Origin: Flavobacteriales bacterium
Lineage (GTDB): Bacteria; Bacteroidota; Bacteroidia; Flavobacteriales_C; GCA-002722245
Assembly: GCA_002722245.1 (NCBI GenBank)
Contig: PBLA01000019.1
Span: 62,001-126,000, forward strand
DNA: 64,000 bases
Reading direction: 5' to 3'
Program-made: the position numbers and the translations under genes
In this document: positions 1 through 64,000 of the stretch, in pieces
How positions within the stretch are numbered: the stretch's first letter is position 1
How the letters are laid out: each line of letters opens with the position of its first letter
Notes under the pieces: generated by a model
Seen by the model: the letters and a program-made list of their open reading frames with translations, nothing else
The model's database searches: none
Told to the model about the DNA's origin: nothing

Positions 1-377
1 TGTTTATATGCCCATTGCCACGAATACTCAAATTTAGCTTCGTCTTTTGGCTCATAATTCGCAGTGTCGAGATAGTGTGTTTTTGTACGAAGGCATGCAT
101 CCATAATGGGAAGATCCTGATAAGGCAGAGCCAAGTTTATCACCAATTGCGCTCGTGTTTGCTGAATAAGCGCAACAACTTCATCCACATTGTCCGCGTC
201 TACTTGAGCAGTTTGTACACACACACCTTCTGCTTTAATTTCCGCCGCAATTTGTTGACATTTAGCTAATGTTCTTGAGGCGAGTGTAATTGTTTTAAAA
301 ACAGTGTGAAGACGTGCAATTTTTTTTGTCGCAACATTACTTACACCACCTGCGCCTATGATTAATACATTATTCAT
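1..377 (-). CDS. carboxynorspermidine synthase (saccharopine dehydrogenase family), 5' part
   Basis: Only the first 125 codons lie in the window; the gene runs off the left edge. The protein begins MNNVLIIGAGGVSNV, a Rossmann nucleotide-binding loop, and goes on with segments such as TAQVDADN, NLALPYQDLPIMDACL and YLDTANYEP, which are characteristic of carboxynorspermidine synthase in the saccharopine dehydrogenase superfamily. The family enzyme condenses aspartate semialdehyde with putrescine or diaminopropane using NADPH, in the alternative polyamine route used by many Bacteroidota. The loop reads GAGGVSNV where relatives usually have GAGGVG, so the second glycine is replaced. The start is the only ATG at this end and is 61 nt from the divergent nuclease gene. 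Assignment by remembered family resemblance. Confidence 0.8.
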   Translation of the reverse strand, partial: MNNVLIIGAGGVSNVATKKIARLHTVFKTITLASRTLAKCQQIAAEIKAEGVCVQTAQVDADNVDEVVALIQQTRAQLVINLALPYQDLPIMDACLRTKTHYLDTANYEPKDEAKFEYSWQWAYK

Positions 378-438
378 GCTTTATTTTTTTGCAAAAATAA
401 TACGGATATTGTTTCAATAAGGTATTATTGTAATCCAT

Positions 439-1359
439 ATGCAATTTTTTATTATTCTCTTCGCGGCACTTAGTCTCACCCATCAAGTTTTTGCTCAATG
501 CGATTCTATTAAGATTGTTTTCTACAATGTGGAAAATTTATTTGATATTGAGGATGATTCACTTAAAAACGATAATGAATTTTTACCTTTTGCAAAAAAG
601 AATTGGAACGAAGATAAATTCAACAAAAAAATCACACGCGTTGTTAAGGTAATTGCTGCGAATAATTTCCCGGATATCATTGGGCTTTCCGAAATTGAAA
701 ACGCAACCGTTCTAAAAGAAATAATCAATCATTTCCAATTAAAAAAACAACATTACCGTATAGTTCATTTTGAATCCGGAGATCAACGAGGAATTGATTG
801 CGCCCTTCTTTATAATTCAAACAAATGGCATTTACACAGTTTAAAACCCTATCCTGTTGTTTTGAAAGGAAGGCCAACTCGAGATATTTTATCGGCCACA
901 CTTGTAAACGATCGAGACACACTTGCTTTGTTAGTAAACCACTGGCCTAGTAGATTTGGCGGTAGGAAAGCATCGCAACCTAAGAGAATGGCAGCTGCTC
1001 AGGTTTTATTGCAGGTTATGGATTCGATTACCAAACAGTTTCCCACAAAAAAAGTTATTGCCATGGGAGATTTTAATGATGAACCAAAAGATTCCAGTTT
1101 ACAACTTCTTAATGGGTTTTCTAATCAATCAGAGAAATTTAAAGGAACATTAAAATATAGAGGTCGCTGGCAAACATTTGATCAATTTATATGCTCTACT
1201 AACTTCAACTACCTGTCCTATCCTTTTCGTAAATCGTTTTTATTGGAAGAAGATAAAACGTACGGAGGGTATAAGCCTTTTCGTACATATTACGGGCCTA
1301 TCTATCACAACGGATTTTCGGATCACCTTCCCATTGTACTCACTTTTTGCGCACCATAA
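439..1359 (+). CDS. secreted endonuclease/exonuclease/phosphatase family protein
   Basis: 306 residues. A signal peptide of about 20 residues ends FAQ, so the protein is exported. The EEP (DNase I-like) fold is shown by the NVENLFD motif near residue 31, a metal-binding Glu at about residue 85 in LSEIEN, NHWPSR, the catalytic GDFND at 210-214, and a C-terminal SDHLPI. The family hydrolyses phosphodiesters in nucleic acids or inositol/lipid phosphates; which substrate is used here cannot be read from the sequence. It is a single-gene unit whose last 20 nt overlap the end of the convergent methyltransferase gene. Many Bacteroidota carry a similar secreted EEP protein thought to scavenge nucleic acid. 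Confidence 0.85.
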   Translation: MQFFIILFAALSLTHQVFAQCDSIKIVFYNVENLFDIEDDSLKNDNEFLPFAKKNWNEDKFNKKITRVVKVIAANNFPDIIGLSEIENATVLKEIINHFQLKKQHYRIVHFESGDQRGIDCALLYNSNKWHLHSLKPYPVVLKGRPTRDILSATLVNDRDTLALLVNHWPSRFGGRKASQPKRMAAAQVLLQVMDSITKQFPTKKVIAMGDFNDEPKDSSLQLLNGFSNQSEKFKGTLKYRGRWQTFDQFICSTNFNYLSYPFRKSFLLEEDKTYGGYKPFRTYYGPIYHNGFSDHLPIVLTFCAP

Positions 1360-1981
1360 ACAACCCATCTCGTATAGGAAGAAGAACCTGTTCTACTCTA
1401 GAATCTTCTTCTAAAAGATTTGCCAGTTCTACTAACGTTTTTGTTTCAACGTCTTTAGGATGTATACTTTTTGTGACTTTCCCGCTCCACAACACATTAT
1501 CAAAAATAATGAGCCCTCCTTCTTTTACGGCATCAAAAACAAGATGGTAGTAATTAACATAATTTTCTTTGTCTGCATCAACAAAAACCATATCCCACTT
1601 TTTATTAATTCCAGGAATAATAGTTAACGCGTCTCCTACATAAGTTTTTATGCATTTCTGTAATCCCGCTTTTTTAAAAAAGCCTTTTGCAAAATCTTCG
1701 ATTTCCTCATTCACATCAATGGTGTGTAACTCTCCTCCTTTTGCCAATCCTCTTGCCATACATATCGCGCTATAACCAGTATAAGTACCAATCTCTAGAA
1801 TGGCTTCAGGGCACATCATTTTGGAGAACATGGATAATATTTGTCCTTGCAAATGACCCGACAACATCCTAGGTTGCAGAATCTTTTGATGCGTTTCGCG
1901 ATGCAACTGATAGAGCACATCATCTTCTTTTTGGGTATACCGTTCGCTGTAATCGTTTATTTCTTTCGGTAAAAAGTTCAT
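1340..1981 (-). CDS. class I SAM-dependent O-methyltransferase (catechol OMT-like)
   Basis: 213 residues, the usual length for bacterial AdoMet-dependent O-methyltransferases of the Methyltransf_3 group. Motif I EIGTYTGYSAICMA near residue 62 binds AdoMet, and VFVDADKENY near residue 135 supplies the metal-binding aspartates. The family methylates vicinal hydroxyls of catechol-like compounds with Mg2+; the substrate here is unknown. It is the last gene of a minus-strand run lipoprotein, M16 peptidase, methyltransferase, with only 3 nt separating it from the peptidase gene, so the three are probably co-transcribed. No signal peptide; cytoplasmic. Confidence 0.87.
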   Translation of the reverse strand: MNFLPKEINDYSERYTQKEDDVLYQLHRETHQKILQPRMLSGHLQGQILSMFSKMMCPEAILEIGTYTGYSAICMARGLAKGGELHTIDVNEEIEDFAKGFFKKAGLQKCIKTYVGDALTIIPGINKKWDMVFVDADKENYVNYYHLVFDAVKEGGLIIFDNVLWSGKVTKSIHPKDVETKTLVELANLLEEDSRVEQVLLPIRDGLFMVRKK

Positions 1982-1984
1982 TGT

Positions 1985-3205
1985 TTAGTAGTAGGATATT
2001 TTAAATAATTTTGACGGGGCCATTACTTCATTTGCTACATCTAATATTTGTGAGGCATCAATAGCCTCAAATTCTTTTAATACTTGGTCTAAACTATCCA
2101 CTTTGTTAAAGAGTAACATACTTTTACCATGCGCTAACATTACGCCTAAACTATTTTCCATACTAATGGCTAATTGTCCTTTAACTTGCTTTTTAGCTTG
2201 ACTTAATTGTAACGTTCCTAATTTTTTATCACACAGTTTTTGGAGTTCATTTCGAACAAGTTTTTCTGTTTTTGCTGTATTCTTATTGTCTGTTCCAAAG
2301 TATACACTGAATGACCCACAATCCGAATACATGACACAATTACTTTCAAGCATGTAGGTTAGCCCATGTTTTTCTCTAATATTGAGGTTTAAACGACTAT
2401 TCATAGCCGGACCTCCCAGTATGTTATTTGCCAAAAGTAAGGAAGGACGATTATTGTGATTTGCCGAATATCCTCTACCTCCTAACATGGTGTGTGTTTG
2501 ATGTAAATTTTTCTTTAGAACAATATCGTTTAAGGGAATTTTCTGGGGACAAACTCTTTTTTTATTTGGTGAGGACACGTTGGCTTCATGCGAAAAGTAT
2601 TTTTCAATCTGCTTTTTAAGTTTTTGAATCGAATAATTCCCTACCGAGCTGATGACTAAATTCTGTGTTACATAGTGTTTCTTCACAAATGAAGTAACCG
2701 TTTTACGAGAAATTGACTGAACCTGTTGTTCTGTACCCAAAATATCGTTGCCTAGAGGATTCCCTTTGAATAGATATTTATCAAACTCATCAAAAATCAA
2801 ATCTGAGGGGGAATCCCGATAGCTATTAATCTCATCAATTACGACTTCTTTTTCCTTTTCTAATTCCTGCTTTGGAAAGTTTGAGTTAAAGAGAACATCA
2901 GAAAGTAATTCTATTGATCGAGACAAATAATCTACAGGGAATGATGCGTAAACGCATGTTTCTTCCTTTGTAGTGTACGCGTTTAATTCGCCTCCAACAG
3001 CGTCGAGCCTAGAGAGTACATGATACGCTTTCCGTTTTTTTGTCCCCTTAAATATAACGTGTTCAAGATAATGTGCTACACCTTCCTCTCCAAGGACTTC
3101 ATCTCTTGATCCAACTCCAATAAACACACCAATGTGACCCACCTTTGAAAAGGTGTTTTGTGCATGAATTATTTGTATACCATTGGATAGTTCAGTCTGC
3201 TCCAT
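1985..3205 (-). CDS. M16 family zinc metallopeptidase (processing peptidase-like)
   Basis: 406 residues. The inverted zinc-binding motif HxxEH is present as HYLEH at residues 45-49, with the acidic helix KEKEVVIDEI near residue 120 that gives the third zinc ligand. A second, non-catalytic M16 domain fills the C-terminal half. The length matches the single-chain, two-domain processing-peptidase subgroup (PqqL/mitochondrial MPP beta-like). No signal peptide is visible, suggesting a cytoplasmic enzyme. It starts 1 nt after the stop of the upstream lipoprotein gene and is followed after 3 nt by the O-methyltransferase gene, so it is the middle of a three-gene operon. Confidence 0.9.
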   Translation of the reverse strand: MEQTELSNGIQIIHAQNTFSKVGHIGVFIGVGSRDEVLGEEGVAHYLEHVIFKGTKKRKAYHVLSRLDAVGGELNAYTTKEETCVYASFPVDYLSRSIELLSDVLFNSNFPKQELEKEKEVVIDEINSYRDSPSDLIFDEFDKYLFKGNPLGNDILGTEQQVQSISRKTVTSFVKKHYVTQNLVISSVGNYSIQKLKKQIEKYFSHEANVSSPNKKRVCPQKIPLNDIVLKKNLHQTHTMLGGRGYSANHNNRPSLLLANNILGGPAMNSRLNLNIREKHGLTYMLESNCVMYSDCGSFSVYFGTDNKNTAKTEKLVRNELQKLCDKKLGTLQLSQAKKQVKGQLAISMENSLGVMLAHGKSMLLFNKVDSLDQVLKEFEAIDASQILDVANEVMAPSKLFKISYY

Positions 3206-3206
3206 T

Positions 3207-3740
3207 CTATTCTAACTCAATCCAAAACAATCCTCTGTATCCTCTTGTTGTGCCATCCTCATTATATACTTTCTCCATTGGACACACATAATTCACCTTT
3301 TTTTGAAAACGACCAGTTCCTTTGTCGTAAAAAAGAGATTCCTTGAATTTTAAAAAAACAATACCTGATTGATCATAAGTCTCCTCAATCGGTATTGGTT
3401 TAATCGCTCCAAATTCATCCTCTACATATTCTGTATCCACATGATAAAAAACATAGTCAATTTCACTATTTGTCATGGGAGTTAACTCACCCGGCATAAA
3501 ACTGTATACCTTTAATTGCTTATTTTTCACTTTTAACAACAAATCATCGAGCAACTCTTTTCTTTGCGTTACAGGTAACCATGTTTCATCATACTCCTCG
3601 GCAGAGAGGTCTCCAACATTACTCTTACTCTCAATGCTCCCAACAAAGTCTCCATTAAATGACACATCGGAACGATTACACGATAAAAGCGTTATCCCTA
3701 ACCCTAAAAAAAGAATATATTTGATACCGAAAAATTTCAT
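3207..3740 (-). CDS. putative lipoprotein of unknown function
   Basis: 177 residues. The N-terminus has two basic residues, a hydrophobic stretch and a lipobox ending LLSC at about residue 21, so it should be an acylated lipoprotein. The mature part is acidic with repeated YxxD/YVED patterns and ends in a W-rich segment (GLFWIELE). I do not recognise the family. It is the first gene of the run with the M16 peptidase and O-methyltransferase and is separated from the peptidase by a single nucleotide. An extracytoplasmic protein coupled to a seemingly cytoplasmic peptidase gives no clear functional hint. Confidence 0.7.
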   Translation of the reverse strand: MKFFGIKYILFLGLGITLLSCNRSDVSFNGDFVGSIESKSNVGDLSAEEYDETWLPVTQRKELLDDLLLKVKNKQLKVYSFMPGELTPMTNSEIDYVFYHVDTEYVEDEFGAIKPIPIEETYDQSGIVFLKFKESLFYDKGTGRFQKKVNYVCPMEKVYNEDGTTRGYRGLFWIELE

Positions 3741-3828
3741 ACCACAATATTACTACTTTTTACTTGTCCTTTACATGAAGAATTCTGCTTACACCTTTAA
3801 ATTCTGTTAATCTTTAGCTGATGTTACC

Positions 3829-5574
3829 ATGAAAAATATTCAATCCTCTATTTTACTGAAACAGGTAAAAATTGTCAACGAAAGCTTAAAGCTTACAATG
3901 GTTTCTACAATTTTGGTTGGATCGGTTTTATTTTTACAGGTATATAAGGAACTTGATACTACTGTTTTATGGATTTGGTTTGCGGTTTTTTTCGCATCCC
4001 TTGCAACACGAATCTTTCTCTTAATTAAAAAGAAAAATCATCCCCCAAATCGAGATAATATTCAAAAATGGGTAAGTTTAAATTTTTTAAATACCATCTT
4101 ATCTTCCTTAGCCTATGGTATCATAGCCGGAAGCACGTATTTTTTATCTGATCAAGTCACCATAACAATCATTTATATTATTATGGCGGGGGTTACAGCC
4201 GGAGCTGTTACAATATATGGTCCAATAAAGCACCTCTCCATTGTATTCATACTTCCTATTATCATCCCGCTCACAGTGGCAAATTTTGCCTACAATGACA
4301 TCAGTCATATGACCTTAGCGTCTATCACTCTTTTCTTTTGTTTTATTATCTACAGATCATCGGATAATCTGTATAAAACCTTTCTAAATACATTTAAGCA
4401 AAACATAACTATTCGAGACTTAACAGAAGAAAAGGTCCGGATGGAAGAGATGGCTAAATTGAAAAGTGATTTCTTTGCCAGTATGTCCCATGAAATAAGA
4501 ACACCGCTTAATGGTATAATAGGCTTAGTGGATCTCTTAATAAAATCTAAAATCAACAATCATCAAAGAGATTGTTTAAATACAATTAAAGGAAGCTCCG
4601 ATGATCTAATGAAAGTAATTAATGATGTTCTTGATTTAAGTAAAATAGAGTCAGAGAAGCTTGATCTTTTACCCTCTAAAACCTCACTCTATGAATTCTG
4701 CAGACGAATGATTATTCTTTTTAGTGAGCGAGCAAAGAGCAAAGGGTTAGAAATTAATCTTGTGTTTGGAAATGATCTTCCTAATTACGTAATGGTAGAC
4801 GAGCATCGTTTAAGTCAAATCACTTCTAATCTTATTTCAAATGCCGTGAAATTCACAGATTCTGGATCAATAACACTTTCAGTAAATTGTCTTTCCTCAT
4901 CGGAAAACATGGCTAAACTTCAATTTAAAGTAGAAGACACAGGAATTGGTATTCCTGAGGAAAAACAGACTATTATCTTCAATAAATACGACCAAATTGC
5001 ACAAGCAAATAATTATTTAATCACACAAACGGGTACAGGATTGGGGTTGAGTATTGCAAAAAAACTAGTCGCCCTGATGAATGGAGAAATTGGTGTTTTA
5101 AGTAAAGAAAAATTTGGAAGCATCTTTTGGTTCACCATAGATCTGCCAGTTCTTCACAACAACAAAACAGCAGAGAGAGAAATTCAAAAATTTCCTGAGA
5201 ATAATTTTAATTTTAATGTACTACTGGTAGATGATAGAGACATCAATCTAAAAGTAGCTTCTCTTATGCTGAATAACTTAGGATGTAATGTAGAAACAGC
5301 ATCCAATGGTGAGTCTGCGATTGAAAAATATGATGCGTCTCCATCCAAGTTCGACTTGATTATCATGGATATACAAATGCCTGTAATGGATGGTATAACA
5401 GCTACCCAAAAACTGAGAAAAAAATACGAAGATAATTTGGCACCTATCTACGGGTTAAGTGCACAGGTCATTCAAAATCTTCATAAAACGCCGGAAGAAA
5501 TCGGCTTTGATTATTACCTCACCAAGCCACTGAACCTAGACGAATTAAAAAATAGTTTGCTCCGCTTAAGTTAA
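3829..5574 (+). CDS. membrane hybrid sensor histidine kinase/response regulator
   Basis: 581 residues. About six hydrophobic segments in residues 20-190 form a membrane domain with no recognised sensor module. A linker leads to the HisKA box FFASMSHEIRTPLNG with the phospho-acceptor His at residue 221. The N box (SNLISNAVKF), G1 (VEDTGIGIPEE) and G2 (GTGLGLSIAKK) of the ATPase domain follow. A receiver domain at about 465-581 has LLVDD, phospho-acceptor Asp at residue 514 in MDIQMPVMDG, and the conserved Lys in TKPL. No DNA-binding output or HPt domain is present and no partner gene is adjacent, so its output must lie elsewhere. Confidence 0.92.
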   Translation: MKNIQSSILLKQVKIVNESLKLTMVSTILVGSVLFLQVYKELDTTVLWIWFAVFFASLATRIFLLIKKKNHPPNRDNIQKWVSLNFLNTILSSLAYGIIAGSTYFLSDQVTITIIYIIMAGVTAGAVTIYGPIKHLSIVFILPIIIPLTVANFAYNDISHMTLASITLFFCFIIYRSSDNLYKTFLNTFKQNITIRDLTEEKVRMEEMAKLKSDFFASMSHEIRTPLNGIIGLVDLLIKSKINNHQRDCLNTIKGSSDDLMKVINDVLDLSKIESEKLDLLPSKTSLYEFCRRMIILFSERAKSKGLEINLVFGNDLPNYVMVDEHRLSQITSNLISNAVKFTDSGSITLSVNCLSSSENMAKLQFKVEDTGIGIPEEKQTIIFNKYDQIAQANNYLITQTGTGLGLSIAKKLVALMNGEIGVLSKEKFGSIFWFTIDLPVLHNNKTAEREIQKFPENNFNFNVLLVDDRDINLKVASLMLNNLGCNVETASNGESAIEKYDASPSKFDLIIMDIQMPVMDGITATQKLRKKYEDNLAPIYGLSAQVIQNLHKTPEEIGFDYYLTKPLNLDELKNSLLRLS

Positions 5575-5649
5575 GCTTTGAATTCATTTTTTAGTGTTTA
5601 TTTACGGGGAATGAAAATTCTTTGTTAAATTGGTCTTCACGGTTAAACT

Positions 5650-6165
5650 ATGCAGGAATTAAAAGAATCAAACAAGGAGATCATAACCCAGTTGTGTTCT
5701 TTCCTTCAACAATTTAGTGATCAAGAATATTCAAAAAAGCTCAGTGTACTCAATAACTCAAGTATTGGTATGCATGTTCGCCATATTTTAGAGTTCTATG
5801 ATTGTTTCCTTCACAATGTAAACAACTCCTCTATTTGCTATGATTCTCGACAAAGACAATTGGTTTATGAAGTTTCTGTTTCTGCTACCCTAGATACCCT
5901 TCAGTCGATTATTCAGAGAATACTCGATTTACAACACAACACCTCGGTTGAAATAGCGTCCAACACCAGTTTAAATGAAGGACCATCCTCCTATATCAAC
6001 TCTTGTGTGGCTCGAGAATTACTCTACACCCTGGATCACTGCATTCATCATATGGCCCTCATAAAAATTGGGACACAAATAACTTTCCCAAATATAGCCA
6101 TACCTAAAACGTTTGGTGTTGCACCTTCAACTGTCAGATTTCAAGAAGAAAAATGTGCACAGTAA
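5650..6165 (+). CDS. DinB-like four-helix-bundle protein
   Basis: 171 residues. The pattern of the DinB/YfiT superfamily is visible: an N-terminal helix, GMHVRHILEFYDCFLH near 41-55 with His42 and His45, and a second metal-site helix DHCIHHMALIKIG near 128-140. These histidines would bind a divalent metal. Members of the superfamily include bacillithiol and mycothiol transferases, but most are uncharacterised, so no reaction is assigned. Its last 13 nt overlap the start of the NRDE gene, which marks it as the first gene of a four-gene plus-strand run (DinB, NRDE, papain-like, BadF kinase). Confidence 0.75.
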   Translation: MQELKESNKEIITQLCSFLQQFSDQEYSKKLSVLNNSSIGMHVRHILEFYDCFLHNVNNSSICYDSRQRQLVYEVSVSATLDTLQSIIQRILDLQHNTSVEIASNTSLNEGPSSYINSCVARELLYTLDHCIHHMALIKIGTQITFPNIAIPKTFGVAPSTVRFQEEKCAQ

Positions 6166-6854
6166 CGTTCATATCTCTAAAAGAAGGTGAATATATTTTT
6201 ACTCATAATCGAGACGAAAAACTTTCTCGAAAATCTTCTCTACCTCCAAAAGAACGAACATTTGGAAAACAGAAATTGATTTACCCTGTTGATGCCGATA
6301 AAAATGGAACATGGTTTTGCTGTGATAAAGAAAATCGTGTCATTTGTATCCTAAATGGCGCGTATAAAAAGCACGTCTCTCAGCCTCCCTATAAAAAAAG
6401 TAGAGGAATTGTAGTGTTGGAAGCTTTTCTACATAACTCGTTTCATTCATGGATTGAAACTGTTGACCTGAGGGGCATAGAACCCTTTACAATGGTATTG
6501 TTTGAAAAAGATACTTTAATCGAATTCAGATGGGATGAGAATCAAAAACATACAAGCCTTTTGCCTACAACGCAGCCTCATATTTGGAGTAGTGCGACCC
6601 TCTACACGAAAGATGCCATTCATTTGCGTGAAAAATGGTTGGCAGAATGGTTAAAACAACATCCTTCATCTCCAGAAAGTCTGTTTCAATTCCATAATTA
6701 TGGTGGTGAAAGCACCAAAGAAACCAAATTAAAAATGGAAATCATGGGCAGTCACCAAACGGTAAGTATTACACAATTGCATTTAAACAAATTGGATAGA
6801 AAGATGAAGCATGTTAACTTTGTGTCCCAAGAAAAAAGTAATTTACATTTTTAA
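6153..6854 (+). CDS. NRDE (TANGO2-like) family protein
   Basis: 233 residues starting MCTVTF, with the defining NRDE motif at residues 19-22 (THNRDE) and the following conserved stretch DADKNGTWFC and VICILNG. The Cys at position 2 is conserved in the family and could become an N-terminal nucleophile. The family (called Ser/Thr-rich T10, NRDE or TANGO2) is linked in animals and some bacteria to heme handling, but its chemistry is unsettled. It overlaps the DinB gene by 13 nt, and its TAA shares one base with the ATG of the next gene (TAATG), so translation of the three is probably coupled. Confidence 0.87.
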   Translation: MCTVTFISLKEGEYIFTHNRDEKLSRKSSLPPKERTFGKQKLIYPVDADKNGTWFCCDKENRVICILNGAYKKHVSQPPYKKSRGIVVLEAFLHNSFHSWIETVDLRGIEPFTMVLFEKDTLIEFRWDENQKHTSLLPTTQPHIWSSATLYTKDAIHLREKWLAEWLKQHPSSPESLFQFHNYGGESTKETKLKMEIMGSHQTVSITQLHLNKLDRKMKHVNFVSQEKSNLHF

Positions 6855-7855
6855 TGGAATATAACGATTTTATCATACCACTCGCTTGGCCTGAGGCACC
6901 CGTAAGAACCGCTGGTGGTCCTTATGATAAAATTCTTCAGCTCTTCAATTTGCATCGAAATGGGTATTACAAAGCGGGGCATGCTGCTTTTCTTCTAATT
7001 AACAGTACAACCGGCCAAGTTGACTATTATGACTTCGGACGCTATATTTCTCCTAATAAAAACGGGAGAGCAAGAAGCAAAGAAACTGATCCCGAAGTCA
7101 TTTTTGATGTAAAGGCAAAGGTTAAAGATCACGTAATCACCAATTTTGATGAGATTATCCAATCCATAGGCTCCCATCCTCAAACCCACGGTGAGGGAAC
7201 GTTATACGCAGGTATTCAAAGGGATATTAATCATGCAAAGGCGTTAGCGTTTATTCAGAAAATTCAAGAAAAACCTTACACGCCTTATGGACCTTTTGTG
7301 TACGGTGGCACCAATTGCTCTCGATTTGTAGCTCAAACAATTGCCTTTTCTGTTAAGGCTGGAGGAAGAAAATTTCTATACCCTTGGTACCTTACTCCCG
7401 CCCCACTTGGAAATATCTTTTATAGCTCAGAGAAAACATTATATAAACTAAATGAATCCGGTCAGATAGATGCCCTTCATATATACGGTGAAATGAAACA
7501 ATTCAATTTCATGGCAAAAATCATGAAGTATGAAAAAGGCGAAACAACTCCTGACCCAACAAAAGCCGGACTCAATAAAGTGACCGCTCCTGCCAGACAT
7601 CCTGGACTTTCCCCAAATGCCCAATGGCTTGGAGGTATTGGCGCAGGAGCTTGGTATGAAATCACATATAAAAATGCGGAATCAATTGAAGTAAAGAGAA
7701 CACAAGGAAATGGTGATGTAGACTATATTTACAAATTTACTGGTCCTGTTCAAGCAATTGATTTTGACTCAGAATTTAATTTTGAACATGGAAGCCACGG
7801 TATGGTAACTCTTCTATCCCAAAAAGGGAAAACCGTAAAATTTGTTAGGGTTTAA
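6854..7855 (+). CDS. predicted permuted papain-like protein of unknown function
   Basis: 333 residues; I recall similar proteins in Bacteroidota only as a domain of unknown function (DUF6695-type). It opens with PLAWPEAPVRTAGGP. The N-terminal part carries GHAAFLLIN with His43, and a later GGTNCSRFVAQTI with Cys155. A His placed before the Cys, with the Cys at the start of a helix in an NCSxF context, resembles circularly permuted NlpC/P60-type folds (YiiX, LRAT), which are amidases or acyltransferases. The C-terminal 100 residues form a separate beta-rich piece. It has no signal peptide. The catalytic reading is inference from motif order. Confidence 0.6.
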   Translation: MEYNDFIIPLAWPEAPVRTAGGPYDKILQLFNLHRNGYYKAGHAAFLLINSTTGQVDYYDFGRYISPNKNGRARSKETDPEVIFDVKAKVKDHVITNFDEIIQSIGSHPQTHGEGTLYAGIQRDINHAKALAFIQKIQEKPYTPYGPFVYGGTNCSRFVAQTIAFSVKAGGRKFLYPWYLTPAPLGNIFYSSEKTLYKLNESGQIDALHIYGEMKQFNFMAKIMKYEKGETTPDPTKAGLNKVTAPARHPGLSPNAQWLGGIGAGAWYEITYKNAESIEVKRTQGNGDVDYIYKFTGPVQAIDFDSEFNFEHGSHGMVTLLSQKGKTVKFVRV

Positions 7856-7900
7856 TCAATTAGTTTCTTATTTTAATTTTTCATTTTCGAAAACAATACT

Positions 7901-8743
7901 ATGATCGTTATTGCTGACATGGGTGCAACCAAAACAGACTGGAGTTTTGCTGAAGGGTCTACGGTTATTAAAAATATTCAAACCAAAGGTTTTAACCCCT
8001 ACTTTTATTCTACAGGAGAAATTATTGATCTTCTCAAGCCTGATTTTGCAGAGGAAGATTTCAGTGATGTGGAAGAAGTGCATTTTTATGGTGCTGGCTG
8101 TAGCACAGATGAAAAAATTAAAACAGTTGAAAATGCGATTAAAATTTATTTCCCTTGTGCATCTGTAGAAGTAAGTCACGATTTACTTGCTTCAGCAAGA
8201 GCATTATGCGGTTATTCCCCTGGAATCGCGTGTATTTTGGGAACAGGTTCAAACACCTGTCTTTATGATGGCACCTATATTATCGCAAATAATCCCTCCT
8301 TAGGTTTTTTACTCGGAGATGAAGGTTCGGGAAGTGACTTAGGTCGAGAATTGATAAAAGCTTATTATTATGGGAAATTAACACCTGAGATTGATCAAAA
8401 ATTTGAACAACAATTTAATACAAATAAGAATTCCCTTTTAGGAAATGTGTACAGTACAGATAAACCAAATGCTTTTTGTGCTGCACTAACTCCATTTTTG
8501 AGTCAGAATATTGATGAAGCTTGTATTGAACAGATTGTAAAAAACTCGTTTCGAATATTTTTTCAGAGTCATGTAATTACCTACGATAATTACAAAAAAC
8601 TCCCTATAAACTTTGTAGGTTCTATCGCTCATCACTTTAAAAAACAATTATTAGAAGTAGCTAAAGAATTTGAAACTAGAGTTGGTATAATTATAAAAGC
8701 ACCTATAGGAAAACTCATTGAATTTCATAGTCATATGGAATAA
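7901..8743 (+). CDS. BadF/BadG/BcrA/BcrD-type ATPase, N-acetylglucosamine kinase-like
   Basis: 280 residues of the ASKHA (actin/hexokinase) fold: phosphate-1 loop DMGATKTDW at 5-13, phosphate-2 region GTGSNTCLYDG near 118, and GDEGSGSDLGRELI near 143. This arrangement is that of the short Bacteroidota proteins related to mammalian N-acetylglucosamine kinase, which phosphorylate amino sugars released by wall or chitin turnover. The adenosine motif near the C-terminus (FVGSIAHHF) is also present. It lies 45 nt after the papain-like gene and could be the last gene of that run. The sugar specificity is not shown by the sequence. Confidence 0.82.
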   Translation: MIVIADMGATKTDWSFAEGSTVIKNIQTKGFNPYFYSTGEIIDLLKPDFAEEDFSDVEEVHFYGAGCSTDEKIKTVENAIKIYFPCASVEVSHDLLASARALCGYSPGIACILGTGSNTCLYDGTYIIANNPSLGFLLGDEGSGSDLGRELIKAYYYGKLTPEIDQKFEQQFNTNKNSLLGNVYSTDKPNAFCAALTPFLSQNIDEACIEQIVKNSFRIFFQSHVITYDNYKKLPINFVGSIAHHFKKQLLEVAKEFETRVGIIIKAPIGKLIEFHSHME

Positions 8744-8800
8744 AAATGACACAAAATAAATTTTATGCTTACGCGTAACACGTTCTTTTATTAAAAATAT

Positions 8801-8966
8801 TCCTCACAAATTAAAGCTTGAGAAACTTTAGGACAAATTGATTTAGGGAAAAGCTCAAAAAGGCCTATGGCGTGCCCGTAACTTCGGTTCGGCGGGATTA
8901 CAGAATCCTTTGGCATCTCTATGCATACTTATATGAGGGTTTCTTCAAGCGCCCAATTTGTGAGGA
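8801..8966 (+). ncRNA. ssrS: structured RNA, probable 6S RNA (6S-Flavo/Flavo-1-like)
   Basis: A 166 nt rod-like fold is visible. A perfect 12 bp closing helix pairs 8801-8812 (TCCTCACAAATT) with 8955-8966. A second helix pairs 8816-8826 (GCTTGAGAAAC) with 8939-8950, with one bulged base. An open internal bubble follows (about 8827-8858 opposite 8912-8938), and the apex has AAAGG/CCTTT (8859-8863/8907-8911), a UUCG-capped hairpin 8876-8892, and a hairpin 8895-8908. A long helix with a large central bubble is the architecture of 6S RNA, the RNA polymerase-binding promoter mimic. The C(UUCG)G loop fixes the plus strand as the transcript. No clear TAnnTTTG promoter or terminator was found. Confidence 0.55.
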
Positions 8967-9115
8967 TTTACCTTCCGGATTACAACTTTATATTCATGTG
9001 ATTCATCGTCTTAATCACCCCTTACATCTAAAACAACACAACACCACGTAACGACAGATTTATTCTGCCGTAAACTTAATTTACACCGCATTTACAAACA
9101 CATACCACCAACAAC

Positions 9116-9412
9116 ATGAACATTCCATTTAGCAAAACAAGCACAATTGAGAAGGAAAACATCACGAGTTTAGCCTTTGGCAACCATGATGTTTTAAGAG
9201 ATGAACAGCTCAAAATTCAACGAACAAGAAAGTTGAAAAGAGCTGAGAAGTTAGGCAATGCTTACAAATCTAAAACGAAGATCTTATTTAGAAGTATGAA
9301 AGGCCTATATCGAGTAGAAACCACTGTTTGGGCTACTACTGAACAATATGTTTCATTAAAGGGAGGCGTTTTGATTCCCATCCATTGTATTAAGAGTGTA
9401 GATTTTTATTAA
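9116..9412 (+). CDS. conserved small protein of unknown function
   Basis: 98 residues, basic, no signal peptide or membrane segment. The C-terminal block VETTVWATTEQYVSLKGGVLIPIHCI is a pattern I recall from short uncharacterised proteins of many Flavobacteriales and other Bacteroidota. The N-terminal half is a charged helix (RTRKLKRAEKLGNAYKS). The shape, a short beta-rich domain of about 60 residues ending in a CIKxVDF strand, hints at a small beta-barrel, but no function can be named. It stands alone between the 6S-like RNA and a bidirectional terminator shared with the HU gene. Confidence 0.75.
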   Translation: MNIPFSKTSTIEKENITSLAFGNHDVLRDEQLKIQRTRKLKRAEKLGNAYKSKTKILFRSMKGLYRVETTVWATTEQYVSLKGGVLIPIHCIKSVDFY

Positions 9413-9469
9413 AAAAAAATTGAAGTCTGTTTATTCTCAGTAAGTCGTTATAAAAACACATTGGGAGTA

Positions 9470-9507
9470 AAAAGAAAAAGTCGCATTATTGCGACTTTTT
9501 CTTTTTA
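9470..9507. terminator. bidirectional intrinsic terminator between the small protein gene and HU
   Basis: A perfect hairpin reads AAAAAGTCGCA-TTA-TTGCGACTTTTT with A-runs before and T-runs after, so it can end transcription from both the plus-strand small gene and the minus-strand HU gene. Confidence 0.85.
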
Positions 9508-9520
9508 GTGGAATATTATT

Positions 9521-9793
9521 TTAATTCAAGGATCCTGCTAATTCAGCGCCTGCCTTAAATTTCACCACCTTCTTGGCAGCAATCGTAATTTCTGCTCCTG
9601 TTTGTGGGTTTCTTCCTTTTCGTTCAGATCGTTGAGAAGTTGAAAAGGAACCAAATCCAACTAAAGCCACCTTATCTCCAGCTTTTAATGCATTTGTAGT
9701 AGTTGATACAAAAGCCTCTAGTGCTCTTTTTGCATCAGCTTTTGATAAACCTGATTCTTTGGCTACAGCTTCAATTAATTCTGCTTTGTTCAT
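9521..9793 (-). CDS. hup: HU family DNA-binding protein
   Basis: 90 residues from the ATG at 9793. The open frame extends 12 codons further upstream, but homologues start at [11 protein letters not shown], so this ATG is chosen. Sequence hallmarks are [15 protein letters not shown], the VGFGSF turn and the DNA-intercalating arm [12 protein letters not shown], followed by [10 protein letters not shown]. It is a histone-like dimer that bends DNA in the nucleoid. Single gene, ended by the strong hairpin at 9470-9507. Confidence 0.96.
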
Positions 9794-9872
9794 ATTGTAT
9801 ATGTTTAAAAGATTTCTATTTGTAAACAAACTAAATATATAAGATTAGAATGCATTACCCTAAGCATAAAAT

Positions 9873-9900
9873 AAAAAAGAGCTTATTCAAGCTCTTTTTT
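9873..9900 (-). terminator. intrinsic terminator overlapping the end of the SRPBCC gene
   Basis: The minus strand reads AAAAAAGAGCTT-GAAT-AAGCTCTTTTTT. The 12 bp stem overlaps the last codons and the stop (9883-9885) of the SRPBCC gene, so it ends the DUF493-DUF2797-YbaB-SRPBCC run. Confidence 0.85.
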
Positions 9901-10392
9901 TAAATTGGCAATATCTTTTTTCATTCCTGCTTCAATATCTTCATCCGCTGCCAAACTTAAAATTTTACTTAAAGGATTCACACCGATACGCCAAATAATT
10001 TCATACTCTATTAGCGTTGCTTTTTCTTTCGACTTTGCTTTCATCTTATACAAAGCCATGTTTTCACCTTCTTTAAAATAAGACAGTTCTAAACCTTTCG
10101 CATTATCAAAACAAGCATATTTAAATTGATGTAAATTCCCATCAAACCCCTCATATTGCACTCCTTTTGAATCAGGTAAATAATCAATCTCAAACGCATC
10201 TCCCCCTTCAATAAATTTCTTAAAGTTTTTAGGCGATTTAATAAATGCATAAACAGAATCTGCCGAAGCATTTATCACATACGTTTTATTTACTCGGACT
10301 TCACTTCCGGCAAAAAAAGAAATCACAAACAAAATTAATGTAGCGGATACAATGGCAACTAAAACACCCTTAATATGTTGTTTAACAGTCAT
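9883..10392 (-). CDS. SRPBCC (START-like) family protein, membrane anchored
   Basis: 169 residues. A hydrophobic segment at about 8-28 (VLVAIVSATLILFVISFFAG) anchors the protein or acts as an uncleaved signal. The rest has the polyketide cyclase/START pattern: VNKTYVINASADSVYAFIKSPKNF at the start of the helix-grip fold and a closing long helix at the C-terminus. Such domains bind hydrophobic ligands; no ligand can be proposed. It follows the YbaB gene after 1 nt and is the last gene of its run; its final codons form part of the terminator hairpin. Confidence 0.82.
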   Translation of the reverse strand: MTVKQHIKGVLVAIVSATLILFVISFFAGSEVRVNKTYVINASADSVYAFIKSPKNFKKFIEGGDAFEIDYLPDSKGVQYEGFDGNLHQFKYACFDNAKGLELSYFKEGENMALYKMKAKSKEKATLIEYEIIWRIGVNPLSKILSLAADEDIEAGMKKDIANLKKELE

Positions 10393-10393
10393 A

Positions 10394-10696
10394 CTATAAC
10401 CCTGGAATATTAGGTAACATTCCTTTCATAGCAGAAGCGCCTTCTGACTGAGCAACCTTATCTGCACTTTCCAATCCTCTATTTAATGCCAGCAAGAGTA
10501 AATCCTCTATTTGTTCCTTATCTCGATCGTCAATGATCATTTGAGGAATATCTATTGCTGTGACTACTTTATTCCCGTTAACAACAACTTTTACACCTTG
10601 GGCTTCTCCAACAACCGAAATAGCGTCTAGTTTATCTTTTACTTCTTCCATTTTTTGCTGCGCTTCCTGCAGCTTGCCCATCATATCTCCAAACAT
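10394..10696 (-). CDS. ybaB: YbaB/EbfC family nucleoid-associated protein
   Basis: 100 residues from the ATG at 10696. The frame is open for 19 more codons, but those overlap the upstream DUF2797 gene and homologues begin MFGDMMGKLQEAQQKMEE. The Gln/Glu-rich helical N-terminus, the central VVVNGNKVVTAIDI strands and the DLLLLALNRGLESADK helix are typical of this DNA-binding dimer. In many bacteria ybaB sits beside dnaX-recR; here it instead follows DUF493 and DUF2797 genes. Only 1 nt separates it from the DUF2797 stop. Confidence 0.93.
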   Translation of the reverse strand: MFGDMMGKLQEAQQKMEEVKDKLDAISVVGEAQGVKVVVNGNKVVTAIDIPQMIIDDRDKEQIEDLLLLALNRGLESADKVAQSEGASAMKGMLPNIPGL

Positions 10697-10697
10697 A

Positions 10698-11534
10698 TTA
10701 AAAAAGTGTTTTTTGTTCCACTTTTGTTGGCGCATCACCAACAGTAAGCTCAATATTATATCCTGTAAATTTACGAAGATTAATCACTTCTCCACCTTCA
10801 AAAATCAGGTATTGTCCCCTTATTCCCTTTAACACACCTCCAACCTCTGGTGTTTTATCAAAATTTAAACTTTTCACCTTAGAAGGATATTCATGAATGG
10901 GGTATTCCAACTCATAAACTTCATCATCATCATCAATAAAGTTTTGCAACTCTTCCGGTAAATATTCAATTAATTCATCTTTTGTATCCAATAAATCAAT
11001 GTCAGCATTACGCTCATCTTTCAACATTCTTTGCCAATTGGTTTTGTCTGAGACATATTCTTTAAGCGCAACCTCAACAAGTCCAGAAGTATATCGATCA
11101 GGGACTTCAGCAAGTTTAATTGTTTTCCATGCGCCCTGATCAATCCAACGAGTAAATTCATTTCCACGTCTAGTAATTCCAACTTTTACACCAGAAGTAA
11201 GCGCTAAATATACTGTATGCGGTATCACATGATTTTTTAATTCCCATTCTACGTCTCTACCTTTTCCCTCATGACCTCTACAAAGCTCAGGTCGTATGAT
11301 GCATTCTGAATTTTCAGGAGCCGTCATGAAACACGGATAACAAAACCCAGTCCCGAAAGTTTTATTAATTGAGGAATTGCATACCGAACAATTTATTTGA
11401 CCAACAAATTTTAACGAGATTTCTTTACCAATCAATGTGTTCATATGAAGATCTCCAACATTCGTAGACATCCAGTAATTGATGGGGCGGTTATACTCCA
11501 CCTTCATTTTAGTTAATTGAGCAAAATATACCAT
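10698..11534 (-). CDS. DUF2797 domain protein
   Basis: 278 residues. The N-terminal half has two CxxC pairs (CSVCNSS near 49 and CYPCFM near 65) and a third cysteine region (ECIIRPELCRGH), which suggest a zinc or metal site. This is followed by VYLALTSGVKVGITR and RWIDQGAWKTIKLAEVPDR, the hallmark of the DUF2797 family, in which the VKVGITR segment resembles GIY-YIG nuclease strands. The biochemical role is unknown. It overlaps the DUF493 stop by one base, so the two are translationally coupled. Confidence 0.85.
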   Translation of the reverse strand: MVYFAQLTKMKVEYNRPINYWMSTNVGDLHMNTLIGKEISLKFVGQINCSVCNSSINKTFGTGFCYPCFMTAPENSECIIRPELCRGHEGKGRDVEWELKNHVIPHTVYLALTSGVKVGITRRGNEFTRWIDQGAWKTIKLAEVPDRYTSGLVEVALKEYVSDKTNWQRMLKDERNADIDLLDTKDELIEYLPEELQNFIDDDDEVYELEYPIHEYPSKVKSLNFDKTPEVGGVLKGIRGQYLIFEGGEVINLRKFTGYNIELTVGDAPTKVEQKTLF

Positions 11535-11788
11535 TACAAGGAAATTAAGCCTTTTATATGAGAAAGAGATTTATAACGATCAATGATTTCATCCGCACTC
11601 AGAGCCATGATTACCGCTGTTAAACTTATATATTTCCCTTTACTGGATGGTTTCGTTTTTACTTCAGCATCTTCAAAATAAGGTTTCAATTCAGCCAAAT
11701 TTTCTTCTAAAGTGATAAACTTAAACATGTATTTGCATGGAAATTTTTGTTCTGCAAGCTTCTTTCTTAACCCTTCATACTTATCCAT
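11534..11788 (-). CDS. DUF493 family protein (YbeD-like)
   Basis: 84 residues, matching the short ACT-like DUF493/YbeD family: FPCKYMFKFIT at the start, a central SSKGKYISLTAVI strand, and a DEIIDRYKSLSHIKGLISL tail. The family is a small regulatory-looking ferredoxin-like fold with no fixed function. First gene of the operon ending at the hairpin at 9873-9900. Confidence 0.85.
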   Translation of the reverse strand: MDKYEGLRKKLAEQKFPCKYMFKFITLEENLAELKPYFEDAEVKTKPSSKGKYISLTAVIMALSADEIIDRYKSLSHIKGLISL

Positions 11789-11869
11789 TATCTATATTTT
11801 TCTGCAAAATTAAGCTTAAAATATAAGTATATCAATTAATGGGATCCGCAAAAGTGAAATGTAAACGCA

Positions 11870-13963
11870 TTAATCAAAATGATTCATTACTTTCCAAAAT
11901 GATTTTAAATCGTAGTTTTTAAACGATTTAGAAACAACAACATCAATGGGACTTTTTTCTGAAAAACCAGATCTAACCTCCTTCATAAACTCTTTGCCCG
12001 TGTAAAAGCACAGCGCTCCTTCTTTTATTAAAATAATCACGAAATCAAGATTTGGCCGCACCTCTATCCCACTGCCGAATTCACCATTAAAAACAGTTAA
12101 TTTTCTAACAGTTGGATAATACACCAAAACCTTAGTTGGAAATTCATTACCTGAACTTTGTTTGAAATTAAGCAGAAATTTACCTATCACAGGATTTATA
12201 ATATTCTTAGACGAAGAAACTTCTGACTTTTTATAGTTGATATATCGTACTTTACAACTTTCTTTTAAATTCAGTAAATTAAATTCCAAGGTATCTAATG
12301 GAATATGATTCTTATTAATATGAAATTCGCGGTAATCTAGCCAGCCTTTTCGATTAAATGATTTTTCAAAGTCACACATATAAGAACGAAGACGAGACCA
12401 ATTTTTATTCGCTATTTTTTGTTTCCGTAGCTCATTCTTTATCTTTTGTCGTTCAATCTCCTTATTAAAACGATGCGATCTTAAATCCAACCTTTTCTCA
12501 TACATCTGGAATTTTTTAGCGTATTGAAGTTTGGCGTGTTTTAAGCTCGATTGTGGATTTACATATCGAGGATAGGCTGGAATCTTTTCCGTAAAATCCC
12601 CCTTTAAAACAACAAAAAATGTTTCATTAACCGCATCAAATTCCAAAAAGACATCTTTCCAATTTCTCTTTTGCACATATGCTTTATTAAAATCTTTCTT
12701 ATTCTTATCTCCTACATATACCCATAACATACCGTTAAATGCTTTTAACTCAGGATACAAATTTCCATCCGGACATATGCTAAATGCTATTTCACCTTTT
12801 TTTATTTTATATCGTGGATAATGAACATTCGTTGACTTCAGCATCCATTTCCTATGCAGCATCAAGGGAACTCCTTCGTATCGTCCATCCGCAAGAACCT
12901 TTTCATTATAGCTATACTTCACACTATTTAAGCGTTCATAAAACCCAAGAGAATCAATATTTGTGTAATTATTTTTCCCTAAAAACAACCCATTATATTG
13001 TTTAATAGCTAAGTCACACTCTCCCCCTTCCAATTGAACCACACTAAAGTCTTTTCCCTCAATACTTGGTGCCAATTCTTTGATATTATCTTCCATCCCT
13101 CCTTCCATTTCTTTTTTCTTAATAATCGCATTAGGAAAAACAGACTGAATTTCATTAAGCTCGTCATCCTTCACATCATCAAAGGATAAATACTTAATAT
13201 TTAAGCCTTTAAGCTTTGACAACTCCTCATTTACGTTTAAAAAAATATTTTCTTCTGATTTAAATGTTTCAAGCTTTTTAAGAGACTTTATATCATCTGG
13301 TAATTCAGAAATGAAGTTTTTACGAATATCCAATACCTTTAGCTCGCTTAACTCCTTTATTTCAGCAGGAATATCAGATAAACTATTTAAAGGAATAGAA
13401 AGCTCTTCGATATCTGTCTCTTTTAAGGACGCAACAAGGCTTTTGTAATCCAATCCTTCGTTCCCCGAAATATGGAGTTGTTTTAATCCTTTTATTTTCT
13501 TGAACGAATGCGGAATCTCTCTGAGTTTATTATCAACCAATGATATTTTTTGAAGACTGTCCAATCCTGACAATTTTTTGAATAAGTCATCATAATCCAA
13601 TTGCCTATTTCCCACCACTGAGATCACCCTAAGTTGTTTATTTTGCTTAATCGTCTTTGGAAGTTTCTTAAGGCCATCATTGTAAAATAATTCAATCCCT
13701 TTTAATCGCACGCAATGCTCTAAAATACTGAACAACTTTACCCAATGCGGTCCTTCAATAAATCCTTTTATACGAATGTATTCTAATTGATCACACTGAT
13801 TCATTAGTGAATCCAATTGACGCACATCATCTGAAGTAGCATAGATTGATAGCATGGAGGCTTCCTCGCATGTGGTTGTTTTCTCAAGTTGAATATAATG
13901 CTGCGAGAAACAAAAAGACGAGATAAAAAGCAGTGGAAGAAATAAAAATTTTACTTTTGACAT
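11870..13963 (-). CDS. secreted leucine-rich-repeat protein
   Basis: About 697 residues from the ATG at 13963, which gives the signal peptide MSKVKFLFLPLLFISSFCFS; the open frame has a further 32 upstream codons without a signal-like start. Residues about 60-290 hold roughly nine leucine-rich repeats (LKQLHISGNEGLDYKSL, LSELKVLDIRKNFISELPDDI). The remaining 400 residues contain aromatic and lysine-rich beta sequence and a highly charged helix near 510-560 (RSHRFNKEIERQKIKNELRKQKI). No T9SS sorting domain is visible at the C-terminus. It is divergent from the ECF sigma factor gene, with 115 nt between starts, and may be controlled with it. Confidence 0.7.
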   Translation of the reverse strand: MSKVKFLFLPLLFISSFCFSQHYIQLEKTTTCEEASMLSIYATSDDVRQLDSLMNQCDQLEYIRIKGFIEGPHWVKLFSILEHCVRLKGIELFYNDGLKKLPKTIKQNKQLRVISVVGNRQLDYDDLFKKLSGLDSLQKISLVDNKLREIPHSFKKIKGLKQLHISGNEGLDYKSLVASLKETDIEELSIPLNSLSDIPAEIKELSELKVLDIRKNFISELPDDIKSLKKLETFKSEENIFLNVNEELSKLKGLNIKYLSFDDVKDDELNEIQSVFPNAIIKKKEMEGGMEDNIKELAPSIEGKDFSVVQLEGGECDLAIKQYNGLFLGKNNYTNIDSLGFYERLNSVKYSYNEKVLADGRYEGVPLMLHRKWMLKSTNVHYPRYKIKKGEIAFSICPDGNLYPELKAFNGMLWVYVGDKNKKDFNKAYVQKRNWKDVFLEFDAVNETFFVVLKGDFTEKIPAYPRYVNPQSSLKHAKLQYAKKFQMYEKRLDLRSHRFNKEIERQKIKNELRKQKIANKNWSRLRSYMCDFEKSFNRKGWLDYREFHINKNHIPLDTLEFNLLNLKESCKVRYINYKKSEVSSSKNIINPVIGKFLLNFKQSSGNEFPTKVLVYYPTVRKLTVFNGEFGSGIEVRPNLDFVIILIKEGALCFYTGKEFMKEVRSGFSEKSPIDVVVSKSFKNYDLKSFWKVMNHFD

Positions 13964-14078
13964 GCAACTGAATATCTTTAACAAGTATAATGAGTTTTTC
14001 ACAATTAGATACATTTTTTTTGTAACCAAACGATCTTTTAGAATTCTCTTATAGAGCACGAATAATTTAATCTAAACT

Positions 14079-14630
14079 TTGCTAAAAAAACAAGAAAAAA
14101 TAACAGAAGAAAAACTGATTCTTTTAGCTAAAAAAGATCGGAAAAATTTTCAGCTGCTATACAATAAATACTTTGAACGACTATACCTCTTCTTGTTAAG
14201 AAGAGCTGAACATGAAGATTTAGCCCAAGAACTCACTCAACAGACATTTATCAAAGCAATGCTGAATATTGATAAGTTTGAATTCAAAGGTTTTCCCTTT
14301 TCTTCCTGGTTATACAGAATAGGACTCAATGAATTAAACCTGCACTATAGAGAATCAAAAAAGAAGCGATGCGTGAGTATTGAAAGTACTGCATTGCCGG
14401 AATTAGCAGAAGAGATCCCTGAGGAACAAAATTTAGTTGTCACGAATGAAAACCTAATAAAAGCGTTTAACGTTTTATCAGAAGGTGAGATCACTTTAGT
14501 TGAAATGAAATATTTTGAAAAAAGATCACATCAGGAAATCAGTGAAATTTTAGGAATCACAGTGGCTAATGCGAAGGTAAAGCTTCATCGGGTAATAAAA
14601 AAAATGAAAGAATATATGCTGCATGTATAA
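14079..14630 (+). CDS. ECF-type RNA polymerase sigma factor
   Basis: 183 residues. Region 2 reads FQLLYNKYFERLYLFLLRRA, then EDLAQELTQQTFIKAML and the region 2.4 part FSSWLYRIGLNELNLHYR. After a linker, region 4 is GEITLVEMKYFEKRSHQEISEILGITVANAKVKLHRVIKKM with a helix-turn-helix. This is a group 4 (ECF) sigma factor. The frame starts at a TTG; no in-frame ATG precedes region 2, so the start is TTG at 14079. It overlaps or abuts the small membrane protein gene that follows, which sits where an anti-sigma factor is usually found. Confidence 0.9.
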   Translation: MLKKQEKITEEKLILLAKKDRKNFQLLYNKYFERLYLFLLRRAEHEDLAQELTQQTFIKAMLNIDKFEFKGFPFSSWLYRIGLNELNLHYRESKKKRCVSIESTALPELAEEIPEEQNLVVTNENLIKAFNVLSEGEITLVEMKYFEKRSHQEISEILGITVANAKVKLHRVIKKMKEYMLHV

Positions 14631-14646
14631 ATGCACAATAAATACA

Positions 14647-14964
14647 ATGAGCGAGGATAATAAATACAATATAAAGGTAAATCGCAAAACACCATCAAGT
14701 GAAGAAATTCAAAAAAAGATGAATTTTGAAGGGGCTTATAAAGCCTATACGCATAAGGCGTACAGAACACCATGGAGTAGATTTCAAAGACACGATCCTA
14801 AAAACAGAAAGGCTTCTATGTTTATTATACTTGCAATTGTTGTAGGCACGTTAGTCTTTTTGGATTTAGGTGAAAAACCTATTCAACAGGACGATGTGCC
14901 ACCAGCAGTACCAACTCAACAGCAAGATTCAATACAAACTCCTCAAAAGAAAACAAATAATTAA
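14647..14964 (+). CDS. small single-span membrane protein, possible sigma-factor partner
   Basis: 105 residues from the ATG at 14647 (an ATG at 14623 inside the sigma gene is an alternative start and gives 113). The N-terminal 60 residues are basic and would face the cytoplasm, with KKMNFEGAYKAYTHKAYRTPW; one hydrophobic helix (MFIILAIVVGTLVFLDL) spans about 62-78, and the tail is Pro/Gln-rich. No zinc-binding anti-sigma HxxxCxxC motif is present. Position directly after the ECF sigma gene suggests a partner or anti-sigma role; this is inference from context only. Followed by a hairpin terminator. Confidence 0.6.
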   Translation: MSEDNKYNIKVNRKTPSSEEIQKKMNFEGAYKAYTHKAYRTPWSRFQRHDPKNRKASMFIILAIVVGTLVFLDLGEKPIQQDDVPPAVPTQQQDSIQTPQKKTNN

Positions 14965-14985
14965 CCCCTCATAAAGAGGGGTTAA
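14961..14985. terminator. hairpin terminator after the ECF sigma operon
   Basis: TTAACCCCTC-ATAAA-GAGGGGTTAA is a perfect 10 bp stem between the convergent sigma-operon and OmpA genes. The T-run is weak, so efficiency is uncertain. Confidence 0.6.
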
Positions 14986-15013
14986 CATGAATAAATTTAA
15001 TTAGAGAATTCTA

Positions 15014-17056
15014 CTACAGAAGAATTTTAATTTCAACTCTACGGTTAGCCGTTCTTCCTGTTTCTGAATCATTATCACCAATTGGCTCTGTATCTCCCAT
15101 ATAGTGAACCTTTAATAAAGAAGGTTTTACACCATTCTCTTTTAAAAAGTCCATAACTAGATCAGCTAACAATTTACTTTTCACATTGGCATCTTCACTC
15201 TCTTCAAAGTGACCAGAAATATCAAGTTTAATGGAAGGGGCTTTTTCACATTGCTTTATAAACATCTCTAAAATATTCTTTGAAAAATCGTTTATTTCAA
15301 ACCCTGTTTCCGTGGCATTAAATGCGATGTATTGTGTAGAGAAGAGATCTTTACTCACCACTTCAAAAGATTCAAGACGCTTAATTTCAAGATTTAACTC
15401 CACCGTATGGGTTTGGGTTGTTTTTTTTGTCTTTTTTCTTCTTGATGATTTTCTTTTGGATGGTTTTTTTACAGGGACCGTAATTGTGATTTCTTTTGTA
15501 AAACTCTTGTATCCCTCTTTTTCCACATTAATAATGTATGTTTTATTTCCTACCAACGTATTGAAGTATGAACCTTCATCATCACTGGAGAAAACTTCTG
15601 CATTACCCTGCCCCTTCTCTTGGATAGAGATATTTACCTTCATTGGTAACCCCGTTAACGCATCAGTTACTTTCCCTTTTAATATTGACAGTACAGCACT
15701 TTCACCTGTAAAAACATTATAATGCTTCATATCTACCTCGTAGATATCATAATCCTTCTTATCAATGTCTCGGTCAGCAGCTAGCCATCCAACTTTTCCA
15801 TCGGTACTTACCGAAAATTCTCGTTCATTAAACTGCGTATTAATTGGATACCCCAAATTTTCCGGTATTGTCCATTTACCATCTACAAGTTCTGTTTTAT
15901 AGATGTCAAATCCTCCAAAGCTTTTTTCATTATATCCATCGGATGCGAAAAACAATGTTTTTCCATTAGGGTGAATAAAGATATTACGCTCATCAAACGG
16001 AGTATTGACTGTGGGACCCAAATTTTTAGGCGCTCCCCAAGATCCATCTTCTTGCTTTTCAGCAACCCAAATATCCCATCCACCTTGAGCTCCTCTTCCT
16101 CCAATCACACCACTTCGAGAACTAACAAAAAACAACTTCTTACCATCGGGAGTTGCAGAAGGACATCCTTCATACGAAGTTGTATTTATACCTTCAATTA
16201 ACTTTGGTGCAGACCATCTTCCTGTTGCACCTTTTTTTGAATAATAAATATCTCCTCCACCGGTAGGTGATAAAAGTTTTTTATTTTCTTCTGCAGAATT
16301 GCGATACACATAAATCCCTGTTCCATCTCCAGAAACACTTCCATTCGCATCATAGTCATCTGAATTTAATGCCCCTTCTATCGGTTTTGCTTCACTCCAT
16401 TCTTCCTCTTGAGCTTTCCAGTTTGAAACATAAACATCGGACTTATAATCCCCCGTTGCAGTTAAAATCCCTCCTTTACTGTCCTCTCTACCCGATGTAA
16501 ACATAAATGTTTTTCCATCAGCCGAAACAGCAGGATGATAATCATTATATTTTGAATTAATTGAATCCCCTAGGTTTTCTACTAAGGCAGAAACAGGCTT
16601 TTCTTTATGCTCAATCGCATAATTACACATTGCCATTAATCCTTGAATATTAAAATATGCGATATCACTTCCCTTTCCTTTGTTGGAGAATTCTGTAAAT
16701 AATTTTAAGGCTTCATCGTATTGACCAAGCTTCACTCGGGTCATACCATAACCAAAATAGTAATCATAGTGCTTCTTTTTCAAAGAACCTGCTTGAACAG
16801 CTTCAAAATAATCCAACCCATCCTTGAATTCCTTCAAATAATAATGGCACATCCCAATCCTGTAATTAATCAAAGCATTGGTAAGGTGTTTATTATAAAT
16901 GGATTTGTACGCCTGTAATGCGCTTTCATAATCTTGCATTGAGTATGCGGTTGCCGCTTCGCTCAATTTGATTTTTTCTTTCGCTGAGAAACTCTGAGCT
17001 ACACTATTAAAACCAAAGAAAAAAACCAATAAAACAATACCTAAAACTCTTTCCAT
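15014..17056 (-). CDS. outer-membrane OmpA/PD40/TPR protein
   Basis: 681 residues from the ATG at 17056, which gives the signal peptide MERVLGIVLLVFFFGFNSVAQ; the frame opens 7 codons earlier. In order: TPR-like helices at about 30-140, a PD40/WD40-like beta-propeller at 170-440 (repeats such as DGKTLFFASDGYNEKSFGGFDIY), a carboxypeptidase-regulatory-like beta domain near 450-530, a very basic linker (KKPSKRKSSRRKKTKK), and an OmpA-like peptidoglycan-binding domain ending GRTANRRVEI. This architecture is common in Bacteroidota outer-membrane proteins near T9SS or gliding genes. It is monocistronic. Confidence 0.88.
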   Translation of the reverse strand: MERVLGIVLLVFFFGFNSVAQSFSAKEKIKLSEAATAYSMQDYESALQAYKSIYNKHLTNALINYRIGMCHYYLKEFKDGLDYFEAVQAGSLKKKHYDYYFGYGMTRVKLGQYDEALKLFTEFSNKGKGSDIAYFNIQGLMAMCNYAIEHKEKPVSALVENLGDSINSKYNDYHPAVSADGKTFMFTSGREDSKGGILTATGDYKSDVYVSNWKAQEEEWSEAKPIEGALNSDDYDANGSVSGDGTGIYVYRNSAEENKKLLSPTGGGDIYYSKKGATGRWSAPKLIEGINTTSYEGCPSATPDGKKLFFVSSRSGVIGGRGAQGGWDIWVAEKQEDGSWGAPKNLGPTVNTPFDERNIFIHPNGKTLFFASDGYNEKSFGGFDIYKTELVDGKWTIPENLGYPINTQFNEREFSVSTDGKVGWLAADRDIDKKDYDIYEVDMKHYNVFTGESAVLSILKGKVTDALTGLPMKVNISIQEKGQGNAEVFSSDDEGSYFNTLVGNKTYIINVEKEGYKSFTKEITITVPVKKPSKRKSSRRKKTKKTTQTHTVELNLEIKRLESFEVVSKDLFSTQYIAFNATETGFEINDFSKNILEMFIKQCEKAPSIKLDISGHFEESEDANVKSKLLADLVMDFLKENGVKPSLLKVHYMGDTEPIGDNDSETGRTANRRVEIKILL

Positions 17057-17162
17057 ATTACACATTTTAAATGCCAATTCGAGGCCTTGGAAAACTAATT
17101 TTGCTAAATGACAAAAATAAAAAAATTGATGACTTATGAAAGGAAAAACTATGCCAATTTTA

Positions 17163-19244
17163 TCATCGAATAAGTGCTATTGTCCCAACTTTTTGTGTAG
17201 GCGTCAATCCCAATCCTTGGAAATTTAGTTTATACACATAAACATCAATTTGACAAGGTTTACCATTCATTGTTCTACCATCCCAACCTTCTTCTTGTTT
17301 AGTAGATCGATAAATTAATTGTCCCCATCGATTGTAAATCAACAATTCATACACATTAAAGCCTACACCAGGGATTTTAAACACTTCATTTTTATCATCA
17401 CCATTTGGACTAAAAGCATTTGGAACCGCAAATGTTGGACAAGTATCCACAACTACAGAGTCTCTTGCGGAACAATTCCCCTCCGTAACGGTTAGCGTAT
17501 AGGTTCCTCGATACTTAATCCAAGCGTTTTCTGTAGAATCACCAGTGCTCCAAACGTAAGTTGATCGCAACGGAACATCCCCTTTATTGATTAATTCCAC
17601 TGAATCCGAGCCACACAAACTAAAATCTCTTCCCAAATCCACATTCCCTAAAACGGTATTTTCATAAACAATTACTTCTTTGGTAATTGACGTATCATTT
17701 TGACAACCTTCCTTAATTGTCATCATCACATTATATACTCCTGGTTCTGCATATGTATGTATAGGGTGTTGATCAGTACTATTATTATTTGCCGAAGTTG
17801 GATCATCAAAGTCCCACTGCCACTGATCCGGCCATGTATCGCTTTCATCAAAAAAGTTCAATGGAGTTCTTGCACATACGTTAGAAGTACGAAACCAAGG
17901 ATGCGTTGTAATAGACAACTCAAAAGCCCAATAATCAACACCACCTTTATTTGCATGCGTTTTGTCACCAGAGATATCCGATACAGAAAAACCGCCCGCT
18001 AATATCCCTCGATCGCATTTAATGAATATTGCCTCAATACTATCTCCTTGTAATCCGCCATAGTTTTTATCCCAAATAAAATCACCTGCAGTGTCTAATT
18101 TACAAATCCAAAAATCCTCACTGCCATTTGTGCTGCTTCCTTTATTCCCTCCACTTCCAGACCCCCATCCAGCAAGTATGGCTCCACCATCTGGAGCTAT
18201 TTCCATATCCTTCATCACTTCTGAATTTCCCGAACCTATTGTTTTATCCCATGAAATATTCATTAAGGTATCTACAACTACAACCCAAGCATCCCCATTT
18301 CCATATTGATTTGTATTTTTATTTCCTGTACTACCTGAAAATGTAGTCCCGGATATCCAAAACCCCTCGACATGTGCTCTTGGTCTTATTTCCTCTAAAA
18401 AATCATCCTGATTCCCTCCTATTGTTTGATCCATTAGGATATCCCCATTAAAATCTAATACATTTAACCAAAAATCATATCCTCCAAAACTATCTTGTGA
18501 TTTATCTCCACTTACACCCGAAAGGGAATGACCACCCACAATAATCTTATCATTTCTTACAGTGATGTTTGATAAGATGTCCGAGGTATCTCCACCAAGG
18601 GTCAAATCCCATATTTTGTTTCCCGATGCATCAAGCTTAACAATCCAATAATCTTCATCACCTCGATTAGCTTCTGATTTATCTCCTGAGACTCCACTAA
18701 AACTATATCCTCCTAAAATAAAATTTCCATTTGCGTCAATGGTTGCAGATGTTAAAATATCATCTCCATCACCCCCAATAGTCTTATCCCATTCTTTATT
18801 GCCAAAAGGATCAATTTTTATGACCCAGTAATCATATCCTCCTTTGGTATCCTCTGACTTATCTCCATTTTGACCAGATGCCGATGAACCTGCAAGTAAA
18901 TACCCTTGATCTGCATCATAGCCAACTGGAACAAGGACAGCCAATTGATCCACTGAATCGGCCCCAAACATCCGCTGATAAATAATACTTCCAGAAGTAT
19001 CGGACTTTACAATCCAATAATCGGAATACCCCTTATTTCCTGATGAAACATCTTGATTATTTGAACTAAATGAATAGCCCGCAGAAACAATTGAATAATC
19101 CTTTTCTTCTTGAAAAATATCCATTAAGTAATCGTCTTGATCACCACCCCAAGCATAATCAATATCCCATTTAGGAAAAGCCCCCTGAGTCAACCCCAAA
19201 AAAGGTAGGCAACCAATAATTAATAAAGGAACTATTTTACTCAT
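17163..19244 (-). CDS. T9SS type B sorted surface protein with repeat propeller and PKD domain
   Basis: 693 residues. A signal peptide (MSKIVPLLIIGCLPFLGLTQ) is followed by about eight repeats of roughly 55 residues built around DYWIVKLDxxGNxxWDxTxGGDxxDxL, a beta-propeller-like domain. A PKD domain lies near 455-525 (WDFDDPTSANNNSTDQHPIHTY), then the C-terminal sorting domain at about 606-693 with FSPNGDDKNEVF, NRWGQLIY and WDGR, the T9SS type B (CHU_C) signature. The protein should be exported across the outer membrane by T9SS. Its first 8 nt overlap the EI24 gene upstream, so it belongs to the glycosyltransferase-EI24 operon. Confidence 0.88.
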   Translation of the reverse strand: MSKIVPLLIIGCLPFLGLTQGAFPKWDIDYAWGGDQDDYLMDIFQEEKDYSIVSAGYSFSSNNQDVSSGNKGYSDYWIVKSDTSGSIIYQRMFGADSVDQLAVLVPVGYDADQGYLLAGSSASGQNGDKSEDTKGGYDYWVIKIDPFGNKEWDKTIGGDGDDILTSATIDANGNFILGGYSFSGVSGDKSEANRGDEDYWIVKLDASGNKIWDLTLGGDTSDILSNITVRNDKIIVGGHSLSGVSGDKSQDSFGGYDFWLNVLDFNGDILMDQTIGGNQDDFLEEIRPRAHVEGFWISGTTFSGSTGNKNTNQYGNGDAWVVVVDTLMNISWDKTIGSGNSEVMKDMEIAPDGGAILAGWGSGSGGNKGSSTNGSEDFWICKLDTAGDFIWDKNYGGLQGDSIEAIFIKCDRGILAGGFSVSDISGDKTHANKGGVDYWAFELSITTHPWFRTSNVCARTPLNFFDESDTWPDQWQWDFDDPTSANNNSTDQHPIHTYAEPGVYNVMMTIKEGCQNDTSITKEVIVYENTVLGNVDLGRDFSLCGSDSVELINKGDVPLRSTYVWSTGDSTENAWIKYRGTYTLTVTEGNCSARDSVVVDTCPTFAVPNAFSPNGDDKNEVFKIPGVGFNVYELLIYNRWGQLIYRSTKQEEGWDGRTMNGKPCQIDVYVYKLNFQGLGLTPTQKVGTIALIR

Positions 19245-20025
19245 TTTCGTTTAAACGCTCTAACTTATCAACAGCAAAATAAGCGGCAACCGCAGAGTAA
19301 GTAGGTGCAATCATCCACCCAAAAAAGGGCAACATGAATATCAGCTGAAAAACAATTCCAATTCCTCCAGCCAAAGACTTATGCTTTTTACTGTATACAA
19401 TACTCTTTTTAATGTTATATCCTTTCCGTTCCAACGTGTAATCAATCATGCTCACACCTAAAAAATAAGCACTCACAAGCCACATTAAAATAGGCTGGAT
19501 AAGGTTTATTATTGGAATAAAAAGGAAAATAAACAATACAAGCAGTACTGCACTTTCCACTAATAGTCCACGCCCCGCCAAAATCATTCCTCTTACGGTA
19601 TCTTTTATGAATTGTTCCAGTTTAAATGGAACTTCTATACCCTTGTGTTTTTTCTCAACAACCTCAATAAGATACGCGAGTACTGGGGAGTATATAATGA
19701 GTATAACATTCTTATAGACCAAAAGATACAAGCCGATAAAACTCACATAGAGTATGAACCGAACAAAGAACTCTAAAAAACCAGAAAGAAATGAAATAAT
19801 CGTACACAACCAACCCCAAAGATTCGAGTCACTGCAATCGATATGAATCAGTCCTTCAACCCAATCTGAAACACGGCCTAAAAACCAGTTAAAAGAAAAA
19901 TAAAATAAAAAGATATTGATTAAACCGGGGAAAATAATATACTTCCAAAGTCGATGCGTTTTAATAAATTGATGCGCAGTTCTGAATGAAGAAAACGCAA
20001 CGCTTAATTTTGAAGGTACCCCCAT
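19237..20025 (-). CDS. EI24 (CysZ-like) integral membrane protein
   Basis: 262 residues with four to five long hydrophobic segments (FPGLINIFLFYFSFNWFLG, FVRFILYVSFIGLYLLVYKNVILIIYSP, IINLIQPILMWLVSAYFLGV) and a long amphipathic loop between them, matching the EI24/CysZ family. CysZ is a sulfate permease in proteobacteria, but most Bacteroidota EI24 proteins have no assigned substrate. The C-terminal GIVFQLIFMLPFFGWMIAPTYSAVAAY is typical. It starts in a one-base overlap with the glycosyltransferase stop and overlaps the T9SS protein by 8 nt. Confidence 0.8.
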   Translation of the reverse strand: MGVPSKLSVAFSSFRTAHQFIKTHRLWKYIIFPGLINIFLFYFSFNWFLGRVSDWVEGLIHIDCSDSNLWGWLCTIISFLSGFLEFFVRFILYVSFIGLYLLVYKNVILIIYSPVLAYLIEVVEKKHKGIEVPFKLEQFIKDTVRGMILAGRGLLVESAVLLVLFIFLFIPIINLIQPILMWLVSAYFLGVSMIDYTLERKGYNIKKSIVYSKKHKSLAGGIGIVFQLIFMLPFFGWMIAPTYSAVAAYFAVDKLERLNENE

Positions 20026-20984
20026 TAATGAATAACCTTTGCAATTTTATAATTGTTTCGAATACTTGAATTTCTGGTAATCAACTCTGCAATAAACCCT
20101 GCTAAAAACAATTGAGTCCCGATAATCATAAACGCTAAACTAAAGTAAAATATAGGACGTTCCGTAATCGGATAATACACCGTATCATAGTTAAATCCAA
20201 AATGGATCACCCATTCCATTGTAAGATAAGTACCAATCGAAAACCCAAGAAAAAACAATAGGCCTCCTAACAACCCAAATAAATGCATGGGACGCTTTCC
20301 AAACTTAATTACAAAAATAATCGACAGTAAATCCAACGGGCCATTAATAAAGCGACTCAATCCAAATTTAGAGGAACCGTACTTCCTAGCTTGATGCTGA
20401 ACAACTTTTTCGCCTATTTTTTTATACCCTGCCCATTTCGCTAAAACAGGAATGTACCTATGCATTTCTCCGTATACCTCAATGCTTTTAATCACATCGT
20501 ATTTGTACGCCTTTAATCCACAGTTAAAGTCATTCAGATAAATCCCACTCATTTTTCGAGTCGTCCAATTATATAATTTGGTTGGTATCGTTTTTGTAAG
20601 TGGGTCATATCGTTTCTTTTTCCACCCTGAAACTAAATCATATCCGTCCTCCAGAATCATTCTTCGCATTTCTGGAAGCTCCTCAGGGCTGTCCTGCAAA
20701 TCAGCATCCATTGTCACCACAATTTCACCATTTGCTTTCTCAAAACCTACATATAAACCAGCTGACTTACCATAATTACGTTGAAAATTAACCGCTTTAA
20801 CGTTTTCATCCTTCTGACGCAGTTCTTCAATAACTTCCCATGAATCATCCGAACTTCCATCGTTGATGAACCATATTTCATATGAGGTCTTCTCTCTGGT
20901 CATAACCTCCACGATCCATTGGTGAAGCTCAGGAAGAGATTCTGCCTCGTTTAAGAGTGGAATTACAATTGAATAGTCTTTCAT
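20025..20984 (-). CDS. family 2 glycosyltransferase (DPM/GtrB-like)
   Basis: 319 residues. The N-terminal GT-A domain starts YSIVIPLLNEAESLPEL and contains the metal-binding DADLQDSPEEL. The acceptor region GLKAYKYDV and RKYGSSKFG follow, then two C-terminal membrane helices near 235-260 and 275-300. This is the polyprenyl-phosphate glycosyl (dolichol-phosphate mannosyl or GtrB/ArnC-like) type, which moves a sugar onto a lipid carrier on the inner face of the membrane. It is first in the run with EI24 and the T9SS protein. Confidence 0.9.
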   Translation of the reverse strand: MKDYSIVIPLLNEAESLPELHQWIVEVMTREKTSYEIWFINDGSSDDSWEVIEELRQKDENVKAVNFQRNYGKSAGLYVGFEKANGEIVVTMDADLQDSPEELPEMRRMILEDGYDLVSGWKKKRYDPLTKTIPTKLYNWTTRKMSGIYLNDFNCGLKAYKYDVIKSIEVYGEMHRYIPVLAKWAGYKKIGEKVVQHQARKYGSSKFGLSRFINGPLDLLSIIFVIKFGKRPMHLFGLLGGLLFFLGFSIGTYLTMEWVIHFGFNYDTVYYPITERPIFYFSLAFMIIGTQLFLAGFIAELITRNSSIRNNYKIAKVIH

Positions 20985-21132
20985 GGTTAATTACTTAAAC
21001 AATCCTCTTAATTGCATTGTAAATATACATGAATAATGAGACTAAAGCGTGAATAATCGAACTCAGTTTTAACGTTTTATCGTTAATATATCTTAAACCA
21101 ATTTCTTTAAATATGTATTTCCCCTCTCAGCT

Positions 21133-21164
21133 TTTGCTTAATTACAAGTTTGTGAGTACATTTG
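21133..21164 (+). promoter_or_regulatory. promoter of the SRP RNA gene
   Basis: The -33 element TTTG (21133-21136) and -7 element TACATTTG (21157-21164) are exact Bacteroidota housekeeping consensus (TTTG, 20 bp spacer, TAnnTTTG). They sit just upstream of the RNA start at about 21169. Confidence 0.9.
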
Positions 21165-21168
21165 TAGT

Positions 21169-21265
21169 GGGTAAGTCTTATACGACCAGCTCCTGCTGAA
21201 CTCCCCCAGGACCGGAAGGTAGCAAGGGTAGGCGGTTGTAGCGGTGCGATATAAGTAGCTTACCC
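21169..21265 (+). ncRNA. ffs: signal recognition particle RNA (4.5S-type)
   Basis: About 97 nt. Ends pair: GGGTAAG (21169-21175) with CTTACCC (21259-21265), continued by TCTTAT with ATAAG. The apex holds the conserved Ffh-binding region CCAGGACCGGAAGGTAGCAAGGG, with GGAAGG as the GNRA tetraloop and AGCA asymmetric bulge of SRP domain IV. The RNA is the short type without an Alu domain. It is followed directly by a T-run at 21266-21272 that with the closing stem acts as a terminator. Confidence 0.95.
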
Positions 21266-21285
21266 TTTTTTTATGTCAGCGTTTC

Positions 21286-21867
21286 ATGATTAGAGTGCTT
21301 ACAATACTTATTTTTTGCAGCATTAGCAAAATCTTTGCTCAATCGGAAAGTAACCTTCCTACCACACAATTTTCTCAAGAGTTTGGGTATCGATACAATG
21401 GAATAAATAAAAAAAGCGGTCTTCAGATTAGAAGTCACTTTTGGTTTCTTCAAAAAAACAGTTTGGGACCTGAGCTCCATCTTTACATACCAACTACAGA
21501 AAGAAATTACCTCGATTACCAAATCGATTTAAACTTCAGACGCATCTTAGTAGATTTTCATCCGATCACTTTTGACTTTTTGATTGGCCCTGGCTTTCGG
21601 AATACTCGAGACTCCTTAAATCTTGAAGGAATTTTTTCAAGACCTCTCTACAATAATGAAAAACGATATTTCCTTTATGATGGGATAAACCTTGGGTTTG
21701 GGATAAACTATCGAACAAAACAGCACTCTTTCTTTATCATGCCTCGCATCAATCATAAAAATGCGTCTTTTCAGATTAGTGCAGGCTATAAATACCATTT
21801 TGATATTTACCTGGATGAATCCATGAAAAAAAGGTACAATCTACGAACAAAACCTCGAAAAAATTAA
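21286..21867 (+). CDS. predicted outer-membrane beta-barrel protein
   Basis: 193 residues. It has a signal peptide ending IFAQ near residue 19. The mature part shows alternating beta-strands rich in aromatic residues (YQIDLNFRRILVDFHPITFDFLIGPGFRNT, FFIMPRINHKNASFQISAGYKYHF) consistent with an 8- to 10-stranded barrel. It ends KKRYNLRTKPRKN, so there is no terminal aromatic residue. No named family can be assigned. It begins 20 nt after the SRP RNA terminator and overlaps the convergent small gene by 4 nt. Confidence 0.65.
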   Translation: MIRVLTILIFCSISKIFAQSESNLPTTQFSQEFGYRYNGINKKSGLQIRSHFWFLQKNSLGPELHLYIPTTERNYLDYQIDLNFRRILVDFHPITFDFLIGPGFRNTRDSLNLEGIFSRPLYNNEKRYFLYDGINLGFGINYRTKQHSFFIMPRINHKNASFQISAGYKYHFDIYLDESMKKRYNLRTKPRKN

Positions 21868-22109
21868 AACGCTGTAAATAGTTGATGAATTTCCGCTAAT
21901 GAATATGAGGATAGATACTGCCTCCTCACTTCATCTGCCTTTCTCCCTTGAACCTCAAGATTCATAAAATAAACATCTTGACCTCTAACTTCTAACTCTA
22001 TTGTAATGTATTCATGAGGACAAATTTCCGCACTCGCCGTGAGTACATTTTTTTCTCCATTCTTTGGCCTAAACCCTAACTTTTTAAAAGACGACTCGTT
22101 AAAACTCAT
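21864..22109 (-). CDS. small conserved hypothetical protein
   Basis: 81 residues from the ATG at 22109 (seven further codons are open upstream but overlap the exonuclease region). The protein has no signal peptide or membrane helix and contains an alternating strand pattern (YITIELEVRGQDVYFMNLEVQGRKADEV) followed by a C-terminal helix. I do not recognise it. It is divergent from the RNase D-like gene (51 nt between starts) and converges on the beta-barrel gene. Confidence 0.55.
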   Translation of the reverse strand: MSFNESSFKKLGFRPKNGEKNVLTASAEICPHEYITIELEVRGQDVYFMNLEVQGRKADEVRRQYLSSYSLAEIHQLFTAF

Positions 22110-22159
22110 TTTTAAATGTATTGTGTACACCCAAAGTTAAATTAACTTTAACATACAGA

Positions 22160-22750
22160 ATGGTGAAAACATCAATTAATAAAGATGAAGTAAATGAACT
22201 TCCCCTCGGGAAATACGAAGGTAGGATAATTATTGTGGACACACCTTTACAAGTTGCTGATGCCATTGAAGAAATCGAAAATGAAAATATCATTGGCGTA
22301 GATACAGAAACACGACCAACATTTAAAAAAGGGCTGCTCAATAAAACAGCACTTGTTCAAATCGCCACAGGAAAAAAAGTTTTTTTGTTTAGGCTGAATA
22401 AAATGGGATTCCCTTATTCATTAGCGCGTATTTTTGAAAACCCCCAGATTCAAAAAATAGGGATTGCGATACTTCAAGACATGAAAGAACTTTCTGATCA
22501 ATACAGGGAATTTCAACACCAAAATGTCACTGATTTAAACATCCTTTGTAAAACATTAAATTTCCAAAATATTGGAGCAAGAAATCTTACTGCTATGATT
22601 TTAGGTTTTCGAATCAGTAAACGCCAACAAACAAGTAATTGGGAATCCAATCAATTAAGTGAAGGTCAATTAAGATATGCCGCTACCGACGCGTGGGTAG
22701 CACGTCAAGTATATTTAAAGTTATACACCAGCAAAGAGTTTAATTTTTAA
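22160..22750 (+). CDS. RNase D-like 3'-5' exonuclease domain protein
   Basis: 196 residues from ATG 22160; the frame is open 13 codons earlier but those residues are not like the family. DEDDy exonuclease motifs are visible: Exo I GVDTETRP, Exo II with ILQDMKELSDQY and TDLNILCKTL, and Exo III YAATDAWVARQVY, with the Tyr and Asp of DEDDy. It lacks an HRDC domain, so it is the short form seen in Bacteroidota (WRN/RNase D exonuclease only). Likely removes 3' nucleotides from RNA or DNA. Its end overlaps the convergent hydrolase gene by 4 nt. Confidence 0.87.
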   Translation: MVKTSINKDEVNELPLGKYEGRIIIVDTPLQVADAIEEIENENIIGVDTETRPTFKKGLLNKTALVQIATGKKVFLFRLNKMGFPYSLARIFENPQIQKIGIAILQDMKELSDQYREFQHQNVTDLNILCKTLNFQNIGARNLTAMILGFRISKRQQTSNWESNQLSEGQLRYAATDAWVARQVYLKLYTSKEFNF

Positions 22751-23388
22751 TTTACTGAATATTGACGTAACCAATCATTAATCACCTTACTTACTTCCTC
22801 AGCACGATCTACCACCATGAGATGTCCCCCACCTTGAACTACAACAGACTCGCCATAGGGTTTAAATAATCGATCTTTGTCACCACACATTGCATTTATA
22901 GGACCAAACTCTCCCTCCGCTTTCCAATTCTTCAGCGCCTTTAACGCCCATTTCACAAACGCAGGATCTGTATCATCAAGAATTGCAGCCAAAAGTGCTT
23001 TTTGTTTGGTTGAAAACAAATAGTTGGCAATCGATTTTGGAGGATTAAATAATTGTTTAGGCGCGTGATCTAACATCCAATTCGGGGTCCATTTCAACAT
23101 AAAAGGAATTTGCTTTTTTTCCTCAATTGTCGAAATTATAAACGTAAAAGCAGGATGTAAAATTTTTGCAACCTCCTGAGCAATCACCCCACCAAAACTT
23201 AACCCCATGATACCAAAAGGCTCTTGATCTTTTATGTTTTTGGCAATACGCGCTGCATACTGCTCTATGGATTCATTTGGATTAGGATCAATCCACGCAA
23301 CAGGAACAAGCGTGTATTCAGCCATAATTTCTAAATACTGAAAAACCCGCTGATCCGCACCTAATCCACTGAAACAATAAATCCTCAT
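22747..23388 (-). CDS. alpha/beta hydrolase
   Basis: 213 residues. The nucleophile elbow is GLSFGG (Ser near residue 64), the oxyanion-hole region near FSGLGADQRVF, and a C-terminal GGGHLMVVDRAEEV carries the catalytic His. An acidic residue near CGDKDRLF completes the triad. The lid region is short. Substrate unknown. It starts 27 nt after the RelA/SpoT stop on the same strand and may be co-transcribed with it. Confidence 0.8.
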   Translation of the reverse strand: MRIYCFSGLGADQRVFQYLEIMAEYTLVPVAWIDPNPNESIEQYAARIAKNIKDQEPFGIMGLSFGGVIAQEVAKILHPAFTFIISTIEEKKQIPFMLKWTPNWMLDHAPKQLFNPPKSIANYLFSTKQKALLAAILDDTDPAFVKWALKALKNWKAEGEFGPINAMCGDKDRLFKPYGESVVVQGGGHLMVVDRAEEVSKVINDWLRQYSVN

Positions 23389-23415
23389 TTTATTTTAGCT
23401 AAACATCAAGAATGA

Positions 23416-25623
23416 TTAATTGGTGTGTATTCGTTTAATATCATGAATCCCTTTTACTACTTTAAGTTTCTCACTCAGTTCAGTTAGTTGAATTGTATCT
23501 TGAACATAAAGCATAATCCTCCCCTCAAAAACACCGTGATCTGCATCAAACTTAATCGACTTAATTTTTAATTCAGACACCTCTGAAATAATGTTCGTAA
23601 TTTTACTCACCAGACCAAAATCATCCGTACCAGTAAACCTTAGCCCTGTAAGGAAAGAACTTTTAGATTTATCTTCCCAAACCGCTTTAATCGTTCTATA
23701 AGCAAAATTAGCTTGTAAATGCATGGCATTAGGACAATTGGTTTTATGAATTTTAATTCCGTCTACCACAGTAACGAATCCAAACACCTCATCGCCGGGT
23801 ATTGGATTACAACAAGGCGATATTTTGTAGTCAAACTGATCCTTATCTTCACCAAGAACTAACACGTCTTTTTTACCAAATGATTTCGCGGTTATTTCCG
23901 ATTTCCGAGGAGTACTCACCTTCTCCTCTGCCTGTTTTTTATGCTTTTCTCGTTGTGCTAAATAATTTTTTATCGCACCTTTCTCTATATTCTTTTCAGC
24001 AACTCGAACAAAAAATTCACCAGCATCGGAAAGATCAAAATGACGCACTAATTCATCGAGTAATTTTGGGTTGTTTTCATTAAGCGCCTCTACAATTTTA
24101 AAATATTTAGACTTTCCCTCCTTGGCAATTAACTTACGCTCCCTTCGAATTCCATTTTTAATCCCATTTTTAGCCTTTGCAGTAGTTACAATGTTTAACC
24201 ACTCAGGTTTCGGCCTCTGCTTTTTAGACGTAAGCACCTCAAGTTGTTCACCGCTTCTGATTTTATAATTCAAAGGAACCAATTTATGATTTACTTTGGC
24301 ACCAATACAAGCATCTCCGATTTTACTATGAATATCATATGCAAAATCTAATGCAGTTGCACCAGAAGGTAAATTTTTAAGTTCTCCTGCAGGTGTAAAA
24401 ACGAAAATTTCGTCGGAAAACAAATTCAATTTTATATCATCAATAAAATCAATAGCTTGATTTTGAGGGCTATCCAATAAACTTCTGATTTTTCCAATCC
24501 ACTCATCTACCCTACTATCATGATCATCGCCAGTAGACTTATATTTCCAATGCGCCGCAAGTCCTCGTTCCCCAATTTCATGCATGCGTTGAGTTCTGAT
24601 TTGAACCTCCACCCATCTACCCTCAGGCCCCATAACAGTAGTATGCAATGCCTCATAACCGTTTGCTTTAGGTGTTGATATCCAATCTCTCAACCGATCT
24701 GGTCTTGGAGTATACATATCGGTAATTATTGAATACGTATTCCAACAATCACCTTTTTCACTCTCAGGAGTCGATTTTAGAATAATACGAATAGCGAAAA
24801 TATCATAAACCTCTTCAAAAGGAACATTTTTGTCCTTCATTTTACGGGCAATGGAGTATGGCGATTTATGCCTTCCATCAATTTCAAAATCAAACCCTTT
24901 GTCTGTTAATTTATTAATAATGGGTAAACTGAACTTATTAATAAATCGAGTCAATCTTTTCTGCCCCTCTTTTAGTTTATCAGTGATCTCATTGAAAAGG
25001 TCTTCCTCTGTGTATTGAAAGGCTAAATTCTCCAACTCTGTTTTTATACTATTTAATCCCAATCGGTGAGCAAGAGGCGCATAAATAAACAACGTTTCAT
25101 AAGAAATTTTTAATTGTTTATTCCGCGGCATAAACTCCATTGTTCGCATGTTGTGCAGACGGTCAGCCAACTTCACAAGAATCACTCGAACATCATCTGA
25201 GAGAGACAACATCATTTTTCTGAAATTCTCCGCCTGAATGGAATAATTTGGGTCTGAGTGATCAATCACTCCAGAAATTTTTGTTAAACCATCAATAATC
25301 AGACACACCTTAGGACCGAACATATTATCAATATCCTCCAGTGTGATTTCAGTATCCTCTACAGTATCGTGTAACAAGGCAGAGACAATGGAAACTGTTC
25401 CTAGGCCAATTTCTTCAGCCACGATTTGTGCAACGGCAATAGGATGATAAATGTAGGGTTCACCAGATTTTCTTCGCATTTCTTTGTGCGCCTCTAAAGC
25501 GACATCAAACGCCTTTCTAATCTGCTTTTTATCCAAATCATTAATCGATTTTTTAGCCAACCGTAATAACTTTCGATATCGCTTTAAAATCTCCTTCTTT
25601 TCAGCCTCCAAATCAATTTTCAT
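23416..25623 (-). CDS. bifunctional (p)ppGpp synthetase/hydrolase (RelA/SpoT family)
   Basis: 735 residues from the ATG at 25623; a GTG at 25629 adds two codons. The HD hydrolase domain has HDTVEDTEIT with the metal-binding HD near residue 85. The synthetase domain follows with KANGYEALHTTVMG and VEVQIRTQRMHE, then RGLAAHWKYK. The TGS domain is FVFTPAGELKNLPSGATALDFAYDIHSKIGD, and a C-terminal ACT domain ends the protein. Both catalytic domains keep their signature motifs, so a two-way alarmone enzyme is expected. It controls the stringent response to nutrient stress. Followed by the hydrolase gene. Confidence 0.94.
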   Translation of the reverse strand: MKIDLEAEKKEILKRYRKLLRLAKKSINDLDKKQIRKAFDVALEAHKEMRRKSGEPYIYHPIAVAQIVAEEIGLGTVSIVSALLHDTVEDTEITLEDIDNMFGPKVCLIIDGLTKISGVIDHSDPNYSIQAENFRKMMLSLSDDVRVILVKLADRLHNMRTMEFMPRNKQLKISYETLFIYAPLAHRLGLNSIKTELENLAFQYTEEDLFNEITDKLKEGQKRLTRFINKFSLPIINKLTDKGFDFEIDGRHKSPYSIARKMKDKNVPFEEVYDIFAIRIILKSTPESEKGDCWNTYSIITDMYTPRPDRLRDWISTPKANGYEALHTTVMGPEGRWVEVQIRTQRMHEIGERGLAAHWKYKSTGDDHDSRVDEWIGKIRSLLDSPQNQAIDFIDDIKLNLFSDEIFVFTPAGELKNLPSGATALDFAYDIHSKIGDACIGAKVNHKLVPLNYKIRSGEQLEVLTSKKQRPKPEWLNIVTTAKAKNGIKNGIRRERKLIAKEGKSKYFKIVEALNENNPKLLDELVRHFDLSDAGEFFVRVAEKNIEKGAIKNYLAQREKHKKQAEEKVSTPRKSEITAKSFGKKDVLVLGEDKDQFDYKISPCCNPIPGDEVFGFVTVVDGIKIHKTNCPNAMHLQANFAYRTIKAVWEDKSKSSFLTGLRFTGTDDFGLVSKITNIISEVSELKIKSIKFDADHGVFEGRIMLYVQDTIQLTELSEKLKVVKGIHDIKRIHTN

Positions 25624-25957
25624 TCTCACCGTTTTACTTTTTAAGAATCCTGAAATAAATGTAGAAAATATTACTGTTTTTTCTCATTTTTTGTTTCGTC
25701 CACAAATGAAACAAATTACGCTTTGGACGCGCTTAAACCGTTCATTATGCACTAAATCCTTTTTCTCGATCGAAAAACACAACACAACAGCTTTTCCTCG
25801 ATATCCATCCTATTATCTCAAGATTTTGTCTATTTCACCTCAGAATATAGATTTTTCACCTATTTCAAAGGGTAATTGTTAATAAAAAAACCCTTCAAAC
25901 ACCTGTTATCATTGGTTTTTAGCTATATTTAATACTTACGCTAAAACTCATTTTTCT
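25624..25957. other. divergent intergenic region between relA/spoT and parE
   Basis: 334 nt of AT-rich sequence with promoters of both genes presumably inside. TATATTTA at 25924-25931 is close to the TAnnTTTG -7 element upstream of parE but lacks the final G. No RNA gene, repeat or credible small gene was seen; an open frame reading into the relA start is a shadow. Confidence 0.5.
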
Positions 25958-27826
25958 ATGGCTGAATATACTGAGGATAACATTCGATCCCTCGATTGGA
26001 AAGAACACATCCGTTTGCGTCCTGGGATGTACATTGGTAAACTTGGAGATGGTACACAAGCCGATGATGGAATATATATACTTTTAAAAGAAGTATTGGA
26101 TAATTCCATTGACGAATTTGTGATGGGAAACGGAAAAGTCATTGAAGTTAAAATTCGCGATCAGAAAGTATCTGTACGTGATTTTGGACGAGGAATTCCT
26201 CTAGGAAAGGTTATTGATTGTGTTTCTAAAATAAACACGGGTGGAAAGTACGACTCAAAAGCCTTTAAAAAATCCGTTGGCCTCAACGGAGTAGGTACAA
26301 AAGCCGTAAACGCCTTATCTACTTGGTTTGAGGTTACTTCATGTAGAGATGGAAAACAAAAAAGCGTAGTCTTTGAAAACGGAGAAGTCATTGATGACCA
26401 ACCCATTTCAGAATCTACAAACAGAAAAGGGACTAAAACAAGTTTTATTGCTGATAATTCCATTTTTAAGAATTATAAATACCGCGTAGAACACGTTGAA
26501 ACAATGTTATGGAATTATGTATACCTCAACCCCGGACTAACCATCAACTTCAACGGACAAAAGTTCAAAAGTGAAAATGGACTAAAGGATTTATTGGAAG
26601 CCAACCTTTCGGCAGATGCCTTATACGATACAATACACTTAAGAGGTCACGATATCGAGGTAGCCATTACTCACGCCAAAAAATATGGAGAGGAATATTA
26701 TTCATTTGTAAATGGCCAACACACCACGCAAGGCGGAACCCATCAAGGTGCTTTCCGAGAAGCTGTGGTGAAAACAATTCGAGAGTTTTTTGGGAAAAAT
26801 TTCGACGCTCAAGATGTAAGACAAAGTATAGTCGCTGCAGTGTCCGTAAAAGTTATGGAGCCCGTTTTTGAATCACAAACAAAAACAAAATTAGGATCAA
26901 CAGAGGTGGAAGCTGGGGGGCAGTCAATGAAGGCCTTTGTTGGAGATTTTTTAAAGCAAGAACTCGATAACTATCTTCACAAAAACACCCAAACTGCCGA
27001 AAAAATACTTAAAAAGATTCAACAGGCAGAAAAGGAAAGAAAAGAACTCTCAGGCATCAGAAAACTAGCGCGAGAGCGATCTAAAAAAGCTTCACTACAC
27101 AATAAAAAATTACGCGACTGCAGAATTCACGCTCAGGATGGTAAGGAAGACTCCTCTAAAACCATGTTGTTTATAACCGAAGGGGATTCAGCCTCAGGGT
27201 CTATTACCAAATCAAGAAATGCCAACACGCAAGCCGTGTTTAGTTTACGTGGTAAACCGCTAAACAGCTATGGACTCACGAAGAAAGTAGTATACGAAAA
27301 TGAAGAGTTTAATCTCCTTCAAGCAGCATTGAACATCGAAGATAGTGTTGATGATTTGCGGTATGAAAAAATTGTTATCGCAACAGATGCCGATGTGGAC
27401 GGAATGCATATTCGACTTCTATTAATCACTTTTTTCTTGCAATTTTTTCCTGAAGTGATTCAACGCAGGCACTTGTATATTCTTCAAACCCCATTATTCA
27501 GAGTTCGGAACAAAAAAGAAACGCGGTATTGTTACACTGACGAAGAGCGTCAAAGAGCCATTGCAGAACTTGGCAAAAAACCAGAGATTACCCGCTTCAA
27601 AGGTCTTGGAGAAATTAGCCCTGAAGAATTTGGCGCATTTATATCACCAGAGGCCATTCGACTCGATCCAATTGTGATTGGAAAAGATTCAAAAATTGAT
27701 GAAATGTTAACGTTTTACATGGGAAAAAACACCAAAGATCGTCAAGACTTCATCATTGAAAACCTAAAAGTGGAAGAAGATTTATCCGAGATGTTAAAAA
27801 AGGAAAAAAAAGACGAAGCCGCCTAA
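25958..27826 (+). CDS. parE: DNA topoisomerase IV subunit B
   Basis: 622 residues. GHKL ATP-binding motifs: VLDNSIDE (Glu general base and Asn metal ligand), [11 protein letters not shown] and [20 protein letters not shown] motifs follow: EGDSASGSI near residue 408 and [13 protein letters not shown] near 478. The length fits a type II topoisomerase B subunit without the extra insertion of gram-negative GyrB. With parC 84 nt downstream it forms the topoisomerase IV pair that decatenates daughter chromosomes. The pairing with a ParC-type partner rather than gyrA supports ParE over GyrB. Confidence 0.93.
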
Positions 27827-27910
27827 AATGATCCCTTGGAGACATTGATAAAACATACAATATGCGTTTAGTGAAAGTACTTTTTAAACGCACAACATTG
27901 AACAAAAACA

Positions 27911-30550
27911 ATGAGTGAAAACGACAACAACAGCAATGACCATTTAGAAGAAAATTCCACTCCGGATGCAAACAATCCTATCAACGGTGGAGATGAAAGC
28001 TCAACTATGGGAAACGCCACCCTTATTTCAGGTTTTTATAAAGAATGGTTTTTAGACTATGCATCCTATGTCATTCTCGAAAGAGCCGTTCCGCATCTAA
28101 ACGACGGATTAAAACCCGTACAAAGAAGGATTCTGCATTCGATGCGAGAAATGGAAGACGGACGATACAACAAAGTAGCCAATGTTGTTGGAAACACGAT
28201 GAAATATCACCCGCACGGAGACATGAGTATAACCGACGCAATGGTGAATATTGGTCAAAAAGATCTGCTCATTGATACACAAGGGAATTGGGGTAACGTC
28301 CTAACAGGAGATCGTGCAGCAGCGGCGCGATACATTGAAGCCCGGTTAACAAAATTTGCCTTGGAAGTTGTGTTCAATCCAAAAACAACCAAATGGAGAG
28401 ACTCATACGACGGTAGAAATAAAGAGCCAGAAACTCTTCCAGTTAAATTTCCTTTATTACTTGCACAAGGAGTAGAAGGAATTGCAGTTGGCCTTTCATG
28501 TAAAATATTGCCACATAACTTCAATGAACTCATTGATGCCTCTATTGCGCGACTCAGAGGGCGAAACATGCCTATTTATCCTGACTTCCCAACTGCAGGG
28601 ATGATTGACGTAAGCAATTATAACGACGGGATCCGAGGAGGTAAAATTCGATGCAGAGCAAAAATTGTAAAAGCGGATAAAAAAACACTCGTTATTACCG
28701 AAGTTCCTTTTGGATGCACAACAGGATCCCTTATTGATAGCATACTGAAAGCCAATGAAAAAGGAAAAATAAAAATCAAAAAAGTAGAGGACAATACCTC
28801 AGCAAATGTAGAAATCATCATTCATCTCGCACCAAACATTTCACCAGATAAAATGATTGATGCACTTTATGCGTTCACCGATTGCGAAACCAGTATTTCT
28901 CCAAACTCAGGAATTATTTCTGAAGATAAACCTCATTTCATAGGTGTTTCGGAAATTTTAAAACGAAACACAGAATCTACAAAGCAACTATTAATCAATG
29001 AGCTCGAAATAAGGCTTGGAGAACTCAATGAGCAGTGGCATTTTAGTTCCCTAGAGCGAATTTTCATTGAAAAACGAATATACCGAGACATTGAAGAATG
29101 CGAAACATGGGAAGCAGTAATTCACGCAATAGATCAAGGTTTAAATCCCTATAGGAAACTATTTCACAGAGAAATTACCGAAGAGGATATCGTTCGACTT
29201 ACCGAAATTAAAATTAAACGAATTTCAAAATTTGATTCGTTTAAAGCCGATGAGGCAATTAAACGAATTGAGGATGAAATTGCAGAAATCAAACATCATT
29301 TAGAACACATCATTGATTATGCTGTAGACTATTTTAAAACCTTAAAAAAGAAATACGGAGCCGATAAAACGCGTAAAACAGAAATTAGAACTTTTGAAAA
29401 CATTGTAGCTACAAAAGTAGTTGTTGCCAATCAGAAACTCTATGTAAATAAGCAAGAAGGTTTTGCGGGATACGGAATGAAAAAAGATGAATTTGTCGCG
29501 GACTGTTCAGACATTGACGACATTATTGTTTTTACTCAAGACGGAAAAATGATGGTGTCAAAAATACAAAGCAAAGCCTTTTTTGGCAAAAATATCCTGC
29601 ACATTAACGTATGGAAAAAAGGAGATACACGAACCGTTTACAACGCGATTTATCAAGATGGAAAAAAAGGTAAAATTATGGTAAAACGGTTCTTTGTCAA
29701 CTCCATAACACGGGACAAAGAATATCATGTAACCAAAGGAACTCCAGGTTCTAAAGTATTATATTTCACAGCCAACCCAAATGGAGAAGCCGAAATTGTA
29801 AACGTGATTCTAAAGCCTATACCTGGCATTAAAAAATTTAATTTTGACTATGATTTCAGTCAACTAGCCATCAAAGGAAGAGCAACACAAGGAAATACAT
29901 TATCGAAATACCCTGTAAAAAAAGTAGTACTCAAAGAAGCAGGAATCAGTACACTAGCAGCACGTAAAATTTGGTATGACGACACAGTAAGAAGACTTAA
30001 TACAGATCAACGTGGTCAGCTTCTGGGAGAATTTAAGGGTGAAGATAAAATACTCACCATTAATTCAGACGGGACCTATAAACTCCATGGATTCGATCTT
30101 TCCACCCACTTCAATGAGGAAATGATTCATATCGAAAAACTTCATCCCGAAAAACCCATTAGTGCAGTTTACTGGGATGGAGAGAAAGAGCAATTCAATG
30201 TAAAACGATTTTTAGTTGAAGTAACCGACAGAAAAGTATTGTTTATTACCGAACATGAGAAATCTTACCTAGAGATTGCTTCCACCGACTGGAAACCTAT
30301 GATCGAACTCATCTTTAGAAAAGTAAAAGGAAATACGAAAGACCCAGAAAAAGTAAATCTGGAAGAATTTATTGCTGTGAAAGGACTTAAAGCTATTGGA
30401 AATCGATTAACGACAGGGAATATTAAAGTCATTAATATCCTCGAACCATTGCCTGCACCTGAAAAAGAGGCAACAACAGAACAAGAAAAAATATCACCTG
30501 ATCAACAGGATAGCGATGGATCGGCACAAGCCGTTTTAGATTTTGACTAA
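27911..30550 (+). CDS. parC: DNA topoisomerase IV subunit A
   Basis: 879 residues. The winged-helix breakage-reunion domain carries the QRRILHSM motif, and the catalytic Tyr is residue 141 in AAARYIEARLT. The C-terminal half is a degenerate GyrA-type beta-pinwheel (VVKRFFVNSITRDKEYHVTKG and similar strands) with no clear GyrA box, as expected for ParC. A 40-residue Asn/Asp/Glu-rich N-terminal tail precedes the conserved domain. Pairs with parE 84 nt upstream in the same operon. Confidence 0.93.
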   Translation: MSENDNNSNDHLEENSTPDANNPINGGDESSTMGNATLISGFYKEWFLDYASYVILERAVPHLNDGLKPVQRRILHSMREMEDGRYNKVANVVGNTMKYHPHGDMSITDAMVNIGQKDLLIDTQGNWGNVLTGDRAAAARYIEARLTKFALEVVFNPKTTKWRDSYDGRNKEPETLPVKFPLLLAQGVEGIAVGLSCKILPHNFNELIDASIARLRGRNMPIYPDFPTAGMIDVSNYNDGIRGGKIRCRAKIVKADKKTLVITEVPFGCTTGSLIDSILKANEKGKIKIKKVEDNTSANVEIIIHLAPNISPDKMIDALYAFTDCETSISPNSGIISEDKPHFIGVSEILKRNTESTKQLLINELEIRLGELNEQWHFSSLERIFIEKRIYRDIEECETWEAVIHAIDQGLNPYRKLFHREITEEDIVRLTEIKIKRISKFDSFKADEAIKRIEDEIAEIKHHLEHIIDYAVDYFKTLKKKYGADKTRKTEIRTFENIVATKVVVANQKLYVNKQEGFAGYGMKKDEFVADCSDIDDIIVFTQDGKMMVSKIQSKAFFGKNILHINVWKKGDTRTVYNAIYQDGKKGKIMVKRFFVNSITRDKEYHVTKGTPGSKVLYFTANPNGEAEIVNVILKPIPGIKKFNFDYDFSQLAIKGRATQGNTLSKYPVKKVVLKEAGISTLAARKIWYDDTVRRLNTDQRGQLLGEFKGEDKILTINSDGTYKLHGFDLSTHFNEEMIHIEKLHPEKPISAVYWDGEKEQFNVKRFLVEVTDRKVLFITEHEKSYLEIASTDWKPMIELIFRKVKGNTKDPEKVNLEEFIAVKGLKAIGNRLTTGNIKVINILEPLPAPEKEATTEQEKISPDQQDSDGSAQAVLDFD

Positions 30551-30591
30551 CAATTAAAAAATGCACATTCTTTCTACTTTGGTAAGCATGA

Positions 30592-31119
30592 ATGACTATG
30601 GAAAAATACATACTGATATACGACTATATTACTGATCCAAATTCATTTTCGTTAGCTGAGAAAATGATTATACCCATGGGAGGTACTCTATTGCTTTTTT
30701 ACATTTATAAAAAGGGGATCAAAAAATATAAATTATTCACTATCGTTACCGCATGTTTAGCCATACTTCTGGGGTCGATTTCTGGTTTTATTCAATACTT
30801 GGAATACAATCATATTGTAAAAACAATAGAAGATGGCGCCACACAAACCATTCAGGGGAAAGTAGATGATTTTAATCCATTAAACATGGCTGACCATAGC
30901 TCCTATGAATCCTTCTCTCTAGCAGGTAAAACATTTTTTTTCTCAGATTACCACAGGATAGCAGGATATCATCATGCATGTGTAAATGGAGGAGTAATTT
31001 GTAATGAAGGTCAAGACATTAAATTAGAATACTACGAACAAGGCAATCGAAATTTTATTGTAAAAATATACGTAACTAAAGATTGGAAACCTCAAAATAA
31101 AAATTCAACCAAAAACTAA
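30592..31119 (+). CDS. small membrane protein of unknown function
   Basis: 175 residues (an ATG two codons later is equally good). Two hydrophobic segments are seen, MIIPMGGTLLLFYIYK near 23-39 and IVTACLAILLGSISGFIQYL near 48-68; the remaining 100 residues form an exported or cytoplasmic beta-rich domain with IQGKVDDFNP and an IKLEYYEQGNRNFIVKIYV strand. I do not recognise the family; similar short proteins occur as singletons in Bacteroidota. It follows parC after 41 nt and converges on the DUF58 gene, with 6 nt between the stops. Confidence 0.6.
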   Translation: MTMEKYILIYDYITDPNSFSLAEKMIIPMGGTLLLFYIYKKGIKKYKLFTIVTACLAILLGSISGFIQYLEYNHIVKTIEDGATQTIQGKVDDFNPLNMADHSSYESFSLAGKTFFFSDYHRIAGYHHACVNGGVICNEGQDIKLEYYEQGNRNFIVKIYVTKDWKPQNKNSTKN

Positions 31120-31125
31120 AAAACA

Positions 31126-32055
31126 CTACAGTAAAGACCTTTTCACCAAATAATTTTCTAAAACAGATGTAAAACCATCATTGATATCGGCCTCAACATA
31201 TTCAATACCGAAATTCAATAGTTTCTCTTTGATATACCTTAATTGTCTGGACTTCTCTGATTGATATTTTTCCTTAAAATCCATTGGTGTCATTTTTATT
31301 TCATTCCCCGTTTCTAAATCCACAAATTTATGTGGGCGATTACCAAAATTAAACTCCTCCTCCAACCCCCTATCAAGCACATTGAAAATTAACACCTCAT
31401 TACCATTATAGCGTAAATGCTGAAGCGCTTGCAATATGTTATCTAAATCTTCTTTATGAGAATGAAAAGAGAAATCCGTGAATAGTGTTACCATCCCTCT
31501 TTTTGGACTTTGACTGGCAATTTGATGTAAACAATCAGAGAGATGAGAAACACCACTCCCTTTAAACTCATTACTCAGTACATTTTCTAATTGTTGAATT
31601 AAATAAGTTAAATGTGTTTTACTCCCTTTTATTTCCGAATGCAATCTTACCGTCTCATCAAACAAAACAACTCCCGATGCATCTCTTTGTTTATTTAAAA
31701 GAAATAAAATAGATGCCGCAGCATAAGCTGAAAACCCCAACTTATTTAATGAATCAACAGAACGGTTAGAGGCCTTAGGAAAATTCATTGAACCTGAAAT
31801 ATCAACAATGACCGTTGAACGCACATTTGTTTCTTCCTCAAACTCCTTTAAAAAAAGCTTTTCTGTCCGAGCATATAATTTCCAATCAATATTCTTTGTA
31901 GAATCGCCTTGGTTATAAATTTTATGTTCAGCAAACTCCACAGAAAAACCATGGAATGGACTTTTGTGCAACCCTGTTAAAAAGCCTTCAACCACCTGCT
32001 GAGCAATCATACCAAAGCGAGAAAAATGATTAATATATTGTTGTTCAATCGGCAT
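31126..32055 (-). CDS. DUF58 domain protein with von Willebrand A-like core
   Basis: 309 residues. The family signature region EFAEHKIYNQGDSTKNIDWKLYARTEKLFLKEF leads to a VWA-like domain with the MIDAS-type start VDISGSM near residue 94 and TLFTDF near 170. In many genomes DUF58 sits with a MoxR AAA ATPase and transglutaminase-like genes; no such partner is in this window. The protein has no signal peptide. Function in the MoxR-type chaperone or insertion system is family knowledge, not shown here. Confidence 0.88.
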   Translation of the reverse strand: MPIEQQYINHFSRFGMIAQQVVEGFLTGLHKSPFHGFSVEFAEHKIYNQGDSTKNIDWKLYARTEKLFLKEFEEETNVRSTVIVDISGSMNFPKASNRSVDSLNKLGFSAYAAASILFLLNKQRDASGVVLFDETVRLHSEIKGSKTHLTYLIQQLENVLSNEFKGSGVSHLSDCLHQIASQSPKRGMVTLFTDFSFHSHKEDLDNILQALQHLRYNGNEVLIFNVLDRGLEEEFNFGNRPHKFVDLETGNEIKMTPMDFKEKYQSEKSRQLRYIKEKLLNFGIEYVEADINDGFTSVLENYLVKRSLL

Positions 32056-32100
32056 GGATTAAAGATAACTTAAAATTTAAGAAGGGTATTGTATAGCGCT

Positions 32101-32619
32101 TTATATAATATCTGCCAGATAAATTATCACAGTAAAAAGCACAAACACACCTCCCATTAACCGAGAAGAAACCGCGCTTTCTGTATAAAGCTGCCATTTC
32201 TTTTGTACCAACCACACATTAGAAAAGGCAACAACAGTGGCACCAACATAAAATAGAAGATCTATCCAATCAAACCTACCATCTGTAAAATGAAATGCCT
32301 GCGCAACCTCAAGACCAACCCCAATCAATAACGCAGAAAAAACAAAAAAGACTAATCGTTTCCCTTTAAATTTATTTGCCCAAGTAAGTATATTTTGGAA
32401 AGCTAACAACCATAACCCTCCCGGTAAACTATATACAAACCACTCTGGCAAACCAGATGGACTATACCTAAGCCGAAATACATCAACCAATTCAATAAAT
32501 CCCAAAGCATCCGTTAATCTGTAAACAACAGTACCTTCAGGTCGAAAAAGTAAATAAATACACCCTGCTAAAAACAAAGGAAACAAAACTTCCACAAGGA
32601 TATATTTTGTTGAACTCAT
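32101..32619 (-). CDS. VanZ-like membrane protein
   Basis: 172 residues from the ATG at 32619 (13 more codons are open upstream). Four or five hydrophobic segments are seen, and the block LLIGVGLEVAQAFHFTDGRFDWIDLLFYVGATVV matches the VanZ signature (E..Q.....R..D..D...N..G, with F in place of the Asn). VanZ-type proteins affect teicoplanin sensitivity in enterococci, but most relatives are of unknown function. TAAATTTG upstream (plus 32626-32633) matches the -7 consensus very close to the start, so the mRNA may be nearly leaderless. Confidence 0.72.
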   Translation of the reverse strand: MSSTKYILVEVLFPLFLAGCIYLLFRPEGTVVYRLTDALGFIELVDVFRLRYSPSGLPEWFVYSLPGGLWLLAFQNILTWANKFKGKRLVFFVFSALLIGVGLEVAQAFHFTDGRFDWIDLLFYVGATVVAFSNVWLVQKKWQLYTESAVSSRLMGGVFVLFTVIIYLADII

Positions 32620-32625
32620 CGGATA

Positions 32626-32633
32626 CAAATTTA
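32626..32633 (-). promoter_or_regulatory. candidate -7 element of the VanZ-like gene
   Basis: Minus strand TAAATTTG fits TAnnTTTG and ends 6 nt before the ATG at 32619. No good -33 element was found, so this is a weak call. Confidence 0.35.
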
Positions 32634-32742
32634 ATGATTTCCTGCCGCGAATGTTCACCGTTCATCATAATTACAATTTGTAAAAAAGAGTTTTTACATC
32701 TTTTAAAGGAGTCTATTTTTTAAACACCATAAAAGAAGTGAA

Positions 32743-33700
32743 TTAATCGTAGTATTGGATTTCTCGTTCCGCTATTTGGTAGGGTTTTGTTATTTCGCTT
32801 TGGGCTAAATAAGATACACGTTTTGTCCAATTACCTTTTGAGTCGTACTCATATTTGAAGGTGCTTTTATCTCTTAAAGACCCATCTGAGTTATACCAAG
32901 CATCTTCTATTTGATTCCTATTATCATCGTATTTGTAAACTTTTTTCGATTCTAAAGATCCCTTTAAATCACTACGACCATACTCTATTTTATTTCCTTT
33001 ATCATCGTATTTCCAAGTCTCTAATCTTAAAGACCCATTTGATTTATATTCAGCATATTCTATTTTATTTCCTTTCTCATCGTACTTCCAAGTGACATTA
33101 ATATATAAGGTAGACCTATAATAACAAGCCCTTTCTATTTTATTTCCTTTCTCATCGTACTTGTAAATATATTTATAATTTAAAGACCCGTCTGAGTTGT
33201 ACGTAGCGCATTCTATTTTATTTCCATTATTATCGTACTTGTAGGTGTAGGTGTGTTTTGTATTATTAATCAATGAATCATTTGTATTATAATGAACATT
33301 CTCTATTTGATTTCCTTTCTCATCATATTTGTAAGTGTCTTTCCGAGTTAAAGACCCATCTGAGTTGTACGTAGCGCATTCTATTTGATTTCCTTTCTTA
33401 TCGTACTTGGAAGTGTCTGTCCAATATATAGACCCATGTGATTTATACTTAGCCCATTCTATTTTATTTCCATTATCATCGTACTTCCAAGTCTCCTTCT
33501 GTTCTAAAGACCCATCTGAGTTATAATCAGCAAATTCTGTTTTATTTCCTTTATAATCGTATTTAAAAGTATATTTCTCATATAAATTGCCTTTTTGAAG
33601 CTCTCCGAATTTTTCAACGGATCTATATTGAGTTTCAGTTACTGATTTAACCTTTCCCTTTAGATTTTCTTTTTCCAAATCAGTCTGCTTCTCCTCTTTT
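32743..33700 (-). repeat. tandem DNA repeats of about 78 bp within the coding region
   Basis: About ten diverged copies coding for the KYDxxGNxIE protein repeat. The most alike units (39 bases, two mismatches) are at 33182-33220 and 33350-33388. Unit lengths vary from 75 to 90 bp, always in frame. Confidence 0.8.
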
Positions 33701-33756
33701 TGAGAAAAAGCAACAAGAAATAAACCCACAAAAAATAATGATAAAACTTTTTTCAT
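32743..33756 (-). CDS. secreted tandem-repeat protein (KYDxxGNxIE repeats)
   Basis: 337 residues. A signal peptide MKKVLSLFFVGLFLVAFSQ is followed by about ten tandem repeats of roughly 26 residues with the consensus KYDxxGNKIExAxYNSDGSLxxKxTY, running to near the C-terminus. The repeats resemble the YD/RHS type in shape but not length. The DNA is also repetitive: 33182-33220 and 33350-33388 differ at only two of 39 bases. Function unknown; repeats of this kind are usual in surface or binding proteins. No C-terminal sorting domain is seen. Single gene on the minus strand. Confidence 0.75.
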   Translation of the reverse strand: MKKVLSLFFVGLFLVAFSQKEEKQTDLEKENLKGKVKSVTETQYRSVEKFGELQKGNLYEKYTFKYDYKGNKTEFADYNSDGSLEQKETWKYDDNGNKIEWAKYKSHGSIYWTDTSKYDKKGNQIECATYNSDGSLTRKDTYKYDEKGNQIENVHYNTNDSLINNTKHTYTYKYDNNGNKIECATYNSDGSLNYKYIYKYDEKGNKIERACYYRSTLYINVTWKYDEKGNKIEYAEYKSNGSLRLETWKYDDKGNKIEYGRSDLKGSLESKKVYKYDDNRNQIEDAWYNSDGSLRDKSTFKYEYDSKGNWTKRVSYLAQSEITKPYQIAEREIQYYD

Positions 33757-33834
33757 AGAACTAAATTAAAACAATAACTGATTAATTAAGTAAATAGAGG
33801 TTTTGTGGGTAAAAAACTGGGTAAACTCTAAAAC

Positions 33835-33877
33835 CAAAAAAGGGCAACAGTTTATTTATCAACCAGTTACCCTTTTT
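33835..33877 (-). terminator. hairpin with T-run, minus strand, left of the tRNA element
   Basis: Minus strand AGGGTAAC...GTTGCCCT pairs (one G-U) around a loop and is followed by TTTTTT. It lies just downstream, on the minus strand, of a short copy of the tRNA-Arg 3' end. Confidence 0.6.
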
Positions 33878-33878
33878 A

Positions 33879-34051
33879 TTTGGGACCTCGCAGAAACGAT
33901 GTTTGGAGGAGAAAGTCCCTTTGGACTTTCGGTATAGTTTCGGTTTATCGAAAGCAGTTTTGAAAAAACTGAAGGTGCGTGGGACTTCGGGGTTTGAATC
34001 CCTCACACAAAAAAAGCCCAGCTAATGCTGAGCTTCTTTGTGACCTCGCAG
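33879..34051. repeat. small hairpin-rich element flanked by duplicated tRNA-Arg 3' ends
   Basis: The 15-mer TTTGnGACCTCGCAG, which is the end of the tRNA-Arg gene, occurs at 33879-33893 and again at 34037-34051 in the same orientation. Between them an 18 bp inverted copy of the tRNA T-arm (33986-34003, 17 of 18 bases) and three hairpins (AAAGTCC-CTTT-GGACTTT, TTCG-GTTTAT-CGAA, CAGTTTT-GA-AAAACTG) fill about 140 bp. The shape is like a small inserted element or a decayed second tRNA. The open frame over it is not judged a gene. Confidence 0.5.
34014..34034 (-). terminator. intrinsic terminator of the tRNA-Arg gene
   Basis: Minus strand AGCTCAGC-ATTA-GCTGGGCT followed by TTTTTTT, located 6 nt after the tRNA 3' end. 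Confidence 0.85.
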
Positions 34052-34114
34052 GGATTCAACCCCCGAACCTCCTGAGCCGTAATCAGGTGCTCTATTCAGT
34101 TAAGCTACAAGGCC
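34041..34114 (-). tRNA. tRNA-Arg (anticodon ACG)
   Basis: 74 nt cloverleaf. Acceptor GGCCTTG/CGAGGTC (two G-U pairs), D stem GCTT/GAGC, anticodon stem CCTGA/TCAGG with loop TTACGGC and anticodon ACG, variable loop AGGTT, T stem CGGGG/CCCTG, then discriminator A. No CCA is encoded. Unusual bases: D-loop has G18 A19 instead of GG, and the T-loop has T56 instead of C56, so the 19-56 tertiary pair is swapped to A-U; A15 and T48 also form the A-U type of Levitt pair; T54 is replaced by G. The stems and pairings argue for a working tRNA. Wobble A34 would need TadA. Confidence 0.85.
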
Positions 34115-34124
34115 AATAACGGTG

Positions 34125-34132
34125 CAAAGATA
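34125..34132 (-). promoter_or_regulatory. -7 element of the tRNA-Arg promoter
   Basis: Minus strand TATCTTTG is an exact TAnnTTTG match ending 10 nt before the first tRNA base (34114). No clear TTTG -33 element is seen at 19-21 bp. Confidence 0.7.
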
Positions 34133-34192
34133 GCGTTTTTTTTGCTGAAAAACCTAATTCTCATAGTCTATCAATTCCTCACAAGATGAAAT

Positions 34193-35050
34193 TCACACCT
34201 CTTCTTTTGCCTTTTTTAACCCAATCATTATTGGAATTGATGCCGTAAAGTACATAAACAAACTATACACTGCTGCAGGAAAACCATACGCTATATTAAT
34301 CAGTGAAGAAATCTGAATAGCCAATGTTCCATTTTGGTTACCCGATTCCAGACAAATCGCCAAGGCTTGTTTAAAACTCAATCGAGCAAAACGCGCAGTG
34401 ATATACCCGAGGAGCATCGTGGCAACATTTAATGTAAAAACAATCGCAAATGATTCAGAAACTCTTTCCACTAACTGAGCACGTTCCTTAATAACAATAC
34501 CTACAATAACCAGAATAATAATTAATGTACTTGCTATTCGTACAGGTTTATCCATTCTTGCAGCAACATCTGGCTTTTTGTTTTTCACAATCATTCCTAT
34601 TGTTAATGGAACCGCTATAATTGCAAGTAAAGCTCCTATAATATCTTTTACGGGAGAAACGATTTCATCACCAGAAGAGGTGAATTCACCCAAAGCAAAA
34701 TTGACAATAATTGGAATTGTAATAATCGTAACAACACTATTCACAGCAGTTAAGGTTACCGATAATGCGGTATCTCCTTTGGCTAGATGGGTTACTAAAT
34801 TTGAAGTAGGTCCACCAGGACAAGCCGATAAAATCATAACTCCAATCGCAATTTCGTTCGAAACATCAAAAAACTGAGTCAAACCAAAAGCAATCAGCGG
34901 TAAAAGAATAATTTGATTCAAAAACCCAATAAAAACAGCTTTAGGAAAACGTAACACGCGCTTAAAATCAGCGGTTGTAAGGCTCAAGCCCATCCCTATC
35001 ATAATAATGAATAGAGCAACAATTAAAAATATTTTAGAACCTGAATCCAT
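34193..35050 (-). CDS. bile acid:sodium symporter family transporter
   Basis: 285 residues with nine to ten membrane segments, matching the BASS fold. The family block ILSACPGGPTSNLVTHLAKGDTALSVTLTAVNSVVTI near residues 80-115 contains the unwound-helix sodium motif, and the second crossing is near LAICLESGNQNGTLAIQIS. It would import an organic anion with Na+; the substrate cannot be read. Monocistronic, divergent from the phosphatase-methylase pair by 121 nt. Confidence 0.88.
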   Translation of the reverse strand: MDSGSKIFLIVALFIIMIGMGLSLTTADFKRVLRFPKAVFIGFLNQIILLPLIAFGLTQFFDVSNEIAIGVMILSACPGGPTSNLVTHLAKGDTALSVTLTAVNSVVTIITIPIIVNFALGEFTSSGDEIVSPVKDIIGALLAIIAVPLTIGMIVKNKKPDVAARMDKPVRIASTLIIILVIVGIVIKERAQLVERVSESFAIVFTLNVATMLLGYITARFARLSFKQALAICLESGNQNGTLAIQISSLINIAYGFPAAVYSLFMYFTASIPIMIGLKKAKEEV

Positions 35051-35171
35051 GGCTTATTTTTTAAAAAATTCACACCCTCTTATACACTCATCCCTTGAAA
35101 AGGTTTTTATCACAAAAACAGGCCTTAACAGCCGCATCTCTCTCGTAAAATAATATCCTTATTTTCGCAAT

Positions 35172-35633
35172 ATGAAAATATTGATGGTCTGTTTAGGCAA
35201 TATTTGTCGATCTCCTGTGGCTGAAGGAGTAATGAAAGAAAAAGTATTGAAATATGAGTTAAACATTCAAGTTGATAGTGCCGGCACAAGTGGGTGGCAT
35301 GATGGTGAATTGCCCGATAGTAGATCAATCGCTAATGCAAAGGAAAATGGAATTAACATCTCTAATCAGCGTTCCAGAAAAGTAATTCCTTCAGATTTTG
35401 AAGAATTCGACATCATTTATGCGATGGATGAGACAAACTACCAAAATTTACTTCACATGTCTCCCGAAAAGCACCATCATAAAATAAAGATGATCCTGAA
35501 TGAACCATACCCTGATCAAAACAAAAGTGTCCCTGACCCTTATTATGGGAATGATGGCTTTCAGCTCGTTTTTGATTTACTCAATGAAGCATGCGAAGAG
35601 ATCGCTAAAAACTTAATGAAAGAGTATGAATAA
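35172..35633 (+). CDS. low molecular weight protein tyrosine phosphatase
   Basis: 153 residues with the P-loop VCLGNICRSPVAEG at 6-19 (catalytic Cys and Arg of CX5RS) and the general-acid Asp in VPDPYYG near 116. It dephosphorylates phosphotyrosine in proteins; in bacteria it often acts on capsule kinases, but none is in the window. It overlaps the next gene by 8 nt, so the two are translated together. Confidence 0.93.
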   Translation: MKILMVCLGNICRSPVAEGVMKEKVLKYELNIQVDSAGTSGWHDGELPDSRSIANAKENGINISNQRSRKVIPSDFEEFDIIYAMDETNYQNLLHMSPEKHHHKIKMILNEPYPDQNKSVPDPYYGNDGFQLVFDLLNEACEEIAKNLMKEYE

Positions 35634-36333
35634 AGGTGTTTTATATCTTATACCCTGTCCAATCGGAGAAAACCTTCCAAAGGACGTACTTCCAAAACAC
35701 ACGCTTCAAACAGTGCACTCCTTGGATCATTTCATTGTAGAAAATGAGAAAACAAGCAGAAGATTTCTGCGTGCAGCTGATCACCCAAAAGCCATTCGTG
35801 ATTTAGCTTTCGAAACACTCAATAAACATACTCCTGAATCAGAAATTAATAGTTTTTTAGCCCCACTCTTTGAAGGAAATTCAGTAGGTATAATAAGTGA
35901 AGCGGGATGCCCCGGCGTAGCAGATCCCGGCGCTCAGGTAGTACATGAAGCCCATAAAAAAGGAATACAAGTAATCCCTTTAATTGGCCCATCCTCTATA
36001 TTACTAGCCTTGATGGCAAGTGGATTTAACGGCCAATCGTTCAGCTTTGTTGGGTATTTACCAAAAGACAAAAAAGAGTTAAAGAACAGAATTAAAGATT
36101 TAGAAGCGTTAAGTAAAAAATATAATCAGACACAACTGTTTATTGAAACTCCTTTTAGAAACTCTCAACTTTTAGAAAACCTTAAAGCGTTTTGCGCTCC
36201 TTCAACTAGGATTTCTATCGCTGCAAATATTAATCAAGAAAATGAAATCATTCAAACAATGCCGATTTCCAAACTTCAACCAAATAGGTTGAAAATTCAT
36301 AAAATTCCCGCTGTATTTAGTTTAATGGCATGA
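35626..36333 (+). CDS. RsmI-like SAM methyltransferase (tetrapyrrole methylase family)
   Basis: 235 residues. The AdoMet site segments SEAGCPGVADPG and GPSSILLALMASGFNGQSFSFVGYLP are those of the RsmI/tetrapyrrole methylase fold, and TQLFIETPFRNSQLLE matches the C-terminal domain. RsmI makes the 2'-O-methyl at C1402 of 16S rRNA. The typical RsmI N-terminus (GTLYLVATPIGN) is altered here to GVLYLIPCPIGEN, so this may be the Bacteroidota RsmI-related paralogue rather than RsmI proper. It follows the phosphatase gene with an 8 nt overlap. Confidence 0.85.
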   Translation: MNKGVLYLIPCPIGENLPKDVLPKHTLQTVHSLDHFIVENEKTSRRFLRAADHPKAIRDLAFETLNKHTPESEINSFLAPLFEGNSVGIISEAGCPGVADPGAQVVHEAHKKGIQVIPLIGPSSILLALMASGFNGQSFSFVGYLPKDKKELKNRIKDLEALSKKYNQTQLFIETPFRNSQLLENLKAFCAPSTRISIAANINQENEIIQTMPISKLQPNRLKIHKIPAVFSLMA

Positions 36334-36352
36334 ATAAAGCAGAAATTTAATT

Positions 36353-36372
36353 AAACATGGGGATCCATGTTT
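36353..36372. terminator. hairpin between convergent genes
   Basis: AAACATGG-GGAT-CCATGTTT, a perfect 8 bp stem between the RsmI-like and lipoprotein stops, with short T-runs. Confidence 0.45.
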
Positions 36373-36403
36373 TCATCTAAATATCATTTCAACTGTTTTG
36401 GTA

Positions 36404-36952
36404 TTATGGTTCAGTATCGCATATTAGTATTTCGTGGGTTTGTACTAGCTTAAAGGTATCTGTATTCCAAATATCAAGCATATCTCCAAAATAACAAGAG
36501 TCACAATATTTTATATTTAAAGGAGAGTCTTCGTAAGGATCTCTAGCTAATGTGATAATACCTGTCTTTGAAACAGTATGATTTCCCAAATTACAATTTA
36601 GTTCAAAAGTCAACTTCTCGTCTTTTATAAATGACTGCTTATCGTCATAAGGCGTACACCATATAACCGAACTATCTTTAGTTGAGGCATACACTTCCTC
36701 TCCCATTTCATTCTTCAAAACAAAATTGAGATTTGTCATTTTTGGCTTTGATTTTATACAAATCAAATCACATATACCATCAGCGTTTGGAGAGTAAATA
36801 TTAGGTATAAATATAAACTCGTCTTTTGAAAATTTTACAATATTATTACTTTCACAATGAACAATTAATTGTTCTTCTTGCACTTCCTTACTCTCATTTT
36901 TATTACACGATAACAAGGAAAAAATAATTATTAAACATAAAAAATTGTTCAT
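36404..36952 (-). CDS. lipoprotein with a CHU_C-like (gliding-motility type) domain
   Basis: 182 residues. The lipobox LLSC near residue 16 follows a hydrophobic N-terminus. Residues about 47-135 resemble the CHU_C/T9SS type B domain (FIPNIYSPNADGICDLICIKS, FVLKNEMGEEVYAST), but it is followed by about 45 residues with a CDSC motif. Type B domains normally end a secreted protein and are cut off; here it seems to be an internal domain of a lipoprotein. Function unknown. Monocistronic, convergent with the RsmI-like gene. Confidence 0.6.
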   Translation of the reverse strand: MNNFLCLIIIFSLLSCNKNESKEVQEEQLIVHCESNNIVKFSKDEFIFIPNIYSPNADGICDLICIKSKPKMTNLNFVLKNEMGEEVYASTKDSSVIWCTPYDDKQSFIKDEKLTFELNCNLGNHTVSKTGIITLARDPYEDSPLNIKYCDSCYFGDMLDIWNTDTFKLVQTHEILICDTEP

Positions 36953-37102
36953 CTTTTTTTTAACCGAAGATAAAAAACATCTTCTTTATCAGCATGAATA
37001 TGATGAAGTCAAATAATCGTTAAAAACACATCAAACTGCTCGGGAGTTTAACAAATAATAATCTCTAATCATTTCTTAACAGATTTGAATTAACTTGGTA
37101 TT

Positions 37103-39424
37103 GTGGGATGGAGAAAAGCACATAAAAACAAATGGTTTAAGGCTTTTACTAGTCTTTTTACCCTACTTTTCATTTATTGGCTCTTTTGCCTCCCCTCCAC
37201 TTATTTTAAATTCCCTACAAGCACCATTATTGAATCCAGTAATGGCGATTTACTGAGTGCGCGAATTGCAGAGGATGGTCAATGGCGATTTCCGCTCACC
37301 GATTCAGTTCCCGAAAAATTTAAACAGTGCATTATTCAGTTTGAAGACAAACGATTTGAAAAACACTGGGGAATTAGTTTGCCCGCCATAGGAAGGGCGC
37401 TATATCAAAATCTATCTGCAGGCAAAGTGGTTTCAGGTGGAAGCACGATCACCATGCAAACAGTTCGATTAATGCGAAAAAACCCACCCAGAACACTCTG
37501 GCAAAAACTCATTGAAATCCTTTGGGCCACTCGATTAGAAGTTGCAGAAAGTAAAAATGACATATTAAACTATTATTCAACCTATGCCCCATTTGGTGGG
37601 AATGTGGTTGGATTAGAAACAGCCTCTTGGCGATATTATGGAAAACCTGCGCATGAACTTACATGGGCTCAATCCGCTACCTTAGCCGTTCTTCCCAATG
37701 CGCCCAGTTTAATTTTCCCTGGAAAAAATCACAATTTATTACTTGCAAAACGAAATAAACTTTTAAAAAAACTACTGGAAAAAAAAATCATCACCCCAGA
37801 GGAACATCAACTCAGTTTAATTGAGCAACTTCCCAAGAAACCACACCCTCTTCCTCAGCATGCTCCTCATTTATTAAACAACATTGCTCAAACTCAAGGC
37901 GCTAAGCATAAAACATCAATTCATTACGGACTGCAGACAAGCGTAAACAAACTAATCAAAAGACACGCTACAAAACTCAGAAGAAACAACATAAATAATG
38001 TAGCTGTCATTGTTACAGATGTACGCACTGGAAAAATAATCAGCTACAATGGAAATGTTGTTGGCATGGGCTTCAATCACAACGAGGCTGTCAATATGAT
38101 TAATGCACCAAGAAGCTCAGGGAGTATTTTAAAACCCTTTTTATATTGTCAAGCTTTTGACGAAGGGTATATAACGCCACATTCATTACTTCCTGATGTC
38201 CCCACCTATTACAAAGGATACACCCCACAAAACTATGCCCAAACCTATGCCGGTGCTGTTCCTGCCAATAAAAGTTTAGCGCAGTCTTTAAACATTCCGG
38301 CTGTACGATTATTAGAAAAAGTGGAGCTCAACAATTTCTACCATAAGCTTCAATCTCTCCCTATATCCACTATTGACAAATCAGCAAATCACTATGGATT
38401 ATCCTTAATTCTCGGAGGGGCAGAAACAAACCTATGGGATTTAAATAACGCCTACAGAATGATGGCATGGCATGCTACGCAAATAAAAGAACAAAGTGAA
38501 TTCCCCCGCACCTCTGTTTTTCCGGGAAAAATAACAGAGAAGGGTGCCTCAAATTTTGGACAAGGTGCCTTGTATCTTACCTTGAATTCAATGCTTGAAG
38601 TAATTCGACCCGGAAACGAATCCAATTGGAAAGTATTTAACAGCTCGCGGAAAGTGGCCTGGAAAACGGGGACATCATTTGGTTTTAGAGATGCATGGGC
38701 AATTGGCATTACCCCTGAATACGTGGTAAGTGTTTGGGTGGGAAACTCCACAGGTCAAGGCCGACCAGGTATAATTGGTGTTCAGGCAGCTGCCCCTGTA
38801 CTTTTTGACGTATTTAATCTATTGCCCGAAACCACATGGTTCAATGAACCACTCACCGATTTCAAACCCATTTCAATTTGTGCATCAAGTGGTTACAGAT
38901 CCAGTGAACATTGTCCAATTACACAAAACATAAAATTAAACCAAAGAGCAAATGATGTTCCTAAATGCATCTACCACAAAACAATTCATTTAAACAAAGA
39001 GAAAACGCATCAGGTCACTAGTGATTGCTACAATGTGTATGAAATGGTAAAAGAAAAATGGTTTGTATTACCTGGTCTTATGGAGCATTATTACAAAACC
39101 GTTCATGCAAACTACAAATCTCCACCGCCTTTTTTAGACCTGTGCGGTATTCAAACTCATTCAGGCATCATGAAAATTATCTATCCTAAAAAAATAAGTA
39201 AAATACATCTTCCTGTAAACCTAGAAGGCAAACTAGAAAAAGTAAATTTTGAAGCCACTCATCGTGAAAAAGACGGCATTATCTTTTGGCACATCGATGA
39301 TGAATTTGTGGGTACTACGGAAACCCTACACCAAATTAGTGTACAACCAAAAGAAGGTGAACATCAATTAAAATTAGTGGATCAAAAAGGTAATGTATTT
39401 GAACAGAAATTCACGATTTACTAA
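37103..39424 (+). CDS. pbpC: penicillin-binding protein 1C
   Basis: 773 residues from a GTG at 37103; the closest ATG is out of frame. One N-terminal membrane helix, then the GT51 glycosyltransferase domain with the catalytic Glu in FEDKRFEKHWG and VSGGSTITMQTVRLM. The transpeptidase domain has the serine motif SSGSILKP and the KTGTSFGFRDAW box. A C-terminal BiPBP_C domain follows. PBP1C-type enzymes polymerise glycan; the alpha2-macroglobulin gene often next to pbpC is absent here, and a phosphodiester glycosidase gene follows instead. Confidence 0.93.
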   Translation: MGWRKAHKNKWFKAFTSLFTLLFIYWLFCLPSTYFKFPTSTIIESSNGDLLSARIAEDGQWRFPLTDSVPEKFKQCIIQFEDKRFEKHWGISLPAIGRALYQNLSAGKVVSGGSTITMQTVRLMRKNPPRTLWQKLIEILWATRLEVAESKNDILNYYSTYAPFGGNVVGLETASWRYYGKPAHELTWAQSATLAVLPNAPSLIFPGKNHNLLLAKRNKLLKKLLEKKIITPEEHQLSLIEQLPKKPHPLPQHAPHLLNNIAQTQGAKHKTSIHYGLQTSVNKLIKRHATKLRRNNINNVAVIVTDVRTGKIISYNGNVVGMGFNHNEAVNMINAPRSSGSILKPFLYCQAFDEGYITPHSLLPDVPTYYKGYTPQNYAQTYAGAVPANKSLAQSLNIPAVRLLEKVELNNFYHKLQSLPISTIDKSANHYGLSLILGGAETNLWDLNNAYRMMAWHATQIKEQSEFPRTSVFPGKITEKGASNFGQGALYLTLNSMLEVIRPGNESNWKVFNSSRKVAWKTGTSFGFRDAWAIGITPEYVVSVWVGNSTGQGRPGIIGVQAAAPVLFDVFNLLPETTWFNEPLTDFKPISICASSGYRSSEHCPITQNIKLNQRANDVPKCIYHKTIHLNKEKTHQVTSDCYNVYEMVKEKWFVLPGLMEHYYKTVHANYKSPPPFLDLCGIQTHSGIMKIIYPKKISKIHLPVNLEGKLEKVNFEATHREKDGIIFWHIDDEFVGTTETLHQISVQPKEGEHQLKLVDQKGNVFEQKFTIY

Positions 39425-39468
39425 CCCACACATTTAATAGCTATCCCTTGATTAAACACCTGTCCCTT

Positions 39469-40179
39469 ATGAAAAACATGATCGCAATCATCCTTTCCAT
39501 CTTAATATGCCTCTCTCCAAGCGAAAAAAAACATGCGAAAAACATACTTTCTTATGAAGTAGATCTTACACGCGAAAAAGTTGAACTTGTTTGGAAAGAC
39601 CATAACCATAAATTGTACAGCAATATTGGTCGTGTTTTGAATCAAGACACCACTATTTCTATGATTATGAACGCAGGAATGTATACCGTAAAACAAAACC
39701 CATTAGGGCTTTATATCGAAAACGGTAAAGTCATCACCCCCGTGAACAAAACAGAACATGCATATGGCAACTTCTACATGCAACCAAACGGAATTTTCTA
39801 CCTTCAAAATCAATGCCCGAAAATTTCACCAACCATTGATTTCAAATTGGACACCACCATCAATTACGCTACCCAATCGGGACCACTCCTACTCATTAAT
39901 GGAAACTTTCATCCAAAATTTGTAAAGGGATCAAAAAATACTCACATCCGAAATGGCGTTGGTATACTTCCTAATGGGAATCCATTATTCGCCATTTCAT
40001 CAGAAAAAATAAACTTCTATGATTTTGCAAATTTCTTTAAACAAAAAGGATGCGTAAATGCACTTTATCTGGATGGTTCTATTTCAAGAGCCTACATACC
40101 TTCACAAAACCATCATGACAAAGGAGGTAAATTTGGTGTAATGATTGTTGTTAAAAACAAACCAAAATCAACAAACTAA
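39469..40179 (+). CDS. phosphodiester glycosidase family protein (NAGPA-like)
   Basis: 236 residues from the ATG at 39469, chosen because it gives the signal-like MKNMIAIILSILICLS; an upstream TTG adds seven codons. Hallmarks are MIMNAGMYT near 68, GPLLLINGNFHPKF, HIRNGVGILPNGNPLFAIS and LYLDGSISRAY near 200, which match the phosphodiester glycosidase (DUF2233) family related to the uncovering enzyme NAGPA. It would cleave a sugar from a phosphodiester in wall or surface polymers. It follows pbpC after 44 nt and its last 12 nt overlap the convergent permease gene. Confidence 0.85.
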   Translation: MKNMIAIILSILICLSPSEKKHAKNILSYEVDLTREKVELVWKDHNHKLYSNIGRVLNQDTTISMIMNAGMYTVKQNPLGLYIENGKVITPVNKTEHAYGNFYMQPNGIFYLQNQCPKISPTIDFKLDTTINYATQSGPLLLINGNFHPKFVKGSKNTHIRNGVGILPNGNPLFAISSEKINFYDFANFFKQKGCVNALYLDGSISRAYIPSQNHHDKGGKFGVMIVVKNKPKSTN

Positions 40180-41334
40180 TTTTTTCAATTTTCTTTTTAC
40201 TCCAAACATAATAACCCCAGCAATTACAAGAGGGATTAAAAAGGTAACCAAATGAAGTTCTGGGTACCCTAATTTTGCATCCACCATTACACCATGTACC
40301 CTATTAAAAAGAAGGAGTACACTCAACAAAACAAGTAATACAGTTACTCCCATATTCAAAAAGCCCGTCTTAAGGATGGAATGAATGATTGATTTTGGAG
40401 AGTACCCCAACAACACCAACATTTTAATCCGCTCTTTATTCTCCAGGACAAGCAATTGAAACTGAGCTAAATTTAATGAGACGCTAACCCCCAAAATAAT
40501 AATCCCAAAAGCAAATAGAACGCCTAATGCAACCTTTAACAACAATTTAGCATTATCCAATAATGGCAACTCTCCCTCCACCTCATAATCGTTTGCTCTT
40601 AAAAAGCTTCTCAATTCCTTACTCGATGCGTCACTTACTTTTAAAACCACCATTGAGACATCTTGAACAACAGAACCTGACAATGCCTCATTGGCATAAT
40701 CCAGGAAGTTTTTAGGAACCAACACACTGGTAATTCGATCTGAAAAACCCACAACTCTTGCTCGATGTTTTAGCCATTTTCCTTTTTTAGACAATGTTAA
40801 ATCTACTGAAGCTTGTTTTATTGCCACCTTTGGAATTGGTCGTTGGCCTTGACTTGGTAAAACGGCATGGTTTAGAATAGTGAGAAACTGATTGGAAATA
40901 ATCACAGGAATCTCTTGCTGACCTTCCCGCCATGTAAAATCATCTAAATCAGCGTCAATAAAATCATCCTCAATGGAGGTAAAAAACATATCAAAAGCAT
41001 TTCCTGCAAATTTTCCATACACCCTAAAATCATTACTCCACAACTCACCTACATCCTCAACAAACAATTGAGACTTTATTCTATCCACTTCTTTTTTTGA
41101 AAACTTAGAGGAACTTAAACCCAGCGCCGTAGAAACACCTATTTCCTTAGAAATTTGAATATACTCAAAAGCACCTTCCTTTTTATTTTCATTTAATAAA
41201 GAACCGAAATCAGAATAGATTTGAAAAACCGATGAAATAATCAACATACTAATAAGCATTCCTATCCCGGTTAAAACCAATTTACTTTTGGACTTTCCCT
41301 GAAACAATATTTTAGCAACAGAAACCCTCCTCAT
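40168..41334 (-). CDS. FtsX/LolC-type ABC transporter permease
   Basis: 388 residues. One membrane helix near 18-38 is followed by a periplasmic region of about 230 residues (MacB periplasmic-like), then three helices near 262-285, 310-335 and 355-380. This topology is that of MacB/LolC/FtsX permeases, which drive conformational change across the envelope rather than solute flow. It overlaps the ATPase stop by one base and is the last gene of the DUF4836-ATPase-permease run. The substrate is unknown. Confidence 0.82.
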   Translation of the reverse strand: MRRVSVAKILFQGKSKSKLVLTGIGMLISMLIISSVFQIYSDFGSLLNENKKEGAFEYIQISKEIGVSTALGLSSSKFSKKEVDRIKSQLFVEDVGELWSNDFRVYGKFAGNAFDMFFTSIEDDFIDADLDDFTWREGQQEIPVIISNQFLTILNHAVLPSQGQRPIPKVAIKQASVDLTLSKKGKWLKHRARVVGFSDRITSVLVPKNFLDYANEALSGSVVQDVSMVVLKVSDASSKELRSFLRANDYEVEGELPLLDNAKLLLKVALGVLFAFGIIILGVSVSLNLAQFQLLVLENKERIKMLVLLGYSPKSIIHSILKTGFLNMGVTVLLVLLSVLLLFNRVHGVMVDAKLGYPELHLVTFLIPLVIAGVIMFGVKRKLKKLVC

Positions 41335-41963
41335 TATGCAATCGTTAAATATTGATCATATTTAAAGTAAGTATCCTTAAATAGATTAGACACCAGCATC
41401 CCAGCATTATTTCTTTTTACAAAACGATGAATTAACCCTATCGCTTTTTTAGTGTTCTCCTCATCAAGCGCACTAAAAGGCTCATCCAAAAGCAACCATT
41501 CAAAAGGCATACAAAGCGCCCTTATTATTGCAACTCTCTGTCGCTCACCTCTCGACAGCAAGAGCACTTTCCGATTAATTAAATCCTGAACATCCATCTC
41601 CTGAAATAGTGCATGAATTTCAGCATCCGATAAGTGTGCCGTTAACTGATTTTTTAATTGCACATTTTCAAGCGCTGTTAAATCATCCAATAATTCTAAG
41701 TCTTGAAAAACAATCGCAATTTTTTTAGCACGTAAAGGACTCCAATCCTCCACAGGATAATCATTGATCAATAATTCTCCAGTAAAATCTGTTCGTGTTC
41801 CATACAACACACCTAATAGCGTTGATTTTCCAGTACCAGAAGGCGCAGAAATATGGATACACTCCCCTGCATTAAGCACCACATTCTTTCCCCATAATAG
41901 GGATGATTGTGAGTAGGAACTTAACAAAGGAGATGGAACAATATTTAGTAATTTGATCTCCAT
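41334..41963 (-). CDS. LolD/MacB-type ABC transporter ATPase
   Basis: 209 residues. Walker A SGTGKST near 46, Q-loop VFQD, signature LSRGERQRVAIIRAL and Walker B WLLLDEPFSALDEEN. The signature reads LSRGE instead of LSGGE. The sequence belongs to the LolD/FtsE group that pairs with FtsX-type permeases. It starts 1 nt after the DUF4836 lipoprotein stop and shares a base with the permease start. Confidence 0.9.
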   Translation of the reverse strand: MEIKLLNIVPSPLLSSYSQSSLLWGKNVVLNAGECIHISAPSGTGKSTLLGVLYGTRTDFTGELLINDYPVEDWSPLRAKKIAIVFQDLELLDDLTALENVQLKNQLTAHLSDAEIHALFQEMDVQDLINRKVLLLSRGERQRVAIIRALCMPFEWLLLDEPFSALDEENTKKAIGLIHRFVKRNNAGMLVSNLFKDTYFKYDQYLTIA

Positions 41964-43553
41964 TTACATCATCCATTCAATCACAGGCTGAACAAGCGTT
42001 CCCGCCTCAGAAATTAATTTAATCGTAGAAATCAATCCATTGTCATTATTCTTAAAATAAATCACCATCTTTCCTTCAACAACCCCCACATCGTAAACGC
42101 CTTGTTCTGAAAAAAGAAGATGATCAAGATTATTAAACTTTTGTAAAAACAAAGGGCTCTCGTGTTTCAAAACCTCAAAAAGCGCATTAAAGTCAATATA
42201 CGCTGCTGTTCGATTATTCCCAACAAGCGTATCAAGTTCAGGACTCAATTTACTTGACATAGTTTTCAGTTCCTCAATACCCTGCGGTGTAGTTGTCAAC
42301 AAGAATTTTTCATCTACTACAGAGAAAAAAAGTGTTCCATTTAAACTCGAGAAGCCATTAACTTTTGGCAAATCACCACTAATTGACTTCAATACTCCTT
42401 GAAAATTGTCAGGATCCTTTAAACTCATAGCCAAATTAATTTGCTGAACGGGCTCACTTACCTCCTGTGTAATCACAAGATCATTTCCCTCATCATCCAT
42501 GTCCACCGTTTTAATCGTTTTTTTAACCGTATCCACTCCGTTTAACGCTGCCAATACATCGCCCTTAAAAAACTGTGCCAATTGACCCATTTTAAATTTA
42601 ATGGGAGAATTCATTAAAGCAGCATCCCAGGCCTTATCTACACGATAAAATTTAAGCATATCTAGTAAACCTTCCGATTTTAACGATGTGGTAAAAAGCG
42701 CCAAAGGATACGCTTGTTGAACAACGCCAGTTAAATTCTTAATATTGTTTGCTTTATCAAACCCTTTATACACAGCCATTTGAGTGGGATTTAGATATTG
42801 TTTCTGTTGTACTTCAATTCTCCCTTCATTGAAATTTGCTAAAAAAACCGACTTAGCACCAGTTAAATCCTCCTTCTTTATATCTATTGACTCAAAAAAA
42901 CTATAGTCCTTAAGCATCTTCACACCATCATCTAAAAACGCTAGAAAATCATCGTTACTTACCCATAATGAAAGATGGGATGAATTGCGTAAGGCATAAT
43001 GAAATGAAGAATCCTTATGTTCAAGCGATGTTGATTCTGTTTGCTTAAACAATGTTTCCATTTCCGAGATTAAGTCACCACCAAATGGACTGTAAAAGTA
43101 AATCGCTGCATTTTCATCCCATAATAAAGTGTGTTCAGACGATAACTCAGCAACTAAAAACCCCTGATCAGTTAATACCTCAACGGAAGGGAAATGCTGC
43201 TCAATGTACGTAGCTAGAAGTTCATTATCATTTAACGGGAGAACAGCTCCTATTTTACCTTCCAAAAAACTTGAACCAACACTAAAAAAATAGTACTTAG
43301 ATAATCGCTGAATGCCAGCATTAGCAGGATCTTTAATTAAGTCCGACAATGGACCCTTAGCGATATCATTCGTTAAATCATTGTGCGCAATCAAATCAAA
43401 AAAAGCATCACTAAAAATCGCTTCCGTATTTATGCTTAAAACAGCACATGCATCTGTTGGGATGTAATCGGAATGATTAACCCGATCACTAGAACAAGAA
43501 AAAAGAACAGATAGAAGTAAAATTTTTAGTAGAAAAAATATTCTTTTTTTCAT
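41964..43553 (-). CDS. DUF4836 family lipoprotein
   Basis: 529 residues from the ATG at 43553, which gives a lipoprotein signal (MKKRIFFLLKILLLSVLFSC); an earlier in-frame start adds 22 residues without a signal. The start of the mature protein, DYIPTDACAVLSINTEAIF, and the overall pattern of strands match the Bacteroidota DUF4836 family of uncharacterised lipoproteins. It precedes a LolD-like ATPase by 1 nt and follows the ABC exporter gene after 101 nt. Possibly a lipoprotein partner of the ABC pair; this is inference from context. Confidence 0.78.
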   Translation of the reverse strand: MKKRIFFLLKILLLSVLFSCSSDRVNHSDYIPTDACAVLSINTEAIFSDAFFDLIAHNDLTNDIAKGPLSDLIKDPANAGIQRLSKYYFFSVGSSFLEGKIGAVLPLNDNELLATYIEQHFPSVEVLTDQGFLVAELSSEHTLLWDENAAIYFYSPFGGDLISEMETLFKQTESTSLEHKDSSFHYALRNSSHLSLWVSNDDFLAFLDDGVKMLKDYSFFESIDIKKEDLTGAKSVFLANFNEGRIEVQQKQYLNPTQMAVYKGFDKANNIKNLTGVVQQAYPLALFTTSLKSEGLLDMLKFYRVDKAWDAALMNSPIKFKMGQLAQFFKGDVLAALNGVDTVKKTIKTVDMDDEGNDLVITQEVSEPVQQINLAMSLKDPDNFQGVLKSISGDLPKVNGFSSLNGTLFFSVVDEKFLLTTTPQGIEELKTMSSKLSPELDTLVGNNRTAAYIDFNALFEVLKHESPLFLQKFNNLDHLLFSEQGVYDVGVVEGKMVIYFKNNDNGLISTIKLISEAGTLVQPVIEWMM

Positions 43554-43654
43554 GTTCGTCCTTATAAATTGATTCTGAATCCCCATAGCCGCAAATATAA
43601 CCTGATAAACGACAGGCAATAAGAATTGTTCAAAAATAAACTTGATAAGAGGGG

Positions 43655-45415
43655 CTATTGATCGTCATTTTTAAATTGGTAATCAAATAAACGCTTGTAG
43701 TAACCATCTGCCCCCAAAAGTTCCTTATGTGTCCCTTGTTCCACCTTTTCCCCTTGATCCATAACAATGATTTGATCTGCATTTTGAATTGTAGACAAAC
43801 GATGGGCAATTACAATAGACGTCCTCCCTTCCGTTAATTTTTCAATCGCCCGCTGAATTAATTGTTCAGAGTGCGTATCCACCGAGGAGGTGGCCTCATC
43901 TAAAACAAGTATCTGAGGATTATATACATAAGCTCTGAGGAAGGCCAAAAGTTGACGTTGTCCAACAGAAAGAACAGCCCCACGTTCCCTGACCTGATAG
44001 TCATAACCACCATCAAGCCCCATAATGTAATCGTGTACACCAATTAATTTCGCTCCTTCTATTACGCGCGCTCGTGAGATTTCTGTATTATTTAATGTGA
44101 TATTATTTAAAATTGAATCATCAAACAAAAATACATCCTGAAGCACTACAGCAGTTACTCTCCTTAAATGCTCCAAAGTAAAATCATTGATATTTACACC
44201 ATCAATACAAATTGAGCCTTTGTCAATTTCATAAAACTTTGTAAGTACGTTAATAATTGACGACTTACCTGCACCAGTTGCACCAACCAACGCAAGAACC
44301 TGGCCTTTACCAACCTCAAAAGATAAATTCTTTAAAACCGGCACCCCTTTTTTATAGGCAAAAGAAACCTCCTTAAAAGAGATGTGTCCCTCCACCTGTA
44401 TATCAGCCTCGTATCCTTCGTCCGATATATGTTCATTAGTATCCAACACATTAAATACCCGATTAGCCGCTACCATACCCATTTGCAACGTGTTGAATCG
44501 ATCCGCTAATTGACGAATAGGCCGGTAAATCATATGGATAAATAAAATAAACGCCATCACATCACCAATCTGGGCATACCCCGAAATCACACCTTTCGCA
44601 CCCCACCACACCAATAAAGCAATAGATCCCGCAGACAACACCTCAACAACAGGAAAAAATACAGCATTCGCCCAAACCGTTTTTACCCAAGCATCACGAT
44701 GTTTTTTATTCACCTCCTTAAACCGTCTCATTTCTTCCTCCTCTCGATTAAAGATTTGAACGATATTCATTCCCGTAACATGCTCCTGAATAAATGTATT
44801 AATCGCAGCTACATTTTTTCTCACCTCAATAAATGCAGATTTGATGGCCTTTTTAAATAAAATCGTCGAAACAATTAAAACAGGCACAGGAATCAAAACA
44901 ATCAAAGTTAGTTTCCAATTGATGTATACCATAAATACGAGAACCATTATCAATTGCAGAATATCCGAAATGATATTTAGCAACCCGGAAGAAAAAACAT
45001 CTGCAATAGTTTGAATATCGCTTGTCACTCTTGTAACCAAAGCACCAATCGGGGTATTATCAAAATAAGTTAATTTGAATTGAACAACATGCTTAAAAAG
45101 TTTCTTCCTTATATTCAGAATAACACTTTGCCCCAACCAATTCGCTAAATAAGATTGTAAAAACTGCATAAACGCATGCACAACCAACAACCCAAGTAAA
45201 ACTAAAATAATCTGCCTTAACCCTTCTGTATCACCAAACTGAATTTTATCATCAACAGCAATCTTAATCAAGTAAGTACGAACAGGAGCCATAAAAGACA
45301 GTAATATGGTAATAAGGGCAGTACCATAAAATGCTGTTCGAAAAGGACGTACATATTTCATCGTACGCTTGAGTACTTTACCATCAATTGCTTTTCCCGT
45401 TATCGAATTACCCAC
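43655..45415 (-). CDS. ABC exporter (MsbA/MDR-like fused permease-ATPase)
   Basis: 586 residues. Six transmembrane helices lie at about 20-310 and a C-terminal ATPase at 350-580 has Walker A GATGAGKSS, signature LSVGQRQLLAFLRA, Walker B ILVLDEATSSVD and the H-loop IAHRLST. The signature is LSVGQ rather than LSGGQ. It is a half-transporter of the MsbA/LmrA group that exports lipids or drugs as a dimer. The stop of truA is 2 nt upstream, so it is translated from the same transcript. Confidence 0.93.
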   Translation of the reverse strand: MGNSITGKAIDGKVLKRTMKYVRPFRTAFYGTALITILLSFMAPVRTYLIKIAVDDKIQFGDTEGLRQIILVLLGLLVVHAFMQFLQSYLANWLGQSVILNIRKKLFKHVVQFKLTYFDNTPIGALVTRVTSDIQTIADVFSSGLLNIISDILQLIMVLVFMVYINWKLTLIVLIPVPVLIVSTILFKKAIKSAFIEVRKNVAAINTFIQEHVTGMNIVQIFNREEEEMRRFKEVNKKHRDAWVKTVWANAVFFPVVEVLSAGSIALLVWWGAKGVISGYAQIGDVMAFILFIHMIYRPIRQLADRFNTLQMGMVAANRVFNVLDTNEHISDEGYEADIQVEGHISFKEVSFAYKKGVPVLKNLSFEVGKGQVLALVGATGAGKSSIINVLTKFYEIDKGSICIDGVNINDFTLEHLRRVTAVVLQDVFLFDDSILNNITLNNTEISRARVIEGAKLIGVHDYIMGLDGGYDYQVRERGAVLSVGQRQLLAFLRAYVYNPQILVLDEATSSVDTHSEQLIQRAIEKLTEGRTSIVIAHRLSTIQNADQIIVMDQGEKVEQGTHKELLGADGYYKRLFDYQFKNDDQ

Positions 45416-45417
45416 AG

Positions 45418-46170
45418 TTACCTTATCGCTTTTATCAATTCATCAGGATATTGAATGGCTGATAAAAACAACCCTTGAGCAGGAGCGCTCACGCCTGCCT
45501 CTCCTCTATCTCTCGCTTCAATTATTCGTTTCATATCCTCCGGACTTCGTTTTCCTAAACCAATTTCCACTAAAGTTCCCACAATTGCACGAACCATATT
45601 TCTTAAAAATCTATTGGCTGTTATAGATATAACTATCTCCTCCCCAATAAGATTCAACTCCACCTCCATCACGTCGCAAATATTCGTTTTAGCATCCGTA
45701 TGTAATTTAGAAAAAGAGGTAAAATCAGAATAATCCAATATAAAACTAGCCGCCTTTTGCATAGCATGCACATCTAGCGACTGACGCACCCACCACCTGT
45801 TTTCATTAAATGGGTTTTTAACTAATGTAATGTAATAATGATATTGACGCGCAGTCGCACTAAAACGCGCATGAAAGTCTTTTTGAACACCTCGTAGTGC
45901 TTTAATAACAATCGAATTTGGAACAACCGCATTTAACTTATAGTGTAATTGCTCTGTATCTAAACCCTCCTTTACGCAATCAAAATGGGCATAAAAGTCA
46001 TTCGCATGTACACCTGTATCTGTTCTGCCACACCCAGTTACTTTAATTTCCTCTCCTAAGAGCATGCTCAACTTCTGCTCAAGTGTTTCCTGAACAGAAG
46101 GAGAAGAAGGTTGAATTTGCCAACCATTAAAAGTCAAACCATTATATGCTAACCTCAATAAATACCTCAT
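45418..46170 (-). CDS. truA: tRNA pseudouridine synthase A
   Basis: 250 residues. The catalytic Asp lies in the conserved GRTDTGVHA near residue 52, followed by FHARFSATARQYHYYI and FTSFSK and the C-terminal FLRNMVRAIVGTLVEIGLGK. It isomerises uridines 38-40 of the anticodon arm. It begins 53 nt after the cutA stop and ends 2 nt before the ABC exporter start. Confidence 0.96.
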   Translation of the reverse strand: MRYLLRLAYNGLTFNGWQIQPSSPSVQETLEQKLSMLLGEEIKVTGCGRTDTGVHANDFYAHFDCVKEGLDTEQLHYKLNAVVPNSIVIKALRGVQKDFHARFSATARQYHYYITLVKNPFNENRWWVRQSLDVHAMQKAASFILDYSDFTSFSKLHTDAKTNICDVMEVELNLIGEEIVISITANRFLRNMVRAIVGTLVEIGLGKRSPEDMKRIIEARDRGEAGVSAPAQGLFLSAIQYPDELIKAIR

Positions 46171-46223
46171 TATACTTTATTTCCCCAAAAAAATTATCGT
46201 TACACCCACTCAAAACGTCGCAC

Positions 46224-46535
46224 TCATTTCACTTGATCATTTACCCAGGCTAAATATTGTTTATCCGCTTCCTGACAAGCTAAGCTAAAAATGGCAGGAA
46301 CATCATATGAATGCAGTTCTTTTATTCGATTAGCTAAATCCGTAAAACTACCCTGAATCGATTTAATCAAAAGAACAACCTCATGATCCTCCACCAGCTC
46401 ACCTTCCCAAAAATAAAAGGATTCCATTCCTGGAATAATGTTTACACAAGCACAACGTTTTTCACGTACCAAAGATTTACCAATCATCCGAGCCTCCTCT
46501 TTAGAAGCACAAACTGTATAAACAAGCTCTATCAT
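46224..46535 (-). CDS. cutA: CutA-like divalent-ion tolerance protein
   Basis: 103 residues, ferredoxin-like trimer family. Core motifs KRCACVNIIPGMESFYFWEGEL and ELHSYDVPAIFSL are present, including the Cys and the HSYDVP block. CutA is tied to copper tolerance and trimer scaffolds. The start ATG overlaps the acylphosphatase stop by 4 nt (ATGA). Confidence 0.93.
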   Translation of the reverse strand: MIELVYTVCASKEEARMIGKSLVREKRCACVNIIPGMESFYFWEGELVEDHEVVLLIKSIQGSFTDLANRIKELHSYDVPAIFSLACQEADKQYLAWVNDQVK

Positions 46536-46804
46536 CTTCTAATTTCAAAAAATTTGAACCCAACAATTTCTCCTGGCTCCACATCAATTTTAGAAACTCG
46601 AGCCATAACCGGGCCATTATAAACCCACTCTAAAAACTCATCCGCTTTCATTTGAGTAGTTTCTATTTCGGCATATACCGTACCATCGGGCTCATTTCTA
46701 CAAAACCCTTTAATACTTCTTTCATTGGCCACTTGTGCAGTGAAGTTTCTAAACCCAACACGCTGAACCCTTCCGTGAATTTTTATGTTTAAATGAATCA
46801 TCAT
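46532..46804 (-). CDS. acyP: acylphosphatase
   Basis: 90 residues from ATG 46804 (a second ATG follows at once; a GTG at 46813 is less likely). The active site loop GRVQRVGFRNFTAQ with the catalytic Arg, and the GFCRNEPDGTVYAEIE segment with the catalytic Asn, are intact. It hydrolyses acyl phosphates such as 1,3-bisphosphoglycerate. The stop overlaps the start of cutA by 4 nt, and it is the first gene of the run that ends at the FtsX-like permease. Confidence 0.94.
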   Translation of the reverse strand: MMIHLNIKIHGRVQRVGFRNFTAQVANERSIKGFCRNEPDGTVYAEIETTQMKADEFLEWVYNGPVMARVSKIDVEPGEIVGFKFFEIRR

Positions 46805-46858
46805 TGTTACCACAAAAGTATTAATTTAGAATGGCATTCACCTTGAACTCGTTATGAA

Positions 46859-47536
46859 ATGATTGAACAATCTACCTTAACCTTTTTAACCGAATTACAA
46901 GAGAACAATAACAGAGACTGGTTCAACGATCATCGAAAAAAATATGAAATCGCGAGGGATAATTTTGCTGCATTCGTTGAGCAACTTATTCTTGATCTGT
47001 CCAAAATGGATGAATTTATTACAGAGGCAACACCCAAAAATGCCATTTTTAGAATTTTTAAAGATGTTCGGTTTTCCAAGGATAAATCACCATACAAAAC
47101 CCATTTTAGCGCCTCCATTGCAAAAGGAGGTAGAAAAAGTATGTATCCTGGATACTACATTCATCTTGAGCCCAATAATAAATCACTTTTAGCAAGTGGC
47201 ATTTGGCGTCCGCAACCCGAAATCCTCAAATCCGTTCGTCAGGAAATCGCATACAATCATAAAGCGTACGAAAAAATCATATCGCATAGCGCATTCACCC
47301 GCGCTTTTGGAACCGTGGAAGGAAACAGACTTGTTCGTCCACCTAAAGGATTTGACAAAGACCACCCTGCAATCGAACATTTAAAAATGAAAGACTTTGT
47401 TGTCCATCATAAAGTCCAAGACATCGAGATTTGCAAATCCGAATTCAATAATTATTGCGTAGAAACGTTTAAAATCGCCCAGCCTTTTTCTGCCTACTTC
47501 CGAGGGCCCGTATACGATGTACTCGAAAGCGAATAA
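46859..47536 (+). CDS. DUF2461 (TIGR02453) family protein
   Basis: 225 residues. The family motifs NNRDWFNDHRKKYE at the start, FRIFKDVRFSKDKSPYKTHF and GYYIHLEPNNKSLLASGIW, and the C-terminal PKGFDKDHP are all clear. The role is unknown. Cytoplasmic. It is divergent from the acylphosphatase operon (54 nt between starts) and followed after 36 nt by the phosphoesterase gene. Confidence 0.92.
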   Translation: MIEQSTLTFLTELQENNNRDWFNDHRKKYEIARDNFAAFVEQLILDLSKMDEFITEATPKNAIFRIFKDVRFSKDKSPYKTHFSASIAKGGRKSMYPGYYIHLEPNNKSLLASGIWRPQPEILKSVRQEIAYNHKAYEKIISHSAFTRAFGTVEGNRLVRPPKGFDKDHPAIEHLKMKDFVVHHKVQDIEICKSEFNNYCVETFKIAQPFSAYFRGPVYDVLESE

Positions 47537-47572
47537 AGCAATATTAAACACATTCATTCTTACACCACGCGT

Positions 47573-48070
47573 ATGACAAAAATCCTTATTCTCTCGGACA
47601 CACACTCCTATCTCGACCCCCGATTAAAAAAACATATTCAATCCGTTGACATGGTATGGCATGGAGGTGACATCGGTAACATTTCGGTTATGGACGAAAT
47701 AAATACCCTCAAACCCGTAATTGGAGTACAAGGAAACATTGATGATCATGTGGTTAAAGCCGAATATCCCAAAAATCAAATTTTCGAACTTCACGGAAAA
47801 AAAATAATCATCACACATATAGCAGGGTATCCAAAGAGGTATAAACCACAAGCCATAAATCTCATACAAAAAGAACGCCCTGACATTTTTATATGCGGTC
47901 ACTCACACGTACTCAAAGTGATGTATGATGAAGATTTAAAACATCTTCACATCAATCCTGGAGCCTGCGGAAAACATGGATTTCACAAAGTACAAACAGC
48001 CGTCAAAATAAAGATATCTGAAGAAGGGATAAGTAATGACGTAGAAATCATTGAATTGGAAAGAAGATAA
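47573..48070 (+). CDS. metallophosphoesterase (YfcE/MJ0936-type)
   Basis: 165 residues. Metal ligands of the calcineurin-like phosphoesterase fold are seen: SDTHS (residues 8-12), GGDIGN, GNIDDH, THIAG and CGHSHVLKV. The length and order match the single-domain YfcE family, which hydrolyses phosphodiesters with Mn2+. It probably shares a transcript with the DUF2461 gene and ends 20 nt from the convergent ABC ATPase gene. Confidence 0.92.
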   Translation: MTKILILSDTHSYLDPRLKKHIQSVDMVWHGGDIGNISVMDEINTLKPVIGVQGNIDDHVVKAEYPKNQIFELHGKKIIITHIAGYPKRYKPQAINLIQKERPDIFICGHSHVLKVMYDEDLKHLHINPGACGKHGFHKVQTAVKIKISEEGISNDVEIIELERR

Positions 48071-48089
48071 CCCTTTTTAGGACCATTCA

Positions 48090-48650
48090 TCAAAAAGAAA
48101 TTAAATCCGTCTTTATAGAATCCGCAAAATGCTGATCATGGGTAGAACAAAAAATCAAGCAATCCTTTTTTAACTCATGTATAATATCTGATAAATGCAA
48201 TTTGCTTTTCATATCAAAATACACGGTTGGCTCATCCAAAAACAACACATCCGGTTTTTTCAATAACTGACGAATCACACAAAGCTTACGAAATTGACCG
48301 TCACTTAACTCATCCAAAAACCGATCCCACGGAATCGCCAAATCAAACTTACTTAACCAAGCCTCTTTTTCCTCGCTAGACGAGTCCACTCCAAAACTTA
48401 AAAAATCTTCCACTGAAAGATAAACTCCTTTTGAAATGGATGAATCCACCCATCCAATTGATTCAAAATTAGAAACAACCTCTCCAGAAATAGGCTGTAC
48501 CAAACCAGCCAGCGTTTTCAAAAAAGTGGATTTACCAACCCCATTATCACCTAACAACACAACAACTTCCCCTTTTCTCCAACTTTTGGAAAAAGAGTCA
48601 GCAAATAGAGCCTTCGTATAACCAATATGTAAATTATTAACTTCTAACAC
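48090..48650 (-). CDS. iron/cobalamin-type ABC importer ATPase, short form
   Basis: 186 residues. Walker A GDNGVGKST near 33, signature LSDGQFRKLCVI, Walker B VLFLDEP and H-loop STHDQHF are present. At 186 residues it is shorter than the usual 250-residue FecE/BtuD, and the signature is LSDGQ in place of LSGGQ. The shortening is from the C-terminal regulatory part. It overlaps the permease gene by 14 nt and ends the operon. Confidence 0.88.
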   Translation of the reverse strand: MLEVNNLHIGYTKALFADSFSKSWRKGEVVVLLGDNGVGKSTFLKTLAGLVQPISGEVVSNFESIGWVDSSISKGVYLSVEDFLSFGVDSSSEEKEAWLSKFDLAIPWDRFLDELSDGQFRKLCVIRQLLKKPDVLFLDEPTVYFDMKSKLHLSDIIHELKKDCLIFCSTHDQHFADSIKTDLISF

Positions 48651-49620
48651 CTGATATTCGTTTAATCAAAAAGTAAACTATAACGGGCACCCCTAAAACA
48701 CTTAAAACAGCATTAAGTGGAAGTATAAAGCCACCCAGCGCACCCCGAGCAATCAAATCAGCCAACAACACCAAAATAGCCCCAAACAACACCGTCATAG
48801 GAAGTAATTTATTCACATTAGATGTCTTAAAAAACAACTTCAAAATATTCGGAACAACAATACCCACAAAAGCAATTGGACCAACAAAACTTGTAATTAA
48901 ACCAATCCAAACACCAAAAACAAGTAAAAGTAAACGCTTGTTAAAAGAAACAGATTTCTTTGTAAGCAACTTTAATTCAGCATCCCCTAAAGCATACACA
49001 TTTAACCAAGATGCATATCTTTTCATAAAACCAAAACCAACTACACTAATCAGAGCCAAACCGCCTAAAGCATAAAAGTTAACCCGATTAAAACTACCCA
49101 TCCCCCAAAACACATAATTTTTCATTCCCACCGCATCACTCAATTGTAAGAGCACCTCCAGCATGGCATAACTCCCATAACTCAATAACAAACCAATAAT
49201 TAAAACAAACGTTAAATTCAACGATTTTCCAGCAACAGCAATTAAAAGAAATAAAAAAAACAATGCACCGAGCACTGCAAAAACACTTAATCCTAACCAT
49301 TCAAACTGACTCGATACAGCCGGAATCAAATAAAAAACACCCACGCCAAGACTAGCACCCGAATTAACCCCCAAGGTAGTAGGGCCCGCAAGCGGATTTT
49401 TAAATAACGTTTGAATTCCCAATCCAATTAATCCACAGCTAGCCCCCACTACAATGGACAGGCAAGCCCTCAACAATCTCGATTGTAAAATATTACCTTC
49501 TACAGAATCAAAACGATCAAATGCATGCAGTAAATCAATATCCACCGATCCCAGCAAAAGCTCCAAAACCACCAATGCCAACAAAACAAAAAATAATATG
49601 ATTACCCCTCTATTCTTCAA
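48637..49620 (-). CDS. FecCD/BtuC-type ABC importer permease
   Basis: 327 residues with nine to ten membrane segments, matching the FecCD family. The conserved motif GLGIQTLFKNPLAGPTTLGVNSGASLGV is present, and SFVGPIAFVGIVVPNI is the coupling-helix region that contacts the ATPase. It imports an iron-siderophore, heme or cobalamin with its partners. It overlaps the binding-protein gene by 11 nt and the ATPase gene by 14 nt. Confidence 0.92.
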   Translation of the reverse strand: MKNRGVIILFFVLLALVVLELLLGSVDIDLLHAFDRFDSVEGNILQSRLLRACLSIVVGASCGLIGLGIQTLFKNPLAGPTTLGVNSGASLGVGVFYLIPAVSSQFEWLGLSVFAVLGALFFLFLLIAVAGKSLNLTFVLIIGLLLSYGSYAMLEVLLQLSDAVGMKNYVFWGMGSFNRVNFYALGGLALISVVGFGFMKRYASWLNVYALGDAELKLLTKKSVSFNKRLLLLVFGVWIGLITSFVGPIAFVGIVVPNILKLFFKTSNVNKLLPMTVLFGAILVLLADLIARGALGGFILPLNAVLSVLGVPVIVYFLIKRISGVRS

Positions 49621-50605
49621 GAGAAACTATTTCAAAAAATCGTCCCTTAGCCCCATTAAACAGAACCTCGTGCAGATCATTAATAATTAAATGAGAATTT
49701 AAAACACTCTGTTGAAAGTAGTCCGATTGCGTCGTATTACAATAAATCATCCGCGCAGGATAATTATCCAATGTTAAAATATGCGCCATCCTTTTTTGAT
49801 ACCCCTCTTTAGACAAACCCCAATCCATAAAAAGTAAAAAATTCTGGCTACCAAGCGCTAAAATAGCTTGCTCATCCGATATCTTCTCACTTTTTTCGCT
49901 TCCATTCACACAAACCGGTTTTGCACCAGCAAAACGTATTAAATTGCTTACATACGTATCACATCCAGGCTCATACCAACCGCTCCCAAAATTATCCAAT
50001 TTAAGCACCATTTTCTCAGCATTCACTTTGTAAGTCTTAAAACACTTGAGCTTATCATTAATTACATTCTCAGCCTTTTCATTGGCACCAACCAATGGAG
50101 CTATCAATGATAAAAAATCCAATCTACGAAGAGGGTCGGACTCCAAATACTCATCGCAAACCAACTTTACTTGATCAAAAGACTTTACTTGATCAAGTTG
50201 ATACGAGTTACAAATAATCAAATCAGGGTCTAGAGCCATAATCCTTTCCAAATCTATCTGATCACCTTGGCCAACAGATTTAACATGGGACCCAACATGC
50301 GTTAAACGATCATGATTTAATACACCAACCACATTTGTCTCCGCATTTAATGCCTGAAAATAATTGTAAAAAGGCGTGGCCAAAAGAACAATTCTATTAT
50401 ACGTCTTGTTTTCAAGAGTGGAGAGAACAACACGATCAGTAGAAAAGGTTTTAATTGTATCCGTTCCTACAGAAAATAGTGCATGCCTTTTGGAAACGGA
50501 AGAATGTTCAGCCGAACACGAAAACAAAACCAAACACCACCCCCAAAGAAAAACAGCACACCATGTGCACAAAAACGCTTTTATTCGTAACCAATTAGAG
50601 ACCAT
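49610..50605 (-). CDS. iron/cobalamin-type ABC importer substrate-binding lipoprotein
   Basis: 331 residues from ATG 50605 (the frame is open 18 codons further). The lipobox FSC follows the hydrophobic stretch FLCTWCAVFLWGWCLVLFSCSAE. The core has the FecB/BtuF pattern: RIVLLATPFYNYFQALNAETNVVGV, GDQIDLERIMALDPDLIICNSYQ and the C-terminal lobe. The ligand (iron chelate or cobamide) cannot be inferred; no riboswitch was seen. It starts within the last 11 nt of the asparagine synthetase gene. Confidence 0.88.
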   Translation of the reverse strand: MVSNWLRIKAFLCTWCAVFLWGWCLVLFSCSAEHSSVSKRHALFSVGTDTIKTFSTDRVVLSTLENKTYNRIVLLATPFYNYFQALNAETNVVGVLNHDRLTHVGSHVKSVGQGDQIDLERIMALDPDLIICNSYQLDQVKSFDQVKLVCDEYLESDPLRRLDFLSLIAPLVGANEKAENVINDKLKCFKTYKVNAEKMVLKLDNFGSGWYEPGCDTYVSNLIRFAGAKPVCVNGSEKSEKISDEQAILALGSQNFLLFMDWGLSKEGYQKRMAHILTLDNYPARMIYCNTTQSDYFQQSVLNSHLIINDLHEVLFNGAKGRFFEIVSLEE

Positions 50606-52559
50606 ACACCTTTTTCCACACTGCAAACGCAATAAATTTAAACATCCTTTGATTTTCAACGCGATTCACCTGATTAAAAAACTGATCATAATCGTTCATT
50701 AAAGACGTATAATTAAAATATTCCTCTAAATCAGGAGTGAAATACTTTTTAAATTCATCCTTGGCCTCAAAAACCCATTGATTATTCGGTGTAACATACC
50801 CCATTTTATCCTTTCTATGATAGACTTCTTTGGGTAAAATATGCTGGGTAGCCTCCTTTAAAAGGTACTTTTTCACACCCTTTTGAATCTTATAAGCACC
50901 TGGAATTTTAAACACATACTCTATAAGACGAATATCATCAGAAAAAGGCGTTCTAGCCTCAACACTATGCCACATACTGCATCGATCCTCACATTTTAAA
51001 TATTGCTTCAATCGCGTGTTATAGAATTCATGTTTTAAAATTCCATTGAATGATTTAGGCGGCTTAGCCTTTGACTTCTTATACCCCCTTTTACCATATT
51101 CATTTAATAGCTCAAGCGAAAGATACTGATGTTCAGATTGTACCTTTTGAATAATTTTCTTAAACACAAATGAAGGCATTGACTGAAGGCCGTAATACTT
51201 TAAATACTGCTTCACAAAAAACTGAATACCAGACGATAACGAATCAAAACTCTTAAGTTCACCCACCAATCTATTAATATTTCCTGCACGCAAATCATCC
51301 ATCCATTGATTAATGTGATAAGGCAAATACCCGCCAAACAGTTCATCCCCTCCCTGACCATCTAGAACCACCTTCACACCACTTTCTTTCACCCGCTTCA
51401 TAACGCTAAATTGAGCATACGTGCTCGTAGAAAAAAGAGGAACATCTTGCGCATATATCAACTCCTCAATATCCTGAACTAACCCCTCCGAATGAGGATA
51501 AATAAAATGTGATTTCGCACCAATCTGCTCATTTACACAATTTGCGAATTGAGTTTCATCAAACTCATCAATCCTTGAAGACGAGGTGAAGGTAAAAATC
51601 TCCTCTTTTCCCAAAGCAGCCATTTGAGTTACAATAGCGGAACTATCAATTCCGCCACTTAAACAGGCACCTACCAAAACATCAGAGCGCAATCTTAAAT
51701 CAATGGATGACTTAAAAAGGCGTGAAATCTCCTCAATATACTCAACCTCCTTCACCCCATCAATTGACCCTCTTTGCGCATTAAATTTTAACTCATAATA
51801 CTGCTCCACATCCAATGTCCAACTGGAAAAATCCAAACGAAGGACTTTTCCAGGTTCAAGCTCCAAAACACCTTCAAACAATCCTTGAGGTTCACGTTCC
51901 AATTGAGCAAACGCTAAATAATCAAACGCAGCCGCTTTATTAATCTTCCGAGGGATTAATCCACTCATCACAAGAGCCTTTTGCTCTGAAGAAAAAATAA
52001 AATGAGTCGGTGAGAAATAATAATAAAAAGGCTTTACTCCAAAACGATCTCTGGATGCAAAAAGCGTGCGCTGTTCAACATTATAAATCGCAAAAGCCCA
52101 CATACCGTTAAATCGGTCTACACAAGACTCTCCCCATTGGATGTATGCTTTTAAAACCACCTCTGCATCCGTTCCCGACTTAAACTGAACACCCTCTGCC
52201 TGTAATTCCTGTTTAATCTCCAAGTAATTATACACCTCACCATTATACGTCAACCAATAATTACCCGTATCATCTGCCATTGGTTCATGACCCAATGCCG
52301 ATAAGTCTAAAATAGACAAGCGTTGATGACCAAACCACCCAATTGATTCAGCAGGCGCTTGTGTGTAGGCTAAATAATTAATTCCATCAAGCTTCTTTAC
52401 AGATTGAGGCGTAGCCATCGGAAAAGCACTAAAACGATCAAAAAGCACCGATCCCTCATCATCAGGACCACGATGCTGGATAAGCTTATTCATTCGGTTT
52501 CCAATGGACAAAATATCCGTTCCTGGTTGTCTGGAAAATATACCATTAATCCCACACAT
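50595..52559 (-). CDS. asnB: asparagine synthetase, glutamine-hydrolysing
   Basis: 654 residues. Cys2 after the initiator Met (MCGINGIF) is the glutaminase nucleophile. RLSILDLSALGHEP, YNGEVYNY and DAEVVLKAY complete the glutaminase domain. The synthetase domain has the PPi loop ACLSGGIDSSAIV and the later LDGQGGDELFGGYLPYH and EARTPFSDDIRLIEY. The C-terminal part is long, as in AsnB/WbpS-like forms. It starts directly behind the methyltransferase stop (adjacent bases) and overlaps the ABC binding-protein start by 11 nt, an odd link between amino acid amidation and metal import. Confidence 0.9.
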   Translation of the reverse strand: MCGINGIFSRQPGTDILSIGNRMNKLIQHRGPDDEGSVLFDRFSAFPMATPQSVKKLDGINYLAYTQAPAESIGWFGHQRLSILDLSALGHEPMADDTGNYWLTYNGEVYNYLEIKQELQAEGVQFKSGTDAEVVLKAYIQWGESCVDRFNGMWAFAIYNVEQRTLFASRDRFGVKPFYYYFSPTHFIFSSEQKALVMSGLIPRKINKAAAFDYLAFAQLEREPQGLFEGVLELEPGKVLRLDFSSWTLDVEQYYELKFNAQRGSIDGVKEVEYIEEISRLFKSSIDLRLRSDVLVGACLSGGIDSSAIVTQMAALGKEEIFTFTSSSRIDEFDETQFANCVNEQIGAKSHFIYPHSEGLVQDIEELIYAQDVPLFSTSTYAQFSVMKRVKESGVKVVLDGQGGDELFGGYLPYHINQWMDDLRAGNINRLVGELKSFDSLSSGIQFFVKQYLKYYGLQSMPSFVFKKIIQKVQSEHQYLSLELLNEYGKRGYKKSKAKPPKSFNGILKHEFYNTRLKQYLKCEDRCSMWHSVEARTPFSDDIRLIEYVFKIPGAYKIQKGVKKYLLKEATQHILPKEVYHRKDKMGYVTPNNQWVFEAKDEFKKYFTPDLEEYFNYTSLMNDYDQFFNQVNRVENQRMFKFIAFAVWKKVYGL

Positions 52560-53294
52560 CTACCCATTCTTTATTTGGTAACATAAAATAGAAGTTGCTA
52601 TGGCTACATTAAGCGATTCAGCCTTTGACTCCACACTCGAAGGAATACAAATCCTTTGAACATTATCTCCCCATGATGTGGACACCCCATGAGATTCACT
52701 TCCCATCACCAACACCCCTTTGGACAATCCAGCCAGTTGCTCAGGAGCCTCACCCGCTAGATCTGCAATAAACACAGGAACATCATGCGGTTTTTGACGA
52801 ATAAACTCCTCCACACTTAATACTACTGGAATGCGATGAGCAAAAGCCCCCATAGTACTCTGAATCACTTTAGGATTATAAAATTCTACCGCATCAAACG
52901 AACAAATTACTTGATGAATTCCAAACCACTCTGCAGTTCTAATAATGGTACCTAAATTTCCTGGATCCGAAATCCCGTCCAGAAATAAAATTTCTCTTTC
53001 CCAATCGATATTCGGAGATTCTTTTTGATGAACCACAGCAATCGCCTCTCTGTTCGTCATCAAAGCACTTGCATTCTCCAAAACTGATTCCTCCACTACA
53101 ATAGGATTCAACGTATTAATTTCAGGATACTCCGAAAAAATATTCGGACTACAATACACTTCCTCTACAGTAAAAGAACTTCCAATTAACGATAACACCC
53201 CCTTACGCCCTTCTACAACAAACAAATTATTCATTGTTCTGAATTTCTTTTGCTGAAGCGACTTAATGAACTTTATCTTATTTTTGGAAAGCAT
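52560..53294 (-). CDS. TrmH family RNA 2'-O-methyltransferase
   Basis: 244 residues from ATG 53294 (five codons further are open). The SPOUT knot motifs are ISDPGNLGTIIRTAEWFGIHQVICS, VLVMGSESHGVS and ICIPSSVESKAESLNVAIATSI. An N-terminal RNA-binding extension (FRTMNNLFVVEGRKGV) is the RlmB/SpoU substrate-binding type. It methylates rRNA or tRNA; the site is uncertain. First gene of the run with asnB and the ABC importer. Confidence 0.92.
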   Translation of the reverse strand: MLSKNKIKFIKSLQQKKFRTMNNLFVVEGRKGVLSLIGSSFTVEEVYCSPNIFSEYPEINTLNPIVVEESVLENASALMTNREAIAVVHQKESPNIDWEREILFLDGISDPGNLGTIIRTAEWFGIHQVICSFDAVEFYNPKVIQSTMGAFAHRIPVVLSVEEFIRQKPHDVPVFIADLAGEAPEQLAGLSKGVLVMGSESHGVSTSWGDNVQRICIPSSVESKAESLNVAIATSILCYQIKNG

Positions 53295-53341
53295 TTTTTT
53301 GAGGCACAATTTGTGGCTAATTTAACCATTCTTAACGGCAT

Positions 53342-55615
53342 TTGTTCTTGATACGAAAGCTTTTTAAATACATACTCATTTTATCCTGCATCTTTCTTTG
53401 GGTAGGATGCGCCAAACATCAGCTTTCCACCTGGCATTTAAAACCACATGAACAACTCCTGGCAAAGAATAAAATCGAGTTTATCGACAACAAAAAAATC
53501 AACAAAGAAGAAATAAGCTCTTATATCCGTCAACAACCCAATAAAAGTTTCTTATTTGGGAAATGGAAAATTGGATTACAATGGAAAAACCTTTGGTATC
53601 GTTCAGCATCAGGAAAAACAAGGCCTGGAGTAGTTATTGACTCCATCCTTGTAGAACGGTCCCAAAAGCAGCTTGAAATCTATATGAAAAACCAAGGCTT
53701 TTATAACGCCGAAGTTTCTGCAAAAATCACTCCTCATTACCTATGGGGAATAAAAAGATGGGAGCAGAAAAAAGCCACTGTTCACTATATTATAAAAACT
53801 GGACTCCCTCTTCTAATCGATAGTTTAGGCTGGGAAATTGAACAAGAAAACATCATTAAATATTACAAACAAATTGAATCAAAAAGCAACATACAAAAAG
53901 GCAATGTGTTAAAAATTGAGGATTTAGAAGAAGAAAGAAGCAGAATATCTCAACACTTAAACAATAATGGATTTTACAAATTTGCCGAGAACTATTTACG
54001 ATTTAATATAGACACCTCTAGAGGAAAAGACAGTACCATTATCATCACTAAAATTAAAAAACCCATAAAAGACGTCCACCATCGGTACTTCATTCGGGAC
54101 ATCTATATCAACACCACATTTGACCCTTATAGCAGCAATAACGAAACCACCGACACCACACTATATAAAGGTGTTTACTTCATCAGCAAAGGAAAATCAG
54201 CATTCCATCCAGCCCCATTATACAGGAGCTTATTCATACACCCTGGTGAAATTTACAGTGAACAAAATCAGAGCCAAACCTTTCGTCAGTTTGTTAATTT
54301 ACAAACCTTCAATTTTATTAAAATAGATTTTAAAGAGCCATTAGACACATCAGCAATAAAAGAGCTGGATGCCTATATTTTACTCCAACCCTCAAAAAGA
54401 ATGTCCGTATCCGCCGAAATTATGGGGATTTTCCGAGAAGGCTTTGGAGCAAACGGTCAAATCTCTTTCACACGAAAAAATGCGTTTGGAAATGCCGAAA
54501 TTCTTAACTTTTCCATTTCTGGTGGATTTGAAAATCTGAAACAAATCGATGACGATGATTTTAAAATTGGTTCTAATATAGGACCACGTTTATCACTCAC
54601 CTTTCCGCGCTTATTTCTCATGCCAAAAATCACCAACAACATTCGAAAAAACGCCTACCCTAAAACTACCCTGTCGAGTTATTTCAATTATCAACAGCGC
54701 TCACAATTTGCTCGTTACCTTACCAATTTCTCTCTCAACTACGAGTGGAATGAAGGGAAATATAAAAAACATGAAATCAGCATTCCCAACGTAAGTATCT
54801 CCTTCATTCGGAAAGACAGCAAAATACTAAGCACCTTAAATGATTTATCCCCTCAACAAAAATTTAAATTTGAAGATGCCATCTCAACAGGAGTAAAATA
54901 TGCTTTCATTTATAATAACCAAAGTAATGAGCGCGTAAAACACCCTACATTTTTAACCGCAAAAGGATGGCTTATAGGCCCCACAGCATTACTTGCCGAG
55001 GCGCTAAATATAGAAGCAAGAGATGCAGAAACCAACGCGATCACCCTTGCTGGAATACGGTATGCAACCTTCATTAAAGCCCAAAGTGATTTACGGAAGT
55101 ACTTTAACTTTTTTAACGAACAACAAATAGCCTTGAGATCCTTTATCGGTTTCGGAATACCTCTGGATAAAGACGGGGTAATACCTTTCGATCAACTCTA
55201 TTTCAGTGGTGGAGCCAACTCAGTAAGAGGATGGAGACAACGAACACTCGGACCGGGATCCTATTTTGACCCTAATGACAATCTTGATCGGTTAGGCGAA
55301 ATTAAACTTGAATTAAGTGCAGAATACAGATTCCCAATCACAAGCATAATCAAGGGAGCAGTATTTACAGATGCAGGTAACGTATGGACAGAATCACCGC
55401 AAAGCGACGAAGTTACCCAAACTCGAAATTTTGATTTCCATCGATTCCACAGAGAAATTGCTGTTTCTCCAGGAGTTGGAATTCGACTAGATTTTGATTT
55501 TTTCCTATTTCGTTTGGACATGGGAGTCCCCTTAAAGCAAGCATACCATGTAAATCAATGGAAACTTGAACCAAACCAAACACAATTTAATTTTGGTATA
55601 GGTTATCCATTTTAA
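53342..55615 (+). CDS. outer-membrane BamA/TamA-family protein (lipoprotein form)
   Basis: 757 residues; the frame starts at TTG 53342, with a second TTG at 53348, and no ATG fits. The N-terminal segment has a lipobox LWVGC near residue 23. POTRA-type segments lie at about 60-320 (NKINKEEISSYIRQQPNKSF; YSEQNQSQTFRQFVNLQTF), and a 16-strand barrel runs from about 370 to the end, with the VRGWRQRTLGPG turn of loop 6, and terminal GIGYPF. It is a second Omp85 protein, similar to TamA or translocation and assembly factors. It starts 47 nt from the divergent methyltransferase gene. Confidence 0.87.
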   Translation: MFLIRKLFKYILILSCIFLWVGCAKHQLSTWHLKPHEQLLAKNKIEFIDNKKINKEEISSYIRQQPNKSFLFGKWKIGLQWKNLWYRSASGKTRPGVVIDSILVERSQKQLEIYMKNQGFYNAEVSAKITPHYLWGIKRWEQKKATVHYIIKTGLPLLIDSLGWEIEQENIIKYYKQIESKSNIQKGNVLKIEDLEEERSRISQHLNNNGFYKFAENYLRFNIDTSRGKDSTIIITKIKKPIKDVHHRYFIRDIYINTTFDPYSSNNETTDTTLYKGVYFISKGKSAFHPAPLYRSLFIHPGEIYSEQNQSQTFRQFVNLQTFNFIKIDFKEPLDTSAIKELDAYILLQPSKRMSVSAEIMGIFREGFGANGQISFTRKNAFGNAEILNFSISGGFENLKQIDDDDFKIGSNIGPRLSLTFPRLFLMPKITNNIRKNAYPKTTLSSYFNYQQRSQFARYLTNFSLNYEWNEGKYKKHEISIPNVSISFIRKDSKILSTLNDLSPQQKFKFEDAISTGVKYAFIYNNQSNERVKHPTFLTAKGWLIGPTALLAEALNIEARDAETNAITLAGIRYATFIKAQSDLRKYFNFFNEQQIALRSFIGFGIPLDKDGVIPFDQLYFSGGANSVRGWRQRTLGPGSYFDPNDNLDRLGEIKLELSAEYRFPITSIIKGAVFTDAGNVWTESPQSDEVTQTRNFDFHRFHREIAVSPGVGIRLDFDFFLFRLDMGVPLKQAYHVNQWKLEPNQTQFNFGIGYPF

Positions 55616-55720
55616 TTCCTGATGCATTAAAAGCACCATAACCTCCATCAATAAAAAACTAAAAAAATTAGCTTTTAGCTAAAAATATTAGTAAATTGTT
55701 TCAGGAAATAAATAATTATA

Positions 55721-56002
55721 ATGGGATATTGTGGTTTTGGTATGCGGAAAGATTTATACACTAGAGTACCCAACAATGGGTTTAAGCGATGGATTAAACC
55801 CAAAAACACAACAAAAAAAAGGAAACAAAAGGGGCTAAAGGCCCACCAACTTACACAAACAGAGATTAATCAAATTAAAAAAACAATACAAAGAAGAATT
55901 AAAAGAAAATTTCGAATCGTAAGTATGGTGACACTGCTGATTTTATGTGTCGCACTCATGGCACTCTACCATTCATCTCAGTTTAACTTCTTATTCTATT
56001 AA
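55721..56002 (+). CDS. small basic membrane protein, conserved in the order
   Basis: 93 residues. Residues 1-65 are basic (KPKNTTKKRKQKGLKAHQ; TIQRRIKRKFR) and one membrane helix spans about 67-85. I recall short proteins starting MGYC in Flavobacteriales, but no function. The gene is preceded by a short palindrome TTAGCT-TTT-AGCTAA at about 55667 and has no operon partner. Confidence 0.6.
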   Translation: MGYCGFGMRKDLYTRVPNNGFKRWIKPKNTTKKRKQKGLKAHQLTQTEINQIKKTIQRRIKRKFRIVSMVTLLILCVALMALYHSSQFNFLFY

Positions 56003-56033
56003 TCACAACTCCAAAAGTAAAATCACTGTAAAA

Positions 56034-56056
56034 GCGCAACATCATCAACGTTGCGC
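56034..56056 (-). terminator. hairpin terminator of the DUF2147 gene
   Basis: GCGCAAC-ATCATCAAC-GTTGCGC is a perfect 7 bp stem; on the minus strand it is followed by TTTTAC, at the end of the DUF2147 gene. Confidence 0.6.
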
Positions 56057-56077
56057 CTTAAGTCATTTCCTTGGTTC

Positions 56078-56497
56078 CTATTTTAACTTTTTCCAGGTTT
56101 GTGTTCTGTAGAAAAAAGCCACGTACCCTCTCACTTGTAAATCTCCATGCTCATCTAACCAAAGAGCGCAATCGTATTCTTTCCCCTTATTGGGATCCAA
56201 AATAGTTCCATCCTCATAGACATCACCATCTCGCTTTAAACCGTTAATAATTTGCATACCTAAAATCGGTTTGTTTTTATTAAAACCCTCGCATTTCCTA
56301 CATTTACCACTTCGTTTTTGAGGATTCACAATATGAACTATTTTCCCATAAAACGTATCGCCTTTTTTATAAATTTCTACATGCGATTTTTCTTTACCCG
56401 TTTCATCATCAATCGTCACCCATTTTCCTACAATGCCTTGAGCATTTAGTACTGTACATGCCACAACTAAAACGAGCATTAATAACACCTTTTTCAT
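56078..56497 (-). CDS. DUF2147 family secreted protein
   Basis: 139 residues. A signal peptide of about 19 residues ends LNAQ. The family pattern is GKWVTIDDETGKEKSHVEIYKKGDTFYGKIV, a KCRKC pair near 63-66, MQIINGLKRDGDVYEDGTILDPNKGKEY, and VRGYVAFFYRTQTWKK. It forms a small periplasmic or surface beta-barrel whose function is unknown. Upstream, on the minus strand, TAATTTTG at 56529-56536 fits the -7 consensus about 30 nt before the start. Confidence 0.88.
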   Translation of the reverse strand: MKKVLLMLVLVVACTVLNAQGIVGKWVTIDDETGKEKSHVEIYKKGDTFYGKIVHIVNPQKRSGKCRKCEGFNKNKPILGMQIINGLKRDGDVYEDGTILDPNKGKEYDCALWLDEHGDLQVRGYVAFFYRTQTWKKLK

Positions 56498-56528
56498 AAT
56501 AATCAGTTTTAATTTTATTTCTTTGTAT

Positions 56529-56536
56529 CAAAATTA
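56529..56536 (-). promoter_or_regulatory. -7 element of the DUF2147 gene
   Basis: Minus strand TAATTTTG is an exact TAnnTTTG; a TTTC 20 bp further upstream is near the TTTG -33 element. The start codon is 32 nt downstream. Confidence 0.5.
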
Positions 56537-56637
56537 TATTCAAACTCGGACCATGTGAAATTGAAAGCCGCAAGCCTCGTTTTTAATTTTGCAAAAAATG
56601 CAAAACTGGTTCATACTAACTCATATTGTAACATCTA

Positions 56638-58470
56638 ATGTCCGACCAAAAAAACAACATTGAATATCACCAGAATCAAATCAATCAACTGGAGAATCAA
56701 ATCAACAAAATCACGGAACAATCAAACCGTTTTCAAGGGGTACGTTTAATGTTACTCGTAATTGGATTAATTGCTTGTATTTCACTCTGGTCATTTGGAT
56801 GGCTCATCCTTTTTGGAATTATAAATCTCGTGATTATTGGCTTTGTCATTACCTCCTTTAAAGAAACCAAACTGACAAACTTAAAGAATGGACTCAATCA
56901 TAGAAAAAGCGTTTTCCAACGCGAATTGCAACTCATTCATAAAAACTTTGATGGCCTTGAAGATGGAAAAGAGTTCATTATTCCAGGACATCAATACGCA
57001 CATGACCTAGACATTTTTGGTTTCAAATCCTTGTTTCAAATCCTAAACCGAACCAGTACATTCAAAGGGAAAAAGCAATTAAGTAAATGGCTGAATACAC
57101 CACTCACCGCACCTCATAAAATCACTCAAAAGCAAGATGCCGTAAAAGAGCTCGCGCAAAAAGAAAATTGGTGTTATGCATTCATTACATTTGGAAAATC
57201 CAGTAATGACAAAGTGGAAACGCAAGAAGCAATTGATCATTGGTTAAATGACACGCCATTGTTTAAATCGTCAGGAATGAGATGGATTGGCATTCTATTG
57301 CCCATTCTCACAATAACCATAGGCGTTTTAGCTTTTTTAAACTTTGTAAAACCTAACTTATTTACCATTGCTTTTTTAGTTCAGCTGAGCCTATCAGGGA
57401 GATACGCCTCAAGAATAAGCAAAATACAGAGTAAATTAGGAAGCAGATTCGCCATTATTGAAAACTACATAAAAATGGTTCTTGCCATTGAAAATGAAGC
57501 ATTCCAATCGCCTTACCTCCAAAAACTTCAATGCAATTTTAAAAATGAAACATCTCGTTTTACCGTTTCATCATCCCTAATTCAGCTAAAAAAATTATTG
57601 GACAAACTTGATGCCCGATTAAACATATACCTCGCAATTGTTCTGAACGGACTATTCTTATGGGACATAAACATTGCCTTTCAGGTTGAAAAATGGAAAA
57701 GAAAAAACAAAACGAACTTAATCCGATGGATGAATGCAATTGGAGAATTTGATGCAATTATTAGCCTTTCACTCTTTGCAGCAAATCACCCTAACTATGC
57801 TTTTCCCAAAGTTGAAGCAACAAACAAAAAGCTTATTGCCCATAAAGTAGGACATCCGCTTATTGAGGAACAGAACCTCGTTACAAATAACTATTCCATT
57901 GAAGGCCATTGTAAAATTGACCTTCTAACCGGAGCAAATATGGCCGGTAAAAGCACCTTTTTAAGAACCATAGGTGTTAACCTTATTCTTGCACGAATTG
58001 GCGCTCCAGTTTGCGCGAAAGAATTTAACTTCTACCCTTTTAAATTGTTTAGCAGTTTAAGAACAGTTGACTCATTAAAAGACAATGAATCTTTCTTTTA
58101 TGCCGAATTAAAACGATTAAAACAATTAATTGAGCTTTATGAGCAAAAAGAAAAATTCTTCTTCTTACTCGATGAAATATTAAAAGGAACCAATTCTGCC
58201 GATCAACACAAAGGCTCTGTTGGTTTAATCCATAATTTAATGGCACTCAATGGAAACGGTATTATTGCTACCCACGATATTGAGCTAGCGAATATGGCAA
58301 ATGAACACCCTGAAGTCATCCGGAATATCTGTTTTGAAATTGAAATCATTAATAATCAATTGAAATTTGATTACAAAGTCAAACCTGGTTTTTGCAAAAC
58401 CATGAATGCCTCATTTTTAATGGAAAGTATGGGGATTATAAAACAACAAACCGCCCATATTCAAAAATGA
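56638..58470 (+). CDS. membrane-anchored MutS-like ATPase
   Basis: 610 residues. A coiled N-terminus (about 1-30) precedes two hydrophobic helices at about 38-75 and another pair near 215-250, so it is membrane bound. The C-terminal ATPase has Walker A GANMAGKSTFLRTIG near residue 432, VDSLKDNESFFYAELKRL, Walker B FFFLLDEILKGTNSADQH and IIATHDIELANM, which place it in the MutS superfamily. The mismatch-recognition domain I is absent. Its role is unlikely to be classical mismatch repair; the family is known from Bacteroidota genomes with no proven role. Its end overlaps the convergent MATE gene by 10 nt. Confidence 0.85.
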   Translation: MSDQKNNIEYHQNQINQLENQINKITEQSNRFQGVRLMLLVIGLIACISLWSFGWLILFGIINLVIIGFVITSFKETKLTNLKNGLNHRKSVFQRELQLIHKNFDGLEDGKEFIIPGHQYAHDLDIFGFKSLFQILNRTSTFKGKKQLSKWLNTPLTAPHKITQKQDAVKELAQKENWCYAFITFGKSSNDKVETQEAIDHWLNDTPLFKSSGMRWIGILLPILTITIGVLAFLNFVKPNLFTIAFLVQLSLSGRYASRISKIQSKLGSRFAIIENYIKMVLAIENEAFQSPYLQKLQCNFKNETSRFTVSSSLIQLKKLLDKLDARLNIYLAIVLNGLFLWDINIAFQVEKWKRKNKTNLIRWMNAIGEFDAIISLSLFAANHPNYAFPKVEATNKKLIAHKVGHPLIEEQNLVTNNYSIEGHCKIDLLTGANMAGKSTFLRTIGVNLILARIGAPVCAKEFNFYPFKLFSSLRTVDSLKDNESFFYAELKRLKQLIELYEQKEKFFFLLDEILKGTNSADQHKGSVGLIHNLMALNGNGIIATHDIELANMANEHPEVIRNICFEIEIINNQLKFDYKVKPGFCKTMNASFLMESMGIIKQQTAHIQK

Positions 58471-59822
58471 TTTATCATTAATTTTTTGTAAGAATAATAA
58501 TACCTGGTGATTTGTAGAACAGCCGAAAACGTTAATCCCACTGTTAACCCCACCCAAATACCAGAGTATCCAACGGCAGTGTGAAAAGCCAGATAGTATC
58601 CTAAAGGCAAAGCAATACACCAATACGAGGTTATCGCAATGAAAGAAGGAATCTTCACATCTCCTATCCCTTGTAATAACCCCTGAAAAATCACTTGTAA
58701 TCCATCTGAAAACTGAAACAATGCCGCATACAATAACATTACCGATGCATACCCTATTATCTCTACCTCATTCGCATCAACAAAAACCAGGGGTAAACGA
58801 TCCCTGAACAACAAAAAAATAAAAGCCGCCACCAAACTCAAGCACAACGAAACCAGCACTACCGATGCAACAACCCCTTTAAGATTATTTAATTTCTTTT
58901 CTCCAACAAAAGTAGCAGTTCGAATACTACCTGCATTTCCAACCCCCATACAAACCACAAATGAAATCGATGCTAATGACAAAGCAGCCTGATGAGCCGA
59001 TATATAATCCTCACCTATCCAACCCATCATAAAAGTAGCGGCAGAAAATGCTGTTACCTCAAAAAACATGTATGCCGATATTGGCAATCCAATATTAAGA
59101 ATTCCACGCAGGTGAACAAACTTTCTGACATCGGCAAAAACCCCGTAAAAAAATGGTTGAAAACGTTTTTTCCTCCAATAAACAAACATAAACGTCACCA
59201 CCATAAAAAGTCTGGAAAGTAAAGTAGCCCACCCCGCGCCCTCAATACCCATCCCACCAAAAGAGCCATGATCAAAAATCAACAAATAATTCAATACAAT
59301 ATTTAACGCATTCGAGAGCAGCGAAATAACCATTGGTGTAGTTGTATCCTTTAAACCGTCAGAAAACGTTTTAAAAGACTGGAAAAGCATTACTGGGATG
59401 ATTGACAATGCAATCAATACAAAATACGCTTTACAGGTATCTACCACATCGATGGGTTGATTAAACCAACTTAAATGATCGCCCAACCAAAATAAAAAAC
59501 CAAAAAACACGATACCTAAAACAAGATTCGTTTTCACACTCGTTCTAAATAAATCCATTAGTTTAGCCTCATCTTTTGCCCCGTTGGCATGCGCAACCAA
59601 TGGCGTTAGTCCTAAACCAAACCCTAGTCCCAAAATCATCACCGGAAAAAATACAGAAGTAGCAAACGTTGCTCCAGCCATTTCTAGAGGACGGGTATGA
59701 CCAAGCATGGTGTAATCAGCGATACCCGTTAGAACATGCCCCAATTGACCCAAACTAATCGGAAGCGCTAAGAGTGCAGTCTCTTTAATTTCAAGCTTAA
59801 TCGAGTTGACACTTAATGGCAT
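58461..59822 (-). CDS. MATE family efflux transporter
   Basis: 453 residues from the ATG at 59822 (13 upstream codons are open). Twelve membrane helices in two pseudo-symmetric halves, with GQLGHVLTGIADYTMLGHT at the start and FSDGLQVIFQGLLQGIGD in the second half. It exports cationic drugs or metabolites driven by Na+ or H+. Its start lies 26 nt inside the 3' end of bioF, so the two are translated from one message. Confidence 0.9.
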   Translation of the reverse strand: MPLSVNSIKLEIKETALLALPISLGQLGHVLTGIADYTMLGHTRPLEMAGATFATSVFFPVMILGLGFGLGLTPLVAHANGAKDEAKLMDLFRTSVKTNLVLGIVFFGFLFWLGDHLSWFNQPIDVVDTCKAYFVLIALSIIPVMLFQSFKTFSDGLKDTTTPMVISLLSNALNIVLNYLLIFDHGSFGGMGIEGAGWATLLSRLFMVVTFMFVYWRKKRFQPFFYGVFADVRKFVHLRGILNIGLPISAYMFFEVTAFSAATFMMGWIGEDYISAHQAALSLASISFVVCMGVGNAGSIRTATFVGEKKLNNLKGVVASVVLVSLCLSLVAAFIFLLFRDRLPLVFVDANEVEIIGYASVMLLYAALFQFSDGLQVIFQGLLQGIGDVKIPSFIAITSYWCIALPLGYYLAFHTAVGYSGIWVGLTVGLTFSAVLQITRYYYSYKKLMINHF

Positions 59823-60894
59823 GGGAAAGACGAATAATCTCCTCATCGGAATTAAAAACATGAAGACAAATCCGAATACGCTCCTGGCCCTTTTTAACCG
59901 TTGGACTTAATACTGGACGAACATCAAAACCTTGATTTATTAAATTACCAGAAAAAACCTTAATTCTTTCATTACCAGGGATTAAAACACATTGAATTGA
60001 AGAATTACTTGATATTAAAACCTGTGATGACCCTGCTGAAAACTGAGACTTAAAGAGGTTAATTTTCCTTCTTAACTCCTCTGTTAAAACGTTGTTTTTA
60101 AGCGCTTCGTAACTACTCTTTAATGATTGAATTGCATAAGGAGGTAAAGCCGTAGTATAAATAAAACTCCTAGAAAAATTAACAAGAAAATCTTTTACCA
60201 ATTTAGAAGAGAGCACCGCAGCGCCATGAGCACCAATCGCTTTTCCAAACGTAACAATTCGCACAGGAATTTCCCTTTCCAATCCCAAACACTGAACCAA
60301 GCCCTCGCCCTTACTACCAAAAACACCAACCGCATGTGCTTCGTCCACAATCAAACACAAACCCTCCTTGGTACAAAAAGCCGATAATTCGATAAGCGGA
60401 GCAGAATCTCCATCCATTGAATATACACTCTCCACCACTACATACACATCACCCTCAGCTCTTTTAAGCTTATTTTTTAGATCATTTAGATCATTGTGCT
60501 TAAAAGCATATGACTTTGCAAAAGAAAGTCGCATACCGTCTTTAATTGACGCGTGAATCAATTCATCATAAAAAATAGTATCGCCTTTTTGGGGAACGGA
60601 TGAAAAAAAACCAACATTTGCATTATACCCCGAATTAAACATCAAAGCCGACTCAGATTGATGAAACCCTGCTAAGAACTCCTCAAACGCCTCTATATCC
60701 GGATAATTCCCCGCTAACAACCTGGAACCTCCGCTACCTTTTACTTGGTTACCACTAAATTCCTCCCCGCTTTGCGCTAATCCTAAATAATCATTCGAGC
60801 AAAAATCAATTAGTCCCTCAGATTGTCTTAAAAAGCGAAAAGCATTTGCTTCCTCACGCTGAGTCAACAAATGCTTTTGTTTTTTAAATTCCAT
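59797..60894 (-). CDS. bioF: 8-amino-7-oxononanoate synthase (PLP-dependent, alpha-oxoamine synthase)
   Basis: 365 residues. FCSNDYLGLAQ at the start and the GSGGSRLLAGNYPDIEAFEEFLA block are of the alpha-oxoamine synthase family. The PLP-binding region is VDEAHAVGVFGSKGEG and TFGKAIGAHGA with the Schiff-base Lys. It condenses pimeloyl-ACP or -CoA with alanine in biotin synthesis. The next gene upstream on the same strand is bioB, which supports BioF over a serine palmitoyl or KBL function. Confidence 0.88.
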   Translation of the reverse strand: MEFKKQKHLLTQREEANAFRFLRQSEGLIDFCSNDYLGLAQSGEEFSGNQVKGSGGSRLLAGNYPDIEAFEEFLAGFHQSESALMFNSGYNANVGFFSSVPQKGDTIFYDELIHASIKDGMRLSFAKSYAFKHNDLNDLKNKLKRAEGDVYVVVESVYSMDGDSAPLIELSAFCTKEGLCLIVDEAHAVGVFGSKGEGLVQCLGLEREIPVRIVTFGKAIGAHGAAVLSSKLVKDFLVNFSRSFIYTTALPPYAIQSLKSSYEALKNNVLTEELRRKINLFKSQFSAGSSQVLISSNSSIQCVLIPGNERIKVFSGNLINQGFDVRPVLSPTVKKGQERIRICLHVFNSDEEIIRLSHAIKCQLD

Positions 60895-60911
60895 ATCTAA
60901 AAACTGCTGAA

Positions 60912-61970
60912 TTATTTAGCAGCCATTTCTTCTTTCCACGCCTTCACTTTAGCCTCCATCTTTGCTTTAGCTGAACTATCCTTGTAGCGCTCATTTACAA
61001 CCGGTTGCTCTCCATCAACAAACGGCATCTTAGGTTGTAAACCTAAATTCTTAAATAAGATTTTATCCGCTTTAAACTCTGGGTTATCAGTAGTTAATAA
61101 AGTCTCACCAGCAAAAATCGAATTCGCTCCCGCCATAAAACACATCGCTTGCGCCTCATCGGTTAATTCTAACCTACCAGCTGAAAGTCTTACTGCACTT
61201 TCGGGCATCATAATACGAGCGATAGAAACCATTTTAATCAAATCCCATGATGGAACTTGTTCATTATTTTCTAAAGGCGTTCCTTCAACAGCAACTAGAG
61301 TATTAATCGGCACCGACTCCGGATGCTTTTCATAATTTGCCAACGTGATCAACATATTGATTCTGTCCTTCTTTTCTTCTCCTAATCCAATGATTCCTCC
61401 AGAACAAAGAGAAACACCCGCTTTTCTCACAGACTTATGCGTGTCTAAACGATCGTCAAATGTCCTAGTAGATATAATCTCCTCATATTTTTCTTCAGAA
61501 GTGTCAATATTGTGGTTATAGGCATATAGCCCAGCATCTTTTAATCTTTGCGCCTGCTCATCGTTCAACATACCCAACGTACAACAAACCTCCATATCCA
61601 TTTCATTGATTCCTCGCACCATTTCTAGCACATTATCGAAATCACGGTTATCTCTAACCTCTCTCCAAGCAGCCCCTAAACACATTCTGGAAGCCCCTCC
61701 GTCTTTTGCTTTTTTTGCTTGAGCAATAACGTCCTCAGGCTGCATCAATTTATGCGCTTCAACATCTGTTGAATACCGTGCTGCTTGAGGACAATACGAG
61801 CAATCCTCAGGACAACCTCCAGTTTTGATGGATACCAACGACGAAATTTGCACCTGTTTTGAATCATGAAATTGTCTGTGGACAGTAGCCGCCTTATACA
61901 CTAAATCCAATAAAGGCATATCATATAACACGCTTACCTCCTCATATTTCCAATCGTGACGAATTTCCAT
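60912..61970 (-). CDS. bioB: biotin synthase, radical SAM
   Basis: 352 residues from the ATG at 61970 (the frame is open 11 codons further). The radical SAM cluster CxxxCxxC is in GGCPEDCSYCPQ near residue 49, with the following auxiliary-cluster region. IRTFDDRLDTH-type SAM strands and NTLVAVEGTPLE and SAGR are family hallmarks. It inserts sulfur into dethiobiotin. A TATATTTG element on the minus strand at 61990-61997 is a likely promoter -7. Followed after 17 nt by bioF; bioA and bioD are not in the window. Confidence 0.95.
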   Translation of the reverse strand: MEIRHDWKYEEVSVLYDMPLLDLVYKAATVHRQFHDSKQVQISSLVSIKTGGCPEDCSYCPQAARYSTDVEAHKLMQPEDVIAQAKKAKDGGASRMCLGAAWREVRDNRDFDNVLEMVRGINEMDMEVCCTLGMLNDEQAQRLKDAGLYAYNHNIDTSEEKYEEIISTRTFDDRLDTHKSVRKAGVSLCSGGIIGLGEEKKDRINMLITLANYEKHPESVPINTLVAVEGTPLENNEQVPSWDLIKMVSIARIMMPESAVRLSAGRLELTDEAQAMCFMAGANSIFAGETLLTTDNPEFKADKILFKNLGLQPKMPFVDGEQPVVNERYKDSSAKAKMEAKVKAWKEEMAAK

Positions 61971-61989
61971 AAAGATTATTTTAGTGTAA

Positions 61990-61997
61990 CAAATATA
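61990..61997 (-). promoter_or_regulatory. -7 element of the bioB-bioF operon
   Basis: Minus strand TATATTTG fits TAnnTTTG and is 19 nt before the bioB ATG. No clear -33 element is seen at the right distance. Confidence 0.55.
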
Positions 61998-62223
61998 CAG
62001 CACGGAATAGTGAAATCCTAGCTCTAAAAATGAGAGATCTCAGGAATTTATGAACATGGGGAATAGAAATTGGGATATAAAGATCGGGTGATCGTCTTGC
62101 TCCTTATTCCTATCGGTTTGGCGAAATGATTTGTTAGAAGGCCCGCAAATCATTGGGATTACACGGATCTTTTTTCAAATTATTCTTCTAGATCAAAGTG
62201 ATCCCGATATCTGGAGTTGAAAA
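61998..62223. other. intergenic region between arsM and bioB with inverted repeats
   Basis: 226 nt hold no gene of credible size. AATGATTTG at about 62124-62132 pairs with CAAATCATT at about 62145-62153, a 9 bp hairpin with a GC-rich loop, and may end the arsenosugar transcript. Further partly symmetric GATC-rich sequence is near 62085-62095 and 62192-62205. No riboswitch motif was recognised. Confidence 0.4.
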
Positions 62224-63192
62224 TCAACAACACCCACCACCATCGTAAAAGTAAGTGGAATCGGAAATATAAATATCTTTCTTACCTAAATCCCCTAGCG
62301 CCCCTGCGGTTTTGTCGCAGACTGCTAATGGTTGATTTTGTAATAAAGTATGCCCTTTCCCGTCGTCAAAATATTCCTCTGAACCATAATAAATAGCCGA
62401 TTTCCCTGTAAACACACATGGTCCATCTTCAGGCATTGGATCTTTGATGGCGCACACTTCTACACTTTCAATAAAAATTAATTCATCCGTATCGTAATTT
62501 TCAGGATCTAATATCCTGTAAGGACGCTTAGCCCGAATCTCCACAGTACCAAAACCAACGTCTGTAATCATTTTAATATATTCACGCAAAGGAAGGGACC
62601 CCGATAAACAAAGCGCTCTTAACCTTTCATCCTGCTTTAAATTCTCTGGCATTTTCTCAGCTACTGGATCACTCAACACTAACCTTCCATGCGGCTTAAG
62701 CACTCTGTACATTTCCTGTAAAGCCTTTTTTAAGTCTTCATGAGAGAATATATTAAACAAACAATTTTGGGCAGCTACGTCTACCGAATTGTCTTCAATA
62801 GGCAGATTCAACGCATCTCCCTTACGAACATCGATGAAAGACTTGTCGAACCATTCATTCTCCTCCTCTGCTTGGATCATATTTTCTTTACACGCATCAA
62901 TCATTTCATCAACCACATCTAATCCGATAACCCCACCCTTACGACGGGAGAAGTATGAGAACTGTAATAGCTCCATTCCTCCACCAACACCAACATATAA
63001 AATCGTGGGATCGTTCACCAAATCCATTGGATTTACAGTACTTCCGCATCCGTAATTCATTTCCAACATCTTTTTTGGGATGCTTAACCCAGGCAATTGC
63101 CAAACTGGAGTGGTTGTACAACACAATCCTACATCAGGTGTTAACGCAGCTTCTTTATATACGTCTTTGGTAGTTTCTAAATAAGTATCCAT
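62224..63192 (-). CDS. arsM: arsenosugar pathway arsenite methyltransferase
   Basis: 322 residues. AdoMet loop ILYVGVGGGMELLQFSYFSRRKGGVIGLDV, QNCLFNIF and SDPVAEKMPENLKQDERL are of the ArsM subgroup of arsenosugar operons. Cys pairs CC at 24-25 in VGLCCTTTPVWQLPG, the Cys in NYGCGSTVNP and the Cys-rich end (FYDGGGCC) are candidate As(III) ligands. The enzyme methylates arsenite from AdoMet. It begins at the base where the glycosyltransferase gene ends, in the operon arsS-glycosyltransferase-arsM. Confidence 0.93.
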   Translation of the reverse strand: MDTYLETTKDVYKEAALTPDVGLCCTTTPVWQLPGLSIPKKMLEMNYGCGSTVNPMDLVNDPTILYVGVGGGMELLQFSYFSRRKGGVIGLDVVDEMIDACKENMIQAEEENEWFDKSFIDVRKGDALNLPIEDNSVDVAAQNCLFNIFSHEDLKKALQEMYRVLKPHGRLVLSDPVAEKMPENLKQDERLRALCLSGSLPLREYIKMITDVGFGTVEIRAKRPYRILDPENYDTDELIFIESVEVCAIKDPMPEDGPCVFTGKSAIYYGSEEYFDDGKGHTLLQNQPLAVCDKTAGALGDLGKKDIYISDSTYFYDGGGCC

Positions 63193-63773
63193 TAGTATTT
63201 ATAATCTTTTGGGAGGTCCGTCACATAATCAACATCACTTAACTCTTCCAATAATTCGTAATTCAAATTTAAGTTTTTTGCCTTTGATATAGTAGCCTGC
63301 ATTAAATCAGGATGACTCCAAGGCATTTCTTCAAAAATTGCATTTTGCAATTTTTTCATTCCTACAAGGTAATAACCACCGTCTTTTGCTGGTCCCAAAA
63401 CCAAATCGTTATTATCTAACGATCTAAAAGCTTCCTTTATATGCGCTTGAGTGATTTCAAAACAATCGCTTCCAATCACACAAACTTTATCATTTCCGTC
63501 ACTTAGTACTTGTTGGATTGCAGTACTCATTTTTACCCCTAAATCACCTTTAACCTGCAACTCATTCTGCGTATTAGCCCAAAAAAAACCTTCAAGTAAA
63601 GATGGAGAATGAAAAACATAAACATTTAATTCTGAATAAATTAATGATTTTGAAAACGATATTAAGTCACAATACACTTTCAACGCTTTCTCCTCTCCAA
63701 TATCAGCAGCTAAACGTGTTTTAACTTTTCCTTTTTTGGGGTTTTTAACAAAAACGATTAATGCTTCCTTCAT
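63192..63773 (-). CDS. TIGR04282 family arsenosugar glycosyltransferase
   Basis: 193 residues from ATG 63773 (15 upstream codons are open but overlap arsS). The nucleotidyl/glycosyl transferase motifs FVKNPKKGKVKTRLA, VIGSDCFEI and GPAKDGGYYLVG match the DUF2064/TIGR04282 family. It is presumed to add or process the sugar part of arsenosugars. It starts in the last 4 nt of arsS (ATGA) and shares one base with the arsM start. Confidence 0.92.
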   Translation of the reverse strand: MKEALIVFVKNPKKGKVKTRLAADIGEEKALKVYCDLISFSKSLIYSELNVYVFHSPSLLEGFFWANTQNELQVKGDLGVKMSTAIQQVLSDGNDKVCVIGSDCFEITQAHIKEAFRSLDNNDLVLGPAKDGGYYLVGMKKLQNAIFEEMPWSHPDLMQATISKAKNLNLNYELLEELSDVDYVTDLPKDYKY

Positions 63774-64000
63774 TCGTTTAATGCTCCTTGACAACTCGAA
63801 CCTGCACCCGCAGTACACCCATAGCAGTGATTTCCAACCACTATTTTTCTTTTAGAAAGCTCTGCTAAATCAAAATCTTTAATATTACCTACAGAACTTG
63901 CGATGTTTAACCGTAACATCTGGTTAAAATCACAATCATAGAGATTACCTTCCCAGTCCACAGATAAAGTATTTGTACACATCACCCCATGAACCGTTGC
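63770..64000 (-). CDS. arsS: arsenosugar biosynthesis radical SAM protein, C-terminal part
   Basis: The gene runs off the right edge; only the last 76 codons are seen. They read ATVHGVMCTNTLSVDWEGNLYDCDFNQML and GNHCYGCTAGAGSSCQG, the C-terminal DUF3641 domain of ArsS with conserved Cys residues for an auxiliary cluster. ArsS transfers 5'-deoxyadenosine to dimethylarsenite. First gene of the arsS-glycosyltransferase-arsM operon. Confidence 0.9.
   Translation of the reverse strand, partial: ATVHGVMCTNTLSVDWEGNLYDCDFNQMLRLNIASSVGNIKDFDLAELSKRKIVVGNHCYGCTAGAGSSCQGALNE

Follow-up and report, generated by a model that had tools for sequence, protein, structure and literature searches.

The window analysed here, a 64,000-nt stretch of a Flavobacteriales genome, holds a gene-free gap of 372 nt (8744-9115), the same size as reported in the initial annotation, between a 280-aa ORF (7901-8743) and a 98-aa ORF (9116-9412), both on the plus strand. 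Both flanking ORFs have conserved counterparts within the genus, with 81-82% identity for the first and 70-73% for the second, and neither matched a Pfam family at E<=0.001. Further upstream, a 333-aa protein (6854-7855, plus strand) matches the Pfam TseH-like family (171.6 bits) and DUF6695, and shares 66-67% identity with its counterparts in the genus's two other examined genomes. The gap is occupied by a dedicated structured-RNA gene at 8798-8972 on the plus strand, matched from end to end by the covariance model R3 (131.5 bits, E 4.1e-25, model positions 1-192 of 192).

On the plus strand, 8797-8972 folds with a minimum free energy (MFE) of -54.9 kcal/mol, compared with -39.0 +/- 4.2 for dinucleotide shuffles (z -3.76; 1 of 200 shuffles as good), and the rod initially proposed at 8801-8966 is thereby confirmed, as are its perfect 12-bp closing helix, its second helix and its large open bubble. 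In the closing helix, the 5' arm UCCUCACAAAUU (8801-8812) pairs perfectly with the 3' arm at 8955-8966, and all 12 pairs are double-changed in the family. The 5' arm of the second helix (8816-8829), which carries an AAACU element, pairs with GGGUUUC..UCAAGC (8936-8950) around a one-base bulge; this helix covaries, and its AAACU/GUUU is near-invariant across 63 aligned sequences. The central bubble leaves 14 nt unpaired on each side of the MFE fold (8830-8843 and 8922-8935); throughout the 63 aligned members, its 5' arm measures 12-18 nt and its 3' arm 11-18 nt. Beyond it rise helices 3-5 of the apical rod, with the 5' arms UAGGGA, GCU and AAAGG (8844-8863), all of which covary in the alignment A6, and the 3' arms CCUUUGGC and UCUCUA (8907-8921), found in the MFE fold and in the alignment A4. 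An internal loop formed by the core motifs GGCGUGCC (8869-8876) and GGAUUACAGA (8895-8904) corresponds to a GGCGnGCC/GGAUUACnGA pair that is strongly conserved among the aligned members, GGAUUACnGA itself being present in many of them. The rod ends in a single apical hairpin region (8875-8894) with a C(UUCG)G loop (8882-8887). UUCG-capped hairpins had been announced in the plural; the UUCG is present (8883-8886), but it caps one hairpin only, and the apical hairpins of relatives vary between a single short loop and a pair of long stems.

Folding is comparably favourable on the minus strand (z -4.10) and therefore does not by itself settle the orientation of the gene. The initial annotation had relied on the C(UUCG)G loop to choose the plus strand. 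Its choice was right, but its argument is weak since the loop is not kept in close relatives, and we rejected it as evidence of strand. The plus strand is favoured instead by two covariance models: R2 scores 175.8 bits on the plus strand versus 29.7 bits on the minus strand, and R3, with 131.5 bits on the plus strand, reports no match on the other.

Promoters of this phylum follow the consensus TAnnTTTG. An imperfect match, GTTCTTTT, lies at 8782-8789 (plus strand) as a -7-like element and probably acts as the promoter, from which the RNA would start near 8794-8800. Its position is conserved: alignment of upstream DNA from the family revealed a GTTCTTTG/T element approximately 10-25 nt 5' of the closing helix, which in most of the sister genus reads GTTCTTTG. 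Two other RNA genes of the window carry comparably placed elements, namely the small SRP RNA at 21162-21269 (plus strand; RF04183, 106.7 bits), with the TAnnTTTG element TACATTTG at its 5' end, and the tRNA-Arg (acg) gene at 34040-34114 (minus strand), with another such promoter, TATCTTTG, upstream. At the opposite end of the rod, most relatives have a T-run resembling an intrinsic terminator directly after the closing helix; it is eroded to AUUUACC in the window.

Two further genomes of the genus carry the RNA, as revealed by DNA similarity (84-86% identity), and clear homologues exist in a sister genus of the same family. Eight family sequences compose the alignment A4, on which R2 was trained. 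In A4, 93.1% of the cells are paired, 19 pairs are double-changed, and 47 double-change cells are counted compared with 19.4 in shuffles, a value reached in none of 500. Sliding the register yields at most 10 such cells in any position, and because A4 had been fitted to a structure shifted by one column, its construction did not favour the correct pairs. Once the structure was placed in the correct register in R2 and R3, distant members gained approximately 10-40 bits. R3 was built from 34 sequences, among which one congener was included and the window copy left out. In that alignment, 48 of 52 pairs are double-changed, with 417 double-change cells versus 131 in shuffles, and extension to 63 sequences brings the figures to 804 versus 265 expected. 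The structure is thus conserved by compensatory change in homologues, the kind of evidence on which the initial annotation had made its reading depend. Alignment of all matches with MAFFT followed by RNAalifold gave no consensus structure. When searched against 149 related genomes, R3 found exactly one copy in 64, with E values mostly far below 1e-7, and in the genome of the window it found only the present locus, with nothing further at E<=10.

Recognition of this RNA by existing Rfam models is a different matter. The gathering cut-offs of the three relevant 6S families are 85 bits for RF01685 (6S-Flavo), 60 bits for RF01693 (Bacteroidales-1) and 46.4 bits for RF00013 (6S/SsrS). At gathering scores, the Rfam scan of the window found the SRP RNA and tRNA and no family in the gap. 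The best match below threshold was RF01693, which aligned collinearly over its whole length with 22.4 bits, 38 bits under its cut-off; RF01685 gave no match at the locus, and RF00013 gave none in this region or in the genome of the window even at E<=10. The label 6S-Flavo used by the initial annotation is consequently not tenable in its strict Rfam sense, the window lying below every Rfam cut-off. Those sister genomes that do match at the same place score approximately 28-36 bits with RF01685 and 25-31 bits with RF01693. Weak matches to these two models at other places in two genomes (G000 and G004) were not accepted.

Each of the three families nevertheless shares features with the window RNA. 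First, RF01693, which Rfam itself describes as "6S-Bacteroidales RNA suggested", has the same rod layout, the same GGCGnGCC/GGAUUACnGA core and the same AAACU/AGUUU helix, and aligns collinearly over its full length not only in the window but also, at 28.7 bits, in the sister genome G002. In the Rfam model only the inner hairpin is paired, the closing helices being left unpaired. Second, RF01685 matches relatives of the same family (G005, G007 and G009) at the same place, whereas the window RNA has no match, and the three high-scoring genomes examined (G072, G107 and G139) keep the RNA beside zapA, unlike the window. Finally, RF00013, the E. coli type, has in common with the window RNA the closing helix, the large central bubble and the apical rod that define the general 6S layout.

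The models built here join these families. R2 matches accepted Rfam relatives, scoring 35.9 bits on a genuine Bacteroidales-1 member (L006) and 39 bits on two loci that score with 6S-Flavo (L024 and L027). R3 coincides with RF01693 at the same loci, with up to 184 bits (L089), and with RF01685 above its cut-off at L156 and L163, with up to 97.7 bits; genuine RF01693 members are thus matched by both R2 and R3, and at L104 the R3 locus is matched by both Rfam models. In a phylum-wide sample, R3 further matches 16 genomes outside the class, and at 7 of these 16 loci RF00013 is the only Rfam family matching at E<=0.1, over its full length and with up to 40.8 bits (E 6.6e-5), against a cut-off of 46.4. 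These 16 RNAs (L177-L192) are diverged 6S RNAs, many with CCCACnGUG before the 3' arm of the bubble, and look like the link between canonical 6S RNA and that of Bacteroidia. Profile homology to accepted 6S families is therefore established through R3, the window RNA being tied to the E. coli type indirectly, by a chain of profile matches. The RNA of the window is best described as a 6S RNA of Bacteroidota that is intermediate between the Rfam families.

Such RNAs are not new to the phylum. 6S RNA and pRNAs of Bacteroides were reported from dRNA-seq (PMC7366714), the B. thetaiotaomicron transcript presumably being that of the RF01693 locus; expression of a 6S RNA was also documented for Flavobacterium psychrophilum (PMC9723704), and RF01685 and RF01693 were both described earlier (PMC2864571). 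The window RNA is a new member of the 6S family, invisible to Rfam. Neither the unification of the Rfam families nor the zapA-6S-rny locus described hereafter was found in the literature searched, to which the survey of Wehner (2014) did not belong, and priority is uncertain.

Gene neighbourhood was not used in building R3 and hence supports the 6S identity independently. In 34 of the 64 R3-positive genomes, zapA lies directly upstream of the RNA on the same strand, at a distance of 17-239 nt and without exception as to side or strand, and 32 of the 64 have rny within this 3-kb locus. Of the 16 genomes outside the class, 14 have zapA in the upstream position, and rny is present in 15. The ssrS gene of beta- and gamma-proteobacteria is reported to be always immediately after zapA (PMC7641849), an order thus common to RF00013 and the relatives of the window; the downstream neighbour in Bacteroidota differs, being rny rather than a folate ligase gene or EVE. 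Together with the bridging of RF01693, RF01685 and RF00013 by R3, the strong covariation and the single copy per genome, this linkage in relatives substantiates the 6S reading of the initial annotation. We consider it highly probable that the 6S (SsrS) RNA of this genome is encoded in single copy at 8798-8972 and has a polymerase-blocking role.

Structure alone cannot tell which form of RNA polymerase is bound by such a rod. According to two reports on Ms1 (PMC4191392, PMC9130861), this actinobacterial RNA has a structure akin to that of 6S RNA but associates with the core enzyme, and the window RNA could by analogy be a 6S-like RNA directed to the core rather than to the holoenzyme. Ms1 is a 6S-like, polymerase-binding rod and belongs to another phylum. 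The coincidence of the RNA family defined by R3 with RF00013 at the same loci and its retention of the zapA linkage of ssrS both argue against such an RNA, as do the pRNAs of Bacteroides 6S RNA, whose synthesis requires polymerase to initiate on the RNA, and we regard this alternative as improbable.

Still less probable is that the RNA acts in cis on the 98-aa ORF (9116-9412), as its leader or attenuator, a notion suggested by the position of the RNA 150 nt upstream of that ORF on the same strand, and by the order 280-aa ORF - RNA - 98-aa ORF, which is kept in the genus's two other RNA-bearing genomes. Against it, the RNA is conserved while the genes around it are entirely different in the sister genus, where an MntR-like gene (named by sequence inspection) lies downstream of it, and in other families, where it neighbours zapA/rny, DnaJ and others; the T-run directly after the closing helix in relatives also speaks against a leader. 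Although a 59-aa ORF (8872-9051) and a 41-aa ORF (8791-8916) mechanically overlap the rod, a coding or chance origin deserves almost no credence, given that substitutions preserve pairs rather than codons (the 804 double-change cells versus 265 expected) and that the freely varying length of the apical hairpin breaks any frame.

6S RNA imitates an open promoter and blocks RNA polymerase in a reversible manner. In the 6S RNA of the window, the central bubble held between two helical arms would resemble such a melted promoter, and the RNA most likely occupies the active site of the holoenzyme containing the housekeeping sigma factor, thereby blocking the use of promoters under low nutrients. On recovery, polymerase would copy the 5' arm of the bubble (8830-8843), the putative template strand by analogy with E. 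coli 6S RNA, into a short pRNA, with the 3' arm (8922-8935) as the presumed non-template strand; the pRNA would then refold the 6S RNA, leading to release of the enzyme. Transcription, polymerase binding, pRNA synthesis and growth-phase control are accordingly what we infer for the window RNA from its kinship. A TAnnTTTG mimic was sought in the 3' arm of the bubble of the 63 members and none was clear, many showing a C(A/U)UGUC-like sequence, so that promoter mimicry is argued here from shape and not from sequence.

In the family of the window, zapA is not upstream of the RNA. The genome of the window has zapA on contig 28, followed by rny approximately 70 nt away, and the gap between them contains no R3 match; the zapA-rny gaps of the other family members examined, somewhat longer in the sister genus, are also devoid of R3 matches. 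In two sister-genus genomes (L119 in G005 and L121 in G006), this gap contains a CGCACC/CGCATCAA...TTGGTGCATTTTTTTT stretch that resembles a terminator hairpin and may be what is left of the closing helix of 6S RNA. As zapA-rny is intact yet empty in the genome of the window, the 6S gene appears to have moved. The simplest reading is that in this family it departed from an ancestral zapA-6S-rny locus and resides today, still as a single copy, between the 280-aa and 98-aa ORFs in the genus of the window or beside the MntR-like gene in the sister genus. Given that zapA-ssrS linkage is shared with proteobacteria, the zapA-6S order would predate the split of the two phyla. On balance, we find it reasonably likely that RF01685, RF01693 and the RF00013-like RNAs outside the class form one vertically inherited Bacteroidota 6S family, whose ancestral zapA-6S-rny locus predates the split between Bacteroidota and proteobacteria, and whose single gene was relocated in the family of the window.

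One unified model finds 6S RNA in 64 of 149 related genomes, versus 4 for RF01693 and none for RF01685 at their cut-offs, and the seeming absence of 6S RNA from much of the class is thus largely due to the narrowness of the models and their division into several families. The zapA-6S order, maintained across phyla, provides a sequence-independent anchor for locating 6S genes, and turns a functional link between zapA and 6S RNA into a testable question. Finally, the bridging alignment exposes the conserved loop GGCGnGCC/GGAUUACnGA as a candidate contact with RNA polymerase.
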